The notes below the pieces were generated by a model. It made no database searches. It was not told where the DNA came from and worked only from the letters and a program-made list of their open reading frames with translations. From Haloplanus natans DSM 17983 (GTDB lineage Archaea; Halobacteriota; Halobacteria; Halobacteriales; Haloferacaceae): a stretch of DNA of 64,000 bases. Positions 1 to 64,000 of this stretch are shown piece after piece. The stretch is from assembly GCF_000427685.1 (NCBI RefSeq), contig NZ_KE386573.1, positions 1,224,938-1,288,937 on the forward strand. Reading direction: 5' to 3'. Made by a program: the position numbers and the translations under genes. Numbering within the stretch: position 1 is the stretch's first letter; each line of letters starts with the position of its first letter.

Positions 1-1776
1 CCGCGGCTTGTCTATTGATCTCCCCAACCGCGCGGCCATGTGGTAGGCGACGAGCTGGAGCTGGACGTTCGCCAGTAGCGGCGCCAGCCGTTCGTCGGTC
101 GTCGGGACGTCGAGGACGTAATCGGCGTACCGTCCGGCATCGGCGACGCCGTCGGTGACGACGACCACCGGCGCGTCCCGCGCTTCGACCTCTTTGACGT
201 TGCCGATGGTCTTCCGGGCCGCCTCGCCCTCGCCGGTGACGACGGCGAACACCGGCGTGTCCGCGGTGACGAGCGCGAGCGGGCCGTGTTTCAACTCGCC
301 CGCCGCGAACCCCTCGGCGTGTTCGTAGGTGATCTCCTTGAACTTCAGTGCTCCCTCGAGCGCGACGGGGTAGTCGAATCCCCGTCCGAGGAAAAAGAAG
401 GCGTCGGCGTCGACGAACGTCTCGACCACGTCGGCGGCGGTCGACTCGTCGAGGACCGCCTGCACGTCGCTCGCCACCCCCCGGAGCTCGTCGACCAGTC
501 GGCGCTCGGTGCCCCCGTCGGTGAGGTAGGCGGTGAGCAGGTTCAGTCCGACGAGCTGTGAGGAGAAGGTCTTGGTCGCGGCGACGCCGATCTCCGGCCC
601 GGCGCGAATGTAGAGGACGTGATCGCTCTCGCGAGCGGCGGTGCTGCCGACGACGTTCGTGAGCGCGAGCGTCTCTGCGCCCCGCCCGCTCGCCTCCCGG
701 AGCGCGCTCAGGGTGTCCGCCGTCTCGCCGCTCTGGGTGATGCCGACCACGAGGTCGTCGCCCGAGAGGGGCGCCGGCGCCGTCGCGTACTCGTGAGCGT
801 AGTACGCGTTCGCCGAGACGCCGGCCGCCCGGAGCAACTGCGCCCCGTAGAGCGCGGCGTGATACGAGGTGCCACAGGCGACGAACTGCACCGTCTCGGG
901 GCTGCCCAAATCGTCGAGTTCCTCGACCGTGACCCGGCCGTCGAGTTCGTCGACCCGGCCGCTGATGCACTGGCGGAGCGAGACGGGCTGTTCGTGGATC
1001 TCTTTCAGCATGTAGTGGTCGTAGCCGCTCTTGCCGGTCTGTTCGGCCTCCCACTCGACCGTCCGTACGTCCTTGTCCACTACGTCGCCGTCGGCGTCGG
1101 TGACGGTCCAGCCCGTGGCGTCGAGACGGACGAACTCGTCGTCGTCGAGGTAGATCACGTCGCGCGTGCGTTCGAGGAAGGCGGGCACGTCGCTGGCGAC
1201 GAACGACTCGCCCTCGCCGACACCGAGGACGAGCGGCGAGTCGTGGCGGACGGCAAAGAGGGCGTCCGTCCCCGCGACGACGACGGCGAGGGCGTAGCTC
1301 CCCGCCAGGCGCTCGGTCGCCGTGCGCACCGCCGCCTCGGGCGCCCGGCCCGCACGGAGTTCGCGGGCCACCAGATGTGGCACCACCTCGGTGTCCGTCT
1401 CGGAGGTGAAGGCGACGCCCTCGGCTTCGAGTTCGTCGCGGAGTTCGCGGTAGTTCTCGATGATGCCGTTGTGGACGACGGCGACCCGCCCCGTCTCGTC
1501 GGTGTGGGGGTGGGCGTTTTCGTCCGTCGGCGGGCCGTGCGTGCTCCATCGGGTGTGGGCGACCCCGACTGGGCCGTCGATGGCGTCGCCCGTCTCGCCG
1601 TCGAGTGCCGTCTGCAACGCGTCGAGCTCTCCGGCCCGCTTCTCGACCCGGAGGCCGTCGCCGCCGACGGCGATTCCCGCGGAGTCGTAGCCGCGGTACT
1701 CCAGGTTCGAGAGCCCGTCGAGCAGGACCGAGAGCGTCTCGTCGGCGTCGCCGACGTAGCCGATGATGCCACACAT
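1..1776 (-). CDS. glmS: Glutamine-fructose-6-phosphate aminotransferase (isomerizing), 3' end cut by window
   Basis: Makes glucosamine-6-phosphate from fructose-6-phosphate and glutamine in the cytoplasm, the first step towards UDP-GlcNAc. The product begins MCGIIGYVGD, so Cys2 is the N-terminal nucleophile of the class II glutaminase domain. Further on are the HTRWSTHG and HNGIIENYRELR motifs of that domain, then two SIS isomerase domains (CGTSYHA, TQSGETADT, GRGFDYPVALEGALKFKE). The frame is open for all 592 codons to base 1 and reads ...LGRSIDKPR there, so only the last few residues of a family of about 600 are missing. The ATG shares its first base with the TGA of the glmU-like gene upstream, so the two are probably co-transcribed and translationally coupled. 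The identification is secure. Confidence 0.95.
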   Translation of the reverse strand, partial: MCGIIGYVGDADETLSVLLDGLSNLEYRGYDSAGIAVGGDGLRVEKRAGELDALQTALDGETGDAIDGPVGVAHTRWSTHGPPTDENAHPHTDETGRVAVVHNGIIENYRELRDELEAEGVAFTSETDTEVVPHLVARELRAGRAPEAAVRTATERLAGSYALAVVVAGTDALFAVRHDSPLVLGVGEGESFVASDVPAFLERTRDVIYLDDDEFVRLDATGWTVTDADGDVVDKDVRTVEWEAEQTGKSGYDHYMLKEIHEQPVSLRQCISGRVDELDGRVTVEELDDLGSPETVQFVACGTSYHAALYGAQLLRAAGVSANAYYAHEYATAPAPLSGDDLVVGITQSGETADTLSALREASGRGAETLALTNVVGSTAARESDHVLYIRAGPEIGVAATKTFSSQLVGLNLLTAYLTDGGTERRLVDELRGVASDVQAVLDESTAADVVETFVDADAFFFLGRGFDYPVALEGALKFKEITYEHAEGFAAGELKHGPLALVTADTPVFAVVTGEGEAARKTIGNVKEVEARDAPVVVVTDGVADAGRYADYVLDVPTTDERLAPLLANVQLQLVAYHMAARLGRSIDKPR

Positions 1777-2969
1777 CAGCGACGCACCTCCGCGCCCTCG
1801 GGGACGATGTCGTCGGCGTACGCCCCCGTCTCCACGCTCGCGTCCGGGCCGATCAGGGTGCCGGGCTCGACGGCCGCGCCGCCGCCGATCGTCGCGCGGT
1901 CCGCGGCGATACAGCCGAGGCGACGCCCTTCGTGGATCGTCGTCCCCACGCGCACGTCGGCCTCACCGCCGGGGATCGTCGCCCCCGGGCCGACGGTCAC
2001 ACCCTGCCCGGTCACGGTGTCGACGACCGTCGCGTTCGCGCCGAGACGGGTGTCGATGTCCAGCACCGAACCGTCGACGACGGCACCGGATTCGACGGTC
2101 ACGTTTCGACCCAACGCGGTGTCGGGACCGACGACGGCGCCGGGGCCGACGACCACGTCCGGGCCGACGACGACCGGCGCCCGGAGGGTGGCGTCCGCGT
2201 GGACGCTCGCCGTCTCGTCGACGTAGACGCCGCGCGAGCGTTCGGGTTCGTCGACGAGGCCGGCGGCCAGCAGATCACGCGCGACCGTCAGGAGATCCCA
2301 AGGGTACGTCGCGGTCGACCACAGCCCCTCGATCCTGACGCCGCGGACGGCGTTGCCCGCGCGGATCTGATCGTCGATGGCGTCCGTCAGGTAGAGTTCG
2401 CCCGCTCGCCGTTCCGTCGATTCGATGTCGGCCAGAAGCGAGGGGCCACAGGCGTAGATGCCGGCGTTGAGGAGGCGGTAGGAGTCGTCGTTCGGTCGCT
2501 CGACCAGTTCGACGATGCGGTCGCCGTCGAGGCTCACGGCGCCGTACTCGGCCGCGCGGTCGCTCTCGACGACGCCGAGTGTCGCCGCGTCCGTCGTCGA
2601 GTGGGCGTCCATCACCGCCCCGACCATCCCGGCGGTCACCACCTCGTCGCCGTTGACGACGAGGAAGTCCGCGTCGATGGCGTCGCGGGCCTGTAACACC
2701 GCGTGACCGGTTCCCAGTTGTTTCTCTTGGACGTGGTAGGTGACGGTGCGGCCGCGGTAGGTGGGGCCGACGTGGTCCTGCACCCGGTCGCGCTGATACC
2801 CGACGACGAGGTGGAGGTCGTCGACGCCGGCGTCGATCAGCGCGTCCAAGACGTAGGAGAGTATCGGTCGGTTCGCGGCCGGTAACAGCGGTTTCGGCCG
2901 GTGTTTCGTCAGCGGCCGGAGGCGTGTTCCCTCCCCAGCCGCGAGAACTACCGCGGAGTCGAGTCGCAT
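1776..2969 (-). CDS. glmU: Bifunctional sugar-1-phosphate nucleotidyltransferase/acetyltransferase (archaeal GlmU type)
   Basis: The N-terminal half is a nucleotidyltransferase: AAGEGTRLRPLTKHRPKPLL (residues 10-29) is the NTP-binding signature and VVNGDEVV is the metal-binding segment. The C-terminal half carries left-handed beta-helix hexapeptide repeats (for example VVGPDVVVGPGAVVGPD), typical of acetyltransferases. At 397 residues it fits archaeal enzymes that turn glucosamine-1-phosphate into UDP-GlcNAc. Its position directly upstream of glmS, with a one-base overlap, supports this over a plain glucose-1-phosphate thymidylyltransferase, the main alternative. It is transcribed away from the UDP-sugar dehydrogenase at 3064 across a 94-base divergent promoter region. 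Confidence 0.85.
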   Translation of the reverse strand: MRLDSAVVLAAGEGTRLRPLTKHRPKPLLPAANRPILSYVLDALIDAGVDDLHLVVGYQRDRVQDHVGPTYRGRTVTYHVQEKQLGTGHAVLQARDAIDADFLVVNGDEVVTAGMVGAVMDAHSTTDAATLGVVESDRAAEYGAVSLDGDRIVELVERPNDDSYRLLNAGIYACGPSLLADIESTERRAGELYLTDAIDDQIRAGNAVRGVRIEGLWSTATYPWDLLTVARDLLAAGLVDEPERSRGVYVDETASVHADATLRAPVVVGPDVVVGPGAVVGPDTALGRNVTVESGAVVDGSVLDIDTRLGANATVVDTVTGQGVTVGPGATIPGGEADVRVGTTIHEGRRLGCIAADRATIGGGAAVEPGTLIGPDASVETGAYADDIVPEGAEVRR

Positions 2970-3063
2970 GAACCTGTGTTCGCGGTGACGACTAATAAGC
3001 TCCCGTGGCCGCGGCGTCGTGCATCCGAATCCTCTTTGCCCCGGCCCACGCCAACGCTACACG

Positions 3064-4371
3064 ATGAAGATCGGTATCGTCGGTAGCGGCTACGTGGGAA
3101 CGACAATCGCAGCCTGTTTCGCCGATCTGGGCCACGAGGTCATGAACGTCGACGTCGACGACGCGGTCGTCACGGCGCTGAACGACGGACAGGCGCCCGT
3201 CTCCGAACCAGGGCTGGACGACCGGCTCGGCCGATATGCCGGGGAGACGCTGTTCGCGACGACCGAGTACGCGGACCTCGTCGATTTCGCCCCCGACGCC
3301 GTCTTCCTCGCGCTCCCCACGCCCGCAACGGAGGACGGGAGCATCGACACCGCGATCATCGAAGCCGGCGCCGAATCGCTCGGCGAGGTGCTCGTCGACA
3401 TCGAGGGCTACCCGACCGTCGTCGTCAAGAGCACGGTCGTCCCCGGCACGACCGAGGACACCATCGGCCCGATCCTCGAACGCGAATCGGGCGGCCAGAT
3501 CGGGGTCGACTTCGGCCTCGCGGTCAACCCCGAGTTCCTGCGCGAGGGGAGCGCGGTCGCCGACTTCACCGACCCCGACAAACTCGTCTTCGGGACGGCC
3601 GACGACGACCGCGCCCGCGAGGCGCTCGAAGCGGTGTACGCGCCGCTCACCGACGAGGCCGACGTGCCGATCGTCCACACCGGCCGCCGCGAGGCGGAGC
3701 TGATCAAGTACGCCAACAACGCCTTCCTCGCCGCGAAGGTGAGCCTCATCAACGAGCTCGGGAACATCTGCAAGGAGTACGGCGTCGACGCCTACGAGGT
3801 GGCCAACGCCATCGGCCTCGACGACCGCATCGGCGAGCAGTTCCTCCGTAGCGGCGTCGGCTGGGGTGGGAGCTGCTTCCCGAAGGACGTAAACGCCATC
3901 GTCGCCGCCGCCCGCGAGGCGGGCTACGATCCACAGCTTCTACAGGCCGCCATCGACGTGAACGACCGCCAGCCCGAGCGTATGCTCGAACTGATGGACG
4001 ACCACGTCGACGTCGAGGGGAAGCGCGTGGCCGTCCTCGGCCTCGCGTTCAAACCCGGGACCGACGATATCCGCAACTCGCGGGCCATCCCGATCATCGA
4101 GGGATTGCAGGCACGCGGCGCGGAGGTCATCGCCTACGACCCCAACGACGGGGCGCAGTCGGCGATGCGCGAGCGCTTCCCCGACGTGACGTATCTCGCC
4201 TCCGCCTCGCCGACGCTCTCGGGCGCCCACGCCGCCCTGATCGTCACCGACTGGCCCGAATTCGGCGATCTGGATCTGGAGTTCGACCTGATGTCGAACT
4301 CGGTCGTCGTCGACGGCCGGCGGGTCGTCGACCGCCGCGAGGGGATCACCTACGAAGGGTTGACGTGGTAG
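3064..4371 (+). CDS. UDP-glucose/GDP-mannose-type 6-dehydrogenase
   Basis: NAD-dependent, two-step oxidation of a nucleotide sugar to its uronic acid. The 435-residue product starts [16 protein letters not shown], a Rossmann GxGxxG motif. The catalytic cysteine lies in [11 protein letters not shown], and the conserved [10 protein letters not shown] and NPEFLREG motifs are present. I chose the ATG at 3064 because the Rossmann motif follows immediately; 15 upstream in-frame codons look like non-coding leader. The family includes AglM, which supplies UDP-glucuronate for S-layer N-glycosylation in Haloferax, and the neighbouring glmS/glmU genes fit surface-glycan supply. Whether the substrate is UDP-glucose, UDP-GlcNAc or UDP-ManNAc cannot be told from sequence alone. 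Confidence 0.9.
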
Positions 4372-4434
4372 GTGGGGCGCTTATCGGACCCGCTGGACGC
4401 CGGTACCGGTGTGGAACCGAACGAACGGCGCGGA

Positions 4435-4468
4435 TATATTTATATACTCCGGAGGCATATATATATTT
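4435..4468. promoter_or_regulatory. Twin TATA stretches around a CTCCGGAG palindrome
   Basis: Two runs of alternating T and A (4435-4446 and 4457-4468) flank the perfect 8-base palindrome CTCCGGAG at 4447-4454, in a 172-base gap. The right-hand run can serve as the TATA box for the OsmC-like gene at 4544, leaving a leader of about 50 bases. That leader contains a hairpin with perfect six-base arms (CAGCGG at 4475-4480, CCGCTG at 4495-4500). The symmetry suggests an operator overlapping the promoter; the regulator is unknown. Confidence 0.5.
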
Positions 4469-4543
4469 GATTCTCAGCGGACCGCACCTCGGAGCCGCTG
4501 GCGGGGCTGGGCGACGATTCCTTGAGAAGCTACGGAGCAAATA

Positions 4544-5179
4544 ATGTCAACACACACACAACCGGAAGCGAAGCAACCAGTCCACGGCATCGATATGGCG
4601 GCCCACGAGGAGTTCCTCACGTACGCCGAGGAGAACCCGGAAGCCGTCCAGTTCGTACTGAGCGCGGTCGGTACCGACGAGGGTCGCGTGCTGCACACCC
4701 GCTCGCAGACGCAGTCGTATATGCTCGGCGGGCAGGAGTTCGACCGCGTCGCTCGCGGGTACACCCAGCATTTCGGCGGCCACAAGGAAGTCGAGGAAGC
4801 CGTCGGATTCGTCGATCCGACCGACAGGGAGGAGGCCATCGAAGTCGCCCTGGCCGCCCTGACCGCCTGCATCAACGGATCGATTTCGCTGAGTTCGGCA
4901 CAGGCCGGCGTCGACATCGACGAACTCGAGACGACGGTTTCGGTCGAGTTCGATCCGTCGGTCTTCCTCGGGCTGGAAGAACCGCGGGACTCCGACGGAA
5001 CCCCCACGAACATGTACGGTGATCTTCGGATCGACATTCGGGTCAGCGGAGAGGACCTCGGCGACAACATCGTCGACCGAGTCGGGGAGTGGGTCACCCG
5101 TTCGCCCGTCTACAATCTGATGACGCTCGGGCACGAGGGCACCCCGCAGGTGTCCCGGATGTCCGACCAGGCACGCTGA
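4544..5179 (+). CDS. OsmC-family protein with one of the two family cysteines
   Basis: The 211-residue protein has the OsmC/Ohr fold signature: a central helix ALTACINGSIS with Cys109, and a C-terminal strand-helix region ending in SPVYNLMTLG. In classical OsmC/Ohr peroxidases the second cysteine sits in a CPV motif; here the equivalent is Ser187-Pro-Val. Without the cysteine pair, a standard thiol hydroperoxide-reductase cycle is unlikely, although the fold is kept. A weak Shine-Dalgarno-like GGAG lies 8-11 bases before the ATG. The gene stands alone behind a palindromic promoter, convergent with ileS. Confidence 0.75.
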   Translation: MSTHTQPEAKQPVHGIDMAAHEEFLTYAEENPEAVQFVLSAVGTDEGRVLHTRSQTQSYMLGGQEFDRVARGYTQHFGGHKEVEEAVGFVDPTDREEAIEVALAALTACINGSISLSSAQAGVDIDELETTVSVEFDPSVFLGLEEPRDSDGTPTNMYGDLRIDIRVSGEDLGDNIVDRVGEWVTRSPVYNLMTLGHEGTPQVSRMSDQAR

Positions 5180-5232
5180 GCAGTACCGACGACTGCCCCA
5201 CCCGATTTTTAATTGACCTCGATTCGACGAAA

Positions 5233-8200
5233 TCAGGCCGCCCGCTGCTCCGCTTCCAACCGCTCGATACCGATCGTGACGCCGATCCCTTCGACCTCCC
5301 ACTCCTCGACGAGGCCGTCGGCGTCGGCGTCGAACTCCGCCGTCCGCGTCTCCTCCGCGATCAGGTCGCGGTGATCGTCGACGAAGCCGGCCACCCGGTC
5401 GTCGTCGACTTCGACCCGGGTGCGGATGCGCTCGTCGACGTCGAGGTCGAGTCGCTTGCGCATCTCCTGAATCCGCCGCACCACATCGCGGGCGTAGCCC
5501 TCCGACTCGATGTCGTCGGTCAGCGACGTATCGACGTAGACGGTGCCGCCCGTCCGGTCGTCGTCGACGGTCAGATCGAAGTCGGCGCCAGTGACGTTCT
5601 CGGGTGGTTCCGCACGGAACGAGACCATCTCGTCGGTCAACTCGTACTCCTCGCCGTCGACGGTGACGACGAAGCCGTCCGCGTCGAGGTCCTCGCGTCG
5701 CTGGCCCTCGACCGCAGTCATGACTTCTTGGGCGTCGCCGCCGAAGGCCGGCCCGACCACTCCCATCTCCGGTTCCGCGAGTTCGACCAGTTCGTCGAAG
5801 GCGTCGACCACCTCGACCGCGCGGGCGTTCACCCGGTCGGCGAGCAGGTCGGTGAGCGAGCGGACCGACTCGGCCACCGCGTCGTCCTCGGTCTCGACGA
5901 TCACGCGCGGGACGGGCCAGCGGAGCTTCCGACCGCCCTGCTGACGGGCGTTCGCGGCCGCTTCCTCCACGGCACGGAGGACGGCCACGTCGGCTTCGAG
6001 GTCCGGATCGTGGTGTGTGTCGTCGACCGTGGGGTACGACAACTGGTGGACCGTCGTCGCCTCGCCGTCGAGGGTCTGGTACATCTCCTCGGCGAGATAC
6101 GGTGTGACGGGCGCGAGCAGTCGGATCGTCTCGTCGAGCACCGTCGCGAGCGTGGCGTAGGCGCCGCGCTTGGAGGCCGAATCCGCCTCTTCCCACATCC
6201 GCTCCCGGATGGCCTTCACGTAGAAGCGGGAGACGTCCTCGGTGACAAAGTCGAGGACTGTGTTGAGCGCGTCGTGGACGGCGTAGTCGTCCCACGCCTC
6301 GTTCGCCACCGCCTTGACCGACTGCAGGCGCGAGAGCACCCACTCGTCGACGACGGTCAGTTCGCCCTCCGACAGGTCGGCGTCGGCGGGATCGTAGTCA
6401 TCGAGCGCCATGTACTGTAGCGGGAACCGGAAGACGTTCCAGAAGATGTTGAGCGTCGACTGCGTCTCGCCGAGTCCCTCCCACTCGAAAGAGAGGTCGA
6501 CCCCGTGTTGGTCGTGGCTCATGAGATAGGCCCGAAGGGGGTCACGGCCGAAGCGGTCGATGGCCTCCTGGGGCGTGACGATGTTGCCGAGCGACTTCGA
6601 CATCTTCCGCCCGTCGCTGTCGTTGGCGAACCCGTGCATGACGACCTCCTCGTACGGAATCTCGCCGAGAGCGGCCGTGCCCATGCCGAGCTGTGACCAG
6701 AACCAGCCACGCGTCTGGTCGTGGGCCTCGACGATCAGGTCGGCGGGCCAGAGTTCGTCGAACCGGGACTCGTCGCCCGGGTAATCGAGCGTCCCCCACG
6801 TCGCAACCGAGGAGTCGATCCACACGTCGAAGACGTCCGGGACGCGCTCGTAGGTGGTGCCGTCCTCCGTGATGGTGAGGGGGTCGACGCTCGGGCGGTG
6901 GAGATCGATCGTCTCCGGATCGACCTCTTGATCGGCCCGCTCGGCCAGTTCCTCGCGCGTCCCGACGACGAGGATGTCCTCGGCGCTCGGATTCGGGTCG
7001 TCTTCGGGCACCCAGACGGGGAGCGGGATGCCCCAGTAGCGCTGGCGGGAGACGTTCCAGTCCGGCGCGTCCTCGACGAAGTTTCTGAACCGGTTGTCCC
7101 GTGCCCACTCCGGATGCCACTCGCTGTCCTCGATGTTGTCGAGGAGTTCCTCTTTCACGTCGGTGACGGTGATGAACCACTGGTCGGTGGCGAGATAGAC
7201 GATGTCCGTATCACACCGCCAGCACTGCCCGTATCGATGGCTGGTGGTGCCCGACGCCAGCAGGTGGCCGTGTGCGTCGAGATCCGCGATGATGTCGTCG
7301 TTGGCGTCGCGGACGAACTGGCCGGCGTACGTCCCGGCCTCGTCGGTGAAGGTGCCGTCGCCGGCGACGGGCGAGAAGACGGGGAGGCCGAGTTCGCTCC
7401 CGCGTTCGAAGTCCACCTCACCGTGACCCGGCGCGGAGTGGACCAGCCCGGTTCGGTCCGCCTCGACGTAGTCGGCGGCGTACACCTGTCCGGTGCCCTC
7501 GCTATCGGCGTGGTCTGGCACCTCCTCGGCGAGCGGGTGATCGTAGGTCCAGCCGAGCATCTCCTCGCCCGACAGCTCCGCGACCACCTCGTAGTCCTCG
7601 TATCGCCCCTCGCGGAGCACGTCCTCGACGCAGGGTTCGGCGACGTAGAGCGTCTCCGTCTCGCCGCCTTTCGTCGCTTCGACCGCCTGATACGTCATCT
7701 CGGAATCGACGGCGACGAACTCGTTTGCCGGGACGGTCCACGGGGTGGTCGTCCAGACGACGAGCGAGCCCTCGCGGTCACCGAGTGGGAATTTGACGTA
7801 GATCGACGGGGATTCGATCTCGTGGTACTCCACTTCGTTGTCGGCGATAGCGGTCTCACACCGCGGGCACTGGTTGATCGCCCGCTTGCCGCGTTCGACG
7901 AGGCCGTTCTCGTGGACGCGCTGGAACGCCCACCACGTCGCTTCCATGTACTCCGGCGACACCGTGCGGTAGGGATTCGACCAGTCCATCCACGCGCCGA
8001 TGGACTGGAAGTCCTCGTCCATCTTCTCCCGGTTCTCCTCGGCGAACGACTTGCACTCCTCGATGAACGCCTCCATCCCGTACTCCTCGATGTCCTTCTT
8101 GGAGTCGAAGCCGAGTTCCTCCTCGACTTTCACCTCGATGGGGAGACCGTGCATATCGTAGCCGGGGCGGTCGGTCACGTCGTAGCCCGACATCCGCTTG

Positions 8201-8418
8201 TAGCGGAGGATGGCGTCTTTCAGCGTCTTGTTCCACGCGGTTCCGAGGTGCATCTGCCCGCTCGTGTACGGCGGGCCGTCGACGAAAAAGAAGGGCGGAT
8301 CGTCCGCGTGTGCCTCTTTCGCGGCCTCGTAGGCGTCGTGGTCGTCCCAGTACGCGTTCACCGAAGACTCCACGTCCTCGGGGGCGTACTGGTCGCTGAC
8401 GTCGTCGGCGTCGTCCAT
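5233..8418 (-). CDS. ileS: Isoleucyl-tRNA synthetase
   Basis: Class I aminoacyl-tRNA synthetase charging tRNA-Ile. The 1061-residue length fits archaeal/eukaryote-type IleRS. The HIGH-class motif is HLGT (residues 57-60, within PPYTSGQMHLGT) and the KMSKS motif is intact in GRKMSKSLGN near residue 604. Two CxxC pairs (CPRCETAIADNE and CWRCDTDI) look like zinc-binding elements of the catalytic and editing domains. The C-terminal region is very acidic, as expected for a halophile. The ATG follows an AT-rich stretch just upstream (around 8430-8450). The gene is monocistronic as far as can be seen. Confidence 0.97.
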   Translation of the reverse strand: MDDADDVSDQYAPEDVESSVNAYWDDHDAYEAAKEAHADDPPFFFVDGPPYTSGQMHLGTAWNKTLKDAILRYKRMSGYDVTDRPGYDMHGLPIEVKVEEELGFDSKKDIEEYGMEAFIEECKSFAEENREKMDEDFQSIGAWMDWSNPYRTVSPEYMEATWWAFQRVHENGLVERGKRAINQCPRCETAIADNEVEYHEIESPSIYVKFPLGDREGSLVVWTTTPWTVPANEFVAVDSEMTYQAVEATKGGETETLYVAEPCVEDVLREGRYEDYEVVAELSGEEMLGWTYDHPLAEEVPDHADSEGTGQVYAADYVEADRTGLVHSAPGHGEVDFERGSELGLPVFSPVAGDGTFTDEAGTYAGQFVRDANDDIIADLDAHGHLLASGTTSHRYGQCWRCDTDIVYLATDQWFITVTDVKEELLDNIEDSEWHPEWARDNRFRNFVEDAPDWNVSRQRYWGIPLPVWVPEDDPNPSAEDILVVGTREELAERADQEVDPETIDLHRPSVDPLTITEDGTTYERVPDVFDVWIDSSVATWGTLDYPGDESRFDELWPADLIVEAHDQTRGWFWSQLGMGTAALGEIPYEEVVMHGFANDSDGRKMSKSLGNIVTPQEAIDRFGRDPLRAYLMSHDQHGVDLSFEWEGLGETQSTLNIFWNVFRFPLQYMALDDYDPADADLSEGELTVVDEWVLSRLQSVKAVANEAWDDYAVHDALNTVLDFVTEDVSRFYVKAIRERMWEEADSASKRGAYATLATVLDETIRLLAPVTPYLAEEMYQTLDGEATTVHQLSYPTVDDTHHDPDLEADVAVLRAVEEAAANARQQGGRKLRWPVPRVIVETEDDAVAESVRSLTDLLADRVNARAVEVVDAFDELVELAEPEMGVVGPAFGGDAQEVMTAVEGQRREDLDADGFVVTVDGEEYELTDEMVSFRAEPPENVTGADFDLTVDDDRTGGTVYVDTSLTDDIESEGYARDVVRRIQEMRKRLDLDVDERIRTRVEVDDDRVAGFVDDHRDLIAEETRTAEFDADADGLVEEWEVEGIGVTIGIERLEAEQRAA

Positions 8419-8469
8419 ACCCGACCCAATTCCCGCGCGTATATCAAAACGGTGGTCGCGCGCCGGCCG

Positions 8470-9222
8470 TCACATCTCCTGTTGGGTCGGTCGGATCAGG
8501 AGTTCGTTGAGGCTGACGTGCGGGGGCTGGCTGGCCGCGAACCGGATCGAACGTGCGATATCCGCCGGCTGGAGGGCGTCCATGGATGCCACCCACTCCT
8601 CCGTCTGTGCCTTGATTTCGGCGTCGGGGATGTGGTCCTGAAGCTCCGTCTCGACCAGCCCCGGCTCGATGAGTGTCGTACGAACGCCATCGTCGGTTAC
8701 CTCCTGTCTGAACGCCTCGGTGAAGCCGTTGAGGCCGAACTTCGTTGCGTTGTAGCCGCTGGCGGTCGCGCTCGCTCGTCGACCTGCAACCGACGAGACG
8801 TTCACGATGTGGCCCCCTCCCTGCTCTTGCATGACCGGCAAGGCGGCCTTGGTCGCGTTCATCGGTCCGAGGAGGTTCACTTCGAGCATCTGCCGCCAGT
8901 CGCCAGTGTCTGCGTCCTCGACGGCTTCGAGGAGCATCACGCCCGCGTTGTTGACGAGGATGTCGAGTCCGCCGAGTTCGGAGACGGTTGTCTCGATCAT
9001 CGCCGCCACCTGCGCCTCGTCGGTGACGTCCGTCGGGACGACCAGCGCCTCGCCACCGTCGGCGGCGATGCGGCCGGCGACCGTTTCGAGTTCGGACTCC
9101 CGCCGGGCGGCGAGGGCGACGCTCGCGCCCGCGTCGGCGAGCGCCTCTGCCGTCGCCTCGCCGATGCCCGACGACGCGCCAGTCACGAGTGCGATGTCTC
9201 CGTCGAGTGCGTTGGATACCAT
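8470..9222 (-). CDS. Short-chain dehydrogenase/reductase (SDR)
   Basis: Classical SDR of 250 residues: TGASSGIG cofactor loop near the N-terminus, NNAGVM after strand 4, catalytic Ser in VSSVAGR and the YNATK (Tyr-x-x-x-Lys) active-site pair. The cofactor loop is followed by AARRESEL, whose arginines favour NADP(H). It belongs to the large group of YdfG-like NADP-dependent oxidoreductases, whose physiological substrate cannot be predicted. It lies 51 bases upstream of ileS on the same strand and could share a transcript with it. Confidence 0.85.
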   Translation of the reverse strand: MVSNALDGDIALVTGASSGIGEATAEALADAGASVALAARRESELETVAGRIAADGGEALVVPTDVTDEAQVAAMIETTVSELGGLDILVNNAGVMLLEAVEDADTGDWRQMLEVNLLGPMNATKAALPVMQEQGGGHIVNVSSVAGRRASATASGYNATKFGLNGFTEAFRQEVTDDGVRTTLIEPGLVETELQDHIPDAEIKAQTEEWVASMDALQPADIARSIRFAASQPPHVSLNELLIRPTQQEM

Positions 9223-9323
9223 CGAGTCCGCGTCGGGGACAGTCCCCGAAAAGGCTGTTCGAACCGGAACGCGTGTGTGACGTTACCGAACGGTTTTAGC
9301 GCCGTCGTCGCCCATCCGTAGCT

Positions 9324-9782
9324 ATGACGCTGGATGTCGAGGTGCCCCCACCCCCCGAACTGAACCAAGTCGATCCGAACGAGTACGAGGACGCCGACGT
9401 GGTCGGCGATACGGACTACAAGCGCGACGAGATCGAGGCGTTGCTCGAAGACGGCGCGTGGACCGAGGCGTTCACCGAGTGGACCGCCGAGACCGACATG
9501 GACGAGCGAACGTTCGGTATCGTCACCGATCTGGAGATGCTCCGGCAGTTCGACTTCTTTTGGGACTCCTTCGCGGAGCGTGTGGGCTACCACGCCCCCG
9601 GCATCCCCGAGGACTGGAAGGAGCGGGGGTACCACCCCGAGTTGGACTCGTGGGGGACCGTCTCCACGATCAACGCGGGGCTGACCGAACTCGGGCAGAT
9701 CGTCTGTGACGTGTTGCTCGACGACTACATCGACTGGGAGACGGAATACGAGGCGCCGGACGACCTGCCCGACTTCGGGTAG
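9324..9782 (+). CDS. Conserved acidic haloarchaeal protein of unknown function
   Basis: A 152-residue soluble, strongly acidic protein with no signal peptide or membrane segment. It is rich in Trp and Tyr in its second half (FFWDSFAERVGYHAPGIPEDWKERGYH), which suggests a compact globular domain. The codon pattern is typical of the genome and the start follows a TTTTAG-type promoter element by about 30 bases. I recognise no family. It is divergent from the SDR gene and convergent with the histidine kinase, so context gives no function. Confidence 0.7.
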   Translation: MTLDVEVPPPPELNQVDPNEYEDADVVGDTDYKRDEIEALLEDGAWTEAFTEWTAETDMDERTFGIVTDLEMLRQFDFFWDSFAERVGYHAPGIPEDWKERGYHPELDSWGTVSTINAGLTELGQIVCDVLLDDYIDWETEYEAPDDLPDFG

Positions 9783-9818
9783 TCGCCACCTCGGGTGGCT
9801 ACGACACGCACCCGCCGT

Positions 9819-11285
9819 TCAGACCAGCGGGACCGACATCGTAACCACGCTCCCGCCCGCCGCCGACTCGCCGACCTCGAACCGCCCGCCGGCCTTGGTG
9901 ACGGCCCAGTACATCAACCAGATGCCGAGTCGGTCCGCGTGATTCAGCGGCGTCTCGCCGCTTTCGAGCACCTGTATCTCCTGCTCCGGGATGCCGGGCC
10001 CCTCGTCGGCTATCTCGATGTCGACCCAGTCTCTCCGCGTCTCGACGCGAACGTCGACCGTCGGCGTCGACGACTCGTCGTGTTTGATGGCGTTGTCGAT
10101 CGCCTCCTCGACGGCGGCGATCAGGCCCGTCGCCTCGACGCGACAGGGCTCCTCGGGGAGCGCCGTCGTGATGGTCGCGCCCGGGTAGCGATCCTCGAAC
10201 ACGTTGACCAGTCGGACGACGTGTTCGGTCAGTTCGAGCGGCCCTCGTGGCGATTCGTCGGCGGCGATGATGTGCTCGGTCTCCCGGACGGCTTCCGCGA
10301 GTCCCATGAGATCACGCGCCGCGTCGGTGATCGCGTCGAGCGACGCGGGTGGGTCGCCGCCGAACTCCTCTTCGAGCAACGCGACGTGGCCCTCGATGAC
10401 GTTCATCTTGTTTTTCAGGTTGTGGCTGAGCACGCGGTTCAACACCTCCAGTCGGCGCTCCCTGAGCTTTCGGTCGGTGATCTCGGTCTGGAAGCCGACG
10501 AAGTTCGTCACGGCGCCGTCCTCGTCGCGGACGGGAGCAATATCGAGTTTCTGCCACATCCGTTCGCCGTTCTTGCGGTAGTTCACGATGTCGACGGCGA
10601 CCGGCGTCTCGGCGCCGATCCGTTCTCGCAGTAGGCGACGGGTCCGTGGATCAGTGTCCTCTCCCTGCAGGAACCGGAAGCTACGCCCCAGCGCTTCCGA
10701 GCGGTCGTAGCCCGTCAGCGACTCGAACCGGTCGTTGACGTACACCATCGGGTTGTCCTCGCGGTCCGGATCGGTAATCGTGATCCCGACGGGCGCTTCG
10801 TCCATGGCGCGCTCTTTCAGACGGAGGTCGGCCACCGTCGCCGCGAGTTCCTGCGACCGCTCGTCCAGTTCGACGGCGGTCCGACGGCGTTCGACCAGGT
10901 TGCCGACCCGGGCGTGAAGCTGTGCTTTCCCCGCCGGCAGTTCGATCACGTCGTCGACGTACTCCCAGGGCGTCCCGCCCACGTCGGTGTCGGCGGGGAC
11001 CAGCAACACGAACGGGAGGAAGACGCTCGTCCCCTCACGCACCGCCTCGATGGCGTCGGTAGCGCGGCCGAACTCGTCGTGGCCGAGCACACAGCAGTCG
11101 AACCCCGTCTCGAAGTCGGGGGAGTCGGTCGCCGTCTCGACGTGGTACCGTTCTCCGAGGGTCTCGGCCAACAGTTCGCGATTCCGCCCGGGGCCCATAA
11201 ACAGCAGCACTCGCGGCTCGTCGACGACGGGAGAATCGCCGTCTCCGTACTCGGTCGACTCGCCATCTGTCAGTTTTTCTGACAT
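9819..11285 (-). CDS. Histidine kinase with pseudo-receiver and LOV-like PAS domain (HTR-like)
   Basis: A soluble 488-residue sensor kinase. Residues 24-130 resemble a response-regulator receiver but lack the usual acidic pocket and phospho-Asp. Residues 160-272 form a PAS domain closest in pattern to LOV flavin domains: GRSFRFLQGEDTD, then NYRKNGERMWQ and NFVGFQTEIT. The adduct-forming cysteine of LOV (in NCRFLQ) is replaced by Phe203. The transmitter follows: His288 in RVLSHNLKNKMNV, an N box (EEAIDNAIKHDES), and G boxes (ADEGPGIP, GIWLMYWAV). It diverges from the KaiC-like gene at 11416, so the two probably act in one pathway. The domain layout is that of haloarchaeal HTR-like kinases. Confidence 0.85.
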   Translation of the reverse strand: MSEKLTDGESTEYGDGDSPVVDEPRVLLFMGPGRNRELLAETLGERYHVETATDSPDFETGFDCCVLGHDEFGRATDAIEAVREGTSVFLPFVLLVPADTDVGGTPWEYVDDVIELPAGKAQLHARVGNLVERRRTAVELDERSQELAATVADLRLKERAMDEAPVGITITDPDREDNPMVYVNDRFESLTGYDRSEALGRSFRFLQGEDTDPRTRRLLRERIGAETPVAVDIVNYRKNGERMWQKLDIAPVRDEDGAVTNFVGFQTEITDRKLRERRLEVLNRVLSHNLKNKMNVIEGHVALLEEEFGGDPPASLDAITDAARDLMGLAEAVRETEHIIAADESPRGPLELTEHVVRLVNVFEDRYPGATITTALPEEPCRVEATGLIAAVEEAIDNAIKHDESSTPTVDVRVETRRDWVDIEIADEGPGIPEQEIQVLESGETPLNHADRLGIWLMYWAVTKAGGRFEVGESAAGGSVVTMSVPLV

Positions 11286-11415
11286 TTATTCCCTGAACAG
11301 GTGCCTCGTTGTCGGTAGAGTACACCCGGACAAGTAACTGTTCGCCCCGTCCGATGTATCGTTCGACAGGTCACTCGGCAATTTATGTAGGTGACGACCG
11401 AACCATTCGTCATTC

Positions 11416-12867
11416 ATGACGGTGACCGGTCGCCTCTCGACGGGTATCGAGGGCCTAGACGAAATCCTGCACGGTGGGTTTCTGCGCCAGCGGAACTACA
11501 TGATTCAGGGCTCCGCCGGCTCCGGCAAGACAATCCTCGCACTCCACTTCCTCCAGGCCGGGGTGGCCAAGGGCGAGGCCTGTCTCTTCATCAACATCGA
11601 GGAGGACCTCGATGACCTCCGGTCGAACGCCGCGGCGCTCGGATTCGACACCGACGCCATCGAATTCCTCGATCTGAGTCCGACCGCGGACGTGTTCGTC
11701 GAGGACCGAACGTACGACGTATTCGACGCCGCCGAAGTCGAACAGGAGCCGCTTCGGGAGGCCATCGTCGACCGTGTCGACACGGTGGATCCCGACCGCG
11801 TCGTCGTCGATCCGCTGACGCAGTTCCGGTATCTCTCCGCCGACGACTACCAGTTCCGCAAGCAGGTCGTCGGGTTGATGCGATTTCTCGAACAGCGAGG
11901 GGCGACTGTCGTCTTCACCGCTCAGGACGCCCGGAACCAGCCGACCGAGGAACTCGAGTTCGTCGCCGACGGGACGATCCGGCTGGGGTCGGCGCCGTAC
12001 GGCAAGACGGTACGGGTCCCGAAGTTCCGCGGGTCGAAGACGCAGGGAGGTGCCCACGCCTACCGGATCACCGACGAGGGGATGGTCGTCTTCCCGGCAC
12101 TGGACCCGCACGACCACCAAGAGACGTTCACGACCGAACCGGTCTCCTCGGGTCTGCCCGCGGTCGACTCGCTCCTCAACGGCGGGCTGGAACGCGGGAC
12201 GGTCAGCGTCATCAGCGGGCCGACGGGCGTCGGGAAGACGACCCTCGGGACGCAGTTCATGAACGCTGCCGCCGAGCGGGGGGAACGGTCGGTCGTCTAC
12301 CTGTTCGAGGAGAACGAGCAGACGTTCCTGACGCGCTCGGAGGCCATCGGCATTCCCGTCCGCGGGATGATCGAGCGCGGCACGCTGAAGGTAGCGGAAA
12401 TCGACGCGCTCGAACGGTCGCCCCAGGAGTTCGCCCACACCGTCCGGAAAGACGTCGAGGACGACGACACCCGAATCGTCATGATCGACGGCATCGCCGG
12501 CTATCGGCTGACGCTGAACGGCGAGACCGATATGCTGCTCCGGCGACTGCACGCGCTGGGCCGGTATCTCAAAAACATGGGCGTGACGACGATTTTCGTC
12601 GACGAGACGGCGGGGGTCACCGGCTCGTTCAGCGCGACACAGGAGAACATCAGCTATCTGGCCGACAACATCGTCTTCCTTCGCCACCTCGAACTCCGGG
12701 GTGAGCTCCGGAAGGCCACCGGCGTGTTGAAAAAGCGGACGAGCGACTTCGAGCGCACCCTCCGCGAGTTCGAGATCACGGCGGACGGCATCGTGGTCGG
12801 CGAACCGCTCACGCGGATGCAGGGCATCCTGAGCGGGCTGCCGGACGTCGTCGACGACCCGGATTAG
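11416..12867 (+). CDS. KaiC-like RecA-superfamily ATPase with two KaiC domains
   Basis: The 483-residue protein has two tandem KaiC/RAD55-type domains. Domain 1 has a Walker A at residues 32-39 (GSAGSGKT), catalytic glutamates in NIEED and a Walker B in DRVVVDPLTQ. Domain 2 has GPTGVGKT at 268-275, FEENEQ and TRIVMIDGIAG. Both nucleotide sites look active. KaiC proteins form hexamers and act in circadian timing in cyanobacteria; in haloarchaea, related proteins are linked to signal transduction and motility. No kaiA or kaiB is nearby. The start is leaderless-looking, with an AATTTATGT element about 30 bases upstream, and the gene is divergent from a LOV-like kinase. Its last four bases overlap the opposing thioesterase gene. 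Confidence 0.88.
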   Translation: MTVTGRLSTGIEGLDEILHGGFLRQRNYMIQGSAGSGKTILALHFLQAGVAKGEACLFINIEEDLDDLRSNAAALGFDTDAIEFLDLSPTADVFVEDRTYDVFDAAEVEQEPLREAIVDRVDTVDPDRVVVDPLTQFRYLSADDYQFRKQVVGLMRFLEQRGATVVFTAQDARNQPTEELEFVADGTIRLGSAPYGKTVRVPKFRGSKTQGGAHAYRITDEGMVVFPALDPHDHQETFTTEPVSSGLPAVDSLLNGGLERGTVSVISGPTGVGKTTLGTQFMNAAAERGERSVVYLFEENEQTFLTRSEAIGIPVRGMIERGTLKVAEIDALERSPQEFAHTVRKDVEDDDTRIVMIDGIAGYRLTLNGETDMLLRRLHALGRYLKNMGVTTIFVDETAGVTGSFSATQENISYLADNIVFLRHLELRGELRKATGVLKKRTSDFERTLREFEITADGIVVGEPLTRMQGILSGLPDVVDDPD

Positions 12868-13355
12868 GACTCCATCCGCTCGACGAGCCGTTCCAGTTGG
12901 GCCGCCCGCTCGTCGAGCGCGGCGTCCCGAAGGCGACGCTCGCCCTCGGTCGGACAGTCGAGGTCCGGAACCGGCGTCGGGTCGCCGTCGTCGTCGACGG
13001 CGACGAACGTGAAAAACGAGGAGGTAGTGGCGTGTTCCGTGTCGGTCCGTGGATTCTCCGCGCGCACCTCGACGGTCACGTCGATACTCGTTCGGCCGGT
13101 TCCGTAGACGTACGCCTCGACCACCACCACCTCCCCGAGGTCGATGGGGCGTTTGAAGTCGACGTGTTCCATCGACGCCGTGACGACGCCCTCGTTGGCA
13201 AAGCGCATCGCTGCGATGGCACCGCAGACATCCATCCAGTGCAACACCGCGCCGCCCAGCGCCCGACCGTGCGTGTTCGTGTCGTTGGGGAGAACGATTT
13301 CGGTCATCTCCGTGTGCGACTCCGCGAGCGTCGCGGGTCCCGTCTCGTCTGCCAT
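12864..13355 (-). CDS. Acyl-CoA thioesterase (hotdog fold, YciA/BACH type)
   Basis: A 163-residue single-hotdog protein that should hydrolyse acyl-CoA thioesters. The typical core is NDTNTHGRALGGAVLHWMDV, with the His-Gly/Gly-Gly loop and the Asp on the central helix, followed by VTASMEHVDFKRPIDLGEVV and a beta-sheet carrying SIDVTVEVRAENP. Length and motifs match the YciA/cytosolic acyl-CoA hydrolase family. It converges with the KaiC-like gene with a four-base overlap and has no metabolic partner beside it. Confidence 0.88.
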   Translation of the reverse strand: MADETGPATLAESHTEMTEIVLPNDTNTHGRALGGAVLHWMDVCGAIAAMRFANEGVVTASMEHVDFKRPIDLGEVVVVEAYVYGTGRTSIDVTVEVRAENPRTDTEHATTSSFFTFVAVDDDGDPTPVPDLDCPTEGERRLRDAALDERAAQLERLVERMES

Positions 13356-13391
13356 GCGGGATGGGTGGCCGCGGGTGGTGAAAAGTCCAGC

Positions 13392-13850
13392 TTATCGCTC
13401 GTCGAAGTCGTCGATCCGCTCGGGTTCGAACTCGTCTTCGTCGCGGCCGGCCCGGTCGAGGACGCCGTCGGAGACGGTGATGGGACAGTCGACCCGGACC
13501 GCGAGCGCGATGGCGTCGCTCGGCCGCGCGTCGAAGACGAACTTCCGGGATTCGCCGTTCTCGTAGCGCTCCACGTCCACCTTGGCGTAGAAGGTGCCGT
13601 CCGCGAGGTCGTCGATCCGGATGCCGTCGAGGGCGCCGCCGAACTCCGTGAGCATCTCGACCAGTAAGTCGTGTGTGAGCGGTCGCTCGAACGGCTCCCC
13701 GGACAGCCCGAGTTGGATCGCCCGTGCCTGATCGGCCGTGATGACGATCGGGAGGTACTCCTCGCGGGCAGCGAGGAGGACCGCGGGGACGTTCGAGCCG
13801 TCCTCGCTCGTGCCCACCCCGATGCCGGTCACCTCGGCGGTGTGCTCCAT
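13392..13850 (-). CDS. DUF151 bifunctional-nuclease-family protein
   Basis: A 152-residue protein of the BFN/DUF151 family. The hallmark is FDARPSDAIALAVRVDCPI near the C-terminus, preceded by the long beta region LLAAREEYLPIVITADQA. Plant and bacterial members have been reported with RNase/DNase activity; the archaeal function is not established. Upstream of its start, a TTAAAAAG element (about 13885-13892 on this strand) is a plausible TATA box, and just beyond it lie two copies of a palindromic 20-base repeat that may regulate the gene. Confidence 0.85.
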   Translation of the reverse strand: MEHTAEVTGIGVGTSEDGSNVPAVLLAAREEYLPIVITADQARAIQLGLSGEPFERPLTHDLLVEMLTEFGGALDGIRIDDLADGTFYAKVDVERYENGESRKFVFDARPSDAIALAVRVDCPITVSDGVLDRAGRDEDEFEPERIDDFDER

Positions 13851-13902
13851 ACAGCCGCTTCGGGCGGCAAGTATGAATAGCTACGGGCTTTTTAAGATCG
13901 TT

Positions 13903-13948
13903 CGACGCTCACAACGTCGGCCGTGGCCCGACGCTCACAACGTCGGCC
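13903..13948. repeat. Two direct copies of a 20-base palindromic repeat
   Basis: The 20-base sequence beginning CGACGCTCACAACGTCG occurs identically at 13903-13922 and 13929-13948, a 26-base period. Each copy is a hairpin or dyad (CGACG, seven-base spacer, CGTCG); in the second copy the arms extend into GGCC. The pair sits between the end of the winged-helix gene and the TATA-like element of the DUF151 gene. It could be a twin operator site or a transcription terminator for the upstream gene. Confidence 0.7.
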
Positions 13949-13967
13949 AACGCTACCGCCGCACGTA

Positions 13968-14582
13968 CTACGCCGCACCGGCGATGGCGAGGACGAGGAG
14001 ACCACCGAGGAAAAAGAGGAGCCCGGGCGGCAGTCCCGCTCCGGCGGCGTCGGCGGCCGTCGGCGCCGCTTCGGTGCTCATCGTCCCCACTCCGCCGCCG
14101 TCACCACCCGCGTCGGCGCCACCCGTCCGCGCGCCGAACGGGGCGCCGTCCAGATACCACTGCACGAGAAGGCTCGCGATGCCGAGAACGCCGACGGCGC
14201 CCAGGAGGTTCTTGAGGGCGCTCTCTAACCCCCTGCTCTCCTCCTCGCGGCCGGCGAAGACGACCAGCGGCCGGTCGGCCGGCGCGTAGCGGTTCATCTC
14301 CCGGCCCTTCTCGGAGTAGACGGTGTCGATCACTTCGATCAACCCCGCGTCCTCGAGGTTGCCGAGGTGGTACTGCGTGTTCTGGAGGGAGGTGTCGACT
14401 CGCTCTGCGACGTTCGCGGGCGTGTCGGGTTCGTCGTGGAGGGCCGCGAGTACCTCGCGGGCGGTGTCGGAGGAGAGCGCCGACAGCAGGTCGTCGGCGT
14501 CCTCGCTGTCGAGGCCGATGACACGCGGATCGGCCTCCGCCGCTGCGGAGGTGTCGGGGCGCGAGGGCAACAGGTCTGCCAT
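13968..14582 (-). CDS. Membrane-anchored winged-helix (ArsR-like) regulator
   Basis: The 204-residue product has an N-terminal winged helix (SDTAREVLAALHDEPDTPANV, then SLQNTQYHLGNLEDAGLIE as the recognition helix). The C-terminal half has two hydrophobic segments (NLLGAVGVLGIASLLVQW and LPPGLLFFLGGLLVLAIAG) joined by a Gly/Ala-rich linker, so the DNA-binding domain should be tethered to the membrane. I chose the ATG giving MADLLPSRP because 54 further upstream codons are Arg-rich and fall in promoter DNA. It is divergent from dpsA. Many haloarchaeal one-component regulators share this HTH-plus-two-helix plan; the ligand is unknown. Confidence 0.8.
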   Translation of the reverse strand: MADLLPSRPDTSAAAEADPRVIGLDSEDADDLLSALSSDTAREVLAALHDEPDTPANVAERVDTSLQNTQYHLGNLEDAGLIEVIDTVYSEKGREMNRYAPADRPLVVFAGREEESRGLESALKNLLGAVGVLGIASLLVQWYLDGAPFGARTGGADAGGDGGGVGTMSTEAAPTAADAAGAGLPPGLLFFLGGLLVLAIAGAA

Positions 14583-14699
14583 AGTGTCGGTACGGTAGTG
14601 GCGCGCCGGGTACAAAACTTCCTCTCTCCAAGACCGAACCGGTCGTGCTAGACGCCACGCTGATCGGCTATATACCCCAATTTCGGCCGTCTCAAACCG

Positions 14700-14714
14700 T
14701 GTGAACGGCTCACA
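14700..14714. promoter_or_regulatory. Dyad TGTGA-N5-TCACA before dpsA
   Basis: A perfect interrupted palindrome (TGTGA, five bases, TCACA) lies a few bases upstream of the GGATAAGT element near 14723-14730, which is at the right distance to be the dpsA TATA box. A second TATA-like element, CTATATACC, is at 14668-14676 and may serve the divergent winged-helix gene. The dyad is a candidate operator for iron- or stress-dependent control of dpsA. Confidence 0.5.
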
Positions 14715-14756
14715 GCGAAAACGGATAAGTGTCTGGAGACCCAACAGAAAACTGCA

Positions 14757-15305
14757 ATGAGTACACAGAAATCAGTCCGACAGCAGGCCGACTCGGTCGA
14801 GGCTACAGACGCGCTCCGACTCGATCAGGAGAAAACCGAACAGCTCGTCGAGGCGCTCAACACCGACCTCGCGGCGACGTACGTCCTCTACCACCAGCTC
14901 AAAAAGCACCACTGGAACGTCGAGGGCGCGGAGTTCCTGAACGTCCACGAGTTCCTCGGTGAGGCGGCCGAAGACGCGGAGGAAGCGGCCGACGAAATCG
15001 CGGAGCGCGCACAGGCGCTCGGCGGCGTCCCGCTCGCCGGCGGCAAGCGACTCGAGGAGAACGCCCCCGTCTCCCCCGAGGGCGACGATGTCTACGACAT
15101 CCGCACCTCGCTTCGCAACGACATGGAAATGTACGGCGACATCATCGAGACGGTGCGCGAACACGTCGATCTCGCACAGGGTCTCGGCGACCACGCTACC
15201 GCCGAGATGCTCCGTCAGAACCTCCTGACGATGGAAGAGCACGCCCACCACATCGAGCACTACCTCGAAGACGACACGCTCGTTCTCGACTCGGCGACGA
15301 AGTAG
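14757..15305 (+). CDS. dpsA: DNA starvation/stationary-phase protection protein (Dps ferritin)
   Basis: A 182-residue Dps-family four-helix-bundle protein that forms a 12-subunit shell, oxidises and stores iron and protects DNA. The inter-subunit ferroxidase ligands are visible in KKHHWNVEGAEFLNVHEFLGE and in the following helix DAEEAADEIAERA. The sequence matches the haloarchaeal DpsA type, with an extended N-terminus before TEQLVEALNTDLAATYVLYHQ. It is monocistronic and preceded by a TATA element and a dyad. It is divergent from the membrane-anchored regulator, which could control it, but that is only inferred from position. Confidence 0.93.
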   Translation: MSTQKSVRQQADSVEATDALRLDQEKTEQLVEALNTDLAATYVLYHQLKKHHWNVEGAEFLNVHEFLGEAAEDAEEAADEIAERAQALGGVPLAGGKRLEENAPVSPEGDDVYDIRTSLRNDMEMYGDIIETVREHVDLAQGLGDHATAEMLRQNLLTMEEHAHHIEHYLEDDTLVLDSATK

Positions 15306-15379
15306 CGACCGCCGATCCTGCTGGCGGACGGTCCCCGCCCGTCGCCTTCCGCGTTCGTTTCCGCCACCCGCAGCGACGG

Positions 15380-16711
15380 CTACTCGACGACCAACGCCCG
15401 CAGATCGTTGACGTTCGTCCCCGTCGCGCCGGTGCTGAGTACGGCGCCACGGTTGCCGAGGTAGCCGTAGGCGTCGCTGTTGCCGAGTGCCTCCCGAGCC
15501 TCGCGCACGTCGTCGACGGTGTCGGCGTCGACGATGGCGCCCGCGAAGTCGCTACTCCCGTCTTTCCCGTCGGTGTCGACGCAGGCGAGTGTCGTCCCCG
15601 GCGGGAGTTCGACCGCGGCGGCGAGCGCGAACTCCGCGTTCGGGCCGCCGACACCGTCGCCGCGGACGGTGACCGTCGCCTCCCCGCCGGAGAGGACGAC
15701 CGCCGGGGCGTCGAGGGGGTTCCCCGTCGCCTCGACTTCCTCCGCGACGGCGACGTGGGTCAGTGCGGCTTCCCGCGCCTCGCCCCGGATCGACGACGAG
15801 AGGATGCACGTGTCGTACCCCCGGTCGTCGGCCACCTCGCGCGCAGCGTCGATTGCGGTGAAGCTGTCCGCGAGGACGTGGTTGCTCACCCGGTCGAAGA
15901 CGGGGTCGTCGGCCCGCGGCGTCTCGGACAGATCGCCCGCTGCGCCGGCAGACAGCCGATTCCCGACCGTTACCGGCGGATCGACGCCGTACCGATCCAG
16001 CGCGTCGAGGGCGTCCGCGTAGGTGGATTCGTCGGGTGCCGTCGGGCCGCTGGCGATGACGCTCAGGTCGTTGCCCACCACGTCGCTGAAAACGAGGCCG
16101 ACCACGGCCGCCGGCGCGGCGAGTTCGGCGAGGCCACCCCCCTTGAGCGTCGAGAGGTGTTTGCGGACGGCGTTGAGCGCGCCGATTTCGGCGCCGGCGT
16201 CGAGGAGCGCGTCGGTCGTCTCCTGCAGGTCCGAGAGGGGGATGCCCTCCGCCGGCGCGGGGAGGAGCGCGCTCCCGCCGCCGGTGATGATCGCGAGGAC
16301 GAGCGTCCGGTCGTCGGCGTCGGCGACGAGTTCGCGGATGCGGTCGGTGCCGTCGACCCCCGCCTGACTGGGGACGGGATGGTGGCCGCGCCAGCGCTCG
16401 ATGCGGTGGTCCTCGTGCTCGGTCGGGTCGGGCGTCACGACGGCGCCGGCGTCGAGACGATCCCCCAAGACGCCTTCGAGGGCGTCGGCGACGCCGTCCG
16501 CCGCCTTCCCGCCACCGACGGCGACGATGCGGTCCACGTCCGAGAGGTCGTAGGTGGCGTCGGCGACGTGAAGCCGGTCGCCGTCGAGGCGAATCGAGTC
16601 GGCGACGACGCGGTCCGGTCTCGCGGCGTCGATGCCGGCCCGGACGCAGGCCAGCGCCGTCTCCCGTCCGGGAGTCGATGCCAGCGCGGTTTCGTTCTCG
16701 ATGGAGACCAT
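15380..16711 (-). CDS. Glycerate 2-kinase (MOFRL family)
   Basis: The 443-residue enzyme matches class II glycerate kinases, which make 2-phosphoglycerate from D-glycerate and ATP. Motifs include VAVGGGKAADGVADALE, ITGGGSALLPAPAEGI, FSDVVGNDLSVIASGPTAPD and the C-terminal MOFRL segment (LSGGEATVTVRGDGVGGPNAEFALA, then DGSSDFAGAIVD). The ATG giving MVSIENET fits the usual family length; an 89-codon upstream extension would run into the divergent gene and is rejected. Older annotations call such proteins hydroxypyruvate reductase. It is divergent from the TraB gene. Confidence 0.9.
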   Translation of the reverse strand: MVSIENETALASTPGRETALACVRAGIDAARPDRVVADSIRLDGDRLHVADATYDLSDVDRIVAVGGGKAADGVADALEGVLGDRLDAGAVVTPDPTEHEDHRIERWRGHHPVPSQAGVDGTDRIRELVADADDRTLVLAIITGGGSALLPAPAEGIPLSDLQETTDALLDAGAEIGALNAVRKHLSTLKGGGLAELAAPAAVVGLVFSDVVGNDLSVIASGPTAPDESTYADALDALDRYGVDPPVTVGNRLSAGAAGDLSETPRADDPVFDRVSNHVLADSFTAIDAAREVADDRGYDTCILSSSIRGEAREAALTHVAVAEEVEATGNPLDAPAVVLSGGEATVTVRGDGVGGPNAEFALAAAVELPPGTTLACVDTDGKDGSSDFAGAIVDADTVDDVREAREALGNSDAYGYLGNRGAVLSTGATGTNVNDLRALVVE

Positions 16712-16763
16712 ACCCCGCCTCTCTCCGACAAGGGTAAAAAGCGTGCCCCAGTAGCGGGCGGTG

Positions 16764-18449
16764 ATGAGTGACGCCGCCGCCTCGACGGAAACCGAGGGTC
16801 GTGTCCGCGTCGTGGGCACGGCCCACGTCTCCGCCGAAAGCGTCCGCGAAGTCGAAGACGCAATCGAGGCCGACCGGCCGGACGTGGTCGCCGTCGAACT
16901 CGACGAGGGGCGGTATCGACAGATGCAAGGCGAGACGCCCGACGACATCGAACCCGGCGACCTCCTGCGGGGCAACACCGTCTTTCAGTTCCTCGCCTAC
17001 TGGATGCTCTCCTACGTCCAGTCGCGACTGGGCGAGAAGTTCGATATCCAGCCCGGTGCGGACATGCTCGCCGCGGTGGAGACAGCCGAGGACCTCGGGA
17101 TCGACGTGGCGCTGGTCGACCGCGACATCCAGACGACGATCCAGCGCTTCTGGGCGCGGATGGGGGGACTGGAGAAGTTCCGCCTCGTCGGCGGCCTCGC
17201 CTTTGGCCTCACCGACGCCCGTGGCCTCGGCCTCGCCCTCGGCGTCTTCGTCGGCGTGATCCTCGGCCCCCTGCTCGGCCTGTTCGGCCCCTCACTCGGC
17301 CTCACGACCACCCTCCTGACGCGGATCACGGGGGGCGTCCTGCTCGCCATCGCCGCGGGCGTCGCCGTCCACACGGTCGCCGACGCCGTCGTCGAGAACC
17401 CCGACGACCGCCTGCTCGCCGCCGCGGGCGTCGGCGTCGCGGTCGGTCTGATCGGCGGCGTCGGACTCGGCCTCGCCGACGGCGTCGTCACCTCGCTCGG
17501 CCCCTTCGTCGCCCGCGTGGTCGGTAGCCTCACGCTCGGCCTCGCCGGCGGCGTCGCCGTTGGCCTCCTCGTCGGCGTCGGCGCCGACCGCGCCGGCTAC
17601 GGGGCGACCGCCGACGAGGAGTTCGAGGAGTTCGACATCGAGGAACTCACCGACGCCGACGTGGTGAGCGTCATGATGGAGGAGTTCCGGACCTTCAGCC
17701 CCGCCGGCGCCCGCGCCCTGATCGACGAGCGCGACGCCTACATCGCCCACGAACTCCTCAGGCTCCGCGAGGCCGGCCACCACGTCGTCGCCGTCGTCGG
17801 CGCGGGCCACAAGGAGGGGATCGAAACCTACCTCGACGCGCCGGAGACGCTGCCGCCGTGGGAGTCGCTGGTCGGTACGGATTCGGGCGGCGGCGGGATT
17901 CCGTGGCTGAAGGCCGCGGGCGTCCTCATCTCGCTCGGCTTCGTCGCCTTCTTCGCTCTGCTGGCGATGGCGGGGGTCCGTGACGGCTTCCTCCTTCGCC
18001 TCTTCGCCGCGTGGTTCGTCGTCAACGGTGTCTTCGCCGCCGGTCTCGCCCGCCTCGCGGGCGCCCGGTGGGATTCGACGCTCGTCGGCGGCCTCGTCGC
18101 GTGGATGACCTCCGTCAACCCCTTGCTCGCGCCGGGATGGTTCACCGGCTACGTCGAACTCCGGCACACCTCGGTCAACGTGAGCGACATCGGGACGCTC
18201 AACGAACTCCTGAGCGACGAGGAGACGCCGATCCGGACGCTCGTCGGGCGGATGTTCGACGTGCCGCTCTTTCGCCTGATCATGATCGTCGCCATGACGA
18301 ACGTCGGGAGCATGATCGCGAGCCTCCTCTTTGCGGTGTACGTCCTGCCCCTGTTCGCGACCGAAATCGGGGGCGTCGAAGGGGTGTCGCGGCTCATGCT
18401 CGAAGGCGCGCGCAACAGCGCCGAACTCCTCTGGAGGACCGTCGCGTGA
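16764..18449 (+). CDS. TraB/PrgY-family membrane protein
   Basis: About 561 residues. The TraB domain opens with RVVGTAHVS and VVAVELDEGRYRQM and closes with VVAVVGAGHKEGIETYL, the conserved His and Glu positions of the family. Between these are several Gly/Ala/Leu-rich membrane helices (about residues 150-290), and more follow to the C-terminus, so it is a polytopic membrane protein. Enterococcal PrgY inhibits a peptide pheromone, and the fold is related to Tiki-type proteases, so peptide processing at the membrane is plausible. A GTG three bases upstream is an alternative start. Its stop overlaps the GTG of the site-2-protease gene, suggesting joint action. Confidence 0.85.
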   Translation: MSDAAASTETEGRVRVVGTAHVSAESVREVEDAIEADRPDVVAVELDEGRYRQMQGETPDDIEPGDLLRGNTVFQFLAYWMLSYVQSRLGEKFDIQPGADMLAAVETAEDLGIDVALVDRDIQTTIQRFWARMGGLEKFRLVGGLAFGLTDARGLGLALGVFVGVILGPLLGLFGPSLGLTTTLLTRITGGVLLAIAAGVAVHTVADAVVENPDDRLLAAAGVGVAVGLIGGVGLGLADGVVTSLGPFVARVVGSLTLGLAGGVAVGLLVGVGADRAGYGATADEEFEEFDIEELTDADVVSVMMEEFRTFSPAGARALIDERDAYIAHELLRLREAGHHVVAVVGAGHKEGIETYLDAPETLPPWESLVGTDSGGGGIPWLKAAGVLISLGFVAFFALLAMAGVRDGFLLRLFAAWFVVNGVFAAGLARLAGARWDSTLVGGLVAWMTSVNPLLAPGWFTGYVELRHTSVNVSDIGTLNELLSDEETPIRTLVGRMFDVPLFRLIMIVAMTNVGSMIASLLFAVYVLPLFATEIGGVEGVSRLMLEGARNSAELLWRTVA

Positions 18450-19075
18450 ATCTGACCTTTAGTTCCCGCGAACTCCAGGATCTGGCCATCGCGTGGGTCG
18501 CCCTCGGCGTCGCCTTCGCCATCTTCTTCGCCGGCGGCGGGAGCCGCGCCCTCTCCATGCTCGCCGACCGAGGGATCGTCGGCCCGCTTCTCGTCTCCTT
18601 GGTCACCGCCGGCCTCGGCTTTCTCCTGCACGAACTCGCACACAAGGTCATCGCGGTCCGGTTCGACCAGATCGCCGAGTTTCGCGCCGACTACGGCATG
18701 CTCTTTCTGGCCGTCATGAGCGCGCTGGTCGGCTTCCTCTTTGCTGCGCCCGGCGCCGTCCACCACCGCGGGCGCCTCACGGAGCGCGAACACGGCCTGA
18801 TCGCGCTCGCCGGCCCGGCGGTGAACGGCCTTCTCGCCCTCGTGTTCGCGCCGATCTACGTCGCCGGCGTCCTCGTCGGGTCGCCGCTGCTCTCCCTGGT
18901 CGGCGGGCGGGGCGTCGCCATCAACCTCTTTTTGGCGGCGTTCAACCTCGTCCCGTTCGGGGCGCTCGACGGGAAGACCGTCCTCGACTGGAGCAAAGCG
19001 GTGTTCGTCCTGACGTTCGTCCCCGCGGCTGCAATCACGGTGTTCGTGGTGTTCGTACTGGGCATCGGCTTTTAA
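18446..19075 (+). CDS. Site-2-protease-like M50 zinc metalloprotease
   Basis: The 209-residue integral membrane protein begins at a GTG overlapping the TraB stop (GTGA). It carries the HExxH zinc motif as HELAHK (His62, Glu63, His66) inside a membrane helix and the second M50 motif as NLVPFGALDG near residue 180, where the Asp is the third ligand. About six hydrophobic segments are visible. Such proteases cut membrane-bound substrates within the bilayer, typically anti-sigma or regulatory proteins. No PDZ or CBS domain is attached. The coupling to TraB suggests a two-part membrane proteolysis module. Confidence 0.88.
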   Translation: MNLTFSSRELQDLAIAWVALGVAFAIFFAGGGSRALSMLADRGIVGPLLVSLVTAGLGFLLHELAHKVIAVRFDQIAEFRADYGMLFLAVMSALVGFLFAAPGAVHHRGRLTEREHGLIALAGPAVNGLLALVFAPIYVAGVLVGSPLLSLVGGRGVAINLFLAAFNLVPFGALDGKTVLDWSKAVFVLTFVPAAAITVFVVFVLGIGF

Positions 19076-19099
19076 GCCTCGGCGGGCCGTCCCGACACC

Positions 19100-19336
19100 G
19101 TGATCCGTGCCTCGTGGCTGCTGACCGGCCTTTGTTTCCTCCTCCTGGGGCTGTACGGATCGGCCCGCCCCGACGAGTTGGCTCGCTTCACGGAACGGGT
19201 CGATGCGCTCGGGAGCAAACGCGACATCGGTTCCGTCGAACCGACCGATCTGAACGTTCGCCTGACGCGCCTCGTCTCGCTGTTCTCGACGCTCTGTGGG
19301 GTGGCCATCGTCGGCCTCGCGGTCGCACCCGTGTGA
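19100..19336 (+). CDS. Small membrane protein, two hydrophobic segments
   Basis: A 78-residue protein from a GTG start. It has an N-terminal hydrophobic helix (SWLLTGLCFLLLGLYG), a polar middle, and a C-terminal helix (LVSLFSTLCGVAIVGLAV). It starts 24 bases after the site-2-protease gene and could be the third member of that operon. I do not recognise the family. Confidence 0.6.
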   Translation: MIRASWLLTGLCFLLLGLYGSARPDELARFTERVDALGSKRDIGSVEPTDLNVRLTRLVSLFSTLCGVAIVGLAVAPV

Positions 19337-19415
19337 CGCCGCCGACTCACCGAACGACTGTCACCGTCGCCTCGCCCCGTCGGACGGCCACCCCGACTTC
19401 CGAAGCCTTTTGCTG

Positions 19416-19429
19416 ACTGACCGGTCAGT
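19416..19429. promoter_or_regulatory. TetR operator palindrome
   Basis: A perfect 14-base palindrome, ACTGACCGGTCAGT, ends seven bases before the GTG start of the TetR gene. With such a short or absent leader, a bound dimer would sit on the transcription start region. It is the obvious autoregulatory operator of the tetR-MATE operon. Confidence 0.8.
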
Positions 19430-19435
19430 TAGTGT

Positions 19436-20044
19436 GTGACCGGCGACTCGCCCTCCACTTCGACCGACGACATCATGTGCGCGACGTATCGCGCCCTCTG
19501 TCGGCACGGCTACGCCGACCTGACGATGCAGGACATCGCCGACGAGTGGGAGAAGAGCAAGCCCGCCCTCCACTACCACTACGACACCAAACGCGGCCTG
19601 CTGCTGGCCTTTCTCGATCATCTCTTCGACTCCTACACCGACCGCGTCGCGGACCCCGAAGACGGGTCGCCGCGGGAGCGACTCCACGCCCTCGTCGCCG
19701 CCGCCCTCGACCCGCCGCGGGCGGATACGACCCGCGAACTCCGGACGGCGCTGTTCGAGGTCAAGGCCCAGGCCCCCCACGACGACGCCTTCCGCGAGCG
19801 ACTGGAGCGGTTCGACCGGTATCTCCACGACGAAATTCGTGGCGTCGTCGGTTCGGGCGTCGAATCCGGTGCGTTCCGCGCCGACGTGGACCCCGACGAA
19901 ACGGCGACGTTGCTCGTTACCCTCGTCAACGGCGCCCACTCCCGACGGATCGTCCTCGGCGACGACGCGGGCGTGCCCGAGGCGATCCGGTCGTTCGTCG
20001 CCGACCGACTCGTCGCCAACCGAGGGGCGCCGACCGACAGATGA
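19436..20044 (+). CDS. TetR/AcrR-family transcriptional regulator
   Basis: A 202-residue repressor. Its N-terminal helix-turn-helix reads DIMCATYRALCRHGYADLTM then QDIADEWEKSKPALHYHYDT, the canonical TetR pattern with the HYHY recognition end. The rest is the helical ligand-binding and dimerisation domain. It starts with GTG, overlaps the MATE gene by four bases (ATGA) and has a 14-base palindrome just upstream, so it very probably represses itself and the exporter until an inducer binds. Confidence 0.92.
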   Translation: MTGDSPSTSTDDIMCATYRALCRHGYADLTMQDIADEWEKSKPALHYHYDTKRGLLLAFLDHLFDSYTDRVADPEDGSPRERLHALVAAALDPPRADTTRELRTALFEVKAQAPHDDAFRERLERFDRYLHDEIRGVVGSGVESGAFRADVDPDETATLLVTLVNGAHSRRIVLGDDAGVPEAIRSFVADRLVANRGAPTDR

Positions 20045-21453
20045 AGTTCCCCGACATCTTCAAATCCCGCGACGAGTTCGACCTGACCTCCGGCGACGTG
20101 GGGAAGCCACTCTTCTATCTTTCCCTTCCCATCGTCGTCACCAATCTCCTCCAGACGGCGTACAACCTCGCCGACACCTTCTGGATCGGACAGTACAGCA
20201 CGGACGCTCTCGCCGCGATCAGTTTCGCCTTCCCGATGGTCTTTCTCATCATCTCGCTGGGGATGGGGCTGGCGGTCGCGGGGAGCATCCTCGTCGCCCA
20301 GTATACGGGCGCAGGCGAGGAGGGCGAGGCGGAGTACGCCGCCTCCCAGACCGTCGGTTTCGCGGCTCTCGGCGCCCTCGTCCTCGGCGCCGTCGCCTAT
20401 TTCGTCGTCGGCGACATCCTCGCACTCCTCGGCGCCTCCGAGGACGTCCTCCCCCTCGCGACGGCGTACATGGAGATCATCTCGCTCGGCATCTTCTTCA
20501 TGTTCGGCTTTTTCGTCTTCATTTCGCTCATGCGGGGGTACGGCGACACCATCACGCCGATGCTCGTCATGCTCGGCTCCGTCGCCCTCAACGTCGTCCT
20601 CGATCCCCTGCTCATCTTCGGCTGGTGGATCTTCCCGCGGTGGGGCATCGAGGGCGCCGCCATCGCGACCGTCTTCTCCCGTGGTCTCGCGCTCGTCGTC
20701 GGCCTCTGGATCATGCTCTCGGGACGGCGCGGCGTCCGCATCCGTCCTCGAGATATCGTCCCCGACCCCGAGTACGGACGCCGCCTCCTCCGCATCGGCG
20801 TGCCCGCATCCGTCGAGGGGACGGGCCAGGCCGTCGCCATCAACCTCCTCATGTTCATCGTCGGCACCTTCTCGACTCCCGTCGTGGCGGCGTTCGGCAT
20901 CGGCGTTCGCGTGTTCTCGGTCATCTTTCTGCCCGCCATCGCCGTCTCGCGCGGCGTCGAGACGATGGCCGGCCAGAACATCGGCGCCGGGGAACCCGAC
21001 CGGGCGGCGCTGACCGCACGCGTCGCCGCCAAGACGACGTTCGTCGTCCTCGCGGTTGCGGGTGTGTTCACGTTCTTTTTCGCCGACGCCATCGTCTCGC
21101 TTTTCACGAACGACGCCGCCGTCGTGGAGGTGGGTGCGACCTTCCTCCGGTACGTCGCCCCCTCGTTCGGATTCATCGGAATCATGCGCTCGTACAACGG
21201 CGGCTTCCGCGGCGCCGGCCGGACGCTCACCGCCGCCGCCATCGCCGTCTCGATGCTCGGCTTGATCCGCCTCCCCATCGCCTGGGTCGCCTCCGGCTTC
21301 ATGGGCCCTCCCGGCATCTGGCTCTCCTTTTTCGTCTCGAACGTCGTCGGCGCCGTCATCGCCTACGTCTGGTTCCAGCGTGGGGGGTGGCGGTCGGCCG
21401 ACGTGGGTGGATCGCCGGCCGGCGAGGTGTCCGAAGACCCGGCGACCGACTGA
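20041..21453 (+). CDS. MATE-family multidrug/cation antiporter
   Basis: The 470-residue protein has about twelve hydrophobic helices in two MATE repeats (starting with GKPLFYLSLPIVVTNLLQTA and RLLRIGVPASVEGTGQAVAI). The family pattern PMVFLIISLGMGLAVAGSI is in the first repeat and the AVSRGVETMAGQNIGAGEPD segment is in the second. MATE proteins export drugs or toxins in exchange for Na+ or H+. It is translationally coupled to the TetR repressor, which should control it. The substrate is unknown. Confidence 0.92.
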   Translation: MKFPDIFKSRDEFDLTSGDVGKPLFYLSLPIVVTNLLQTAYNLADTFWIGQYSTDALAAISFAFPMVFLIISLGMGLAVAGSILVAQYTGAGEEGEAEYAASQTVGFAALGALVLGAVAYFVVGDILALLGASEDVLPLATAYMEIISLGIFFMFGFFVFISLMRGYGDTITPMLVMLGSVALNVVLDPLLIFGWWIFPRWGIEGAAIATVFSRGLALVVGLWIMLSGRRGVRIRPRDIVPDPEYGRRLLRIGVPASVEGTGQAVAINLLMFIVGTFSTPVVAAFGIGVRVFSVIFLPAIAVSRGVETMAGQNIGAGEPDRAALTARVAAKTTFVVLAVAGVFTFFFADAIVSLFTNDAAVVEVGATFLRYVAPSFGFIGIMRSYNGGFRGAGRTLTAAAIAVSMLGLIRLPIAWVASGFMGPPGIWLSFFVSNVVGAVIAYVWFQRGGWRSADVGGSPAGEVSEDPATD

Positions 21454-21509
21454 CACCGATCGCTGTCCGGGTTCCGGTGAGTCGCCGGACCGTCGTGACG
21501 AACCACCGC

Positions 21510-21531
21510 TACCGGCCGACGACGGCCGGTA
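21510..21531. terminator. Perfect 9-base-pair hairpin after the MATE gene
   Basis: TACCGGCCG (21510-21518), a four-base loop ACGA, and CGGCCGGTA form a perfect stem in the 123-base gap after the MATE stop. It may end the tetR-MATE transcript. Because it is symmetric and lies about 46 bases before the PAC2 start, an operator role is the alternative. Confidence 0.5.
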
Positions 21532-21576
21532 CGGCCCGCGGCAACACCTAAGTGCGCCTTCGGCGTACCTCCGGTC

Positions 21577-22320
21577 ATGTCAACGGATTCGGATAAGGGC
21601 CCGACCTTCAGCATCTCGAACAGTGCCGCCCCGTCCACCACCGTCGTCGCCGGCTTCTCGGCGTTCGGGCTCGCGGGCCTCACGGCCGTCGACTTCCTCG
21701 TCGACCACCTCGAACTGGAGGAGACGGGGCATCTCAGCGCCGAATACCTCCCGTCGATCACGCCGTTCGAATCGGGGCGCCCGCGACACCACTCCCGGTT
21801 TTTCTCGCGTCCGGATCTCGACCTCACCGTCTTCGTCAACGAACTGTTCCTACCGACGCCCGTCGCCGACTCCTTCGCCGACACCCTGCTCACGTGGACC
21901 GACAAACACGATGTCTCGGAGATTCTGGTGCTCTCGGGCATCCCCTACGCTCACGGCCCGGACGAGCACGACACCTTCTACGTCGCCTCCGACGACTACC
22001 GCGAGCGCCGACTCGACGACACCGACATCCAACCGATGGGCCGGGGCTTTCTCGACGGGGTCAACGGCGCATTGATGTACCGCGGCATCGAGTCAAACCT
22101 CCGAACCGCCGTCTTCATCACACCCGTCCACGCGCAGGTGCCGGACGTGCCGGCCGCCATCCGTCTCGTCGAGACGTTCGACCGGGTGTACGACCTCGGC
22201 GTCGACGCCGGCCCCCTCGAGGAGTTCTCCCGGACGGTCGAGCAGTACTACAAGGACCTCGCCGCCCGACTCGAAGCGGTCGACGACCGGCAGATGCCCG
22301 AGGATCGGATGTACATGTAG
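21577..22320 (+). CDS. PAC2-family proteasome assembly chaperone
   Basis: The 247-residue protein matches the PAC2 (COG2047-like) family: TTVVAGFSAFGLAGLTAVDFL at the start of the core, ITPFESGRPRHHSRFF, and the ILVLSGIPYAHGPDEHDTF loop. Archaeal PbaA/PbaB proteins of this family chaperone 20S proteasome assembly. The chain ends Met-Tyr-Met, which fits the HbYX pattern (hydrophobic, Tyr, any residue) used to dock on the proteasome alpha ring. No proteasome gene is adjacent, although cdc48 lies about 6 kb away. It abuts the opposing corA gene with no gap. Confidence 0.85.
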   Translation: MSTDSDKGPTFSISNSAAPSTTVVAGFSAFGLAGLTAVDFLVDHLELEETGHLSAEYLPSITPFESGRPRHHSRFFSRPDLDLTVFVNELFLPTPVADSFADTLLTWTDKHDVSEILVLSGIPYAHGPDEHDTFYVASDDYRERRLDDTDIQPMGRGFLDGVNGALMYRGIESNLRTAVFITPVHAQVPDVPAAIRLVETFDRVYDLGVDAGPLEEFSRTVEQYYKDLAARLEAVDDRQMPEDRMYM

Positions 22321-23313
22321 CTAGAGCCACCCTTCGCTCCGGAAGTACTGGAGCATGGCCGCCGCCGTGACCGCCATCCCGACGAGGACGGCGGGGTAGC
22401 CGAAGCGCCACCCGAGTTCGGGCATGTTGTACGGTCCGCCGCCGAAGTTCATACCGTAGACGCCGACGACGAACGTGAGCGGCAGGATGATAGTCGCGAC
22501 GACGGTCAGGCGCTTCATCACCTCGTTGGTCGACTGCGAGAGCGTGTTGAGGTAGATATCGCGGGCACCGCTCGCCAGATCACGGTACGTCTCGACGAGT
22601 TCGACGTGCTGGACGAGGTGGTCGTACACGTCGCGGTAGTACTTCTCCGTCGACGCAGCCACGTGATCGGCGTCGCCGCGAGCGAGGACGCTCACGGCGT
22701 CGCGGGTGGGCCAGACGATTCGGCGGATCGAGAGCAGTTCGCGACGGAGGCTGTTGAGAATTTCCAGGGTTTCGGTGTCGGGGTCGTCGATGATGCGGTC
22801 CTCGACGGCCTCGATGTCGTGCCCGATTTCGTCGAGGATACTGAAGTACTCGTCGACGATGGCGTCGAGGACGCGATAGGCGGTGAAATCGGCGTTCCGC
22901 CCGAGGAGCCGTGGCTCCTCCCGAGTGATACGATCCCACACCGACCCGACCGCCGGCGTCTCCTCGCCGGTGAGCGTGACGATCCAGTCGTGGCCGAAGA
23001 AGAGTCCGACCGGCTGATCGCGGATCTCCTCCTCGAACGTCGTCTCGCCGCCACGCAGCCGGGCGGTCTTGATCAGGACGAACGCGTGGTCGGGGAACAG
23101 TTCGACCTTCGGACCGACGTTGCTCCGCACGTCCTCGGTTTCGAGCGCGTGGAGGTCGAACGCCGTGCTCAGCCGGTCGAGTTCGGCGTCGGTCACGTTC
23201 GAAGCACGAATCCAGGTCGTCCCGCGCGCCACGCGCGCCTCGCGGAGCGATTCGAGGTCCTCGCTATCGTGGGGTTCCACCGTACCGTCGGTGTAGACGA
23301 GCGTCCGGATCAC
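22321..23313 (-). CDS. corA: CorA-family Mg2+/Co2+ transporter
   Basis: The 330-residue protein has a large N-terminal cytoplasmic domain, a long helix and two C-terminal membrane helices (TVVATIILPLTFVVGVYGMNF and PAVLVGMAVTAAAMLQYF). The signature GMN loop is present in YGMNFGG between the helices. CorA forms a pentameric channel for divalent cations. The start overlaps the stop of the 54-residue membrane protein upstream, so the two form an operon. Confidence 0.93.
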   Translation of the reverse strand: MIRTLVYTDGTVEPHDSEDLESLREARVARGTTWIRASNVTDAELDRLSTAFDLHALETEDVRSNVGPKVELFPDHAFVLIKTARLRGGETTFEEEIRDQPVGLFFGHDWIVTLTGEETPAVGSVWDRITREEPRLLGRNADFTAYRVLDAIVDEYFSILDEIGHDIEAVEDRIIDDPDTETLEILNSLRRELLSIRRIVWPTRDAVSVLARGDADHVAASTEKYYRDVYDHLVQHVELVETYRDLASGARDIYLNTLSQSTNEVMKRLTVVATIILPLTFVVGVYGMNFGGGPYNMPELGWRFGYPAVLVGMAVTAAAMLQYFRSEGWL

Positions 23314-23474
23314 GCGCCCGCCCTCCGGCCCTCGCCGATGGACGCGAGCGTGATGCCGATCATGATCGCCGTGAGCGAGAACGCCCGTCCCGGATAGGCG
23401 ACGAGGACACCGACGACGTAGCCACAGACGCCGGCGACGGTGAGACCGGCGCCGGCGATGAACGTCCGATCCAT
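23310..23474 (-). CDS. 54-residue membrane protein coupled to corA
   Basis: A small protein starting MDRTFIAGAGLTVAG. It has two hydrophobic stretches (AGVCGYVVGVLVAY and FSLTAIMIGITLASIG) and a basic C-terminus (EGRRAGA). The stop overlaps the corA start by four bases. A much longer frame extends upstream across purM, but only this last part lies outside that gene and has sensible composition. Function unknown. Confidence 0.65.
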   Translation of the reverse strand: MDRTFIAGAGLTVAGVCGYVVGVLVAYPGRAFSLTAIMIGITLASIGEGRRAGA

Positions 23475-23618
23475 GTGCCCCGTTCCCACGGCAACAGTCA
23501 AATACCCTCGGCCGTGTCCCGCCACGGTACCGTCCGGATCGATCACGCCCCTGCGTGCCCGTCGACGAGTCCCGACCGATGCGGTGTGCTTTTGCGTTCG
23601 GCCGACGGCGTGTCGCGC

Positions 23619-24602
23619 ATGAACGACGAGGACGACGCGGAGGCCGAGGAACTGACGTACGCGGCGACCGGCGTCGATATTGCGGAGAGCGAGGCGGCGA
23701 CGGCCGCTCTCGTCGGCGCGGTGGGCGAGAACACGGGCGACTACGCCGGTCTCCTCGACATCGGCGACCGCTATCTCGGGCTGGCGACCGACGGCGTCGG
23801 AACGAAACTCCTCGTTGCCGAGGCGCTCGGTGACTACTCCACGGTCGGTATCGACTGCATCGCGATGAACGTCAACGACCTCGTCGCAGCGGGCGTCCGC
23901 CCCATCGCCTTCGTCGACTACCTCGCAATCGACGACCCCGACGAGGGGATCGCCGAAGGGATCGGCGAGGGACTCGCCGAGGGGGCCGAACGCGCGGATA
24001 TCGAACTCGTCGGCGGCGAGACGGCCGTCATGCCCGAAGTCGTCACGGGGCTCGATCTCGCGGGCACCTGTGCCGGCCTCGCGGCGAAGGACGCGCTCTT
24101 TCCCGGGACCGCCGAGGGGGGCGACGCCCTCGTCGGGGTGCCGTCCTCGGGCATCCACTCGAACGGGCTGACGCTTGCGCGGACGGCGGTTACGCGCGAG
24201 GGGGCGTACACCGACCCCTGTCCGTTCGGGGACTACGACACCCTCGGCGAGGCGCTTCTCGAACCGACGCGCATCTACACCGACCTCCTCGACCCGATGC
24301 GGACTCACGGCGTCCACGCGGCGGCCCACGTCACGGGCGGCGGCTGGACCAACCTCGACCGACTGGGTGACTACCGCTACGTGATCGACGATCCGTTCGA
24401 CCCCCAGCCGGTGTTCGACTACGTGCAGGAGGCGGGGAACGTCTCCGACGAGGAGATGCACCGGACGTTCAACATGGGGACGGGCTTCGTCGCCGCACTG
24501 GAGCCGTCGGACGCCGAGGCGCTGGCGGACGCGGTCGACGGCCGGGTGATCGGGCGCGTCGAGGACGGCGACGGCGTCGCGATCCGCGGGTTGGAGTTGT
24601 AA
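23619..24602 (+). CDS. purM: Phosphoribosylformylglycinamidine cyclo-ligase
   Basis: AIR synthetase, step five of de novo purine synthesis (FGAM to AIR with ATP). The 327-residue product shows the PurM core: LATDGVGTKLLVAEALG, CIAMNVNDLVAAGVRPIAFVD, VGGETAVMPEVV and the C-terminal HVTGGGWTNLDRL and NMGTGFVAAL segments. The ATG giving MNDEDDAEAEELTYAATGVD fits the family; 48 upstream in-frame codons overlap the divergent promoter region. It is a solitary gene, converging with the HTH-CBS regulator across a strong hairpin. Confidence 0.95.
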   Translation: MNDEDDAEAEELTYAATGVDIAESEAATAALVGAVGENTGDYAGLLDIGDRYLGLATDGVGTKLLVAEALGDYSTVGIDCIAMNVNDLVAAGVRPIAFVDYLAIDDPDEGIAEGIGEGLAEGAERADIELVGGETAVMPEVVTGLDLAGTCAGLAAKDALFPGTAEGGDALVGVPSSGIHSNGLTLARTAVTREGAYTDPCPFGDYDTLGEALLEPTRIYTDLLDPMRTHGVHAAAHVTGGGWTNLDRLGDYRYVIDDPFDPQPVFDYVQEAGNVSDEEMHRTFNMGTGFVAALEPSDAEALADAVDGRVIGRVEDGDGVAIRGLEL

Positions 24603-24623
24603 ACAGGCGCCCGAACCGATTCC

Positions 24624-24656
24624 GGGACGGGGCGGACACGACGGCGACCCCGTCCC
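24624..24656. terminator. GC-rich hairpin between convergent genes
   Basis: GGGACGGGG (24624-24632) and CCCCGTCCC (24648-24656) form a perfect nine-base-pair stem with a 15-base loop between the ends of purM and the HTH-CBS gene. Its position suits a bidirectional transcription barrier. Confidence 0.5.
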
Positions 24657-24706
24657 GAACGGGGCGTCAGGGCACGACTCGGGCTGGCCGCGGTTTCGGT
24701 GAAAAA

Positions 24707-25246
24707 TCAGGAGAGTTCGGCCGCGATGTCGGCTTCGGTGATGATACCGACGGCTTCGCCGCTCTCGGTCACGATGACGGCCTTGTAGTAGTCCAGCAGA
24801 TTGCTGATCTTGTCGACGGAATCCTCGCGCGAGACGGTGGGGAACTGCTCGCTCATGATCTCGGCGACCGCTTTCTGCCCGACGTTCTCGCCGGCGCGGC
24901 GGATATCGCTGTAACTGATCGAGCCGACGGGGAGCCCGCTCTGCAGGACGGGGAGCTGTGAGAAGGCCGCCTCCTCCATCCGGTGTTCGGCATCGGCGAC
25001 GGAGTCGTCCGGCGCGACGCTGACCAGTCCCTCGTTCATCAGGTCCTCGGCCCGGACGACGCCTCCTTCGGCCTCGTCGAGGGCGGCGACGATGCGCCGC
25101 AGTGTCGACAGGCGCGGGTCGACGTCGCCGCCCTCGATCCGCGCGATCAGTGGCTGCGAGACACCCGCCATTTCGGCGAGCGCGCTCTGTGTCAAATCCA
25201 GCGAGGTCCGCCGCTCCCGCAGATCCTGTGGCGTGGGTAGTTCCAT
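24707..25246 (-). CDS. HTH (XRE) plus CBS-pair regulator
   Basis: The 179-residue protein has an N-terminal XRE-type helix-turn-helix (LRERRTSLDLTQSALAEMAG then VSQPLIARIEGG) and two CBS domains (about residues 60-175: DLMNEGLVSVAPDDSVADAE and AEIMSEQFPTVSREDSVDKI). Archaeal members of this class combine DNA binding with CBS sensing of adenine nucleotides or SAM. A 19-base palindrome covers its own promoter, so it is probably autoregulated; ligand and other targets are unknown. Confidence 0.88.
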   Translation of the reverse strand: MELPTPQDLRERRTSLDLTQSALAEMAGVSQPLIARIEGGDVDPRLSTLRRIVAALDEAEGGVVRAEDLMNEGLVSVAPDDSVADAEHRMEEAAFSQLPVLQSGLPVGSISYSDIRRAGENVGQKAVAEIMSEQFPTVSREDSVDKISNLLDYYKAVIVTESGEAVGIITEADIAAELS

Positions 25247-25252
25247 GTGGTC

Positions 25253-25271
25253 TAATAACTATAGGTTATTA
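25253..25271. promoter_or_regulatory. 19-base palindromic operator over the HTH-CBS promoter
   Basis: TAATAACTATAGGTTATTA is a perfect inverted repeat (seven-base arms, five-base spacer) that ends six bases from the start codon on the minus strand. The AT-rich half (TTTTAATAA on that strand) coincides with the expected TATA position for a leaderless transcript. The encoded XRE protein is the natural ligand. Confidence 0.75.
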
Positions 25272-25409
25272 AAATGGCTTTCGACCGCGATAGCGGCCCG
25301 TGGCGGAGCGGCGACGAGGTAACGGACAGTCGATCTCGAATCGAGCGGGGAGGACCGAGCAGTTCGGGCCCCAAAACTTATGTAAAATCTGACGAGAACT
25401 CTCCGGCGT

Positions 25410-25568
25410 ATGCCCGAGTGCCAGAACTGTGGTGCGTTCGTCACCCGTGATTACGCCCGGGTGTTCACGCCTGACGGCGTGGACGAACCCCGCGTATGCC
25501 CCCGTTGTGAAGATATGGTCCGTGACGGTGCGGACGTCCGTGCCGCTCGCTCTCCACGAAACTCCTGA
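25410..25568 (+). CDS. 52-residue CPxCG-type zinc-finger protein
   Basis: The protein begins MPECQNCGAFVTRDYARVF and carries a second cysteine pair in RVCPRCEDMV, so one zinc is expected from the CxxC...CxxC set. Haloarchaea have many such small zinc-finger proteins; this one resembles a widely conserved type I remember as DUF7563, a name I cannot check here. A TTATGTAAAA element about 30 bases upstream suits a leaderless start. Function unknown; a role in nucleic-acid binding or regulation is usual for the class. Confidence 0.8.
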   Translation: MPECQNCGAFVTRDYARVFTPDGVDEPRVCPRCEDMVRDGADVRAARSPRNS

Positions 25569-25585
25569 TTTCGCCCCGCCTCGAG

Positions 25586-25717
25586 TGGAAGGGGCGGGAT
25601 TCGAACCACGCGAAGCCGTGTGCCGACCGAGAACCGGCCGACTTCCCCGCCGGCCGCCGTCGACCTATGGGGTCGCCCGCGGTCGGCGAAGACGCTCTAC
25701 CACTGAGCCACCCTTCC
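25586..25717 (-). tRNA. tRNA-like gene with large insertion, isotype unassigned
   Basis: On the minus strand the acceptor arms GGAAGGG (25717-25711) and CCCTTCC (25593-25587) pair perfectly, followed by A as discriminator. A normal D arm follows (TGGCTCAGTGGTAGAGC), and the 3' end has a canonical T loop TTCGAAT before CCCGC. Three things are abnormal. The 132-base span is far too long, no loop with U33 and a standard anticodon stem can be drawn, and the 5' T-stem strand reads GCGTGG, which pairs only if one T is bulged out. The interior holds a perfect eight-base-pair stem (25687-25680 with 25629-25622). A TATTAG element lies about 29 bases upstream. It may be an intron-containing tRNA, a decayed tRNA or a tRNA-like small RNA. 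Confidence 0.4.
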
Positions 25718-25907
25718 AGTACACTCGTACGCCGACAAGTCACTAATACGCGTTGGTGGTGCGGCCACGACGCGTCGTACGGGCTGTTGTACGTCCGTTC
25801 GGACGGTAGCCCACGGAAGCGGCGACCGGTGAAACGCCGGTACGACCGGCCGTCTCACAGTGATTATCGTAAGTCACCACCGGTGGTTCGCCAGAACGGG
25901 TCGGCGG

Positions 25908-25930
25908 ACCACCGGTAGACAGTTACAATA
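25908..25930. repeat. Dispersed intergenic repeat, copy 1
   Basis: A 23-base sequence ending ACAGTTACAATA lies just beyond the stop of the 7TM histidine kinase. A second copy with 21 of 23 identical bases is at 50325-50347. Nearby, at about 25875-25890, is a separate CCACCGGTGG palindrome that echoes its left half. Confidence 0.55.
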
Positions 25931-25937
25931 CACACCG

Positions 25938-27617
25938 TCACTCGCCCGGCCGTAAACCGAGGATGACGACGCTTCCGCGCGGTTCGTTCTCCTCGAAGGA
26001 GATAGTGCCGCCCGCGGCGGTGACGGTCCAGTGGGCCAGCCAGAGACCGAGGCCACTGCCGTGTTTCAGCGGCGTCTCCTCTTCCCGTCGCAACGCCTCC
26101 AGCTCGGAGTCGGGGATTCCGGGGCCGTTGTCCGCGACACGGAGTCGCGTGTAGTCGTCCGATCCCGACGCGGGGTCGACCGTCACGTGAACGTGTGGTC
26201 GGTCGGTATCGTTGTGGGTGATGGCGTTCTCGAGGAGGGTCTGGACGCTGACCGTGAGCAGTTTGGCGTGGGGGACGCGCACCGTCGTGCCCGCCACCAG
26301 ATCCGTCTCGATGGTTACCGACGGGTTGGCGTCACGGAATCGCTCTACGAGTGGCGTGACGTGCGCGCCGAGGTCGACCACTTCGGTCGTTTGGCCGACG
26401 TAGTCGGCCGTCTCCACCAGGAGCCGAACCTGCTCGCCGAGTTCGATCAGTTCGTCGGCCGTCGTCGTGATTCGCTGGCCGGCGGTTCGGATGTCCTCGG
26501 ATTCGTCTTTGGCGAGTTCGTCCGCCCAGCCCGTGATGACGTTCATCCGATTGCGAAGGTCGTGGCGCAACACGCGATTGGCGACTTTCAGCCGTTGTTC
26601 GTAGGTGTGACGGTCCGTTACGTCCCTGAACCGGAGCACGTAGCCGACGATCCGGTCGTGGTAATCCGAGAGCGTCGAATGTGTCACGTCGTAGACTCGT
26701 TGCTGTCCCTCGACGACCGCCGTCAGCGTCGTCCCCTCGATACCGTCGAGGTCGAACTCGTCGGTGGGGAACTGCTCGCCGATAGGATGCCCCTCGACCG
26801 CTCCGCCGAGGAGTCGATCCGCGGTCGGATTCGCCGTCACGACGAGTTCGTCTTCATCGAGGACGACGAATCCGTCGTCGGCGTCGGCGATGATCCGTCT
26901 TCGTGCGACCGGGACGCGTTCCAGCAGGTCGAACCGGAACAGTGCGAGCCCGAAACACGGCGCGGTGATAATGAAGGCGAAGGCGGTGTAGTCGATCGAG
27001 GGGGGGCCGCCCGGTTCGATCCCCAACGTGAACGCGGCGTTCGCGATCAGCGGTGGGACGGCACCGACGACCAGCAGGCCGGCCTGCGTCCGGTAGAGCG
27101 TCGATCGAACGACCGCGAGTGCCAGGAGGCCGAACCCGATAGGCGTCACGACGTAGGTGAACAATAGGTGGAGCAGATACGCCGGTCCGAAGGCGAACTC
27201 GACCGCGTGGAGCGACCCCTCGACTACGAGCGTCGCGTCGGCCCAGACGAGTCCGTGGACCGGGTTCGTGAGCGTCAGGAGGCCGAACACGAGCGGATCG
27301 GTGATCAGGAGCGCTCGCACCGGCCCCGTGAGCCACTCGTCGCGGTTCGTATACTGGATCGCAAACAGGAACCAGAGGGACGGGACGAGCCCTCCGACCG
27401 CGAGTCCCGACCGCTGCCAGACGAGTTGGGCGTCGAGCGTCGTGAACCCGAGACCGACCGCGTAGCAGAATACCCACCCACCAAGCGCCGTGATGAGACC
27501 GAGAAACGCCTTCGCAGCGGGCTCGGATCGGTGTTTCCAGCCCGCGAAACCGATGAAGAAAAACAGGCCGGCAGCTGCGACGCCAACGAGCGTATACACC
27601 GTCGGATCCCAGACCAC
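25938..27617 (-). CDS. Membrane histidine kinase with N-terminal 7TM sensor and PAS domain
   Basis: The 559-residue protein begins with about seven or eight hydrophobic helices (residues 5-225), the HisKA_7TM-type sensor. A PAS domain follows (ADADDGFVVLDEDELVV to YVLRFRDVTDRHTYE), then the transmitter: phospho-acceptor His in NRVLRHDLRNRMNV, N box LLENAITHND, and G boxes VADNGPGIPDSE and GSGLGLWLAHW. It should autophosphorylate in response to a membrane or cytoplasmic signal; no response regulator is adjacent. The transmitter resembles that of the kinase at 9819 in its N-R-V-L-x-H and MNVI pattern. Confidence 0.88.
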   Translation of the reverse strand: MVWDPTVYTLVGVAAAGLFFFIGFAGWKHRSEPAAKAFLGLITALGGWVFCYAVGLGFTTLDAQLVWQRSGLAVGGLVPSLWFLFAIQYTNRDEWLTGPVRALLITDPLVFGLLTLTNPVHGLVWADATLVVEGSLHAVEFAFGPAYLLHLLFTYVVTPIGFGLLALAVVRSTLYRTQAGLLVVGAVPPLIANAAFTLGIEPGGPPSIDYTAFAFIITAPCFGLALFRFDLLERVPVARRRIIADADDGFVVLDEDELVVTANPTADRLLGGAVEGHPIGEQFPTDEFDLDGIEGTTLTAVVEGQQRVYDVTHSTLSDYHDRIVGYVLRFRDVTDRHTYEQRLKVANRVLRHDLRNRMNVITGWADELAKDESEDIRTAGQRITTTADELIELGEQVRLLVETADYVGQTTEVVDLGAHVTPLVERFRDANPSVTIETDLVAGTTVRVPHAKLLTVSVQTLLENAITHNDTDRPHVHVTVDPASGSDDYTRLRVADNGPGIPDSELEALRREEETPLKHGSGLGLWLAHWTVTAAGGTISFEENEPRGSVVILGLRPGE

Positions 27618-27662
27618 GCCGGTGATGGGCGCACCCGAAACAAAAATACTCCGGCGGACCGG

Positions 27663-29888
27663 CTACTGGAAGCCGATCCGACCGCCACCGCGGTTGGCGA
27701 AGCTCTCGCCGCCACCGCCCTTGAACTGCTCTTCGATCTGTTCGTAGTAGTCCATTATGTCGTCCGTGATGGTGGGGCGGACGTTCTCCATCGCCTGCCG
27801 GAAGTGACGCATCTCGACTTCTTCGGCGTCGTCGTCCTCACGCAGGGCGACCATCGCCGCCTCGCGGGCGATGCTCTCCAGGTCGGAGCCGACGTAGCCG
27901 TCGGTGATCTCCGCGATTTCGCGCAGACTCACGTCCGGCGCGAGCGGCGAGTCCCGCGTGTGAATTTTCAGGATCTGCTCGCGGCCCTCCTGTTCGGGTT
28001 CGCCGATGAACACGAGGCGGTCGAACCGCCCCGAGCGGAGGAGCGCGGGGTCGATCATGTCCGGGCGGTTGGTCGCGCCGATGACCATGACGTTGCCCAT
28101 CTCCTCAAGCCCGTCGAGTTCGGTCAGGAGCTGGTTGACGACCCGTTCGGAGACGTTGTTCCCGACCTCGTTGCCCCGCGACGGCGCGAGGGAGTCGAGC
28201 TCGTCGAAGAAGATGACCGTCGGCGCCACCTGCCGGGCCTTCCGGAAGGTCTGCCTGATTGCCTTTTCGCTTTCGCCGACCCACTTCGAGAGCAGCTGCG
28301 GCCCCCGGACCGAAATGAAGTTGGCGTTCGTCTCGTTGGCGACGGCCTTCGCCATCAGCGTTTTGCCGGTGCCGGGTGGCCCGTACAGGAGGACGCCTTT
28401 CGGGGGTTCGACCCCCATGCGGTCGAACTTCTCCGGCGAGGAGAGGGGCCACTCGACCGCCTCCTTGACGTTCTGTTTCGGGTTGTCCAACCCGCCCACG
28501 TCGTCCCACGTGATCTTCGGGAGTTCGACCAGCACCTCCCGCATCGCCGAGGGCTCCACCTCCCCGAGGGCGCCGCCGAAATCGTCACGCTTGACGATCA
28601 TCCGGTCGATGAGACTCGGAGGGATGTCCTCCTCGTCGAGGTCGATTTCGGGCAAGTAGCGCCGGAGCGCCTTCATCGCCGCCTCCTTCGTGAGGCTCTC
28701 GATGTCGGCGCCGACGAAGCCGTGGGTCTCGTCGGCGAGGTGGTCGAGGCTCACGTCGTCCGAGAGCGGCATGCCGCGCGTGTGAATCTGGAGGATCTCC
28801 TTTCGGCCCTCCTCGTCGGGGACGCCGATCTCGATCTCGCGGTCGAACCGGCCCGGCCGCCGGAGCGCGGGATCGACCGAATCGACGCGGTTCGTCGCCG
28901 CGATGACGATGACCTGCCCCCGCGTCTCCAAGCCGTCCATCATCGTCAGCAACTGGGCGACGACCCGGCGTTCGACCTCGCCGGTCACGTCCTCCCGTTT
29001 CGGCGCGATGGAGTCGAGTTCGTCGATGAAGATGATCGACGGCGACTCGTCTTTGGCGTCCTCGAAGATTTCGCGCAACTGCTGTTCGGATTCGCCGTAG
29101 TACTTCGAGATGATCTCCGGCCCCGCGATGGAGAAGAAACTCGCGGAGGTTTCGTTGGCGACCGCCTTGGCTAGCAGGGTCTTGCCGGTGCCCGGCGGGC
29201 CGTGGAGGAGAACGCCCTGTGGGGGTTCGATCCCCAGTTTCTTGAAGATCTGCGGGTGTTTCATCGGGAGTTCGACCATCTCCCGCACGCGCTGGATCTC
29301 GCCTTGCAGGCCACCGATATCCTCGTACGTGATGCCGCCGCCGGTCTTCTCGAAGCCGGAGATGGGTTCCTCACGCAGTTCGACTTCGGTGTCCTCGGTG
29401 ACGAGACAGACGCCGTCGGGCTCCGTCTCGACGGCGATCAGCGGGATGGCCTGTCCCGGCGACCGCATGAAGGGATGGTTCGTACTGCTCATCACGGGGA
29501 CGATGTCGCGTTCGACCACCGGTCGCTTGAGAATCTGGCGTTTCACCATGCCGGCGGCGTCGGAGCCGAACTGGACGCTCGCCTCCTCCGGCGGCGCGAG
29601 GACGAGTTTCTCCGCTTTCGTCGCCTCGGCCTTGCGGATGGTGACGCGTTCGCCGATACCCACGTCCGCGTTCTGTCGGGTGAACCCGTCGATTCGGACC
29701 GTGTCGGTGTTCCAGTCCTGTCGATCGGCACGCCACACCTTCGCCGCCGTTCGGTCGGCCCCCTCGATCTCGATGATATCACCTGGCGACAGCTTCAGGT
29801 GAAGGAGCGTGTCGGGGTCCAGTCGGGCGATGCCACGTCCCGAGTCGTTCGGGTACGCTTTCGCCACTTCGAGTTGCACTTCGTTCAT
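27663..29888 (-). CDS. cdc48: CDC48/VCP (VAT) AAA+ ATPase
   Basis: A hexameric unfoldase that extracts and unfolds proteins, probably for the 20S proteasome. The 741-residue product has an N-domain (residues 1-180), then two AAA modules: D1 Walker A GPPGTGKT at 230-237 and Walker B IIFIDE at 285-290; D2 Walker A at 503-510 with VIFFDE downstream. Arginine fingers are in RRPGRFDR and LRSGRFDR. The ATG giving [15 protein letters not shown] begins the typical N-domain; a 31-codon upstream extension is rejected. The C-terminus is Gly-rich and ends RIGFQ. A TTATCCC element lies about 45 bases upstream. Confidence 0.96.
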
Positions 29889-30108
29889 GATATACCCGCG
29901 AGGATGGCCGTATCTCGGTGGTGCCGCGGGATAAGTTTGTTGTCCCGTCTGACGGTCGGGTACTGTGTCATACCGTAGCATACGCCGAGGACGTACAAAC
30001 GCCTACCGATCCTTCGTCGGATATCGGTCCCGGTGACCACGGGTCGAGCGGTCCGTCCGTTCCGCCCGCGGTCGCAAGTCGTTTGCCCGTCGAGAGCGAG
30101 CGGCCGGT

Positions 30109-31347
30109 ATGAAGACGCTCGCGTTCGACGGCCGCATGGGAGCGAGCGGCGATATGCTTCTGGGCGCCCTGCTCGCCGCCGGCGCCGACCCCGCCGCCCT
30201 CGACCCCGTGACGGACGCCCTCGGCGTCCGCTACGTCGTCGGGTCGACGACCAAAGCCGGTATCGCTGCGACGACCGTCGACGTGGTTATCGACGACGCC
30301 GAGGATCACTCCCACGACCACGCACACGCCGAGGGTCACGGCCCCAACCGAACCTACGCCGAAGTCGTCGCCCTCGTCGAGGGTCTCGACCTGCCGTCCG
30401 AAGTCGAACGCGACGCCCTCGCGGTCTTTCGCCGTCTCGGCGGAGCCGAGGCGTCGGTCCACGGCACCGACCTCGACGACACGCACTTCCACGAGGTCGG
30501 CGCCGACGACGCCGTCGCGGACGTGGTCGGGACCTGTCTCCTCCTCGATGATCTCGGCGTCGACCGCGTCGTGACGACGCCCGTCTCGGTCGGCGGCGGG
30601 ACGGTCGAGATGAGCCACGGCACCTACCCCGTCCCCGCACCCGCGGTTGCCGAACTCGCCGCTGACGCCGACTGGTCGCTCCGGGGCGGCCCGGTCGAGC
30701 GCGAACTCCTCACGCCGACGGGGGCGGCCCTCCTCGCCGAACTCGCCGACGGGGTCGAACGGCTCCCTCCCCTCGACGCCGACGCCGTCGGCTACGGCGC
30801 CGGCGACGCCGACGTGCCCGATCACCCGAACGTCCTTCGCGTCCTCGTCGGCGACGGCGGCGACGGCCTGCGCCGCGAAAGCATCTCCGTTCTGGAGACG
30901 GCCGTCGACGACGTGGCGCCCGAGGTGCTCGGGAGTCTGCAGGAGACACTCGCCGACGCGGGTGCACGCGACGTATCCATCGTCCCGACGACGATGAAGA
31001 AGTCGCGGCCGGGCCACCTGATCAAGGTGGTCGTCGACCCGTCGGACGCCCACGCCGTTGCCCGCCGCCTCGCGGAGGAGACGGGGACTCTCGGCGTCCG
31101 CGAGGGAAGCGCCGGTCATCGCTGGGTCGCCGACCGATGGTTCGAGACCGCGACGCTCGAAATCGCGGACGGGACACACGAGATCCGGGTGAAGATCGGC
31201 TCGGACGCCGACGGCGTCGTCTACGACGTGAGCGCGGAGTACGACGACGCGCTGGCGGTGGCCCGCGAGACCGGTCTGCCGGTGCGCGAGGTGATACGGC
31301 GGGCGGAAGCGGCCGTCGCCGAGGACGTGGACTCGGTGGCGGAGTAA
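30109..31347 (+). CDS. larC: Nickel-pincer cofactor biosynthesis protein LarC
   Basis: LarC inserts nickel into the pincer nucleotide cofactor of lactate racemase and related enzymes, using CTP. The 412-residue protein begins MKTLAFDGRMGASGDMLLGA, the family hallmark, with a His-rich metal-binding stretch (DHSHDHAHAEGHG, about residues 66-78) and HFHEVGADDAVADVVG. In several bacteria larC is split and needs a programmed frameshift; here it is one continuous frame. No larA, larB or larE lies in the window, so the user enzyme must be elsewhere. Confidence 0.9.
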   Translation: MKTLAFDGRMGASGDMLLGALLAAGADPAALDPVTDALGVRYVVGSTTKAGIAATTVDVVIDDAEDHSHDHAHAEGHGPNRTYAEVVALVEGLDLPSEVERDALAVFRRLGGAEASVHGTDLDDTHFHEVGADDAVADVVGTCLLLDDLGVDRVVTTPVSVGGGTVEMSHGTYPVPAPAVAELAADADWSLRGGPVERELLTPTGAALLAELADGVERLPPLDADAVGYGAGDADVPDHPNVLRVLVGDGGDGLRRESISVLETAVDDVAPEVLGSLQETLADAGARDVSIVPTTMKKSRPGHLIKVVVDPSDAHAVARRLAEETGTLGVREGSAGHRWVADRWFETATLEIADGTHEIRVKIGSDADGVVYDVSAEYDDALAVARETGLPVREVIRRAEAAVAEDVDSVAE

Positions 31348-31377
31348 GCGTTTCGGGGGTGGACACGATCCGGGTGC

Positions 31378-31784
31378 ATGGAACGCGAACGCGTCTCCTC
31401 CGGTACCGAGTGGGAGTCGACCGTCGGCTACTCACGGGCCGTCCGCGCCGGCGACGAGATGCACGTCTCCGGAACGACCGCCACGGACGACGACGGGCAG
31501 GTCGTCGTCGCCGGAGATCCATACGCCAGACGGTGCAGGCACTCGACGACATCGCCGCGGCGCTCGCGACGCTCGATGCGTCCCTGACCGACGTGGTTCG
31601 GACCCGGCTGTTCGTGACGGATATCGACGACTGGGAGGCTATCGGGCGCGCGCACGGCGAAGCCTTCGGGGACAGCGAGGAACGACGTTCCTCGGGAAGG
31701 CGGCCGGCGACGACGATGGTGCAAGTCGAGCGGCTGATCGACCCCGAGATGCTGGTCGAAGTGGAGGCGGTCGCGCGGGATTAG
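31378..31784 (+). pseudogene. RidA-family (YjgF/UK114) gene broken by a -1 frameshift
   Basis: RidA proteins deaminate reactive enamines and imines. The N-terminal part ([20 protein letters not shown] through GDPYA) reads from 31378. The rest ([16 protein letters not shown] through MLVEVEAVARD) reads in another frame to the stop at 31782-31784. The frames join exactly if one C is restored at about 31527 (tac gcc cag). The second half also has nine extra residues, SEERRSSGR, between GEAFGD and RPATTMVQVE, containing a perfect 17-base palindrome (31677-31693). The Arg of the RPATTM motif is retained. A sequencing error cannot be excluded, but the insertion makes real decay plausible. It converges with the next gene by four bases. 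Confidence 0.8.
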
Positions 31785-32509
31785 CTCCGGTGTTCGTCGA
31801 GCGCTTCCTCGACGGTCAGGTCGCCGGCGGCGACACGGCGCGCGAGGGCGTCGTCGATGGAGCGGTCGTCGCTCGACACCTCCCGTGAGCGGTCCTTGAT
31901 CCGTTGGAGTTCCCCCGCAGTGGGATCGATTTTCCGTGAGTCGATCCGTTCGCCGGCCAGTTGGGCGATGTTGACCGCGGCGAGTACGTCGCCCATCCCC
32001 CGCGCGCCGCTGCCGAGGTAGGGCGTGGTCCCCGTCTCGTCGACGAGTTCGACCGTCACATCGTCGAGGTCGTTGACCAGGCGGGCGCTCCGGAGGCGTG
32101 CCCCGTCGCCGACCCGGACCAGCGGATCGACCGCGTCGGCGACTTCCCGGCGGATCGTCTCCACCGCGTCGCTCAGGGGCACCTGGAACGCGGCGACGAC
32201 CGTCTCCCCCGAGAGGACGGCGATGCCCGGCCGGACGCCGGGGTCGACGCCGACGACCGTCCGTCCCTCGCCGCCCCGGAGGAGGGCAAGCGCCTCATCG
32301 ACGGCGCGGCGGGCGTCGTCGGCCATCGCGACGACGTGGTCCACGTCCCCGTTCCAGTCGGCCGCGTCGTCCGGCGCGGTGAGTACCACCGACGCCCCCT
32401 CGGGCAGGTCGTCGCCGGGTTCGATGGTCGTAAACGCCACCCTACGATCCCGGAGCAGATCGACGACCTCGTGGTACAGTTCGAAATCGGCGGTGGCGAC
32501 GACGATCAC
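31781..32509 (-). CDS. RNase H-fold (RuvC/YqgF-like) protein
   Basis: The 242-residue product starts at GTG (VIVVATADFELYHEVVDLLR). After an N-terminal domain, RTVVGVDPGVRPGIAVLSGE looks like the first strand and catalytic Asp of an RNase H/RuvC-type domain, and later acidic residues (RLVNDLDDVTVELVDE, GMGDVLAAVNIAQL) could complete the active site. A C-terminal helical tail follows. It sits divergently from radB with only about 180 bases between the starts, consistent with a role in DNA repair, but no activity can be assigned firmly. Confidence 0.65.
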   Translation of the reverse strand: MIVVATADFELYHEVVDLLRDRRVAFTTIEPGDDLPEGASVVLTAPDDAADWNGDVDHVVAMADDARRAVDEALALLRGGEGRTVVGVDPGVRPGIAVLSGETVVAAFQVPLSDAVETIRREVADAVDPLVRVGDGARLRSARLVNDLDDVTVELVDETGTTPYLGSGARGMGDVLAAVNIAQLAGERIDSRKIDPTAGELQRIKDRSREVSSDDRSIDDALARRVAAGDLTVEEALDEHRS

Positions 32510-32663
32510 AGTCGAGCGTAGCTCCCGCAGGGGTAAAACGTGTCGTGCGGGCGGTGACGTGGCTCGGACGGTGACCGGACTGCGAACCCCCGGCGACCGC
32601 GATCCAAGAGGAACACGAACCGCTGGCGACCGCAACCCCTGGGTTGCGGTCGCGGTGTCGAGG

Positions 32664-32671
32664 GTTTATCA
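32664..32671 (+). promoter_or_regulatory. TATA element of radB
   Basis: GTTTATCA is centred about 27 bases before the GTG start of radB, the spacing expected when transcription starts at or next to the start codon, so radB mRNA is probably leaderless. Confidence 0.55.
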
Positions 32672-32693
32672 CCTACACCGACCGAGGGAGAGT

Positions 32694-33392
32694 GTGTCCG
32701 AGTCAGAGCCAGTGCCCACCGGCTGTTCGCCGCTCGACGACCTGCTCGGCGGCGGGTTCGAGCGGGGCACCGTCACGCAGGTGTACGGCCCACCCGCCGC
32801 CGGCAAGACAAACCTCGCGCTCTCGGCGGCGGTGCAGGTCGCCGCTGCCGGTGGCACGGCAGTGTACGTCGACACCGAGGGACTCTCCGTCGATCGCTTC
32901 CGACAGCTCGCGGCGGCCGAATCGGACGGGGACATCGAGGGGGTCACTTCCCGTATCGTCGTCAGCGAGGCCCACGACTTCGAGGAACAGGAGGAGGCGG
33001 TCCGTGACGCCGCCGACTTCGCACCCCGGGCGGAGCTGATCGTCCTCGACAGCGCGACGGGGTTTTACCGGCTCGAACGCCACGACGACGACGAGGGCGA
33101 GACGCTCCGACGGGTGGGCCGGCAGGTGACGCATCTCCTCTCGCTCGCGCGGAAACACGACCTCGCGGCGGTCGTCACGAACCAGGTGTTCACCGATCCC
33201 GACGGCGACCGGTCCCGGGGGCTCGGTGGTCACACGCTCGAACACTGGACGGGGACGGTCGTTCGGCTGGATCGGTTCCGGGGCGGGAATCGACGGGCTA
33301 CGCTGGAGAAACATCGGTCGAAAGCCGCCGGCGAGACGGCGACGTTCCGCATCACCGGCGAGGGGCTGGCGGCGGGCGAAAAGACGTTATAG
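32694..33392 (+). CDS. radB: DNA repair and recombination protein RadB
   Basis: RadB is the archaeal RadA paralogue that assists homologous recombination. The 232-residue protein is a single RecA core without the N-terminal helix-hairpin-helix domain of RadA. Walker A is GPPAAGKT, Walker B is ELIVLDSATGFYRLE, and GLGGHTLEHWTGTVVRLDR matches the family's C-terminal segment. I chose the GTG at 32694 (reading VSESEPVPTGCSPLDDLLGG) because a TATA element sits 27 bases upstream and the core begins at once. It overlaps the convergent CBS gene by six bases. Confidence 0.92.
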   Translation: MSESEPVPTGCSPLDDLLGGGFERGTVTQVYGPPAAGKTNLALSAAVQVAAAGGTAVYVDTEGLSVDRFRQLAAAESDGDIEGVTSRIVVSEAHDFEEQEEAVRDAADFAPRAELIVLDSATGFYRLERHDDDEGETLRRVGRQVTHLLSLARKHDLAAVVTNQVFTDPDGDRSRGLGGHTLEHWTGTVVRLDRFRGGNRRATLEKHRSKAAGETATFRITGEGLAAGEKTL

Positions 33393-34529
33393 CTCGCCGA
33401 GCTTCCGGAGAAGCTGCCCGCGGTACTGCTCGTCGGCGATGAGCCCTTTCAGTTCGAGGACGTTGCGTTCGAGCGTGTCGGCGGCGATGTTGAACGCGTG
33501 GTCGGCGCCGTATCCCTCGCCGGAGCCGGCGACCTGTCCGCGGTTGGTCCGCAGGCGAATCTGACACTGGATCAGGGGCGTTCCGCGGAGCTTCTCCTTG
33601 TGTTCGTGGAAGCGGACGTGGGCGTGGTGGACCTGCATCTCCTGGTACTTGTCCGCGACCCCGGTGATGCCCTCGACGATCTCCTCGCGGCTGATGGTGT
33701 CCAGCAGGGCGACGTTGGTGATCTGGACGTCCATCTGTCCCTCCTCGGTGAAGGTGAGCGCGCGGAGCACGTCGGTCTTCGTGAGGACGCCGCCGACCTC
33801 GTCGCCGTCGGGCGTCGTCGTGACGACGAGACCCGAGATGTCGTTGTCGAGCATCGTCCGCACGGCGTTCTCGACCGACTCGTCGTCGGTGGTCGTCAGC
33901 ACGGGACTGGTCATGAGGTCGTAGACGGGGAGGTCGAGCATCCGGTCGATGTCGCCCCGGCGGTCGCCGCGACCCTGTCGGTCGGCGTCGCGGACGACGA
34001 ACTCGACGATGTCGTGGGTCGTGAGGACGCCGACGAGGGACCCGTCCTCGTCGACGACGGGGAGTCGGGAGACGCCGTGTTCGCGCAGGCGGTTGATCGC
34101 CTGTCCGACGTGGGCCTTCTCGCCGATGGTGATCACGTCCTCCGTCTCGATCTGTTCGACGGTCAGCGCGTCGAGGCTGTCGAGGACGGCGTCGAGGATG
34201 GCGTCGGCCGTGACGATCCCCCAGAGCGCTTCGCCCTCGTAGACGGGAGCGACCTTCGTGTTCCCTTCGACGAGGACGCGAGCCACTTCGCGAACGTCCT
34301 CCGTGCGGTCGACGCGGGGGGCGGATTTCATCAACACACCCGCCTTGGTGTCGTCCTCGATCCGCGAGCGGACGAGGTCACGCTCCCCGATCACGCCGAC
34401 GTACTCGCCGTCTCGCGTGACGATGAGGCCCTTGGGATTCTCGCGGTCGAAGATCGAACGGACTTTCCCCAGCCGCTCGTCCGCGTCGACTTCGATGTAC
34501 TCGGAGGTCGCAATCTCGGCAATATCCAT
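33387..34529 (-). CDS. Four-CBS-domain protein with C-terminal HPF-like domain
   Basis: The 380-residue protein contains four CBS motifs in two Bateman modules (IATSEYIEVDADERL, SAPRVDRTEDVREVA, ETEDVITIGEKAHVG, LMTSPVLTTTDDESV). The last 110 residues (MDVQITNVALLDTI to RGQLLRKLGEL) form a separate alpha/beta domain with VHHAHVRFHEHKEKL and CQIRLRTNRGQVAGSGE. That pattern recalls the ribosome-hibernation factor (HPF/RaiA) fold, a judgement by eye. CBS domains normally bind adenine nucleotides, so a ribosome- or RNA-linked energy sensor is conceivable. The ATG giving MDIAEIATSEY is chosen over an upstream start because the first CBS begins there. Confidence 0.85.
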   Translation of the reverse strand: MDIAEIATSEYIEVDADERLGKVRSIFDRENPKGLIVTRDGEYVGVIGERDLVRSRIEDDTKAGVLMKSAPRVDRTEDVREVARVLVEGNTKVAPVYEGEALWGIVTADAILDAVLDSLDALTVEQIETEDVITIGEKAHVGQAINRLREHGVSRLPVVDEDGSLVGVLTTHDIVEFVVRDADRQGRGDRRGDIDRMLDLPVYDLMTSPVLTTTDDESVENAVRTMLDNDISGLVVTTTPDGDEVGGVLTKTDVLRALTFTEEGQMDVQITNVALLDTISREEIVEGITGVADKYQEMQVHHAHVRFHEHKEKLRGTPLIQCQIRLRTNRGQVAGSGEGYGADHAFNIAADTLERNVLELKGLIADEQYRGQLLRKLGEL

Positions 34530-34683
34530 ATCGACACATGCGTCACCGGCCGGCTTCAAAGTTGTTTCTTCACGCCGCCCGTCGAGATCCGTTCCGTGGG
34601 GGCGTCTACGCACCGTCCAGCGGGCCGGCCTCCGAAGTCACCGCGGCTCGCCTTTCATGTCTGCCTAATCCTATGGCCCATAC

Positions 34684-35019
34684 ATGACGGAGCAAGACGA
34701 GCGTGAGACACTCCCGTGTGGACGTTGTGAGGAGCCGATACCGAGAGATATCGAACGGTGCCCCCTCTGTGGCTACCAGCCAGCCGGCCGGTCCGAGGTG
34801 GCGATCCGTCTCGGCGAGTACGCCTTCGCCGTCGTGGCCGTCGTCTCCGTACTGACCTTCGTCGGCGGCGTCGCCGGCCGCACCTTCGGCCTGTCCGTCG
34901 GCCCACTCGCCCGTCTCGCCATCGTCACACCCTACACCACCGGCGTCTCGGCGTTTTTCGCGTACTACCTCCACCGAAAGCGGCGCGCGACACCGACCGA
35001 CGACGACACCTTCGGATGA
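34684..35019 (+). CDS. Zinc-ribbon membrane protein
   Basis: A 111-residue protein with an N-terminal zinc ribbon (LPCGRCEEPIPRDIERCPLCG, two CxxC pairs) followed by two hydrophobic segments (YAFAVVAVVSVLTFVGGVAG and LAIVTPYTTGVSAFFAYYLH) and a basic then acidic tail. This zinc-ribbon/two-helix architecture is common in haloarchaea and of unknown role. It is divergent from the CBS gene. Confidence 0.75.
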   Translation: MTEQDERETLPCGRCEEPIPRDIERCPLCGYQPAGRSEVAIRLGEYAFAVVAVVSVLTFVGGVAGRTFGLSVGPLARLAIVTPYTTGVSAFFAYYLHRKRRATPTDDDTFG

Positions 35020-35389
35020 TCGATGTCGCAATTGTGTTTGCCCTTTCAACCTGAATAACAACATATGATATTCTACCCGCATGAAAAGTGGCCCTCTGTC
35101 ATTTTCGGAGTGAATCTACCCCTTTTATTATGAGGAGCACGTTCGTTCACGTGGGGGAAAGGTGCCTCTGACAAACGTAGGACGAATCGTTTTACCGTCC
35201 ATTTCCCCCGCTTTGACGCGTACGCGTATCGACTTGGTTTTCCATAATTCGGCCCGGAAAGCGGGTCGGTCTCGACTGCTCACGAAACTGCGCTCTCCGA
35301 CTCTCAGAGCGAGTCAGCTTGAGGCAGCTACTCCAACGAAAGACTGAGTAGCATTGCTGAGGTAGGACCGTCCATCTGGACGCTCAAAT
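35020..35389. other. AT-richer intergenic region without a credible gene
   Basis: This 370-base stretch is visibly richer in A and T than its surroundings and has no convincing frame. It contains an inverted repeat CACGT-N6-ACGTG (35138-35153), a CCCCTTTTATTATG stretch that could be a promoter or terminator element, and a TTGAGGCAG 9-mer (35319-35327) that recurs at 36115-36123 on the far side of the methyltransferase gene. Confidence 0.5.
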
Positions 35390-36067
35390 ATGCTCGAATA
35401 TGTGACTGAATCGGGTGTTTCTGGTGGCCTTGTTCTCGATCTCGGTACGAAGGACGGTCGAAAAACGGCGAATCTCGACGCCCGTGTGATCGGTGTTGAT
35501 CTCGATATCGATGAGAACGCCGTCGAAACCGTCACATTCGTCGCCGGTGACGGTAGACAGCTCCCGTTCAGAGCGGATAGTTTCGATATCGTCATCGCCG
35601 ACCAGATATTCGAACATGTTCAAGATACCGAAGCCGTCGTCTCCGAGATTGCGCGCGTCCTCAACCCAGATGGGCGGGCCTACGCCGCGTTTCCACACCG
35701 TTTTGCACCGACGAAGCCGCACGGGCTCCCGCGTTGGTTCTCGATGCCTCCCCTCGAGTGGCGTCATCGGATCGCGTCGCGCCTCTGGTCTGGTGGACGC
35801 GAAGAGTACGCTTGTCACGGAAATTACCCTCTGACGCCGTTAGAGGCCCGGCGGATATTCGAAGAGCACTTCGGCGATGTCCGCCACGGGACACTTTCCT
35901 TCCGCCGCGAGTGTGCCGATCGTTACGTTCGCGAAGGCGGGCCTGCGGCCACGGCATTCGAGACAGTCCGCCCGGTTATCGAGACGGTTGCGGAGACACG
36001 ACTCGGTGGGCGCGTCTTCGAATCGCTTTGGCCGCATCCCGAGTACGTACTCCGAGAACCAGTGTAG
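35390..36067 (+). CDS. Class I SAM-dependent methyltransferase in an AT-richer patch
   Basis: The 225-residue protein shows motif I VLDLGTKDGRKTANLDARVI, motif II GVDLDIDENA, VTFVAGDGRQLPF and the motif IV/post region DSFDIVIADQIFEHVQDTE with VARVLNPDG-like context (IARVLNPDGRAYAAFPHR). It fits the Methyltransf_11 family; the substrate is unknown. Motif I has TKDG where CGxG is usual. Codons use A/T endings more than neighbouring genes, and the gene lies between non-coding AT-richer DNA and tRNA-Val, so it may have been acquired horizontally. Confidence 0.8.
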   Translation: MLEYVTESGVSGGLVLDLGTKDGRKTANLDARVIGVDLDIDENAVETVTFVAGDGRQLPFRADSFDIVIADQIFEHVQDTEAVVSEIARVLNPDGRAYAAFPHRFAPTKPHGLPRWFSMPPLEWRHRIASRLWSGGREEYACHGNYPLTPLEARRIFEEHFGDVRHGTLSFRRECADRYVREGGPAATAFETVRPVIETVAETRLGGRVFESLWPHPEYVLREPV

Positions 36068-36111
36068 GTGCACTCCGACGGTAATTGAGCGCTGAAAAAG
36101 TGAGTGGGGGG

Positions 36112-36129
36112 GGGTTGAGGCAGATTCGA
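36112..36129. repeat. Degenerate copy of the tRNA-Val 3' end (att-like)
   Basis: GGGTTGAGGCAGATTCGA matches the end of tRNA-Val on the plus strand (36236-36253) at 16 of 18 positions and in the same orientation. Integrating elements that use tRNA 3' ends leave such direct repeats. Only 106 bases separate the copies, so at most a scar remains. Confidence 0.45.
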
Positions 36130-36234
36130 TCGATGCGGATGTAACTTCGCTCGCTCTCTTTACCCAGATCCACCAGAACCGTTTTGGATTCCGCGGACCC
36201 TCCACTCCGCTCGTCGTTGCGAGGAATCCGAAAA

Positions 36235-36310
36235 TGGGTTGGGGCAGATTTGAACTGCCGGCCTCCTCCATGTCAAGGAGGTGTCATAACCAGACTAGAC
36301 CACCAACCCA
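36235..36310 (-). tRNA. tRNA-Val (GAC)
   Basis: A complete 76-base cloverleaf on the minus strand. Acceptor GGGTTGG pairs with CCAACCC followed by A. The anticodon stem CCTCC/GGAGG encloses TTGACAT, giving anticodon GAC. The T stem GGCAG/CTGCC encloses TTCAAAT. No intron and no encoded CCA. It decodes GUC and GUU valine codons. Confidence 0.96.
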
Positions 36311-36502
36311 GTCGTGACACGCTTACTGACGCATCCCCACGTACCCTCGGCTGGTAATTGAACCTTTCGAAACGCCAACCCGCAGGGTGATTCCGGGGGA
36401 ACTATTAGGGCTTCCCGGAAGTCGTCGTCGATTCGCGCCGGGACGGCCTGGCGAACATCCACGGACCAGTACGAGGCTTCCTCACGGAACCGCGACGACA
36501 GG

Positions 36503-36560
36503 TTTAAGAAGATGTATAGATTTGTTCATCGTAACCCGAACTCATACACTGGTGTTCATC
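36503..36560 (+). promoter_or_regulatory. Promoter and paired GTTCATC repeats upstream of trpD
   Basis: TTTAAG at 36503-36508 is a plausible TATA box for the trp operon in the 251-base gap after tRNA-Val. TGTTCATC occurs twice, at 36523-36530 and 36553-36560, exactly 30 bases apart, the second copy ending one base before the start codon. The repeats straddle the expected transcription start and could bind a tryptophan-responsive regulator; nothing else in the gap looks coding. Confidence 0.45.
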
Positions 36561-36561
36561 C

Positions 36562-37557
36562 ATGCAGGATTATATCGAACGCGTCACCGACGGCGAGGAT
36601 TTGACCGGCGAGGAGGCACGGGACGCGGCCCGCGCCGTCTTCGAGGAAGCGACCGAGGCCCAGATCGGGGCGTTGCTGACGGCGCTTCGGGCGAAAGGGG
36701 AGACGGAGACGGAGATTGCGGGCTTCGCGAATGGCATGCGTGACGCGGCACGCACTATCGCTCCCGATCGGTCGCCGCTGGTCGACACCTGCGGTACCGG
36801 CGGCGACGACTACGACACGATCAACGTCTCGACGACGAGCGCCATCGTCGCCGCCGGCGCGGGCGTCGCCGTCGCCAAACACGGCAACTACTCCGTCTCC
36901 TCTACGTCGGGGAGTGCGGACGTACTGGAGGTGGCGGGCGTGGACGTCGAAGCCGAACCGCCCGCCGTGGAGGCGGCCATCGAGCGTGACGGCATCGGCT
37001 TCATGCTCGCTCCGGTCTTCCACCCGGCGATGAAGGCCGTCATCGGTCCCCGGAAAGAACTCGGAATGCGGACGGTGTTCAACGTGCTCGGGCCGCTGAC
37101 CAACCCCGCCGGCGCGAACGCGCAGGTGGTCGGCGTCTACGACCCCGACCTCGTGCCGGTCCTCGCCCGTGCGCTCGCCCAGATGGACGTCGAGCGGGCG
37201 ATGGTCGTTCACGGCTCCGGCATGGACGAAATCGCCCTCCACGACGCGACGACCGTCGCCGAGGTGGACGGCGGCGAGGTGACCGAGTACACGCTGACGC
37301 CCGCGGACATGGGCCTAGAGGAAGCGCCTATCGAGGCCGTCGCGGGCGGCGATCCCGAGGCGAACGCGGCGGATCTCCGGGGCATCGTCGAGGGCGACGT
37401 GACGGGTGCGAAACGCGACATCATCCTCGCGAACGCGGGTGCGGCCATCTACGTCGCCGGCGCGGCCGACGACCTCGCGTCGGGCGTCGACGCCGCCCGC
37501 GAGGCCATCGACACCGGCGCCGCCGCCGCGAAACTCGACGACCTGCGGGGTGTCTGA
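36562..37557 (+). CDS. trpD: Anthranilate phosphoribosyltransferase
   Basis: Joins anthranilate and PRPP, step two of tryptophan synthesis. The 331-residue protein has the PRPP-binding DTCGTGGDDYDTINVSTTSA, the KHGNYSVSS loop, and the anthranilate-site segment GFMLAPVFHPAMKAVIGPRKELGMRTVFN. It is the first gene of the trpD-F-E-G operon. trpF starts five bases after its stop. Confidence 0.96.
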   Translation: MQDYIERVTDGEDLTGEEARDAARAVFEEATEAQIGALLTALRAKGETETEIAGFANGMRDAARTIAPDRSPLVDTCGTGGDDYDTINVSTTSAIVAAGAGVAVAKHGNYSVSSTSGSADVLEVAGVDVEAEPPAVEAAIERDGIGFMLAPVFHPAMKAVIGPRKELGMRTVFNVLGPLTNPAGANAQVVGVYDPDLVPVLARALAQMDVERAMVVHGSGMDEIALHDATTVAEVDGGEVTEYTLTPADMGLEEAPIEAVAGGDPEANAADLRGIVEGDVTGAKRDIILANAGAAIYVAGAADDLASGVDAAREAIDTGAAAAKLDDLRGV

Positions 37558-37561
37558 ACGG

Positions 37562-38200
37562 ATGGTCCGGTCGAAGGTCTGTGGCGTGACGAACGAGGCC
37601 GATCTGCGAGCGGTGGCCGACGCCGGCGCCGACGCCGTCGGCATCATCACCGAGGTGTCGGTCGAGACGCCCCGCGAGGTGCCGCCGGAGCACGCGGCCG
37701 ACCTCGTGGCCGCTGCGCCCCCTTTCCTCTCGACCGTCCTGGTGTCGATGCCCGACACTGCGACGCGTGCGGTCGAACTCGCGGGCGCCGTCGCGCCCGA
37801 CGCCGTCCAACTCCACGGCGACTTCGACGGCGAGGAGATCAGGTACGTCCGGCGCGAGGCGCGCGCGGACGTGATCGTCGCCCTCGACGCCGCCGCCAAC
37901 CGCGTCCGCGAGTACGACGGCGTCGCCGACGCCATCCTGCTCGACTCGACGACCGAGTCCGGTGCGGGCGGGACCGGCGAGACCCACGATTGGAACGCCG
38001 CCCGCGCCCTCGTCGACCACCTGTCGACGCCGGTCGTCCTCGCCGGCGGGCTGACGCCGGAGAACGTCGCCGACGCGGTGCGGACGGTCGATCCCTACGC
38101 GGTCGACGTCTCCAGCGGCGTCGAGCGAAGCGGCGGGGAGAAAGACCACGACGCGGTCGCGTCGTTCGTTCGAAACGCGGCGCTGGAGGTGTCGGCATGA
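37562..38200 (+). CDS. trpF: Phosphoribosylanthranilate isomerase
   Basis: A TIM-barrel isomerase for step three of the pathway. The 212-residue protein begins MVRSKVCGVTNEADLRAVAD with the catalytic Cys in KVCG. The general-acid Asp fits ILLDSTTESGAGGTGETHDW, and LAGGLTPENVADAV with VDVSSGVERSGGEKD forms the phosphate site. The ATG at 37562 matches the family N-terminus. Its TGA overlaps the ATG of a 22-codon ORF. Confidence 0.95.
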   Translation: MVRSKVCGVTNEADLRAVADAGADAVGIITEVSVETPREVPPEHAADLVAAAPPFLSTVLVSMPDTATRAVELAGAVAPDAVQLHGDFDGEEIRYVRREARADVIVALDAAANRVREYDGVADAILLDSTTESGAGGTGETHDWNAARALVDHLSTPVVLAGGLTPENVADAVRTVDPYAVDVSSGVERSGGEKDHDAVASFVRNAALEVSA

Positions 38201-38265
38201 GGGTGCGCGGAACGGCCGACCCGATTTCGGCCGTCGTCCGCAACGTCGCGGAGGTGGTCGCGTGA
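38197..38265 (+). CDS. 22-codon ORF coupled between trpF and trpE
   Basis: The frame encodes a 22-residue peptide (MRVRGTADPISAVVRNVAEV plus two residues). Its ATG overlaps the trpF stop (ATGA) and its stop overlaps the trpE start (GTGA), so ribosomes could pass from trpF to trpE through it. It contains no Trp codons, so it is not a classical attenuation leader. It may be a tiny protein, a translational relay, or chance; the exact double overlap is the only evidence. Confidence 0.4.
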   Translation: MRVRGTADPISAVVRNVAEVVA

Positions 38266-39884
38266 CGCCGGATCGCGACCGCGACGCGTTCGTCGGCCCC
38301 CTCGACCGGGCGGAGCCGGTGATCGCTCATCTCGCCGTCACGCTCGATGTCGAGTCGACGCCGCTCTCGGCGTACGCCGCCCTCGACGACGACAGCGACT
38401 ACGGCTTCCTGCTGGAGAGCGCGGAGAAGACGCCCTCCAGCGACCCCGAGGGCGCGTTCACCGCGGACGGCGAGGGTGCCGACCGCCACGCCCGCTACTC
38501 CTTCGTCGGTTACGATCCAGAGGCCGTCGTCTCGGTGACGGGAAGCGAGACGACCGTCGAATCGCTCGGCGGTCCGGCCGCGAACCTGGTGGCCGAAGCG
38601 GCCGGCACCGTCGACCCCGACGCCGACGTTCTCGACGCCCTGCGGACCGCTTTCCCCGATCTGGACCGGGTCGGGTTCCCCGACATCGACCGCCAACACC
38701 TCGACGGCGGTCTGGTCGGCTTCCTCGCCTACGACGCCGTCTACGACCTCTGGCTCGACGAGGTGGGGGTCGACCGTCCCGAACCGATCGTCCCCGACGC
38801 GGAGTTCGTCCTCACAACACGAACCATCGCGTTCGACCACGCCGCGGAAACGGTCGAACTCGTCTTCACGCCCGTCGTCGATCCGGACGCCGACCCCGGA
38901 GCGGTGTACGACGCCCTCCTCGACGAGGCGGCGGACGTAGAGGAGACGCTCGCTGCGGCCGGCGACCCCGAACCCGGCGGCTTCGTCCGCGCCGGCGAGA
39001 CGGTCGGCCCCCGCGAGGAGTACGAGGACGCGGTGCGGAAGGCGAAAGCGCACGTCCTCGACGGCGACATCTACCAGGGCGTCATCTCGCGGAAGCGCGA
39101 ACTCACGGGCGAGATCGATCCGCTCGGCCTCTACGCGTCGCTTCGCGAGGTCAACCCCTCGCCGTATATGTACCTCCTGCGCCACGGCGACCGCTCCATC
39201 GTCGGCGCCAGCCCCGAGACGCTGGTGTCGGTGCAGGGCGAGCGCGTCGTCTCGAACCCCATCGCGGGCACCTGTCCGCGGGGTACCAGCCCGGTCGAGG
39301 ATCGCCGCCTCGCGGGCGAGATGCTCGCCGACGGAAAGGAACGGGCCGAACACACGATGCTGGTCGATCTGGCCCGCAACGACGTGCGCCGGGTGTCGGA
39401 GCCCGGATCGGTCCGTGTCGAGGAGTTCATGAACGTGCTGAAATACTCCCACGTCCAGCACATCGAGTCGACGGTGACGGGGCGACTGGCGACGGGATCG
39501 GATCCCGGTGCCGGCGGCGAGCGCTCGCCCCCCTTCGACGCCTTCGACGCCACGCGCGCGACGTTCCCGGCGGGAACGCTCACCGGCGCCCCGAAGGTGC
39601 GGGCGATGGAGATCATCGACCAGTTGGAGCGGGACCCCCGAGGCGTCTACGGCGGCGGCGTCGGCTACTACTCGTGGTCCGGCGACGCCGAGTTCGCTAT
39701 CGTCATCCGGACGGCGACGGTGGAATCCGGCGATCCGGACCGGGTTACCGTGCAGGCGGGTGCGGGCATCGTCGCCGACAGCGACCCCGCGAGCGAGTAC
39801 GAGGAGACCGAACAGAAGATGGGTGGCGTGTTGGACGCCATCGAGCGCATCGAATCGGCCCCCGAACCGGAGGCTCGCCGATGA
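38262..39884 (+). CDS. trpE: Anthranilate synthase component I
   Basis: The large subunit of anthranilate synthase, turning chorismate plus ammonia from TrpG into anthranilate. The 540-residue protein has the Trp-feedback N-terminal LLESAEK segment and the chorismate-binding core: DIYQGVISRKREL, NPSPYMYLL, ASPETLVS, PIAGTCPRG, LVDLARNDVRRV, HVQHIESTV, PAGTLTGAPKVRAMEIID and GGGVGYYSW. The GTG start overlaps the stop of the 22-codon ORF, and the stop overlaps trpG by four bases. Confidence 0.95.
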   Translation: MTPDRDRDAFVGPLDRAEPVIAHLAVTLDVESTPLSAYAALDDDSDYGFLLESAEKTPSSDPEGAFTADGEGADRHARYSFVGYDPEAVVSVTGSETTVESLGGPAANLVAEAAGTVDPDADVLDALRTAFPDLDRVGFPDIDRQHLDGGLVGFLAYDAVYDLWLDEVGVDRPEPIVPDAEFVLTTRTIAFDHAAETVELVFTPVVDPDADPGAVYDALLDEAADVEETLAAAGDPEPGGFVRAGETVGPREEYEDAVRKAKAHVLDGDIYQGVISRKRELTGEIDPLGLYASLREVNPSPYMYLLRHGDRSIVGASPETLVSVQGERVVSNPIAGTCPRGTSPVEDRRLAGEMLADGKERAEHTMLVDLARNDVRRVSEPGSVRVEEFMNVLKYSHVQHIESTVTGRLATGSDPGAGGERSPPFDAFDATRATFPAGTLTGAPKVRAMEIIDQLERDPRGVYGGGVGYYSWSGDAEFAIVIRTATVESGDPDRVTVQAGAGIVADSDPASEYEETEQKMGGVLDAIERIESAPEPEARR

Positions 39885-40498
39885 AGGTCCTCGTAATCGA
39901 CAACTTCGACTCCTTCACCTACAACCTCGTCGAGTACATCTCGGAGCATCCCGACCCCGTGACCGGCGACCCCATCGCCGTCGAGGTGCTGAAAAACACC
40001 GCGACGCTGGACGAGGTGCGGGCCGTCGCCCCCGACGCCATCGTCATCAGCCCCGGGCCGGGGCATCCGAAAAACGACCGCGACGTGGGCGTGACCAACG
40101 CCGTCCTCCGCGAGGTCAGCGCGTCGATTCCGACCCTCGGGGTCTGTCTCGGCCTCGAAGCGGCCGTCTACGCCTACGGCGGCACCGTAGGCCACGCGCC
40201 CGAACCCATCCACGGCAAGGCCTACCCCGTCGACCACGACGGCGAGGGGGTCTTTGCCGGCCTCGACGAGGGGTTTCAGGCCGGGCGCTACCACTCCCTC
40301 GTCGCCACCGAGATACCCGACCCCTTCGAGGTGACCGCGACCACCGCCCACGACGGGACGGACCTCGTCATGGGCATCCGCCACCGCGAATACCCCATCG
40401 AATGCGTGCAGTTCCACCCCGAGAGCGTGCTGACAGCTGCCGGCCACGACGTCATCGACAACTTCCTGCGCGCGGCACGGGTGCCGGACGCGGCCTAA
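39881..40498 (+). CDS. trpG: Anthranilate synthase component II (glutamine amidotransferase)
   Basis: The 205-residue class I amidotransferase begins MKVLVIDNFDSFTYNLVEY. The nucleophile Cys is in GVCLGLEAAVYAYGG, and the His-Glu pair is in QFHPESV. The residues after the nucleophile read LGLE, where LGHQ is usual; I believe this variant is shared by other haloarchaeal TrpG proteins. It supplies ammonia to TrpE. It overlaps trpE by four bases and converges with a small membrane protein gene by four bases. Confidence 0.94.
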   Translation: MKVLVIDNFDSFTYNLVEYISEHPDPVTGDPIAVEVLKNTATLDEVRAVAPDAIVISPGPGHPKNDRDVGVTNAVLREVSASIPTLGVCLGLEAAVYAYGGTVGHAPEPIHGKAYPVDHDGEGVFAGLDEGFQAGRYHSLVATEIPDPFEVTATTAHDGTDLVMGIRHREYPIECVQFHPESVLTAAGHDVIDNFLRAARVPDAA

Positions 40499-40692
40499 GC
40501 GAGAAACAGCGACGCGATCAGGAGGAGGCCGACCACGATGGCCGCGATAGTCACCAGCCGCCACGCGATTTTCAGGACGATGCGGCCGACGACGACCACG
40601 ACGCCGATAGCGACAATGGCGAGGAGTAACTGGCCGAGCGGCCCTCCCAGAACCCCGCCCATCTGGAGGAGCATCTGCGACGTGAGCGACAT
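40495..40692 (-). CDS. Small membrane protein
   Basis: A 65-residue protein starting MSLTSQMLLQMGGVLGGPLG. It has two closely spaced hydrophobic stretches (LLLAIVAIGVVVVVGRIVL and VTIAAIVVGLLLIASLFL). The internal ATG at 40692 is preferred over one nine codons upstream because a CTTATG element lies about 30 bases before it. No family recognised. Confidence 0.6.
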   Translation of the reverse strand: MSLTSQMLLQMGGVLGGPLGQLLLAIVAIGVVVVVGRIVLKIAWRLVTIAAIVVGLLLIASLFLA

Positions 40693-41180
40693 ATCCGTCC
40701 CGACTCCCAGCGGAGGCATAAGTCTGTGGGCGGGACTCCGCTGTTGACGCCGTTCAGCATCCTATCATAATCTGGAGACGTAATTCCGGCTCGCGGCGTT
40801 CGTCGACGTATGGACCGTGCCTCGTGGTGACACGTCGGGGAGTGTTTCGAAGCCCACCGCGCGTAACTAACCCCCCTTTCGTTCAACTGGACATCACGCT
40901 GCAGGCGGTCGATTTCGTCCGTCAGATTTCACTTTCGCTCCGATCTACATACCGTTATATGCGTTGGGAAGTGAACGTGGAGTCGTATAGCGGCGACACG
41001 CCGCCGCCAAAGTAGACAGGAATCGGATAGATTGGCGATCGGAACCCAAGCCTTTACACCACCGATTCCACTTACAGCAACCGTCACGAACGAGCGGATT
41101 CGAGCCAGCTACCGGGCCGTGCCTGACCTCCAGGGGTGGGGTGAGACGGGCCGCGAACCGACCACCACGACGACCAACAC
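40693..41180. promoter_or_regulatory. 488-base region upstream of nrdJ
   Basis: No credible gene is seen here. The region includes a TTATAT element near 40954, a perfect hairpin GCGGCG-ACA-CGCCGC at 40990-41004, and CCTTTACACC at 41051-41060, which would place the nrdJ transcription start about 100 bases before its ATG. I looked for a cobalamin riboswitch, since nrdJ is B12-dependent, and did not recognise its conserved box. Confidence 0.4.
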
Positions 41181-44100
41181 ATGAGTACGCACGACATCGA
41201 GGCCGACGAACTGGAACGACCGATCAAGCGGACGGACGGGGACGCTCTGGAGGAGCGACTCACCGCCAACGCCTACCACAACATCCTCCCGGCACGCTAC
41301 CTTCGCAAGGACGCGGACGGGGACCTGATCGAGGATCAGGAGGATCTCTTCCCGCGCGTCGCGAAGAACATCGCCCTCGCCGAAGCGGTGTTCGAGGCGC
41401 GCAAACGGGACGTAGAGATCACGGTCACGCCCGACCAGTTGAAACCCGACCACCCCCGGCGAGACGAACTCGCCGCCGAGGTGTTCGGTGCGGGCACCAC
41501 CGCCGACGCGGATGTCGAGACGACGCTCACCGAGTACAACGTCAACAAGTTCGCCTACGAGACGGTCGTCCCGGACCTGCCCGCGGACGTCCGAACGGTC
41601 GTCGAGGAGACCCGCGAGGAGTTCGAGACGTTGATGACGGATCTCTCCTTCATGCCCAACTCGCCCACGCTGATGAACGCGGGCGACGAACTCCAGCAGC
41701 TTTCGGCGTGTTTCGTCGACTCCCCCGAGGACGACATCGACGACATCCACCAGACGGCCAAGGAGGCGGCCCAGGTGTTCCAGTGTTTGACCGAGGACAC
41801 CGACATCTACGTCGAGGGCGAGGGTGTCGTCTCCATCGCCGACGTGGACCCCGGCGACCGAGTCGTCCAGCGGGATGGCGACGGGCATCGGACGAGGACC
41901 GTCGACGCGACGCATGCGTACAACGACGCCCCGGTCCACCGTATCAAGACGGCGGTCGGCGTCGAGATCACCGGCACGCCGAACCACGAGTTGCTCGTCG
42001 ACGGCGAGTGGCGCCGGATCGATGCCGTCGATCCCGGTGACATGCTCTCGCTCCGCCTCGGGTGGATCGACCCCGAGGACGCCACGACCGAACTGACGAC
42101 CGTCGCTGGCGGCGCACGGTGGTCCGACCGGCGAACCGTCTCCAACGACGAAATCCTCGAACTCCACGCCGAGGGGCTCAGCGACTACGAGATCGCCGAC
42201 CGACTCGACAGTTCGGCCTCGACCATCCAGCGCCGCCGCTCGCTCGAACTCGGACTCGACCCGAACGGGACCGGTGGCCGTCCCGGCGGGACCGTCAGTT
42301 TCGACGAGAACGAGTTCGACGCCCTCTATGCTGACGGCCGGTCGGACGGCGAGATGGCGCGTGAACTCGGCGTCTCCACACGAACGATCGCGCGTCACCG
42401 CGAGAATCGCTCGCTCGAGGCAAACGGCGAGGCCGTCAAGACCGTCCGTCAGCCGACCGAACTCACACCCGACCTCGCGGAACTCGTAGGGATGTGGGTC
42501 GGCGACGGATCGACACACGAAGACGGGATTCGCTTCCACCTCAACCGCGACGAAACGCTCGAACGCGTCGAACGGCTCTGTCGTGACCTGTTCGATACCG
42601 GACTCGACTGGCGCTGGGAGGACGGATGTTACGACGCCGTCGTCCACAGCCACGAGGTCAAACGCTGGTGGCTCACCAACTTCGGTGACGCGAAACCCGA
42701 CGCTACGTCGGCGAGCGTTCCCGATGCGGTGTGGTGTGCTGATCGCGGGACGATCGGTGCGTTCCTCCGCGGACTCTTTTCGACCGATGGCAGCCTCCAG
42801 AACGACGCGTACCCCCGGTTCTGGACATCGTCTCAGAAACTGGTTGACGGCGTTCAGCAGTTGTTGCTCGGGATCGGCATTCCAGCGGGGAAGTGGGAGT
42901 ACGACGCGGACCACCGCGAGTACTACAACGTCGGTCCGACGGGCGAGCGCGGACTCGACACGTTCCTCGATACGGTCGGCTTCGTGGATTCACGCGGCGA
43001 GACGATGGCCGAGACGTTGGAACGCATCGACTCGCAGGGTCCGAGCGTCGGGACCGTGGACGGTTCGACGTGGCGGGTTCCGGTCGAAACGGTCGCCGAA
43101 GCGGGAACCGCGACCGTCTACGACGTGACTGTCGACGACGACCACGAGTACGTCGCCAGTTCCGTCGTCTCCCACAACAGTGGTGGCGGCATGGGGTATG
43201 CCTTCTGGCGGCTCCGCCCCTACGGCGACGCCGTGGGCTCCACCGGCGGCATCGCCTCGGGTCCGATCACCTTCATGCGCACGTTCGACCAGATGTGCGA
43301 GACCATCGCGCAGGGCGGCGCTCGACGAGGCGCCCAGATGGGTGTCATGCGCATCTCCCATCCGGACGTGATCCAGTTCATCCACGCGAAAAACAAGGAC
43401 GTCTCGCTGGCTCACACCCTCCGGCTGAACGACCCCGACGACTTCACGCACAACTCCTTTGCCGCCGCGCTGGAGGAGGCCCGCGAACTCATCGACGACG
43501 AGGGGAAGGTCCCGAAACACCTCCGCAACGCCGTCGAGGGCCACCTCTCGAATTTCAACATCTCCGTCGGTATCACCGACGACTTCATGGACGCCCTGCA
43601 GGCGGGCGAGGAGTTCACGTTCACCAACCCGCGGACGGGCGAGCCCCACGTCGCCACCCCCGAGACGAGGGAACTCTACGAGATGTTCGGCCTCGGCGAG
43701 TACGTCGAGGTGGGCGAGGAACTGTCGATGCCCGCCGAGGTCATCTGGGAGGACATCGTCGAGGGCGCCCACGAGAACGGCGAACCCGGCGTGATCTATC
43801 TGGAGCGGGTGAACAAGCAACATTCTTTCGATGTAGAAGAAAATCCAAGTCATAGAATACTTGCAACAAATCCCTGTGGCGAACAGCCGTTGGAGGAGTA
43901 CGAGGCCTGCAACCTCGGCCACATCAACCTCTCGACGCTCGCCGACTTCGACGCGCCGGACTGGCGGGTGTGGGCCGACGAACACGAAGACGAGTACGAC
44001 TCGGAGGCCGACGCGGTCGACGCCTTCCTCGAGGAAGCCATCGACTGGGACGCGTTCGACCACCGCATCGACTACGGCACCCGATTCCTCGAGAACGTCG

Positions 44101-45692
44101 TCACGATGTCGGATTTCCCGGTCGACGAAATCGAGGAGAAGGTCCGCGAGATGCGCAAGATCGGCCTGGGCGTCATGGGACTCGCGCAGCTGTACGTCCA
44201 ACTCGGCATCCGCTACGGCAGCGACACGGGCAACGAAGTCGCCCGGCAGCTGATGACCCACATCAACCACGAGTCGAAGTGGGCCTCCCACGAACTCGCG
44301 GCCGAACGCGGTTCGTTCGAGGACTGGGACGACTCGAAGTACGCCGACCCCACCCGCTACCGCGAGTGGTTCGAGCACCACACGGGCGAGGACGCCGACG
44401 AGTGGGCGGACGGCTTCCCGATCCGCAACCACAACACGACGACCATCGCCCCGACGGGCACCACCTCCATGGTCGGCAACACCACCGGCGGCTGTGAGCC
44501 CATCTACAACGTCGCCTACTACAAGAACGTCTCCGACGACGTGCAGGGCGACGAGATGCTCGTCGAGTTCGACGACTACTTCCTCCGGACGCTAGAGGCG
44601 AACGACCTCGACATCGACGCGGTCAAGCAGGAGGCCCAAGAGCAGATGGCCGCAAACGAGTTCGACGGCGTCGAAGGCCTGGAGACGGTGCCGAACGCCA
44701 TCGGCGAACTGTTCGTCGTCACCGGCGACCTGACCGGGAAGGAACACGCGGCCGTCCAGTGTGCGTGTCAGGAGGGCGTCGACTCCGCCATCTCGAAGAC
44801 CTGTAACTTCCCTAACAGCGCGACGGTCGAGGATATGGACGAGGCGTATCGGTACATCTACCAACACGGCGGCAAAGGCGTCACCGTCTACCGCGACGGG
44901 ACGCGCTCGAAACAGGTGTTGACGACCCGCGCTCAGAACACGGAGTTCGCGGACGAGGGCGAGGCCGCGGCGGCGCTCGTCGAACAGATCGAAGACGTGT
45001 TCGGGGGCCTCGAGGGCTTCCTCGACAACGAGGACGTACAGGCCGCCCTCGACGCCGAACTGGAGGAACTGCTCGCGGCCGCCGACGGCGAGCGCGAACT
45101 CGGAACCAAGCGCCCGCGGCCGGACGTACTCCACGGCGTTACCCAGCGCGTCGACACGGGCTACGGGAAGCTCTACGTCAATATCAACGAGGACGAGGCG
45201 GGACAGCCGTTCGAACTCTTCGCCAACATCGGCAACTCCGGCGGCTTCACCGCCTCCTTCACCGAGGCGCTGGCGAAGACCATCTCGACGGCCCTGCGCT
45301 CGGGCGTCGACCCACGCGAAATTGCCTCCGAACTGCAGGGCATCCGCTCGCCGAAGGTGGCGTGGGACAAGGGCGAACAGATCAACTCCATCCCGGACGC
45401 CGTCGGGACGGCGATGCGTCGCTACCTCGACGACGAAATCGACCGGCCGTACCCCAAACAGCAGAACCTGACGGAACTCGAGGAGGCCGAAGCCGAGGCC
45501 GGGGCGACGCCGACGCCGGCGAACGACGGCCCCGAAGCCGACGGCGGCGCGGCGGTGGCGAACGACACCGACGATACCGCCGACCTGCTCGCCGCCGGCG
45601 AGAGTCCCGAGTGTCCCGAATGCGGTTCGATGAGCCTCTACTACTCCGAAGGCTGCAAGACCTGCGAGTCGTGTGGCTGGTCGGAGTGTTGA
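41181..45692 (+). CDS. nrdJ: Adenosylcobalamin-dependent (class II) ribonucleotide reductase with intein
   Basis: Reduces ribonucleotides to deoxyribonucleotides using a B12-derived radical. The 1503-codon precursor contains a 465-residue intein (202-666), leaving a 1038-residue enzyme. Extein features are QLSACFVDS with a redox Cys, SGGGMGYAFWRLRPYG at the intein junction, the radical-site loop ATNPCGEQPLEEYEACNLG, the PTGTTSMVGNTTGGCEP loop, and a C-terminal cysteine-rich tail CPECGSMSLYYSEGCKTCES resembling a zinc ribbon with redox thiols. Codons just before NPCGEQ are strikingly AT-rich. It stands alone, with a leader of roughly 100 bases. Confidence 0.94.
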   Translation: MSTHDIEADELERPIKRTDGDALEERLTANAYHNILPARYLRKDADGDLIEDQEDLFPRVAKNIALAEAVFEARKRDVEITVTPDQLKPDHPRRDELAAEVFGAGTTADADVETTLTEYNVNKFAYETVVPDLPADVRTVVEETREEFETLMTDLSFMPNSPTLMNAGDELQQLSACFVDSPEDDIDDIHQTAKEAAQVFQCLTEDTDIYVEGEGVVSIADVDPGDRVVQRDGDGHRTRTVDATHAYNDAPVHRIKTAVGVEITGTPNHELLVDGEWRRIDAVDPGDMLSLRLGWIDPEDATTELTTVAGGARWSDRRTVSNDEILELHAEGLSDYEIADRLDSSASTIQRRRSLELGLDPNGTGGRPGGTVSFDENEFDALYADGRSDGEMARELGVSTRTIARHRENRSLEANGEAVKTVRQPTELTPDLAELVGMWVGDGSTHEDGIRFHLNRDETLERVERLCRDLFDTGLDWRWEDGCYDAVVHSHEVKRWWLTNFGDAKPDATSASVPDAVWCADRGTIGAFLRGLFSTDGSLQNDAYPRFWTSSQKLVDGVQQLLLGIGIPAGKWEYDADHREYYNVGPTGERGLDTFLDTVGFVDSRGETMAETLERIDSQGPSVGTVDGSTWRVPVETVAEAGTATVYDVTVDDDHEYVASSVVSHNSGGGMGYAFWRLRPYGDAVGSTGGIASGPITFMRTFDQMCETIAQGGARRGAQMGVMRISHPDVIQFIHAKNKDVSLAHTLRLNDPDDFTHNSFAAALEEARELIDDEGKVPKHLRNAVEGHLSNFNISVGITDDFMDALQAGEEFTFTNPRTGEPHVATPETRELYEMFGLGEYVEVGEELSMPAEVIWEDIVEGAHENGEPGVIYLERVNKQHSFDVEENPSHRILATNPCGEQPLEEYEACNLGHINLSTLADFDAPDWRVWADEHEDEYDSEADAVDAFLEEAIDWDAFDHRIDYGTRFLENVVTMSDFPVDEIEEKVREMRKIGLGVMGLAQLYVQLGIRYGSDTGNEVARQLMTHINHESKWASHELAAERGSFEDWDDSKYADPTRYREWFEHHTGEDADEWADGFPIRNHNTTTIAPTGTTSMVGNTTGGCEPIYNVAYYKNVSDDVQGDEMLVEFDDYFLRTLEANDLDIDAVKQEAQEQMAANEFDGVEGLETVPNAIGELFVVTGDLTGKEHAAVQCACQEGVDSAISKTCNFPNSATVEDMDEAYRYIYQHGGKGVTVYRDGTRSKQVLTTRAQNTEFADEGEAAAALVEQIEDVFGGLEGFLDNEDVQAALDAELEELLAAADGERELGTKRPRPDVLHGVTQRVDTGYGKLYVNINEDEAGQPFELFANIGNSGGFTASFTEALAKTISTALRSGVDPREIASELQGIRSPKVAWDKGEQINSIPDAVGTAMRRYLDDEIDRPYPKQQNLTELEEAEAEAGATPTPANDGPEADGGAAVANDTDDTADLLAAGESPECPECGSMSLYYSEGCKTCESCGWSEC
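41784..43178 (+). mobile_element. Intein with LAGLIDADG endonuclease and two HTH motifs in NrdJ
   Basis: The protein element begins at Cys202 (CLTEDTDIYVEGEG) and ends with VASSVVSHN at Asn666, followed by Ser667 of the extein. These are proper block A, F and G splicing motifs. The homing endonuclease has two LAGLIDADG-type motifs, LAELVGMWVGDG (about 432) and GAFLRGLFSTDG (about 527). Unusually, residues 321-410 contain two helix-turn-helix units of similar design (EILELHAEGLSDYEIADRL and FDALYADGRSDGEMARELG). The insertion site interrupts the conserved FQ-SGGGMGY segment. With both endonuclease Asp residues present, it may still be active. Confidence 0.92.
43818..43871 (+). other. AT-rich codon patch inside nrdJ, ending at NPCGEQ
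   Basis: Eighteen consecutive codons encoding QHSFDVEENPSHRILATN have 17 A/T third positions and 17 G+C of 54 bases, in a gene whose codons otherwise mostly end in G or C. The patch ends abruptly at the CCC-TGT of NPCGEQ. The frame and the amino-acid sequence look normal. Confidence 0.85.
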
Positions 45693-45829
45693 TCGACTGA
45701 CGAGTCCCGCGTCCACCGACTCTCCTCTCGGTTCAAAGATCGACGCCCTGCGGATCGAAATATTTCCATCTCGACATCGCTCGACCGACCGGCGGAACAG
45801 TCATGTCGATGTGGTGTGTATATAAGAGT

Positions 45830-45937
45830 ATGTCTGCTCGGTGTCCCCGTTGCGAGACGGCGATGTCTCGCCGTCACTGCAAGTACGTCTGTCCGAACCA
45901 CGGGGTCGTCTACGACTGCAGCGATACGTTCTGGTGA
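45830..45937 (+). CDS. 35-residue zinc-finger protein beside crtB (HVO_2523-like)
   Basis: The peptide reads MSARCPRCETAMSRRHCKYV followed by CPNHGVVYDCSDTFW, with a CPRC pair and a C...CPNHG...C set likely to bind zinc. It resembles the small zinc-finger protein that, as I recall, is HVO_2523 in Haloferax and also lies next to phytoene synthase. An in-frame ATG nine codons upstream (45803) is an alternative start. A strong TATATAAG at 45819-45826 lies too close to the ATG to serve this gene and might instead drive crtB. Confidence 0.75.
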   Translation: MSARCPRCETAMSRRHCKYVCPNHGVVYDCSDTFW

Positions 45938-46012
45938 CATGATAGTTCACGATTCAGTCACGATCACGGCCGATCACGTTCGCACTCGCCGCCCGGCGGG
46001 GGGGTACCGACG

Positions 46013-47014
46013 ATGGTGAGCGACGACGGCGTCGCCCGCGGGAAAGAGATTCAGCGGCGCACGGGGAAGACGTTCCACCTCGCCACCCGGCTCCTTCCCG
46101 AACGGGTCCGTGAGTCGACGTACGTCCTCTATGCCTTCTTCCGAGTGGCCGACGAAGTGGTCGACGACGCCGAGGGCGTCCCGCCCGCGGAACAGCGGGC
46201 GGAGCTCGAACGCCTGCGTGCGGCAGCACTCGGCGAGGAACCGACCGACGATCCGGTGCTCGACGCCTTCGCCGACCTTCGTGAGACCCACGATATCCCC
46301 GAGACTGACGTGAACACGTTCGTCGACGCGATGTTGACCGATGTGACCAAGAGCCGCTACGAGACGTTCGAGGAACTCCGGGCGTACATGGACGGCTCGG
46401 CGGCCGCGGTCGGGCGGATGATGACTGCGGTGATGGACCCCGACGATCCGGAGCGTGCGCTCCCGCACGCGACGGCACTCGGCGAGGCGTTCCAGCTCTC
46501 GAATTTCCTTCGCGACGTGCGCGAGGACATCGTCGAACGCGACCGGATTTACCTCCCCCAGGAGACGCTCGACGAGTACGGCGTCAACGAGTCCGACCTC
46601 CGGAACTTCGAGGTGACCGACGAGTTCCGCGAGGCGATGGAGCGGGAACTCCGGCGGACGGAAGCGCTCTACCGCGAGGGCGTCGCGGGCATCGAGTATC
46701 TCCCCGACGACTGCCAGTTCCCGGTGCTGGTCGCCGCCGTCCTCTACGCCGACCACCACCGGCTGATCCGTGGGCGCGACTACGACGTGCTCTCCGCGAC
46801 CCCGTCCATCGGCACGGCCCGGAAACTCGCGCTCGTCGCCCGGACGCGCTGGCACTGGCTCTGGAACCGCGACCCCGAAACCGTCTTCATGCGGGTGAGC
46901 TGCGTCCCCGAGATGTCCGGTGATCTGGACCCCGAGCGCGGACGCGACCCGAACCGTGGGGTCGGTCGTCGCCTCCTGCGTGGCGCGGTCGAGGGGCTCC
47001 GGCGGCTGACCTAG
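46013..47014 (+). CDS. crtB: Phytoene synthase
   Basis: Condenses two geranylgeranyl diphosphates into phytoene, the first committed carotenoid step. The 333-residue protein has both Mg-binding Asp-rich motifs (FFRVADEVVDDAEG, and LSNFLRDVREDIVERDRIYL) and the conserved LPQETLDEYGV and YRTEALYREG-like segment. It converges with the cruF end of the crtD-lyeJ-cruF operon, overlapping by four bases. The same gene grouping is known from Haloferax and supports a full bacterioruberin pathway. Confidence 0.93.
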   Translation: MVSDDGVARGKEIQRRTGKTFHLATRLLPERVRESTYVLYAFFRVADEVVDDAEGVPPAEQRAELERLRAAALGEEPTDDPVLDAFADLRETHDIPETDVNTFVDAMLTDVTKSRYETFEELRAYMDGSAAAVGRMMTAVMDPDDPERALPHATALGEAFQLSNFLRDVREDIVERDRIYLPQETLDEYGVNESDLRNFEVTDEFREAMERELRRTEALYREGVAGIEYLPDDCQFPVLVAAVLYADHHRLIRGRDYDVLSATPSIGTARKLALVARTRWHWLWNRDPETVFMRVSCVPEMSGDLDPERGRDPNRGVGRRLLRGAVEGLRRLT

Positions 47015-47901
47015 AGCCAGCGCGGCCGGGTCGGCACGTCGAACCGCGCCGTCCGAACCAGTCCGAGCGCGAACAGGCCGCCGACCGCCGCCGCCCCCCA
47101 GTTGCCGAAGTAGACGTTGACCGCGCTCCAGAGCAGAACGAAACTCACCAGATCGTCGAGCGCGAACTCGCAGGCCTTCAGTCGGTCGAGCAGTGCCGAC
47201 CGGTCGAGGACGGCGTCGAGGACGAGTACGGTCACCGTCGCCGATAACACCCACCCCACGAAGTTCGAGAGCGGGACGCCGTAGACGGCGCCGCCGGCGG
47301 GGTAGGTCCAGAAGCCAAGCGCCACGGCGCCGGGGTCGAGGACCAGATCCATCGCCACGACGGTGCCGATGACGGTCGGGAGTCGGACGCTCGCCGCCCG
47401 CGCCCGCGGGCCGAGGAGGAGCAGACAGAGCAGGTAGGCGTTACAGACCAGCGGCAGGAAGAAGACGGGCAGGCCAACGGGGACGCCCGCGACTGTCGGG
47501 CCGAGGTCGATGGCGTAGTGGAACTCGCCGTAGGGCCACCCGGTCCGCAGCCCGACGAACTCGATGGCGTAGGCGTAGCCGGCGAGGCCGGCGATACCGA
47601 CCGCAGCCTTGCGGTCGATCAGCGGCGCGATGCCCACCAGTAGCGGCGAGCGCATGACGAGCGTCCCGAGCAGGATGAGCAGAGGGTCGAACGCGAACGG
47701 TGGGGGGACGACTCCCTCCGCGCTCGCGACGAGGAGGACGGCACCGACGACGGGGAAGACGACGGCGACGGTGAACCGATTCTCGCGGATCAGGGCGTCG
47801 AGGCGGGCCTGCATCTCGGTCCGGGCGTCGCGGCGGGTGGTCGCGGGCGCCCCGACGGTGCCCGTCCCCGCCCCGCCGTCGCCGTCGCTCCCGTTAGCCA
47901 T
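47011..47901 (-). CDS. cruF: Bisanhydrobacterioruberin hydratase
   Basis: The last enzyme of C50 bacterioruberin synthesis, adding water to the terminal double bonds. The 296-residue integral membrane protein has seven or eight hydrophobic segments, with YAIEFVGLRTGWPYGEFHY and AMDLVLDPGAVALGFWTY characteristic of the CruF/DUF422 family. The ATG giving MANGSDGD is preferred. It overlaps the upstream lyeJ by eight bases and completes the crtD-lyeJ-cruF operon. Confidence 0.9.
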   Translation of the reverse strand: MANGSDGDGGAGTGTVGAPATTRRDARTEMQARLDALIRENRFTVAVVFPVVGAVLLVASAEGVVPPPFAFDPLLILLGTLVMRSPLLVGIAPLIDRKAAVGIAGLAGYAYAIEFVGLRTGWPYGEFHYAIDLGPTVAGVPVGLPVFFLPLVCNAYLLCLLLLGPRARAASVRLPTVIGTVVAMDLVLDPGAVALGFWTYPAGGAVYGVPLSNFVGWVLSATVTVLVLDAVLDRSALLDRLKACEFALDDLVSFVLLWSAVNVYFGNWGAAAVGGLFALGLVRTARFDVPTRPRWL

Positions 47902-48733
47902 GGACGAGCCCCCAGAGGCCGCCCATCGTGATGAGCGCGCCGACGACGGTGTTGACGGCGGGGAACCACCAGTACGCCCGGTCGGCTGCCACCGACGACC
48001 GGGCAACGAGGACGACGCCGACGGGGTACAGACCGATGAGGACGCCGAGCCGAACGTCGAGCAGGCCGAAAGCGACGGCGGCGAGCGCCCAGCAGGCCGC
48101 GCAGTAGGCGTAGGTCGCCCCCTCGCCGAGCGCCGTAGCCGTCGTCTCGATGCCCGCCCGGCGGTCCGGTTCGATGTCGGGAATCGCGGAGAAGGTGTGC
48201 ATCGCCATCGTCCACAGCCACCCGCCGACGACGGCGAGGAGTGGTGGGTGGGCGCCGGCGACGGCCGCGTAGGCCGCGGCGCCGGGCAGGACGTACAGCC
48301 CGTTCGAGAGGGAGTCGAGCGGCGGGTGGACCTTCAGCCGGAACGGCGGCGCGCTGTAGGCCACCCCGAGTGCGAGGAAGCCGGCGAGCCACGGCCACGC
48401 GAGCGGCGGCGTCAGCGCCGTCGGTGCGAGGACGAGGAGGCCGTTGACGCCGACGGCGACGGGGACGAGTCGGTTCCCGCCGTAGCGCACTTCCCGGCCC
48501 TCCTTTTTGGGGTTCTCCACGTCCACGTCGGCGTCGAACACGTCGTTGACGCCGTACAGGAGGACGTTCGCGGGGAGGAGGAAGTACGCAAAGAGGGTGA
48601 GCGTGGTCGGGGTAAAGAGGTCGGCCGTCGACGCCGCGCCGTAGACGACGCCGACGGCGACGGGACCGGCGAGGTAGAGCCAGAACCGCGGGCGCGACAG
48701 CTTCACCAGATACCGCGCCGCGGCCGCCGTCAT
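47894..48733 (-). CDS. lyeJ: Lycopene elongase/hydratase (UbiA-type prenyltransferase)
   Basis: Adds C5 units from dimethylallyl diphosphate to lycopene ends. The 279-residue membrane protein is a UbiA-family prenyltransferase. The first Asp-rich motif is NDVFDADVDVENPKKEGREV (N-D-x-x-D-x-x-x-D) and the second is SAIPDIEPDRRAGIETTA. The ATG giving MTAAAARYLVKLSRP overlaps the crtD stop (ATGA). Its place between crtD and cruF is the classical haloarchaeal order and separates it from menaquinone-type UbiA enzymes. Confidence 0.92.
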   Translation of the reverse strand: MTAAAARYLVKLSRPRFWLYLAGPVAVGVVYGAASTADLFTPTTLTLFAYFLLPANVLLYGVNDVFDADVDVENPKKEGREVRYGGNRLVPVAVGVNGLLVLAPTALTPPLAWPWLAGFLALGVAYSAPPFRLKVHPPLDSLSNGLYVLPGAAAYAAVAGAHPPLLAVVGGWLWTMAMHTFSAIPDIEPDRRAGIETTATALGEGATYAYCAACWALAAVAFGLLDVRLGVLIGLYPVGVVLVARSSVAADRAYWWFPAVNTVVGALITMGGLWGLVHG

Positions 48734-50235
48734 CGTCGCTCTTTCGCCATCCGCTCGGCCGTCAGGCGGCCGCTGATGAGACACATCGGCACGCCGATAC
48801 CGGGCGTCGTATAGGAGCCGGTGAAGTAGAGGCCATCTACCTCGGTCGAGGCGTGGGGCGGCCGGAGCAGCGAAGTCTGGCGGAGCGTGTGTGCGAGGCC
48901 GAGCGCCGTCCCCTGCGTGCTGTTGTACCGGTCGGCGAACTCGGAGACCGAGAAGGACTCCTCGAAGACGATGCGGTCCCGGATGTCGACGCCGGTGTGT
49001 TCGGCGATGTCGTCGAGCAACAGGTCACGGAACTGCTCGCGGCGGTCCGGCCCGTCGTCGAGGCCGGGGGCGATGGGCACGAGGGCAAAGAGGTTGCTGT
49101 AGCCCTCGGGGGCGACGGTGTCGTCCGTCTCGGAGGGGACACAGAGGTAGTACGCCGGCTCCTCGGGCCACGATGGGTCGTCGCCGAAGATGGTGTCGAA
49201 GTGGGCGTCCCAGTCGGTCGGGAGGACGAGCGTGTGGTGGGCCAGCGGGTCCACGTCACCCTCGACACCGAGATAGAGGAGGAAGGCGGAGGGCGCGTAG
49301 GTGCGTGAGTCCCAGTAGTCGGCGTCGTACTGGCGGTCCTCGGGGACGAGGAGTTCCTGTTCGGTGTGGGCGTAGTCGGCATCGGAGACCACCTCGTCGG
49401 GGAAGAACTCGCGGCCGTCCTCGGTACGGACGGCGAAGCCGCCCTCCCGTCCCCTGATCTCCGAGACCGAGTGGTCCGTGTGGAACGTGACGCCGAGTTC
49501 CTCGGCCATCGCGACGACACCGTCGACGACGCCGCCCATCCCCTCCTCGGGGTAGTAGACGCCGAGGTTGAAGTCGACGTGGCTCATCAGGTTGTAGAGA
49601 GCGGGCGTGTTCGACGGCGCGCCGCCCAGGAACACGAGGGAGTACTGGACGATCTGTTGTAGCTTGGGGTGGTCGAAGTAGTCCTCGACGTGCTCTTGCA
49701 TCGTCCCGAGCAGGGAGAGGCCGTTGGCGTACCGGAGGACGTCGGGGTCGACGAAGTCGCGCAGGCGGGCGCGGTCCTCGTAGACGAAATGCTCCATTCC
49801 CACGTCGTAGGTGTATTCGGCCTGATCCAGATACGCCTGTAGCGCCTCACCGGCGCCGGGTTCGTAGGACTCGAACAGTTCGCGGTTGGCGTCGAACTCC
49901 GGCAGTAGATCGACCCGGTCGCCGTCCTTGAAGAAGATGCGGTAGTGGGGGTCGAGGCGTTCGAGGCCGTAGTACTGCTCGGGGCGCCGGTCGAAGTCGC
50001 CGAAGAAGTCCTCGAACACGTCGGGCATGAGATACCAGGAGGGCCCCATATCGAACCGGAAGCCGTCGGCGTGGAGGCGACTGGCCCGGCCGCCGAGCTG
50101 TTCGTTTTTTTCCAGGACGGTCACGTCAGCGCCAGCGTCGGCGAGATAGCAGGCCGTCGAGAGGCCGCCGAACCCGCTGCCGACAACGACGACCGACCGT
50201 CCGTCGGCCGCCCCCGTCGACGGAGTACCGTTCAT
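48730..50235 (-). CDS. crtD: Carotenoid 3,4-desaturase / phytoene desaturase family
   Basis: A 501-residue FAD-dependent desaturase of the CrtI/CrtD family. It has the dinucleotide fold VVVVGSGFGGLSTACYLADA with LEKNEQLGGRAS, the DMGPSWYLMPDVFE segment, and the C-terminal family signature GLYFTGSYTTPGIGVPMCLIS. Because it is first in the operon crtD-lyeJ-cruF, it most likely introduces the 3,4 double bonds of bacterioruberin. Phytoene-to-lycopene desaturation by the same or a distant CrtI is the alternative. Confidence 0.88.
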   Translation of the reverse strand: MNGTPSTGAADGRSVVVVGSGFGGLSTACYLADAGADVTVLEKNEQLGGRASRLHADGFRFDMGPSWYLMPDVFEDFFGDFDRRPEQYYGLERLDPHYRIFFKDGDRVDLLPEFDANRELFESYEPGAGEALQAYLDQAEYTYDVGMEHFVYEDRARLRDFVDPDVLRYANGLSLLGTMQEHVEDYFDHPKLQQIVQYSLVFLGGAPSNTPALYNLMSHVDFNLGVYYPEEGMGGVVDGVVAMAEELGVTFHTDHSVSEIRGREGGFAVRTEDGREFFPDEVVSDADYAHTEQELLVPEDRQYDADYWDSRTYAPSAFLLYLGVEGDVDPLAHHTLVLPTDWDAHFDTIFGDDPSWPEEPAYYLCVPSETDDTVAPEGYSNLFALVPIAPGLDDGPDRREQFRDLLLDDIAEHTGVDIRDRIVFEESFSVSEFADRYNSTQGTALGLAHTLRQTSLLRPPHASTEVDGLYFTGSYTTPGIGVPMCLISGRLTAERMAKERR

Positions 50236-50324
50236 GTCCTCCCCTAGGGACGTGATCCGTATATACTACCCGCCACGCTCGCGCGGTGATCGCCCGCCCG
50301 CGGGGTCGCGGACTGTTCGGACAA

Positions 50325-50347
50325 ACCACCGATACACAGTTACAATA
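50325..50347. repeat. Dispersed intergenic repeat, copy 2
   Basis: This sequence matches 25908-25930 at 21 of 23 positions, including the whole ACAGTTACAATA end. It lies between the oxidoreductase stop at 50355 and crtD, about 90 bases upstream of the crtD start, and its reverse reads towards crtD as TATTGTAACTGTG. Confidence 0.55.
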
Positions 50348-50354
50348 ATCCGTA

Positions 50355-51767
50355 TCACAGCCGTCCGTTCAGCACCTTCGCCGCGACGAGGACGGGGTCC
50401 CAGACGGGGCTGAACGGTGGCGCGTACGCCAGGTCGAGGCGTTCGAGTTCGGCGACGGTCAGGTCGGCCTCGATGGCCGTCGCGAGCGTGTCGATCCGAA
50501 CGGCCGCGCGGTCTTCGCCGGCGATGGCACCGCCGAGGACCCGCCCGCTCGTGCGGTCGGCGACGAGCGTGACCACCGTCTCGTCGCCGCCGGGGTAGTA
50601 ACCCGAGCGCGACCCCGCGGTGATCGTCTCGCCCACGGGGTCGAAGCCGGCGTCGGCCGCCGCCTCGGCGAGGAGCCCGACACGTCCGCATTCGAGGTCG
50701 AAAGCCTTCACGACCGCCGTCCCGGCCACGTCCCCGACGGGCGTCGGATCGCCGGCGACCGTCGAGCCGATGGCCCGGCCCGCGCGGTTCGCCGTCAGCC
50801 CGAGGGGGACCCACGTCTCCTCGCCCGTCACCGCGTGGCGCGCCGTCGCCACGTCGCCCGCGGCGTAGACGGCCGGGAGGTTCGTCCGCCCGTAGTCGTC
50901 GGTTCGGATCGCGCCGTTCGGCCCCCGGTCGACGCCCGTCCCGTCGAGGAGGGTCGCGTTCGGTTCGATACCGATGCCGACGACCGCCATGTCGACCGGG
51001 CGCGTCCCGCCGTCGACGCGCAGGGCGTCGATCCGACCCTCGCCGACGAGTTCCTCGACGCTCGTCCCGGTGTGGACCGTGACGCCCTGCGCTTCGAGGG
51101 TCGATTCGACCCGTTCGCCGGCCGCCGCGCCGAACGGCGGGAGGAGGCGATCGGAGCGCTGGTAGAGGTGGACCTCGACGCCGCGGGCGACGAGCGCCTC
51201 GGTCATCTCGACGCCGACGTAGCCGCCGCCGACGACGGCCGCCCGCTCCGGTGGGTCGAGCGCGACGTTGTGGTCGACGCGGTCGGCGTCGACCGGGCCG
51301 TCGCCGAGGCGGTCACGGTCGTACTCCTCCGGCGCCGCGACGTAGGCGTCGATGGCCGCGGCGTCGTCGAGGCCGTGGAGGGTGAAGGCGCCGTCGAGTG
51401 CGGTGTCGAACGGCCCGGCTGCGGCGCTCGCGCCCGTCGCGACGAGCAACTCGGCGTAGGGCTGATCGAAGCGCTCGCCGTCGGCGTGGACGGTAACAGT
51501 GCGATCCGCGGGCGAGACCGACACGACTTCGTGGCCACGGCGCAGGTCGATACCCCGCTCCTCGGCCGCGGGGGGCGAGAGCGAGAGCAGGTCCGTCAGC
51601 CGCTCGACCGACCCCTCGACGAAGTAGGGCGTCCCGCAGTGGGCATAGGAGATCCACCGCCCTTTCTCGAAGACGATCACGTCCCGGTCGGCCTCGCGGC
51701 GGAACTTGCTCGCTGCACTCAGGCCGGCGGCGTCGCCACCGACAACGACGAACGGGTCGCCTGTCAT
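50355..51767 (-). CDS. FAD-dependent NAD(P)H oxidase/CoA-disulfide reductase-like protein
   Basis: The 470-residue flavoprotein has an FAD-binding VVVGGDAAGLSAASKFRRE, an NAD-binding AAVVGGGYVGVEMTEAL and the second FAD motif VYAAGDVATARHAVTG, with a C-terminal dimerisation domain. Its single redox Cys lies in SYAHCGTPYFVEG, the position of the Cys in CoA-disulfide reductases and NADH oxidases. It may reduce low-molecular-weight or CoA disulfides or consume oxygen; sequence does not decide. It sits upstream of the crtD promoter region on the same strand. Confidence 0.88.
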   Translation of the reverse strand: MTGDPFVVVGGDAAGLSAASKFRREADRDVIVFEKGRWISYAHCGTPYFVEGSVERLTDLLSLSPPAAEERGIDLRRGHEVVSVSPADRTVTVHADGERFDQPYAELLVATGASAAAGPFDTALDGAFTLHGLDDAAAIDAYVAAPEEYDRDRLGDGPVDADRVDHNVALDPPERAAVVGGGYVGVEMTEALVARGVEVHLYQRSDRLLPPFGAAAGERVESTLEAQGVTVHTGTSVEELVGEGRIDALRVDGGTRPVDMAVVGIGIEPNATLLDGTGVDRGPNGAIRTDDYGRTNLPAVYAAGDVATARHAVTGEETWVPLGLTANRAGRAIGSTVAGDPTPVGDVAGTAVVKAFDLECGRVGLLAEAAADAGFDPVGETITAGSRSGYYPGGDETVVTLVADRTSGRVLGGAIAGEDRAAVRIDTLATAIEADLTVAELERLDLAYAPPFSPVWDPVLVAAKVLNGRL

Positions 51768-51830
51768 AGCACCCCTTCGACGGGTGGCGACAAAAGCGTG
51801 CGCCGCACCTGCAGCGACGGTGCGATGCCG

Positions 51831-52277
51831 TCAGATCCGGTACAGGAGGTACCCGAGCAGGGCCGCGAGCACCGTCTCGGAGGCGAGCGCGAGTGTCTCG
51901 ACGGGACCGGCGACGACGTGTGCGGCCAGATACGCGAGCGTCGACCCGCCGTGGTGGGTGCCGGGGCCGAGGAAAAAGAGCGGGCGATGGCCGCTCGCGT
52001 GCCACGCGAAGTAGCCGCCGACGTAGAGAATCATCAGGACGATGCCGCCGACGTAGAGTGGGCGGCGCTTCGCACCTCCGACGGCGGCGAGTAGGCCAAC
52101 GACGAGAGCCACCCCGGAGAGGACGAACAGCGGCCACCGCAGGTCGGGCGGGACGAGGATGCCGGCGCTCAGATACGCCAGCCAGTTACTGACGCCGAGT
52201 GCGAGATGGATCACGGCGACGAGAACGACCATATGCGCCGCGACGACGTGGGCCGGATCGAAGGCGCGGAGGTTCAC
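51831..52277 (-). CDS. Four-helix membrane protein of unknown function
   Basis: A 148-residue protein with four hydrophobic helices (MVVLVAVIHLALGVSNWL, WPLFVLSGVALVVGLLAAV, YVGGIVLMILYVGGYFAW, and the C-terminal ASETVLAALLGYLLY). His residues near the membrane faces (HASGHRPLFFLGPGTHHGG) are conspicuous and could bind metal or haem, but no family signature is clear. It lies 63 bases upstream of the flavoprotein gene on the same strand and may be co-transcribed. Confidence 0.7.
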   Translation of the reverse strand: MNLRAFDPAHVVAAHMVVLVAVIHLALGVSNWLAYLSAGILVPPDLRWPLFVLSGVALVVGLLAAVGGAKRRPLYVGGIVLMILYVGGYFAWHASGHRPLFFLGPGTHHGGSTLAYLAAHVVAGPVETLALASETVLAALLGYLLYRI

Positions 52278-52316
52278 CCCCGGTACAACGGGCGAGAGGA
52301 TAAAAACGACGCGTGT

Positions 52317-52448
52317 TTAGAACCGACCGCGGCGCCGGAACAGGCGCGTGAGAAACTGCTCGACCGGACCGGGCTTCGTGGAGACGGACACGCCGGGGAG
52401 GTAGTAGTCGTCCGCTGACTGCTCGTCGGAGATGGTTGCTCTACTCAT
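52317..52448 (-). CDS. 43-residue basic-tailed small protein
   Basis: The frame begins MSRATISDEQSADDYYLPGV and ends in an amphipathic basic stretch (EQFLTRLFRRRGRF). An AATTGG/TTAATT element about 30 bases upstream and the normal codon bias support expression. No family is recognised; the basic tail could bind membrane or nucleic acid. Confidence 0.55.
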   Translation of the reverse strand: MSRATISDEQSADDYYLPGVSVSTKPGPVEQFLTRLFRRRGRF

Positions 52449-52592
52449 ACTCACGGATTTGGCCCGGAACCAATTAAAAATTCCGAAATAAAGTTAGCAA
52501 AACACAAATTAACATCCGTTATTGACTAACGTTCACACGGTTCGTCGGCGCACCGTCCGGGGATTCATGCGGCTGCCACGCTAACGACGGCT
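52449..52592. promoter_or_regulatory. AT-rich divergent promoter region
   Basis: About 80 bases here (52465-52540) are rich in A and T, with TTAAAAATT, AATAAAG and AAATTAACATCC. They lie between the small protein on the minus strand and the SDR gene on the plus strand and probably hold promoters for both. No symmetric operator is evident. Confidence 0.4.
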
Positions 52593-53267
52593 ATGGACGG
52601 AACAAACGCCGTCGTTACGGGAGCGAGTCGGGGAATCGGTGCGAGCGTCGTACGGAGGTTCGCGGCCGAGGGCGCCCACGTCACCTGCTGTGCTCGGACG
52701 CTCGACGACCTCGAGTCGGTCGTCGAATCGGCGGACGGTTCGGTGACGCCGGTGCGGGCGGACGTCCGCGACGAGTTCGACGTGGAGCGGCTGATGGAGA
52801 CGGCCGCCGGTGAGGGCGCTATCGACGTAGTGGTGGCGAACGCCGCCGTCAACCACGGCCCACCCGGAGAGAGTCCGCTCGGGGAGGAGTCGTACACGCG
52901 CTTCGACGACACGATGCGCACCAACCTGCGCGGCGTCTTCACGACGATACGCGAGGCGCTGCCACATCTCGCACCCGACGCGCGAATCCTCGTCCCGTCG
53001 GGGAGCGTTGCCCGGGAGTCGACGCCGGGGATGGGTGCCTACGCCGTCTCGAAGGCGGGCGCCGAGGCGCTGGTTCGGGGGTTCGCGGCCGACATCGACG
53101 GGTCCGTCGCCGTCGTCGACCCCGGCTACGTCGCTACCGACCTCAGCGGCGGCAAGGGCCGCGACCCGGCCGACGTGGCCCCGATGTTCGTGTGGGCGGC
53201 CCGCGACGCCGAGGACGCCGACGGCGAGGTGCTCGACCTGCGGGCGTGGAAGTCGGCCACCCGGTAG
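52593..53267 (+). CDS. Short-chain dehydrogenase/reductase (SDR)
   Basis: A 224-residue SDR with NAVVTGASRGIGASVVRRFA at the N-terminus, NAAVNHGPPG in place of the usual NNAG region, the catalytic Ser in LVPSGSVARES and YAVSKAGAEAL as the active-site Tyr-x-x-x-Lys. CARTLDDL after the first beta-alpha-beta favours NADP(H). It is slightly shorter than average. The substrate is unknown and neighbours give no clue. Confidence 0.82.
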   Translation: MDGTNAVVTGASRGIGASVVRRFAAEGAHVTCCARTLDDLESVVESADGSVTPVRADVRDEFDVERLMETAAGEGAIDVVVANAAVNHGPPGESPLGEESYTRFDDTMRTNLRGVFTTIREALPHLAPDARILVPSGSVARESTPGMGAYAVSKAGAEALVRGFAADIDGSVAVVDPGYVATDLSGGKGRDPADVAPMFVWAARDAEDADGEVLDLRAWKSATR

Positions 53268-53310
53268 CCGAACCGAACGTATTATTAATTGCGTCAGTTT
53301 AGTTGTTAAT

Positions 53311-54132
53311 ATGCGTGTCTCTTCCATCGTCGGTCTCGCCAGTACCGGCGTCTTCGTCGGCCTCTCGGCGCTCGCGACGACTCTCGGTGCCTGGAAACTC
53401 CTCGGTATCTCGTGGGTGGCTTTCGCCGCGATGGCGCTCGGCATCCCGCTCGGTCGGCGGACGCTCGGCGACCGGTCGTGGGCGCTCGTCTGGGGCTACG
53501 GGCTCGCCGCCGGCGCGATGATCACCAGCGCGGCCGTCTTTCTCGTCCCGCAGGCCATCGCCCACGACACCAACTTCGGCGGGTTCGGCATCGCGCTCGG
53601 CCTGCTGGTGGGCTTTGCCGGCCACACCGTTGGCCACCGACTCGCCCACTACGACCTGCCCCTTGACCGCACCGTCGCCGAACTCTCCGCGCACGCCTTC
53701 TCCGCGGGGCTGATCATCGGTATCATCTACGGCAACATGCCGACGCTCGGTCCCATTCTCGGCCTCGCCATCGTCTCGCACAAGGGACCGGCGGGCTACG
53801 CGGCGGCTCGACGCCTCGTCTCGAAGGGTCGGAACCCGACCGTGCTCCTCCTCCCGGCGGCGGGCGTAGGCATCGCGGCCATCGTCTCCAGCCTGATTCA
53901 GCTCCCGGCCTCCGCGGCCGTTCGGGGTGTCGTCTTCGGCTTCGCCGCCGGCATCTTCCTCCACGTCGCGATGGACTTCCTGCCGCGGTGTGAACTCGGG
54001 AGCGACGTGCACGAACTCCTGACGGTCACCGGCGACGCACACGAACTGCTCGACCGCCTCCGGGTTCACGCCGTCCTCAGCACGGGTCTCGGCGGCATCG
54101 CCGTGTTCGTCGCGTGGGTCGTCGTCACCTAG
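53311..54132 (+). CDS. ZIP-family metal transporter
   Basis: The 273-residue protein has eight hydrophobic helices. The metal-site helices show LSAHAFSAGLIIGIIYGN (TM4-like, with His) and ILGLAIVSHKGPAGYAAAR (TM5-like SHKxP in place of HExP), and another His-rich segment is VGFAGHTVGHRLAHYD. These fit ZIP transporters importing zinc or other divalent metals, although the HK variant at the metal site is non-canonical. TATTAATT at 53283-53290 is a good TATA box for a leaderless ATG. It overlaps the opposing gene by four bases. Confidence 0.78.
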   Translation: MRVSSIVGLASTGVFVGLSALATTLGAWKLLGISWVAFAAMALGIPLGRRTLGDRSWALVWGYGLAAGAMITSAAVFLVPQAIAHDTNFGGFGIALGLLVGFAGHTVGHRLAHYDLPLDRTVAELSAHAFSAGLIIGIIYGNMPTLGPILGLAIVSHKGPAGYAAARRLVSKGRNPTVLLLPAAGVGIAAIVSSLIQLPASAAVRGVVFGFAAGIFLHVAMDFLPRCELGSDVHELLTVTGDAHELLDRLRVHAVLSTGLGGIAVFVAWVVVT

Positions 54133-54410
54133 CCGTACAGCCGGCGGAGCTGATACGAGATGCCGAGCCCCGCCGCGAGCAGGACGACGAGATTGAAAGC
54201 CGCCTGAAACAGCGACCGGTACTCCGGCTCGATCCACGTCCGGATGGCGTTCGAGACGCTGAGATACAGTTGGATCACGGCGACGAAGGCGAGGACGCCG
54301 AGGACGAGCAGGACGGCGTAGTTGGCGTAGCGGCGGACGCGCTCGCCGCGACCCTCGCTCTCGTCCGCGTCGGTACTCTCACTCTCGGGGATGGTGTCTG
54401 TCTCACTCAT
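54129..54410 (-). CDS. Small two-helix membrane protein, operon partner of the PGF-CTERM protein
   Basis: A 93-residue protein with an acidic N-terminal tail (SETDTIPESESTDADESEG), then two helices (YAVLLVLGVLAFVAVIQLYL and FNLVVLLAAGLGISYQL). Its start overlaps the stop of the surface protein gene upstream by four bases, so the two are translationally coupled. Function unknown. Confidence 0.7.
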   Translation of the reverse strand: MSETDTIPESESTDADESEGRGERVRRYANYAVLLVLGVLAFVAVIQLYLSVSNAIRTWIEPEYRSLFQAAFNLVVLLAAGLGISYQLRRLYG

Positions 54411-55417
54411 TGGCTCGTCCTCCGTGCGAGTAGGGCCGCGGCGAGGAGCGCAACGACGGCGACGGCGGCGCCGAAACCGGGACCGCCACCCGAGGTGGGC
54501 ATCCCCGTCGCCTCCGGCCGGGGACGCTCGTCGTCCCCGTCGCCGCGGGTGAAGTCACTCACGCGCAGTTCCACGTCGCGTCGCGTCTCGTTGACGCTGA
54601 TCGTCTCCGTCGGGTCCAGATTCGCCGCCCCGCGGGCGCTGTCGATGACGACCCCGTCCTTCCAGAGCACGGCGTCGATGTAGTAGTTGTAGCCCGTCGG
54701 CACCGTCAGCCGCGTCTCGACCGTCTCCGTGCGGCCGGGGCGGATCGACCCCACCGGGACCGAGGTGCGGTTGGCGACGATGTTCGAGTCGGCCTGCCGG
54801 AGCGTCACCGTGACGCGCAGGTCCCCCGGCCGGTCGTCGCCCGCGTTGGTCAGTGCCATCTGCAGGGCGAGTGTCGTCCGGTTGCCCTCCGTCCCGGCGA
54901 CGGAGAAGGCGACCGGCGGGAGGGCGTCCGCCTCGGCGAAGCCCACGGCGCTTCGGGCGTACGGCGGCTGGAGGGCTTCGAGGCCGCGGAGTTCGCGCGT
55001 CCCGCTGTCGACCCGCTGGTCGTCGCGGTAGACGACCGCACGAATCCGGTAGCCACCCTCGCGCTCGACGGTCAGGTTCGTCGGCACCGCTACCTCGCGT
55101 TCCCCGGTCAGGTCGCCGGCGGTCGTCGTTCGCGTCGTCTCGACGAGCCCCGACTCCGCATCGACCGCCTGTATCCGCACGGTCACGTTCCGCGCCGGCG
55201 GGCCACGATGGGACAGGCGCGTCACGACGTTCAGCGTCACCGTATCGCCGGTCACGTCGCCGGCCGAAATCTCCATGTCGGCGATGTCGACCGGGCCGGG
55301 ACGAACCGGTCGCTCCTCGCTCGGATCGGCGAGGGCGCCGGGGACGAGGACGGCGGCGACGACGGCCAGGAGGGCAACGCCGGCCGCCCCGGCGGCCAGC
55401 GTGGTTTCGCGGCGCAT
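54407..55417 (-). CDS. Secreted surface protein with PGF-CTERM sorting signal
   Basis: The 336-residue protein starts MRRETTLAAGAAGVALLAVV, a signal peptide. Two beta-rich domains follow (VTGDTVTLNVVTRLSHRGPP and RTTLALQMALTNAGDD), with several potential N-glycosylation sites. The C-terminus, GGGPGFGAAVAVVALLAAAL followed by LARRTSQ, is a PGF-CTERM signal, which archaeosortase A processes to attach a lipid anchor. It is thus an extracellular, lipid-anchored protein. The role of the ectodomain is unknown. Confidence 0.82.
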   Translation of the reverse strand: MRRETTLAAGAAGVALLAVVAAVLVPGALADPSEERPVRPGPVDIADMEISAGDVTGDTVTLNVVTRLSHRGPPARNVTVRIQAVDAESGLVETTRTTTAGDLTGEREVAVPTNLTVEREGGYRIRAVVYRDDQRVDSGTRELRGLEALQPPYARSAVGFAEADALPPVAFSVAGTEGNRTTLALQMALTNAGDDRPGDLRVTVTLRQADSNIVANRTSVPVGSIRPGRTETVETRLTVPTGYNYYIDAVLWKDGVVIDSARGAANLDPTETISVNETRRDVELRVSDFTRGDGDDERPRPEATGMPTSGGGPGFGAAVAVVALLAAALLARRTSQ

Positions 55418-55500
55418 ACGCGGCCATCCTCGTGGACCGGGCAAATGTTTTGGGGAGGGTAAAACCCCGTTTTATGCTACTCCGCCTCGATGGGACGCGC

Positions 55501-55896
55501 ATGACCGTCTACGTCGTCGGCACCGACACCGTCGATACGAGCGCCGCGCTGTGTGATTATCTCGACCGCCGCCTCGACGCCAGCGATACGGTCCACGCCG
55601 TCAACTCCCTCCCCGGTGGCGACGCCACCGACGCCACCGACGCCCGCGACGGCGAGGACGCGGTCACCGTCGTCCAGTCGCGTCTCGGGGCCGTCGCGAC
55701 GGTCGAGACCCACCAGTTCGTCCGCGGCAACGACCCCCACGAGGACCTCCTCGCCCACGCCGACGCCGTCGACGCCGACGAACTCGTCATCGGCGTTCGC
55801 AAGCGCAATCCGACGGCGAAAATCGTCTTCGGCAGCACGGCCCAGGCGGTCCTCCTGCGCTCCGCGCGTCCCGTCGCCGTCGTCCCGCTGACCTGA
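55501..55896 (+). CDS. Universal stress protein (UspA family)
   Basis: A 131-residue protein. The ATP-binding pattern G-x-x-R...GS is visible in ELVIGVRKRNPTAKIVFGST followed by AQAVLLRSARPVAVV, the usual end of UspA domains. The ATG at 55501 is chosen because TTTATG (55472-55477) is about 28 bases upstream, giving a leaderless mRNA; an ATG at 55474 overlaps that box and is less likely. The acidic DATDATDARDGEDA loop is unusual. Confidence 0.8.
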   Translation: MTVYVVGTDTVDTSAALCDYLDRRLDASDTVHAVNSLPGGDATDATDARDGEDAVTVVQSRLGAVATVETHQFVRGNDPHEDLLAHADAVDADELVIGVRKRNPTAKIVFGSTAQAVLLRSARPVAVVPLT

Positions 55897-55905
55897 CCGC
55901 CTCCG

Positions 55906-56811
55906 CTACCGGTCGAGGACCTCATCGAGGAAGGCGATCTGGTGGGCTACGGCCGTCTCGAACGCCGGGCCGAGCGCGTCGGCGTGACCGATGGGGAGAC
56001 GGAGGAACGTCGATCCCTCGATCCGGTCGGCGGCGTCGGCGACGACGGCTGGCGGGGCAACGTCGTCGTCGGCGGCAGCGAGGAGGAAGGTCGGACAGCG
56101 CACCCGCTCGGCGTCGGCGAGCGGGCGGTAGCGAAACAGGGAGAGGAGTCCGCGGGCGGGCGTCGCGTTGTGCCAGTCGCTCCGCGGCGGAACGAGATCC
56201 AGATACGCGTCGCCGGTCGGGCGCGGCAGGACGCCGAACTCGTCGCGTCCGCCCACGACGGGGACGGATCGGGACCGGCCGAAGGGGGCGAGCAACCGGT
56301 CACGGACGCCGGCACCGACCGCACGGGCGAGCGCGCGCGGCGAACGAGCGCGGGCGAACGCCCGCCCGTCGAGCAGGGGGGCAACGGCGACGACGGCCGC
56401 CACGCGCCGGTTCGCGGCCACACGGACCGCGTGACCGCCGCCGAGGCCGAACCCCCAGAGCACGACCCGTCGGCGCTCGCCGTCGAGACGGCGGACCCGG
56501 TCGACCGCCGCGTTCAAATCCGTGATCTGTCCCGCGGGGTCGACGAGATTTCGTGGCTCGTCCTCGCTCTCGCCGAAGCCGCGGTAGTCGAAGACGAAGG
56601 CGGCGTAGCCCGCACGGGCGAAGCGCTCGGCGTACCGCGGGTAGCCGAACGTCGCCTCGGCCGCGAACTCGGGGCCCAGCACGATCACCGGCGGCGTGGC
56701 GGGTCGGTCCGGCCGGTAGAGTCGACCGCGACACCTCCGGCCCTCGCTCTCGAAGCCGAGCGTCGTCGTCGCCACGTCGAACCGGCGGGCGGGTGTCGCG
56801 GTCACCGACAT
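55906..56811 (-). CDS. Alpha/beta-hydrolase-fold protein lacking the nucleophile Ser
   Basis: The 301-residue protein has the fold's landmarks: oxyanion-side VIVLGPEFAAEATFGYPRYA, FDYRGFGESEDEPRNLVDP, then the nucleophile elbow VVLWGFGLGGGHAVRV, a likely acid Asp in LLAAADDDVAPP and the His in LPIGHADAL. In the elbow, Gly122 stands where GxSxG requires Ser, a one-base AGC-to-GGC difference. The Asp and His remain. The ATG overlaps the stop of the gene upstream by one base. Confidence 0.78.
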   Translation of the reverse strand: MSVTATPARRFDVATTTLGFESEGRRCRGRLYRPDRPATPPVIVLGPEFAAEATFGYPRYAERFARAGYAAFVFDYRGFGESEDEPRNLVDPAGQITDLNAAVDRVRRLDGERRRVVLWGFGLGGGHAVRVAANRRVAAVVAVAPLLDGRAFARARSPRALARAVGAGVRDRLLAPFGRSRSVPVVGGRDEFGVLPRPTGDAYLDLVPPRSDWHNATPARGLLSLFRYRPLADAERVRCPTFLLAAADDDVAPPAVVADAADRIEGSTFLRLPIGHADALGPAFETAVAHQIAFLDEVLDR

Positions 56812-57152
56812 TACGGGTCTTCCTTGAGCGTCTCGAGGACGCGCGTCGAGAACTCCGTCTCGGAGATGCGGTAGTCGCGCAGCCCCTCGAACCACTCGCC
56901 TTCGACGTACCAGGTGTTCATCACCTCGTCCTCGAACCGGAGGACGGTCGCCTCGACGCGTTTCGGGTTCCACTTATCCTCCTCGTCGAGGTCGATGAAG
57001 GCGTTCAGTACTTTTCCCATCTCCATGTGGTTGACCTCGTCGCCAGGATAGCCGGTGATGTACGACAGTTCGACCGGTTCGACGGCCTCGATTTCGTGAA
57101 TGTCGACCCCGAAGTTCCGCAGTTCTTCCTCCAGTGTGGATTCGTCCATCAT
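56811..57152 (-). CDS. Conserved haloarchaeal protein of unknown function
   Basis: A 113-residue soluble protein, acidic, with VELSYITGYPGDEVNHMEMG, ATVLRFEDEVMNTWYVEGEW and a C-terminal helix. A second ATG (57149) is an equally good start. The stop (TAA) overlaps the ATG of the alpha/beta-hydrolase-fold gene, so they are coupled. The pattern resembles a small alpha/beta domain, but I recognise no named family. Confidence 0.72.
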   Translation of the reverse strand: MMDESTLEEELRNFGVDIHEIEAVEPVELSYITGYPGDEVNHMEMGKVLNAFIDLDEEDKWNPKRVEATVLRFEDEVMNTWYVEGEWFEGLRDYRISETEFSTRVLETLKEDP

Positions 57153-57665
57153 ATCCGGTCTTGCATCTCGGCGGTCAAAACCCTTGCCGGCCGGTCGCGC
57201 CGCTTTCCGTGGTGAAAATGTGGGAGGAGGTGAGGCCGTCAGTTCGTGGTGGGCTTCGGCCCGAGTCCGCCGCGATCGATCATCGGGATCGCGGTCGTCG
57301 GCCCCGGGGTCGGCTCCGGTTCCGGTCGATCCCGTCCTCCGTCGGTCGTCGGGCCGCTTCCGGATCGCGGCTGTAGGGGGATGACGGGATCGATCGTGAT
57401 GGTGGAACGGTTCTTCTGTGTCGTGCGTCGGGACGTGCTCATTGGGATGTGTCGTATGCTGTGGTGGTTGTGGAACTGCACTGCGTCATCGGGCCACGAT
57501 CAGCATACGAGTACGACGCGTTGCATCGTAGTTCGTTCATAGCTCCCATCCATAATAAACCTTCATGATCGTTACTGGGTAAGATACCACGGCACGCGGT
57601 TTCACCGCCCACCGTTCGAACGTCGGTATCTTGAATGTCTTCGACTGCTTCTATCCGCCGAAGAC
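57153..57665. other. 513-base gap with one doubtful small ORF
   Basis: The only frame with some protein-like character is on the minus strand at 57239-57442 (67 codons, MSTSRRTTQKNRSTITIDPV, with a Pro/Gly-rich tail). It is low-complexity, lacks a clear promoter and overlaps an equally open plus-strand frame, so I do not call it as a gene. The part from 57540 to 57600 is AT-rich (AATAAACC) and probably contains the promoter of the permease at 57666. Confidence 0.4.
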
Positions 57666-59600
57666 GTGTCTCGAGTTGGTCCTGCGGTCGATACCGTGCC
57701 CTTGGTGGCCGCCGCGGTGTCGACCGACACTCTCGTGGTCTTCGGCATCGTGTTGCTCGCGCTCGGCCTGTTCGTGACGGAGCTTCTGCCTATCGACGTG
57801 ACGGCTATTTTCATCATGGTCGTCCTGATGGTGTTCGGGAGCGACGGCGTCGTGAATCTCACCCACATCTCGACCGCCGAGGGCGTGTCGGGCTTCTCGA
57901 ACCCGGCGACCCTCACCGTCCTCGCGATGCTCATCCTGAGTTCGGGCATCAGCCGGACGGGTCTCGTCCAGATCCTCGGCCGGAAGATGGCCGCCTTCGC
58001 CGGCGAAGACCGTGACCGACAGCTTCTGGCCACTATCGGCGTCGCCGGCCCCGTCTCCGGGTTCATCAACAACACGCCCGTCGTCGCCATCCTCGTCCCC
58101 GTCATCACCGACCTCGCGCACGCGGGCAAGACGTCGCCCTCGAAACTCCTCTTACCCCTCTCCTATGCTTCGATGTTCGGGGGGATGCTCACCCTCATCG
58201 GCACCTCGACGAACATCCTCGCCAGCGACGTGTCGGCCCGCCTGCTCGGTCACCCCTTCTCCATGTTCGAGTTCACCTCCCTCGGCGTCGTCGTTCTCGT
58301 CGCCGGCAGCCTCTATCTCGTGACCATCGGCCACCGCCTCATCCCCGAACGCGTCCCCGTCGAGGACGACTACGTCCAGGAGTACGCCATCGAGGAGTAT
58401 CTGACCGAAGTCGTCGTCGAGCCGGAATCGCCGCTCGTAGGGCGGACCGTCGGCACCGCAATCCACCACGTCGACTTCGACGCCGACATCCTCCAAGTCG
58501 TCCGCGACGGCGACGAGTTCATCCAGCCACTCGGCCAACTGACGATCCGCGCCGGCGACGTACTTCGGCTCCGGGCGGACCGCGACACGCTCCAGCAACT
58601 GGTCGAGCGCGATACGTTGACCCTCACCGGCCACCCGCCGCGGACGGGAGAGGAACTCGAACCCACGACCGAGACGGCACAGACCCTCGTCGAAGTCGTC
58701 ATCCCGCGTGGCTCCTTTCTCGCCGGCAAGTCGCTCGCGAGTTCGACCTTCCGCCAGCGCTACGACGCGAACGTCCTCGCCTTCCGTAGCCGGGGGGAGA
58801 CCGTCCGCGACCACATGGACCGCCGTCGCATCCGCGTCGGCGACACGCTCCTCATCCAGGCGGCACCGGACAGCATCGACCGCCTCTCCGACAACGAGGA
58901 CTTCATCGTCGCACACGAACCGGCGGAACCCCACTACCGAACCGAGAAGATCCCCCACGCCATCGCCATCATGCTCGGCGTCGTCGGCGTCGCCGCCGTC
59001 CCCTGGGAGACGGTCGGGACGACCCTCGCCGGCGTGACCGGAATCGGCGCTTTCGGCGTACTCGGCGCGCTCTCGCTTCCGATCCTCGTTACCGCGCTCG
59101 CCGGCGTCGTCGCGATGGTCGCCACCGGCGTCCTCGCCCCAACCGAACTCTACGACGCCGTCGAGTGGGACGTGATCTTCCTCCTCGCCGGCGTCATCCC
59201 GCTCGGCATGGCGCTCGAACAGACCGGTGGCGCCGACGTGCTCGGGAGCCTCGTCGCTGCCTCGAGCACCGTGCTTCCAGTCGTCGGCGTTCTCTGGGTG
59301 TTCTACGTCGCGACCGGTCTCATCACGGGCGTCATCTCGAACAACGCCAGCGTCGTGTTGATGCTGCCCGTCGCCGTCGAGGCGGCGACGCTGATCGGTG
59401 CCGACCCCTTCTCGTTCGTCCTCGCGGTCACCTTCGCCGCCTCGACTGCCTTCATCACCCCTGTCGGCTACCAGACCAACCTCTTCGTCTACGGCCCCGG
59501 CGGCTACAGGTTCACCGACTACGTCCGGGTCGGCGCCCCCCTCCAACTGTTTCTCTCCGTCGTCACCGTCGCCGGCATCGTCGTGCTGTGGGGCGTGTGA
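57666..59600 (+). CDS. SLC13/DASS-type anion permease with two TrkA-C domains
   Basis: The 644-residue membrane protein has N-terminal helices with the family motif SGFINNTPVVAILVPVITDL and SYASMFGGMLTLIGTSTNIL. Two cytoplasmic RCK-C/TrkA-C domains follow in tandem (about residues 235-320 and 335-420), and then the second transmembrane half, with NNASVVLMLPVAVEAATLIG and PVGYQTNLFVYGPGGYRF. Such proteins transport sulfate, dicarboxylates or other anions with Na+; the RCK-C pair probably gates by a ligand. Start choice is uncertain: GTG at 57666 or another in-frame GTG at 57699. Confidence 0.88.
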   Translation: MSRVGPAVDTVPLVAAAVSTDTLVVFGIVLLALGLFVTELLPIDVTAIFIMVVLMVFGSDGVVNLTHISTAEGVSGFSNPATLTVLAMLILSSGISRTGLVQILGRKMAAFAGEDRDRQLLATIGVAGPVSGFINNTPVVAILVPVITDLAHAGKTSPSKLLLPLSYASMFGGMLTLIGTSTNILASDVSARLLGHPFSMFEFTSLGVVVLVAGSLYLVTIGHRLIPERVPVEDDYVQEYAIEEYLTEVVVEPESPLVGRTVGTAIHHVDFDADILQVVRDGDEFIQPLGQLTIRAGDVLRLRADRDTLQQLVERDTLTLTGHPPRTGEELEPTTETAQTLVEVVIPRGSFLAGKSLASSTFRQRYDANVLAFRSRGETVRDHMDRRRIRVGDTLLIQAAPDSIDRLSDNEDFIVAHEPAEPHYRTEKIPHAIAIMLGVVGVAAVPWETVGTTLAGVTGIGAFGVLGALSLPILVTALAGVVAMVATGVLAPTELYDAVEWDVIFLLAGVIPLGMALEQTGGADVLGSLVAASSTVLPVVGVLWVFYVATGLITGVISNNASVVLMLPVAVEAATLIGADPFSFVLAVTFAASTAFITPVGYQTNLFVYGPGGYRFTDYVRVGAPLQLFLSVVTVAGIVVLWGV

Positions 59601-59643
59601 GCGTTTTCGTCCCCGCCCACCCACGAGACGCCGGCTCAGGCGG

Positions 59644-60471
59644 TTAGCGCACCGCGTCCGCCGCCGCGACCAGTCGCTCGACACGCTCGACCGAGACGGG
59701 GTTCGGGGCGTCCCCGCCCGCCTTGAGCGCGCTCCCGACGATGGCGCCGTCCGCGACCGAGAGTGTCTCACCCACCGTCTCGGCGGTCACACCGCTCCCG
59801 ACGAACACCGGCGTGTCGAGTCCCGCCTCGTCGCGGGCCGCGACCGCCGCCCGCAGGTCGTCGTCGTCGGTCGCCCGTCCGGTCGCCGCTCCGCTCACGA
59901 CCACACCGTCCGCGAGGCCGCGTTCGACGGCGTCGCCGAAGGCTTCCGGCCCGACCGCCGAGTCCCGCCGACCCATCGGCGCCGAGTGTTTGACGCCCAC
60001 GTCCGCCAACACCCGAACGTCCGCATCGAGGCGCTCGCGGAGTCGCATCGTCTCGTGGGCACGCCCCTCCAGCACTCCCTGGTCGGCTACGCGCGCCCCG
60101 ACGTGGACGTTGATCCGGACGAACGCGGCGCCCGCCGCGGCCGCGACGGCGACCGCCGACGGACCGTCGTTGCGGAGGACGTTCACCCCGACGGGGCGGT
60201 CGGTCGCCTCCCGTACCGTCCCCACGAGCGCCGTGAGTTCCGCGACGACGTGACGCGGCACCGACTCCGGGTAGAACGGTGCGTCGCCGAAGTTCTCCAC
60301 GATCAGTGCGTCGACGCCGCCCGCGTCTAGGCGTTCGGCGTCCCGACGCGCGGCCGCGTGAATCGCCGTGCGTCCCCCGTCGGCATCGAATCGAGGGGCG
60401 CCGGGGAGCGCCGGCAGGTGGACCATGCCCACGACCGGTCGGTCGGCGCCGACGACGGCTTCGGTGTCCAT
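59644..60471 (-). CDS. BtpA/SgcQ-family TIM-barrel protein
   Basis: The 275-residue protein matches the BtpA family: VVGMVHLPALPGAPRF at the N-terminus, GGVDALIVENFGDAPFYPE, VGVNVLRNDGPSAVAVA, FVRINVHVGARVADQGVLEG and a C-terminal DGAIVGSALKAGGDAPNPVS phosphate-binding end. BtpA was named for photosystem I biogenesis in a cyanobacterium, but the fold suggests a sugar- or nucleoside-related enzyme, and in archaea the role is unknown. It lies in the same direction as the MBL hydrolase, 30 bases after that gene. Confidence 0.9.
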   Translation of the reverse strand: MDTEAVVGADRPVVGMVHLPALPGAPRFDADGGRTAIHAAARRDAERLDAGGVDALIVENFGDAPFYPESVPRHVVAELTALVGTVREATDRPVGVNVLRNDGPSAVAVAAAAGAAFVRINVHVGARVADQGVLEGRAHETMRLRERLDADVRVLADVGVKHSAPMGRRDSAVGPEAFGDAVERGLADGVVVSGAATGRATDDDDLRAAVAARDEAGLDTPVFVGSGVTAETVGETLSVADGAIVGSALKAGGDAPNPVSVERVERLVAAADAVR

Positions 60472-60501
60472 ACGCGAAGGGCGGTCGGCGACGAGTTAAA
60501 A

Positions 60502-61245
60502 TTACACCAGTCCCGCCGGCTCCACCCCCAGAATCCCCCACTCGTGGCCCGGTAGGAGACGATCAGCGCGGTCGACCACCTTGGTCGCGCTCTCCCACCA
60601 CGCCAGGTCGTCCATCGGCAGTCCCGGCACCGGGTCGCCGTCGTCGGGGACGTTCTCGAAGGTCTGTACCGCGTCGACGGCGACGACAGTCGTCCCCGCG
60701 TCCGTCTCCACCGCCACCGACTGGTGGCCGACCGTGTGTCCCGGCGTCGGAAAGACGGTGACGCCCGGGCAGAGCGCCGTCTCCCCCCGCAGCGGCGTCA
60801 GATCGACCGTCAGCCACGGCGGCTCCCGCCCCAACGACGTAGCCTCGTACCGGTCCGCGTGCATCGGATACGGGGCGACGGCGTACGCCAGTTCCCGCCG
60901 CTGGACGTAGATGTCGGTGTCGGCGTCGTCGAAGGGGCCGAGGCCGTAACAGTGGTCCCAGTCGAGGTGGCTGAGGACGACGGCGTCGATATCGCCGGGC
61001 GCGTACCCCTCGTCGTCGAGGATGGCGTCCAGTTTCTGACCTGGCTCTCGGTGGCACGCGTAACTCGGGTGTAGCTCCGCCATCAGGTCGACCGGGCCGA
61101 ACCCCGTGTCGACGAGTATCGTCTCCTCGGCGTCGATCAGGTAGACGATGGCGGGCGCCTCGACGACGCCCTCCGCGCCCGCGACGAGGAGGTCGGCACC
61201 GACGCGAAAGGAGCCACAGCAACGGGGCGTGACGGTTGGGGGCAT
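60502..61245 (-). CDS. Metallo-beta-lactamase-fold hydrolase (lactonase-like)
   Basis: The 247-residue protein has the MBL landmarks: ETILVDTGFGP, the metal motif VVLSHLDWDHCYGLG, FPTPGHTVGHQSVAVETDAG and VVAVDAVQTFENVP, ending LLPGHEWG with the last His. The overall pattern is that of the AHL-lactonase/AttM-like branch. The metal motif reads H-L-D-W-D-H: the second His of HxHxDH is Asp, which may alter metal content. I chose the ATG giving MPPTVTPRCCG; a longer frame extends into promoter DNA. Confidence 0.82.
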   Translation of the reverse strand: MPPTVTPRCCGSFRVGADLLVAGAEGVVEAPAIVYLIDAEETILVDTGFGPVDLMAELHPSYACHREPGQKLDAILDDEGYAPGDIDAVVLSHLDWDHCYGLGPFDDADTDIYVQRRELAYAVAPYPMHADRYEATSLGREPPWLTVDLTPLRGETALCPGVTVFPTPGHTVGHQSVAVETDAGTTVVAVDAVQTFENVPDDGDPVPGLPMDDLAWWESATKVVDRADRLLPGHEWGILGVEPAGLV

Positions 61246-61336
61246 ACGGGATGCGTCGATCGGCGACGGGATAAACGTTAGACAGCCACCTGGATGGTAG
61301 TTTCTCGAAGATACGTTGTATACAAACGAAACCACA

Positions 61337-61352
61337 GTTTCGCCGACGAAAC
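61337..61352. promoter_or_regulatory. Palindrome GTTTCG-CCGA-CGAAAC
   Basis: A perfect six-base dyad with a four-base spacer lies about 90 bases upstream of the MBL start (minus strand) and about 60 bases upstream of the Rdx fragment. A further CGAAACC copy of the half-site is at 61327-61333. It may be a regulator-binding site for either direction. Confidence 0.4.
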
Positions 61353-61410
61353 CTCGTGTCCCAACAGTCACATGATGGTTATGCTTCCGGCGCCCCTCGG
61401 GTGAGCTGTG

Positions 61411-61476
61411 ATGACGGAAGTCAACGTCGAATACTGTGTGCCGTGTGGCCTGCTCGAATACGCCTCCTCGGGGTAG
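61411..61476 (+). pseudogene. 5' fragment of an Rdx (SelW/SelT/SelH-like) gene
   Basis: The 21-codon frame reads MTEVNVEYCVPCGLLEYASS then Gly and a TAG stop. The N-terminus VEYCVPCG carries the CxxC redox motif at the start of the Rdx family, whose members are about 80-100 residues. The following 45 bases contain no continuation in any frame that looks like the family, so it appears truncated. It directly precedes the arsenic-type transporter gene. Confidence 0.55.
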
Positions 61477-61521
61477 TGCTCGCCCTCGGAATCACGATTC
61501 GCTAACGACTCGATTCGATTC

Positions 61522-62490
61522 ATGACACGACTCTCGAAACAGTGGGTACAGCACAATCAAGTCGGCATTTACGCCGTCGGTGTCATCCTCGCAATTGGTG
61601 TCGGCCTCGGTCTTCCAAGCGCGAGCACGGCGCTGGAGCCGCTGATCAACCCCGTGTTAGCGGTGCTGTTGTACGTAACCTTCCTCGAGATTCCGTTCGT
61701 CCGAATCCGTCGGGCGTTCCGGAACGGCCGATTCATGACGGCTGCGCTCGGGATGAACTTCGTTGTCGTGCCGGTCGTCGTGTTCGCCCTCACCCGAGTC
61801 CTTCCGCAGGAACCGGTGATCCTCGTGGGGGCGTTTATGATGTTGTTGACGCCGTGTATCGATTACGTCATCACGTTCACCGAACTCGCGGGCGGTGACG
61901 CAGAGCAGATCACGGCCGCGACGCCAGCGCTGATGCTCGTCCAGCTACTGTTGCTCCCGCTGTACCTCTGGCTGTTCATGGGCCAGCAGGTCGCCGAGTT
62001 CATCGAAGCCGGGCCGTTCATCGAGGCGTTCGTCGTCATCATCGCGCTCCCGCTGACGCTCGCGTGGGCGACCGAATACTGGGCGGAGCGCTCCGAACGT
62101 GGCGCCCAGTGGCAGGACACGATGGGCCGGTTGCCGGTGCCGATGATGGGGGCGACGCTGTTCGTCGTGATCGCCTCCCAACTCCCGCGGGTGCAGGATT
62201 CGATCGGACAGGTCGCGGCGGTCGTCCCCGTCTACGTGGCGTTTCTGGTCATCATGCCGCTGCTCGGTCGGTTCGTGGCGGGTGTGCTCGGGATGGAGGC
62301 CGGCGAGAGCCGTGCGCTCGTGTTCACCGCTGTCACGCGGAACTCGCTGGTCGTTCTTCCGCTGGCGCTCGCGCTCCCGTCGGGCTATGCGCTCGCACCA
62401 GCGCTCGTGGTCACCCAGACGCTCGTCGAACTGACGGGGATGGTTGTCCTCACACGAATCGTCCCGGCCTGGTTAGTCCCGGATTCTTGA
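61522..62490 (+). CDS. Arsenic-resistance/bile-acid-symporter superfamily transporter
   Basis: A 322-residue membrane protein with about ten helices of the BASS/ACR3 superfamily: LINPVLAVLLYVTFLEIPF, a central MMLLTPCIDYVITFTELAGGD with the Cys position typical of ACR3-like permeases, and FTAVTRNSLVVLPLALALP in the second repeat. It is most like the branch annotated as arsenic resistance protein, which would export arsenite or a related oxyanion. No arsR or arsC is adjacent, so the substrate is uncertain. Confidence 0.8.
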   Translation: MTRLSKQWVQHNQVGIYAVGVILAIGVGLGLPSASTALEPLINPVLAVLLYVTFLEIPFVRIRRAFRNGRFMTAALGMNFVVVPVVVFALTRVLPQEPVILVGAFMMLLTPCIDYVITFTELAGGDAEQITAATPALMLVQLLLLPLYLWLFMGQQVAEFIEAGPFIEAFVVIIALPLTLAWATEYWAERSERGAQWQDTMGRLPVPMMGATLFVVIASQLPRVQDSIGQVAAVVPVYVAFLVIMPLLGRFVAGVLGMEAGESRALVFTAVTRNSLVVLPLALALPSGYALAPALVVTQTLVELTGMVVLTRIVPAWLVPDS

Positions 62491-62717
62491 TCTCGATGCC
62501 GATCGGAGTGATTGAGTCACAATCGCGGGGGTGGGTTACCGGCGCTCGTGGTGTTCGCCAACGAAGCCGACCGTGAGGAGGAACTCGTCGAACCGCTCGA
62601 CGGTCTCGGCTGCATCCAGTTGATCGAAGAGATCCGTCACGCCGACTATCGAGCGAAGGCGGAACGCGGGGCAGTCGCTCACGAGGGGTGAATACGTTAA
62701 AGAAGTCCAGATGTTCG
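62491..62717. other. 227-base gap between transporter and secY
   Basis: It holds a weak dyad (GATTG-AGTCA-CAATC at 62510-62524), possibly a terminator. From 62536 to about 62680 both strands are open. The minus reading, DLFDQLDAAETVERFDEFLL, could be a remnant of a helical protein, but it has no good start and is not called as a gene. Confidence 0.4.
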
Positions 62718-64000
62718 TTACTCCGAGCCGAACATCTGGCGCATCATCGGATGCATCTCCATCAACTGCTCTTCGGCGATCTCCTCGTACAGTTTGTACG
62801 TGATGGAGACGGTGAGCAGGAGGCCGGTCCCGGAGACCTGCCCGATGGTACCGAGCATGTTGGCGCCGACGGCGAGCAAGCCGACGAGCGCGCCGCCGAT
62901 GACGGTCACCTGTGGGATGTAACGCTCCATGACCTTCTCGATGACCTGCGGGTTGCGCCGGAAGCCCGGAATCTGCATCCCGGAGTTCTGGATCTGCTGG
63001 GCGGTCGCCTCCGGGCCCATCCCGGTGGTCTCCACCCAGAAGATGGCGAAGATGGCGCCGCCGACGACCATGACGAAGAGGTCGAGCCCCACCCGGATCA
63101 CGATCTGCCACGGTTCGGCCGCGGTCCCGGCGAGCCACCACATCCAGTCGGTGCGCGATTGGATCGGTGCCAGGTAGTAGAACAGCCCGGCGGTGGGCTG
63201 GCCGTTACTGTACTGCCCGAGCCACGCTGGCATCGCGGTCCACGTGCTGTTGAGGATGCGCCCGGCGAACTGGATGTTCGCCTGCAGGGCGCGCACGAGG
63301 ATCATGGGCAGGACGCTGGCGTAGATGAGTTTCACCGGGAAGCGACCGCGAGCGCCCTTGACGCGGGCGTGCGAGAGGGGAATCTCGACGCGAACGCTCT
63401 CGGCGTAGACGACGATACCGAAGATGAGCACCGTCGTCACCAGCGCGAGCAACTGCCCCTGGCCGAGCAGGAGTGCCTGAAGCCCCTGTGCGGTGAGGGG
63501 CGAGGCGATCTCCTGGGCGCCGGTCAGGATGGCGAACCACGTCGGGAAGAAGCCGGGCGTGCCGCCCAGGCCCTCCCACGCGAACAGCCCGCCGACGAGC
63601 TGTTGGCTCACGCCGGCGATGATGAACAGTCCAACGCCGGACCCGACGCCCCACTTGCTGACGATTTCGTCCATGAACAGGATGAGGATACCACCGACGG
63701 CGATCTGGACGAACAGCAGGGCCTGGACGCCGCCGAGACCGATATTCAGCGACTGGCCGACGGCGGGGTCGGCCGGCAGGAAGTTGCCGGCGAAGACCAT
63801 CGGCAGCCCGGTCAGACAGATCATGACGACCACCAGCAGCTTCTGGAGGCCCTGATACAGCACCTGATCGCGGGGGTCGTCCGTGTCGAGGCCGAGCAGA
63901 TCGGCCCCGCCGAGTAGCTGCAAAACGATGCTCGCCGTGACGATGGGGCCGATCCCCAACTGGAGGATCGAGCCCTGTGACCCGGCGAGGATCGACCGGA
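62718..64000 (-). CDS. secY: Preprotein translocase subunit SecY, N-terminus cut by window
   Basis: The channel subunit of the Sec translocon in the cytoplasmic membrane. About 427 codons are in the window, and the frame is open to the right edge, reading RSILAGSQGSILQLGIGPIV there. That corresponds to the plug/TM2 region, so roughly the first 60-70 residues lie outside. Nine hydrophobic helices, VYAESVRVEIPLSHARVKG and MLGTIGQVSGTGLLLTVSI fit archaeal SecY. The C-terminus, EEIAEEQLMEMHPMMRQMFG, is typical. No adk gene follows, although secY-adk is a common archaeal order. Confidence 0.96.
   Translation of the reverse strand, partial: RSILAGSQGSILQLGIGPIVTASIVLQLLGGADLLGLDTDDPRDQVLYQGLQKLLVVVMICLTGLPMVFAGNFLPADPAVGQSLNIGLGGVQALLFVQIAVGGILILFMDEIVSKWGVGSGVGLFIIAGVSQQLVGGLFAWEGLGGTPGFFPTWFAILTGAQEIASPLTAQGLQALLLGQGQLLALVTTVLIFGIVVYAESVRVEIPLSHARVKGARGRFPVKLIYASVLPMILVRALQANIQFAGRILNSTWTAMPAWLGQYSNGQPTAGLFYYLAPIQSRTDWMWWLAGTAAEPWQIVIRVGLDLFVMVVGGAIFAIFWVETTGMGPEATAQQIQNSGMQIPGFRRNPQVIEKVMERYIPQVTVIGGALVGLLAVGANMLGTIGQVSGTGLLLTVSITYKLYEEIAEEQLMEMHPMMRQMFGSE

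Follow-up and report, generated by a model that had tools for sequence, protein, structure and literature searches.

The locus raises the question of what is encoded by a gene that has both ends of a tRNA and a promoter-like element in front of it, and that does not fold as a normal tRNA. The window (the whole stretch of 64,000 nucleotides analysed, from Haloplanus natans DSM 17983) carries this gene on the minus strand, where the perfect acceptor stem, the standard D arm and the T loop described in the initial annotation were all located (Table 1). The Rfam tRNA model RF00005, run as a permissive search on a local stretch of 301 bases, matched exactly positions 25586-25717 with 36.9 bits (E value 1.9e-6, gathering score 29), in agreement with the 132 bases noted before, and left most of the anticodon region unaligned. 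With the family covariance model R1, a score of 75.8 bits was obtained for the window copy. The 7-bp acceptor stem is formed by 25717-25711 and 25593-25587, the T loop TTCGAAT lies at 25605-25599, and the T stem, which was said to work only with a bulged T, was found as GCG[T]GG/CCCGC. The TATTAG element placed near -29 is likewise present. No anticodon loop had been recognised, and the anticodon arm is indeed replaced by hairpins. In isolation the RNA of the window folds into the acceptor stem, the D arm and three more hairpins (z of -2.6 against shuffles). The gene was missed by ARAGORN and by the default Rfam scan, whose output for the whole window was only a tRNA-Val at 36.2 kb.

Table 1. 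Coordinates of the tRNA-like gene, its parts and its convergent neighbour in the window
Feature	Position	Strand	Details and basis
Whole tRNA-like RNA gene	25586..25717	-	132 nt; 5' end at 25717, discriminator A at 25586; RF00005 and family covariance model
TATA box TATTAG	25743..25748	-	-31 to -26 from the acceptor 5' end; AT-rich peak of the family
Acceptor stem, 5' strand GGAAGGG	25711..25717	-	identical in 108/109 distinct members (invariance somewhat overstated by member selection)
D arm GCTC-AGTGGTA-GAGC	25694..25708	-	with G15, G18, G19 and A21; family alignment
Hairpin P3	25644..25692	-	replaces the anticodon arm; minimum-energy fold and covarying pairs, 11 congeners
Hairpin P4 GTCGGCCG-GTTCT-CGGTCGGC	25622..25642	-	genus-specific second arm in variable-arm position; fold and congener covariation
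Linker GGCTTC	25612..25617	-	last C is C48, Levitt partner of G15
T-stem 5' strand GCGTGG	25606..25611	-	bulged T at 25608; six bases against five in 109/109 members
T loop TTCGAAT, T-stem 3' strand CCCGC and acceptor 3' strand CCCTTCC	25587..25605	-	covariation of pair 50-64
Convergent gene, small DUF7563 protein (PF24444)	25410..25568	+	Pfam, 57.2 bits

The distribution of the gene was determined by three kinds of search. By BLAST against 99 related genomes, full-length matches were found in ten other congeneric genomes and matches of both ends in many other genera, the relatives sharing GGAAGGGTGGCTCAGTGGTAGAGC at the 5' end and GGCTTCGCGTGGTTCGANTCCCGCCCCTTCC at the 3' end with a middle of varying length. 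When named genomes were scanned with exact patterns, 57 stretches were recovered, including those from Haloferax, Haloplanus, Halobellus, Halogeometricum, Halorientalis, Halorussus, Haladaptatus, Halomarina and Halalkalicoccus. The covariance search proposed earlier, done with a model built from the relatives (E <= 1e-6), recovered a widespread haloarchaeal family in 200 of 392 genomes and 47 of 86 genera, of which a few genomes with scores near 48-51 bits may represent background or a second type; the one match inspected, at 48.9 bits, is a true family member. Thirteen of 15 Haloferax species carry the gene, which is mostly single-copy, and the members are 79-143 nt long with no recognisable intron. 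About half of the haloarchaeal genomes, genus g14 among them, are without it, so that haloarchaea as a group can do without the gene. Outside the haloarchaeal order no score above 47 bits was obtained with the covariance model, and a spread beyond haloarchaea was rejected, the two hits from other orders that were inspected being ordinary tRNA-Ala genes.

Two copies in different neighbourhoods were seen in some genomes (loci L119/L120, L130/L131, L132/L133 and L135/L136), and one copy in Halorientalis sp. IM1011 is located on the plasmid NZ_CP019069.1. A second tRNA-like type, possibly a paralogue family, was observed at L139:2501-2588 and L213:101-185. Its acceptor stem reads GAAAGGG/CCCTTTC and its variable arm GGCC..GGCC, and its T stem has no bulge; these genes were called tRNA-His and tRNA-Arg by ARAGORN, but the anticodon arm folds without a normal loop.

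The first of the three guesses in the initial annotation was a non-canonical intron, that is, a decoding tRNA split in both the anticodon arm and the T stem by one or more bulge-helix-bulge introns. The length of the window gene and the match of RF00005 to both of its halves are in line with this reading, four other tRNAs of the same genome carry introns of 29-37 nt, and ARAGORN in pseudo mode reported Pro(CGG) with a 57-nt intron as its sole reading of the gene. However, when all single excisions were enumerated in 11 congeners, none gave a canonical cloverleaf with a perfect T stem, whereas a control tRNA carrying an artificial intron was recovered; with the bulged T strand kept, the solutions numbered from zero to seven per species and had unrelated anticodons. 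Homologues of only 79-85 nt share these ends and the bulge and carry nothing more than short hairpins, and the shortest, at 79 nt, are too short for a hidden intron. An anticodon stem of 5 bp with a 7-nt loop can be drawn in 18 of 87 short members, the anticodon not being shared. The Pro(CGG) candidate was rejected, as a normal Pro-CGG gene lies near C7:234734 and relatives are without such a reading. The GCGGG at 25680-25676, proposed to be a T-stem strand displaced by an insertion, is present as described, but nothing similar recurs in the alignment of the congeners, so its pairing with the T-stem 3' strand looks like chance. A split decoding tRNA is thus extremely improbable.

Canonical tRNAs for nearly every anticodon, Pro-CGG included, were found elsewhere in the genome; Pro-GGG and Trp genes were not located in the tRNA search of this genome, the latter probably escaping because of the known long intron of tRNA-Trp. 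The introns of tRNA-Arg(TCT) (L166:7647-7750) and tRNA-Lys(TTT) (L182:22-132) are 29 and 37 nt long, respectively, and tRNAs for Met and Gln have introns too. Eleven tRNA genes (Gln, Asp, Pro, three Ser, two Leu, Tyr, Glu and Met), several of them low-scoring, are clustered at L170:128-1611 on a secondary contig of the same genome (G000 contig C1:401628-403110), with the appearance of a virus- or plasmid-like tRNA array. ARAGORN in tmRNA mode found no tmRNA, which would have a permuted tRNA-like domain and a tag-peptide frame.

Conservation is distributed unevenly along the gene. Between the window copy and ten congeners, identity was 91-100% at the ends, 57-75% in the middle and 56-70% in the upstream flank, and the downstream 100 bases, adjoining the convergent gene, were 66-85% identical among congeners. 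U8, G18, G19, A21, C48, C56 and A58 were found in all 109 distinct members, and A14, G15, U54 and U55 in at least 107; the positions of the tRNA tertiary core (U8-A14, G15-C48, G18/G19 with U55/C56, and U54-A58) are therefore present in 107-109 of the 109, a set partly selected on acceptor and T-arm patterns, by which the invariance of these two parts is somewhat overstated. In the same 109 members the T stem always has a six-base 5' strand against a five-base 3' strand, and a canonical unbulged 5-bp T stem is absent, which marks the bulge as a conserved feature and no error. The variants GCGTGG/CCCGC, GTGGCG/CCCAC and GTGTGG/CCCAC were counted 85, 22 and 2 times, respectively; in the second, seen in family f7 (which we take to be Natrialbaceae), the bulge is shifted by one pair. 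The linker reads GGCTTC in most members and GGCCTC in most of those from f7. The discriminator base is A in 42, G in 66 and C in 1 of the 109.

The conserved parts also covary. Among 79 distinct aligned members, all four pairs of the D stem show at least one double-sided change, and at the T-stem pair 50-64 the bases are C-G 66 times and U-A 13 times with no break, the bulge being retained where C-G turns to U-A. In hairpins P3 and P4, pairs have changed on both sides among 11 congeners, and the middle region is more stable than dinucleotide shuffles (mean z of -2.9 for 108 members, -3.4 for the window copy). Constraint is strongest in the T arm, the acceptor stem and the GGCYUC-C48 strand, while the anticodon arm changes freely.

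The upstream and downstream regions of the gene were compared in the same way. In 112 upstream regions, A/T content peaks at -30 to -27 from the first base of the acceptor stem (81-95% at -30 to -28), and position -1 is a pyrimidine in 81%. By what is established for archaeal promoters, a TATA box at this distance puts the start of transcription at or near G1. A TTTT run in the first 60 nt after the gene occurs in only 24 of 107 loci, so that a clear terminator is not apparent. Synteny in relatives, which the initial annotation had suggested as a check, revealed a location that is often kept, behind sdhA, opposite a DUF7563 gene, or both. Of 130 loci, a set in which some genomes are entered twice, 62 have an sdhA homologue upstream in the same orientation, usually at a distance of 150-300 bp, and 41, the window included, have a DUF7563 gene downstream in convergent orientation. 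In family f7, 21 of 25 loci have a helicase-like ORF, named by eye, that runs divergently from the gene, and the adjacency to sdhA was lost in several lineages. These neighbourhoods, conserved yet different between families, argue for vertical descent with occasional relocation. No protein partner and no conserved functional neighbour gene pointing to a pathway was found in the loci compared.

Downstream of the gene, its 3' part (GGTTCGAATCCCGCCCCTTCC) is repeated one to three times at about 20 loci, with a spacing of about 80-130 nt (for example, L086:3115-3405, L061:2560-2820, L052:5380-5590, L023:1532-1670, L135 and L136); some of these copies are preceded by an inverted copy of the T arm (GGGATTCGAA), and usually they have the same T-arm variant as the local gene.

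Such partial copies at about 20 loci, together with the fact that tRNA 3' ends are common targets of integrases, would suit a tRNA pseudogene or a remnant of a mobile element left at its integration site. Against this stand the strong constraint on the ends and the promoter, the covariation and the synteny conserved within families, and the copies, about 80-130 nt apart, do not flank an element. A mobile or viral origin was considered and rejected, no match being found in viral contigs or phages and only one in a plasmid record. A remnant of this kind is very improbable, and the decayed tRNA, the second guess of the initial annotation, is contradicted by the constrained ends, the T-stem covariation and the TATA box at a fixed place.

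The position of many members 150-300 bp after sdhA on the same strand also recalls a t-element, a tRNA-like signal that directs the cleavage of a longer transcript by tRNase Z or RNase P. Such tRNA-like processing signals are established in Haloferax volcanii (PMC4326828, PMC4946936), where a t-element upstream of the 5S rRNA is processed by tRNase Z (PMC4326828). They resemble the present family in being tRNA-like structures without a decoding role in a haloarchaeon, but the documented one is a processing site beside 5S rRNA, whereas members of the family carry a promoter of their own and are without an obvious partner RNA. The TATA box stands at a fixed distance throughout the family, the adjacency to sdhA is not universal, the hairpins are conserved as structure, and in the window the next downstream gene (DUF7563) is convergent, so that no obvious RNA would be released. 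A t-element is accordingly quite unlikely.

The fixed ends and the fast-changing middle would suit a trans-acting regulatory sRNA, one that owes only its stability to the tRNA body and uses the variable hairpins for pairing with lineage-specific targets or with the ribosome, and a ribosome-bound sRNA of 97 nt, s194, is known in H. volcanii (PMC6104027). The middle is, however, mostly closed stem with compensatory change and leaves little single strand, and conservation is highest in the tRNA body, GGCYUC included, rather than in the loops. A regulatory sRNA is therefore unlikely, if less so than a t-element. Identity with s194, considered on account of its length, was rejected: s194 is reported to be without homologues in other haloarchaea, and its locus is near HVO_2011 (HVO_2011s2) (PMC3956466), so this species-restricted RNA at another locus is not the tRNA-like RNA, whose family is widespread.

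The family was also compared with known tRNAs. It shares the acceptor stem, the D arm, the T loop, the tertiary core and the promoter placement with canonical archaeal tRNAs, and RF00005 gives 36.9-44.1 bits in those members that match, but it differs in having no conserved anticodon, a bulged T stem, a length of 79-143 nt and an unfixed discriminator. As in the class II tRNAs (Leu and Ser), a fourth arm is found in the variable-arm position in Haladaptatus, Halorussus and family f7; unlike them, the family has no anticodon loop and a bulged T stem, and the Haloferax-like members have no variable arm. Some tRNAs with an altered body are kept from translation and serve other processes, for example, the staphylococcal tRNA-Gly used for cell-wall synthesis. 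The idea of an altered body excluding translation is shared with that tRNA, which, however, retains an anticodon and a known enzyme partner, neither of which was seen here.

A 2012 paper in Biochimie reportedly lists more predicted t-elements for H. volcanii. Leaving that list aside, no description of an anticodon-less haloarchaeal tRNA-like RNA was found in Rfam 15 or in the literature searched, which supports novelty without proving it, and the family seems not to have been described before.

From the above, we are highly confident that the locus is a conserved non-decoding tRNA-like gene. A tRNA-like RNA with another function, the third guess of the initial annotation, fits best of the three, and, as judged from the sequence comparisons, its job is probably outside normal protein coding. 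The best explanation, to which we give a probability of roughly 0.55, is a stand-alone, vertically inherited haloarchaeal RNA gene for a non-decoding tRNA mimic. For such a mimic, transcription would start from its own TATA promoter at or near G1, and the tRNA body (acceptor stem, D arm, T arm and tertiary core) would be expected to take the L shape. The 3' end would be trimmed by tRNase Z and CCA then added, and the missing anticodon together with the bulged T stem would exclude the RNA from translation. In normal tRNAs, elongation factor 1A reads the T-stem side. The acceptor stem and the T arm, together with the GGCYUC-C48 strand, form the surface read by tRNA-binding proteins, and in the simplest model this invariant half would be the working surface for a tRNA-recognising protein, to which the RNA may be bound as a carrier, scaffold or decoy. 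This mechanism, comprising 3' processing, exclusion from translation and binding of a tRNA-recognising protein, is put forward as a tentative one, its probability being well short of even. Still more speculative, and rather doubtful, is a class of possibly aminoacylated, non-decoding tRNA mimics acting outside translation as an enzyme carrier or scaffold, with the bulged T stem barring elongation factor 1A. As the discriminator varies between A, G and, rarely, C, charging by a synthetase sensitive to this base is disfavoured, and aminoacylation is not claimed.

The finding also exposes a blind spot of annotation, in which the window copy is missed by ARAGORN and the default Rfam scan and the variable hairpins mask the conservation in a simple alignment. 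Since the gene is widespread, usually single-copy and present in most Haloferax species, deletion and pull-down experiments are practical. An intact tRNA body kept without an anticodon across much of an archaeal order would mean that selection has maintained it for a non-decoding role.
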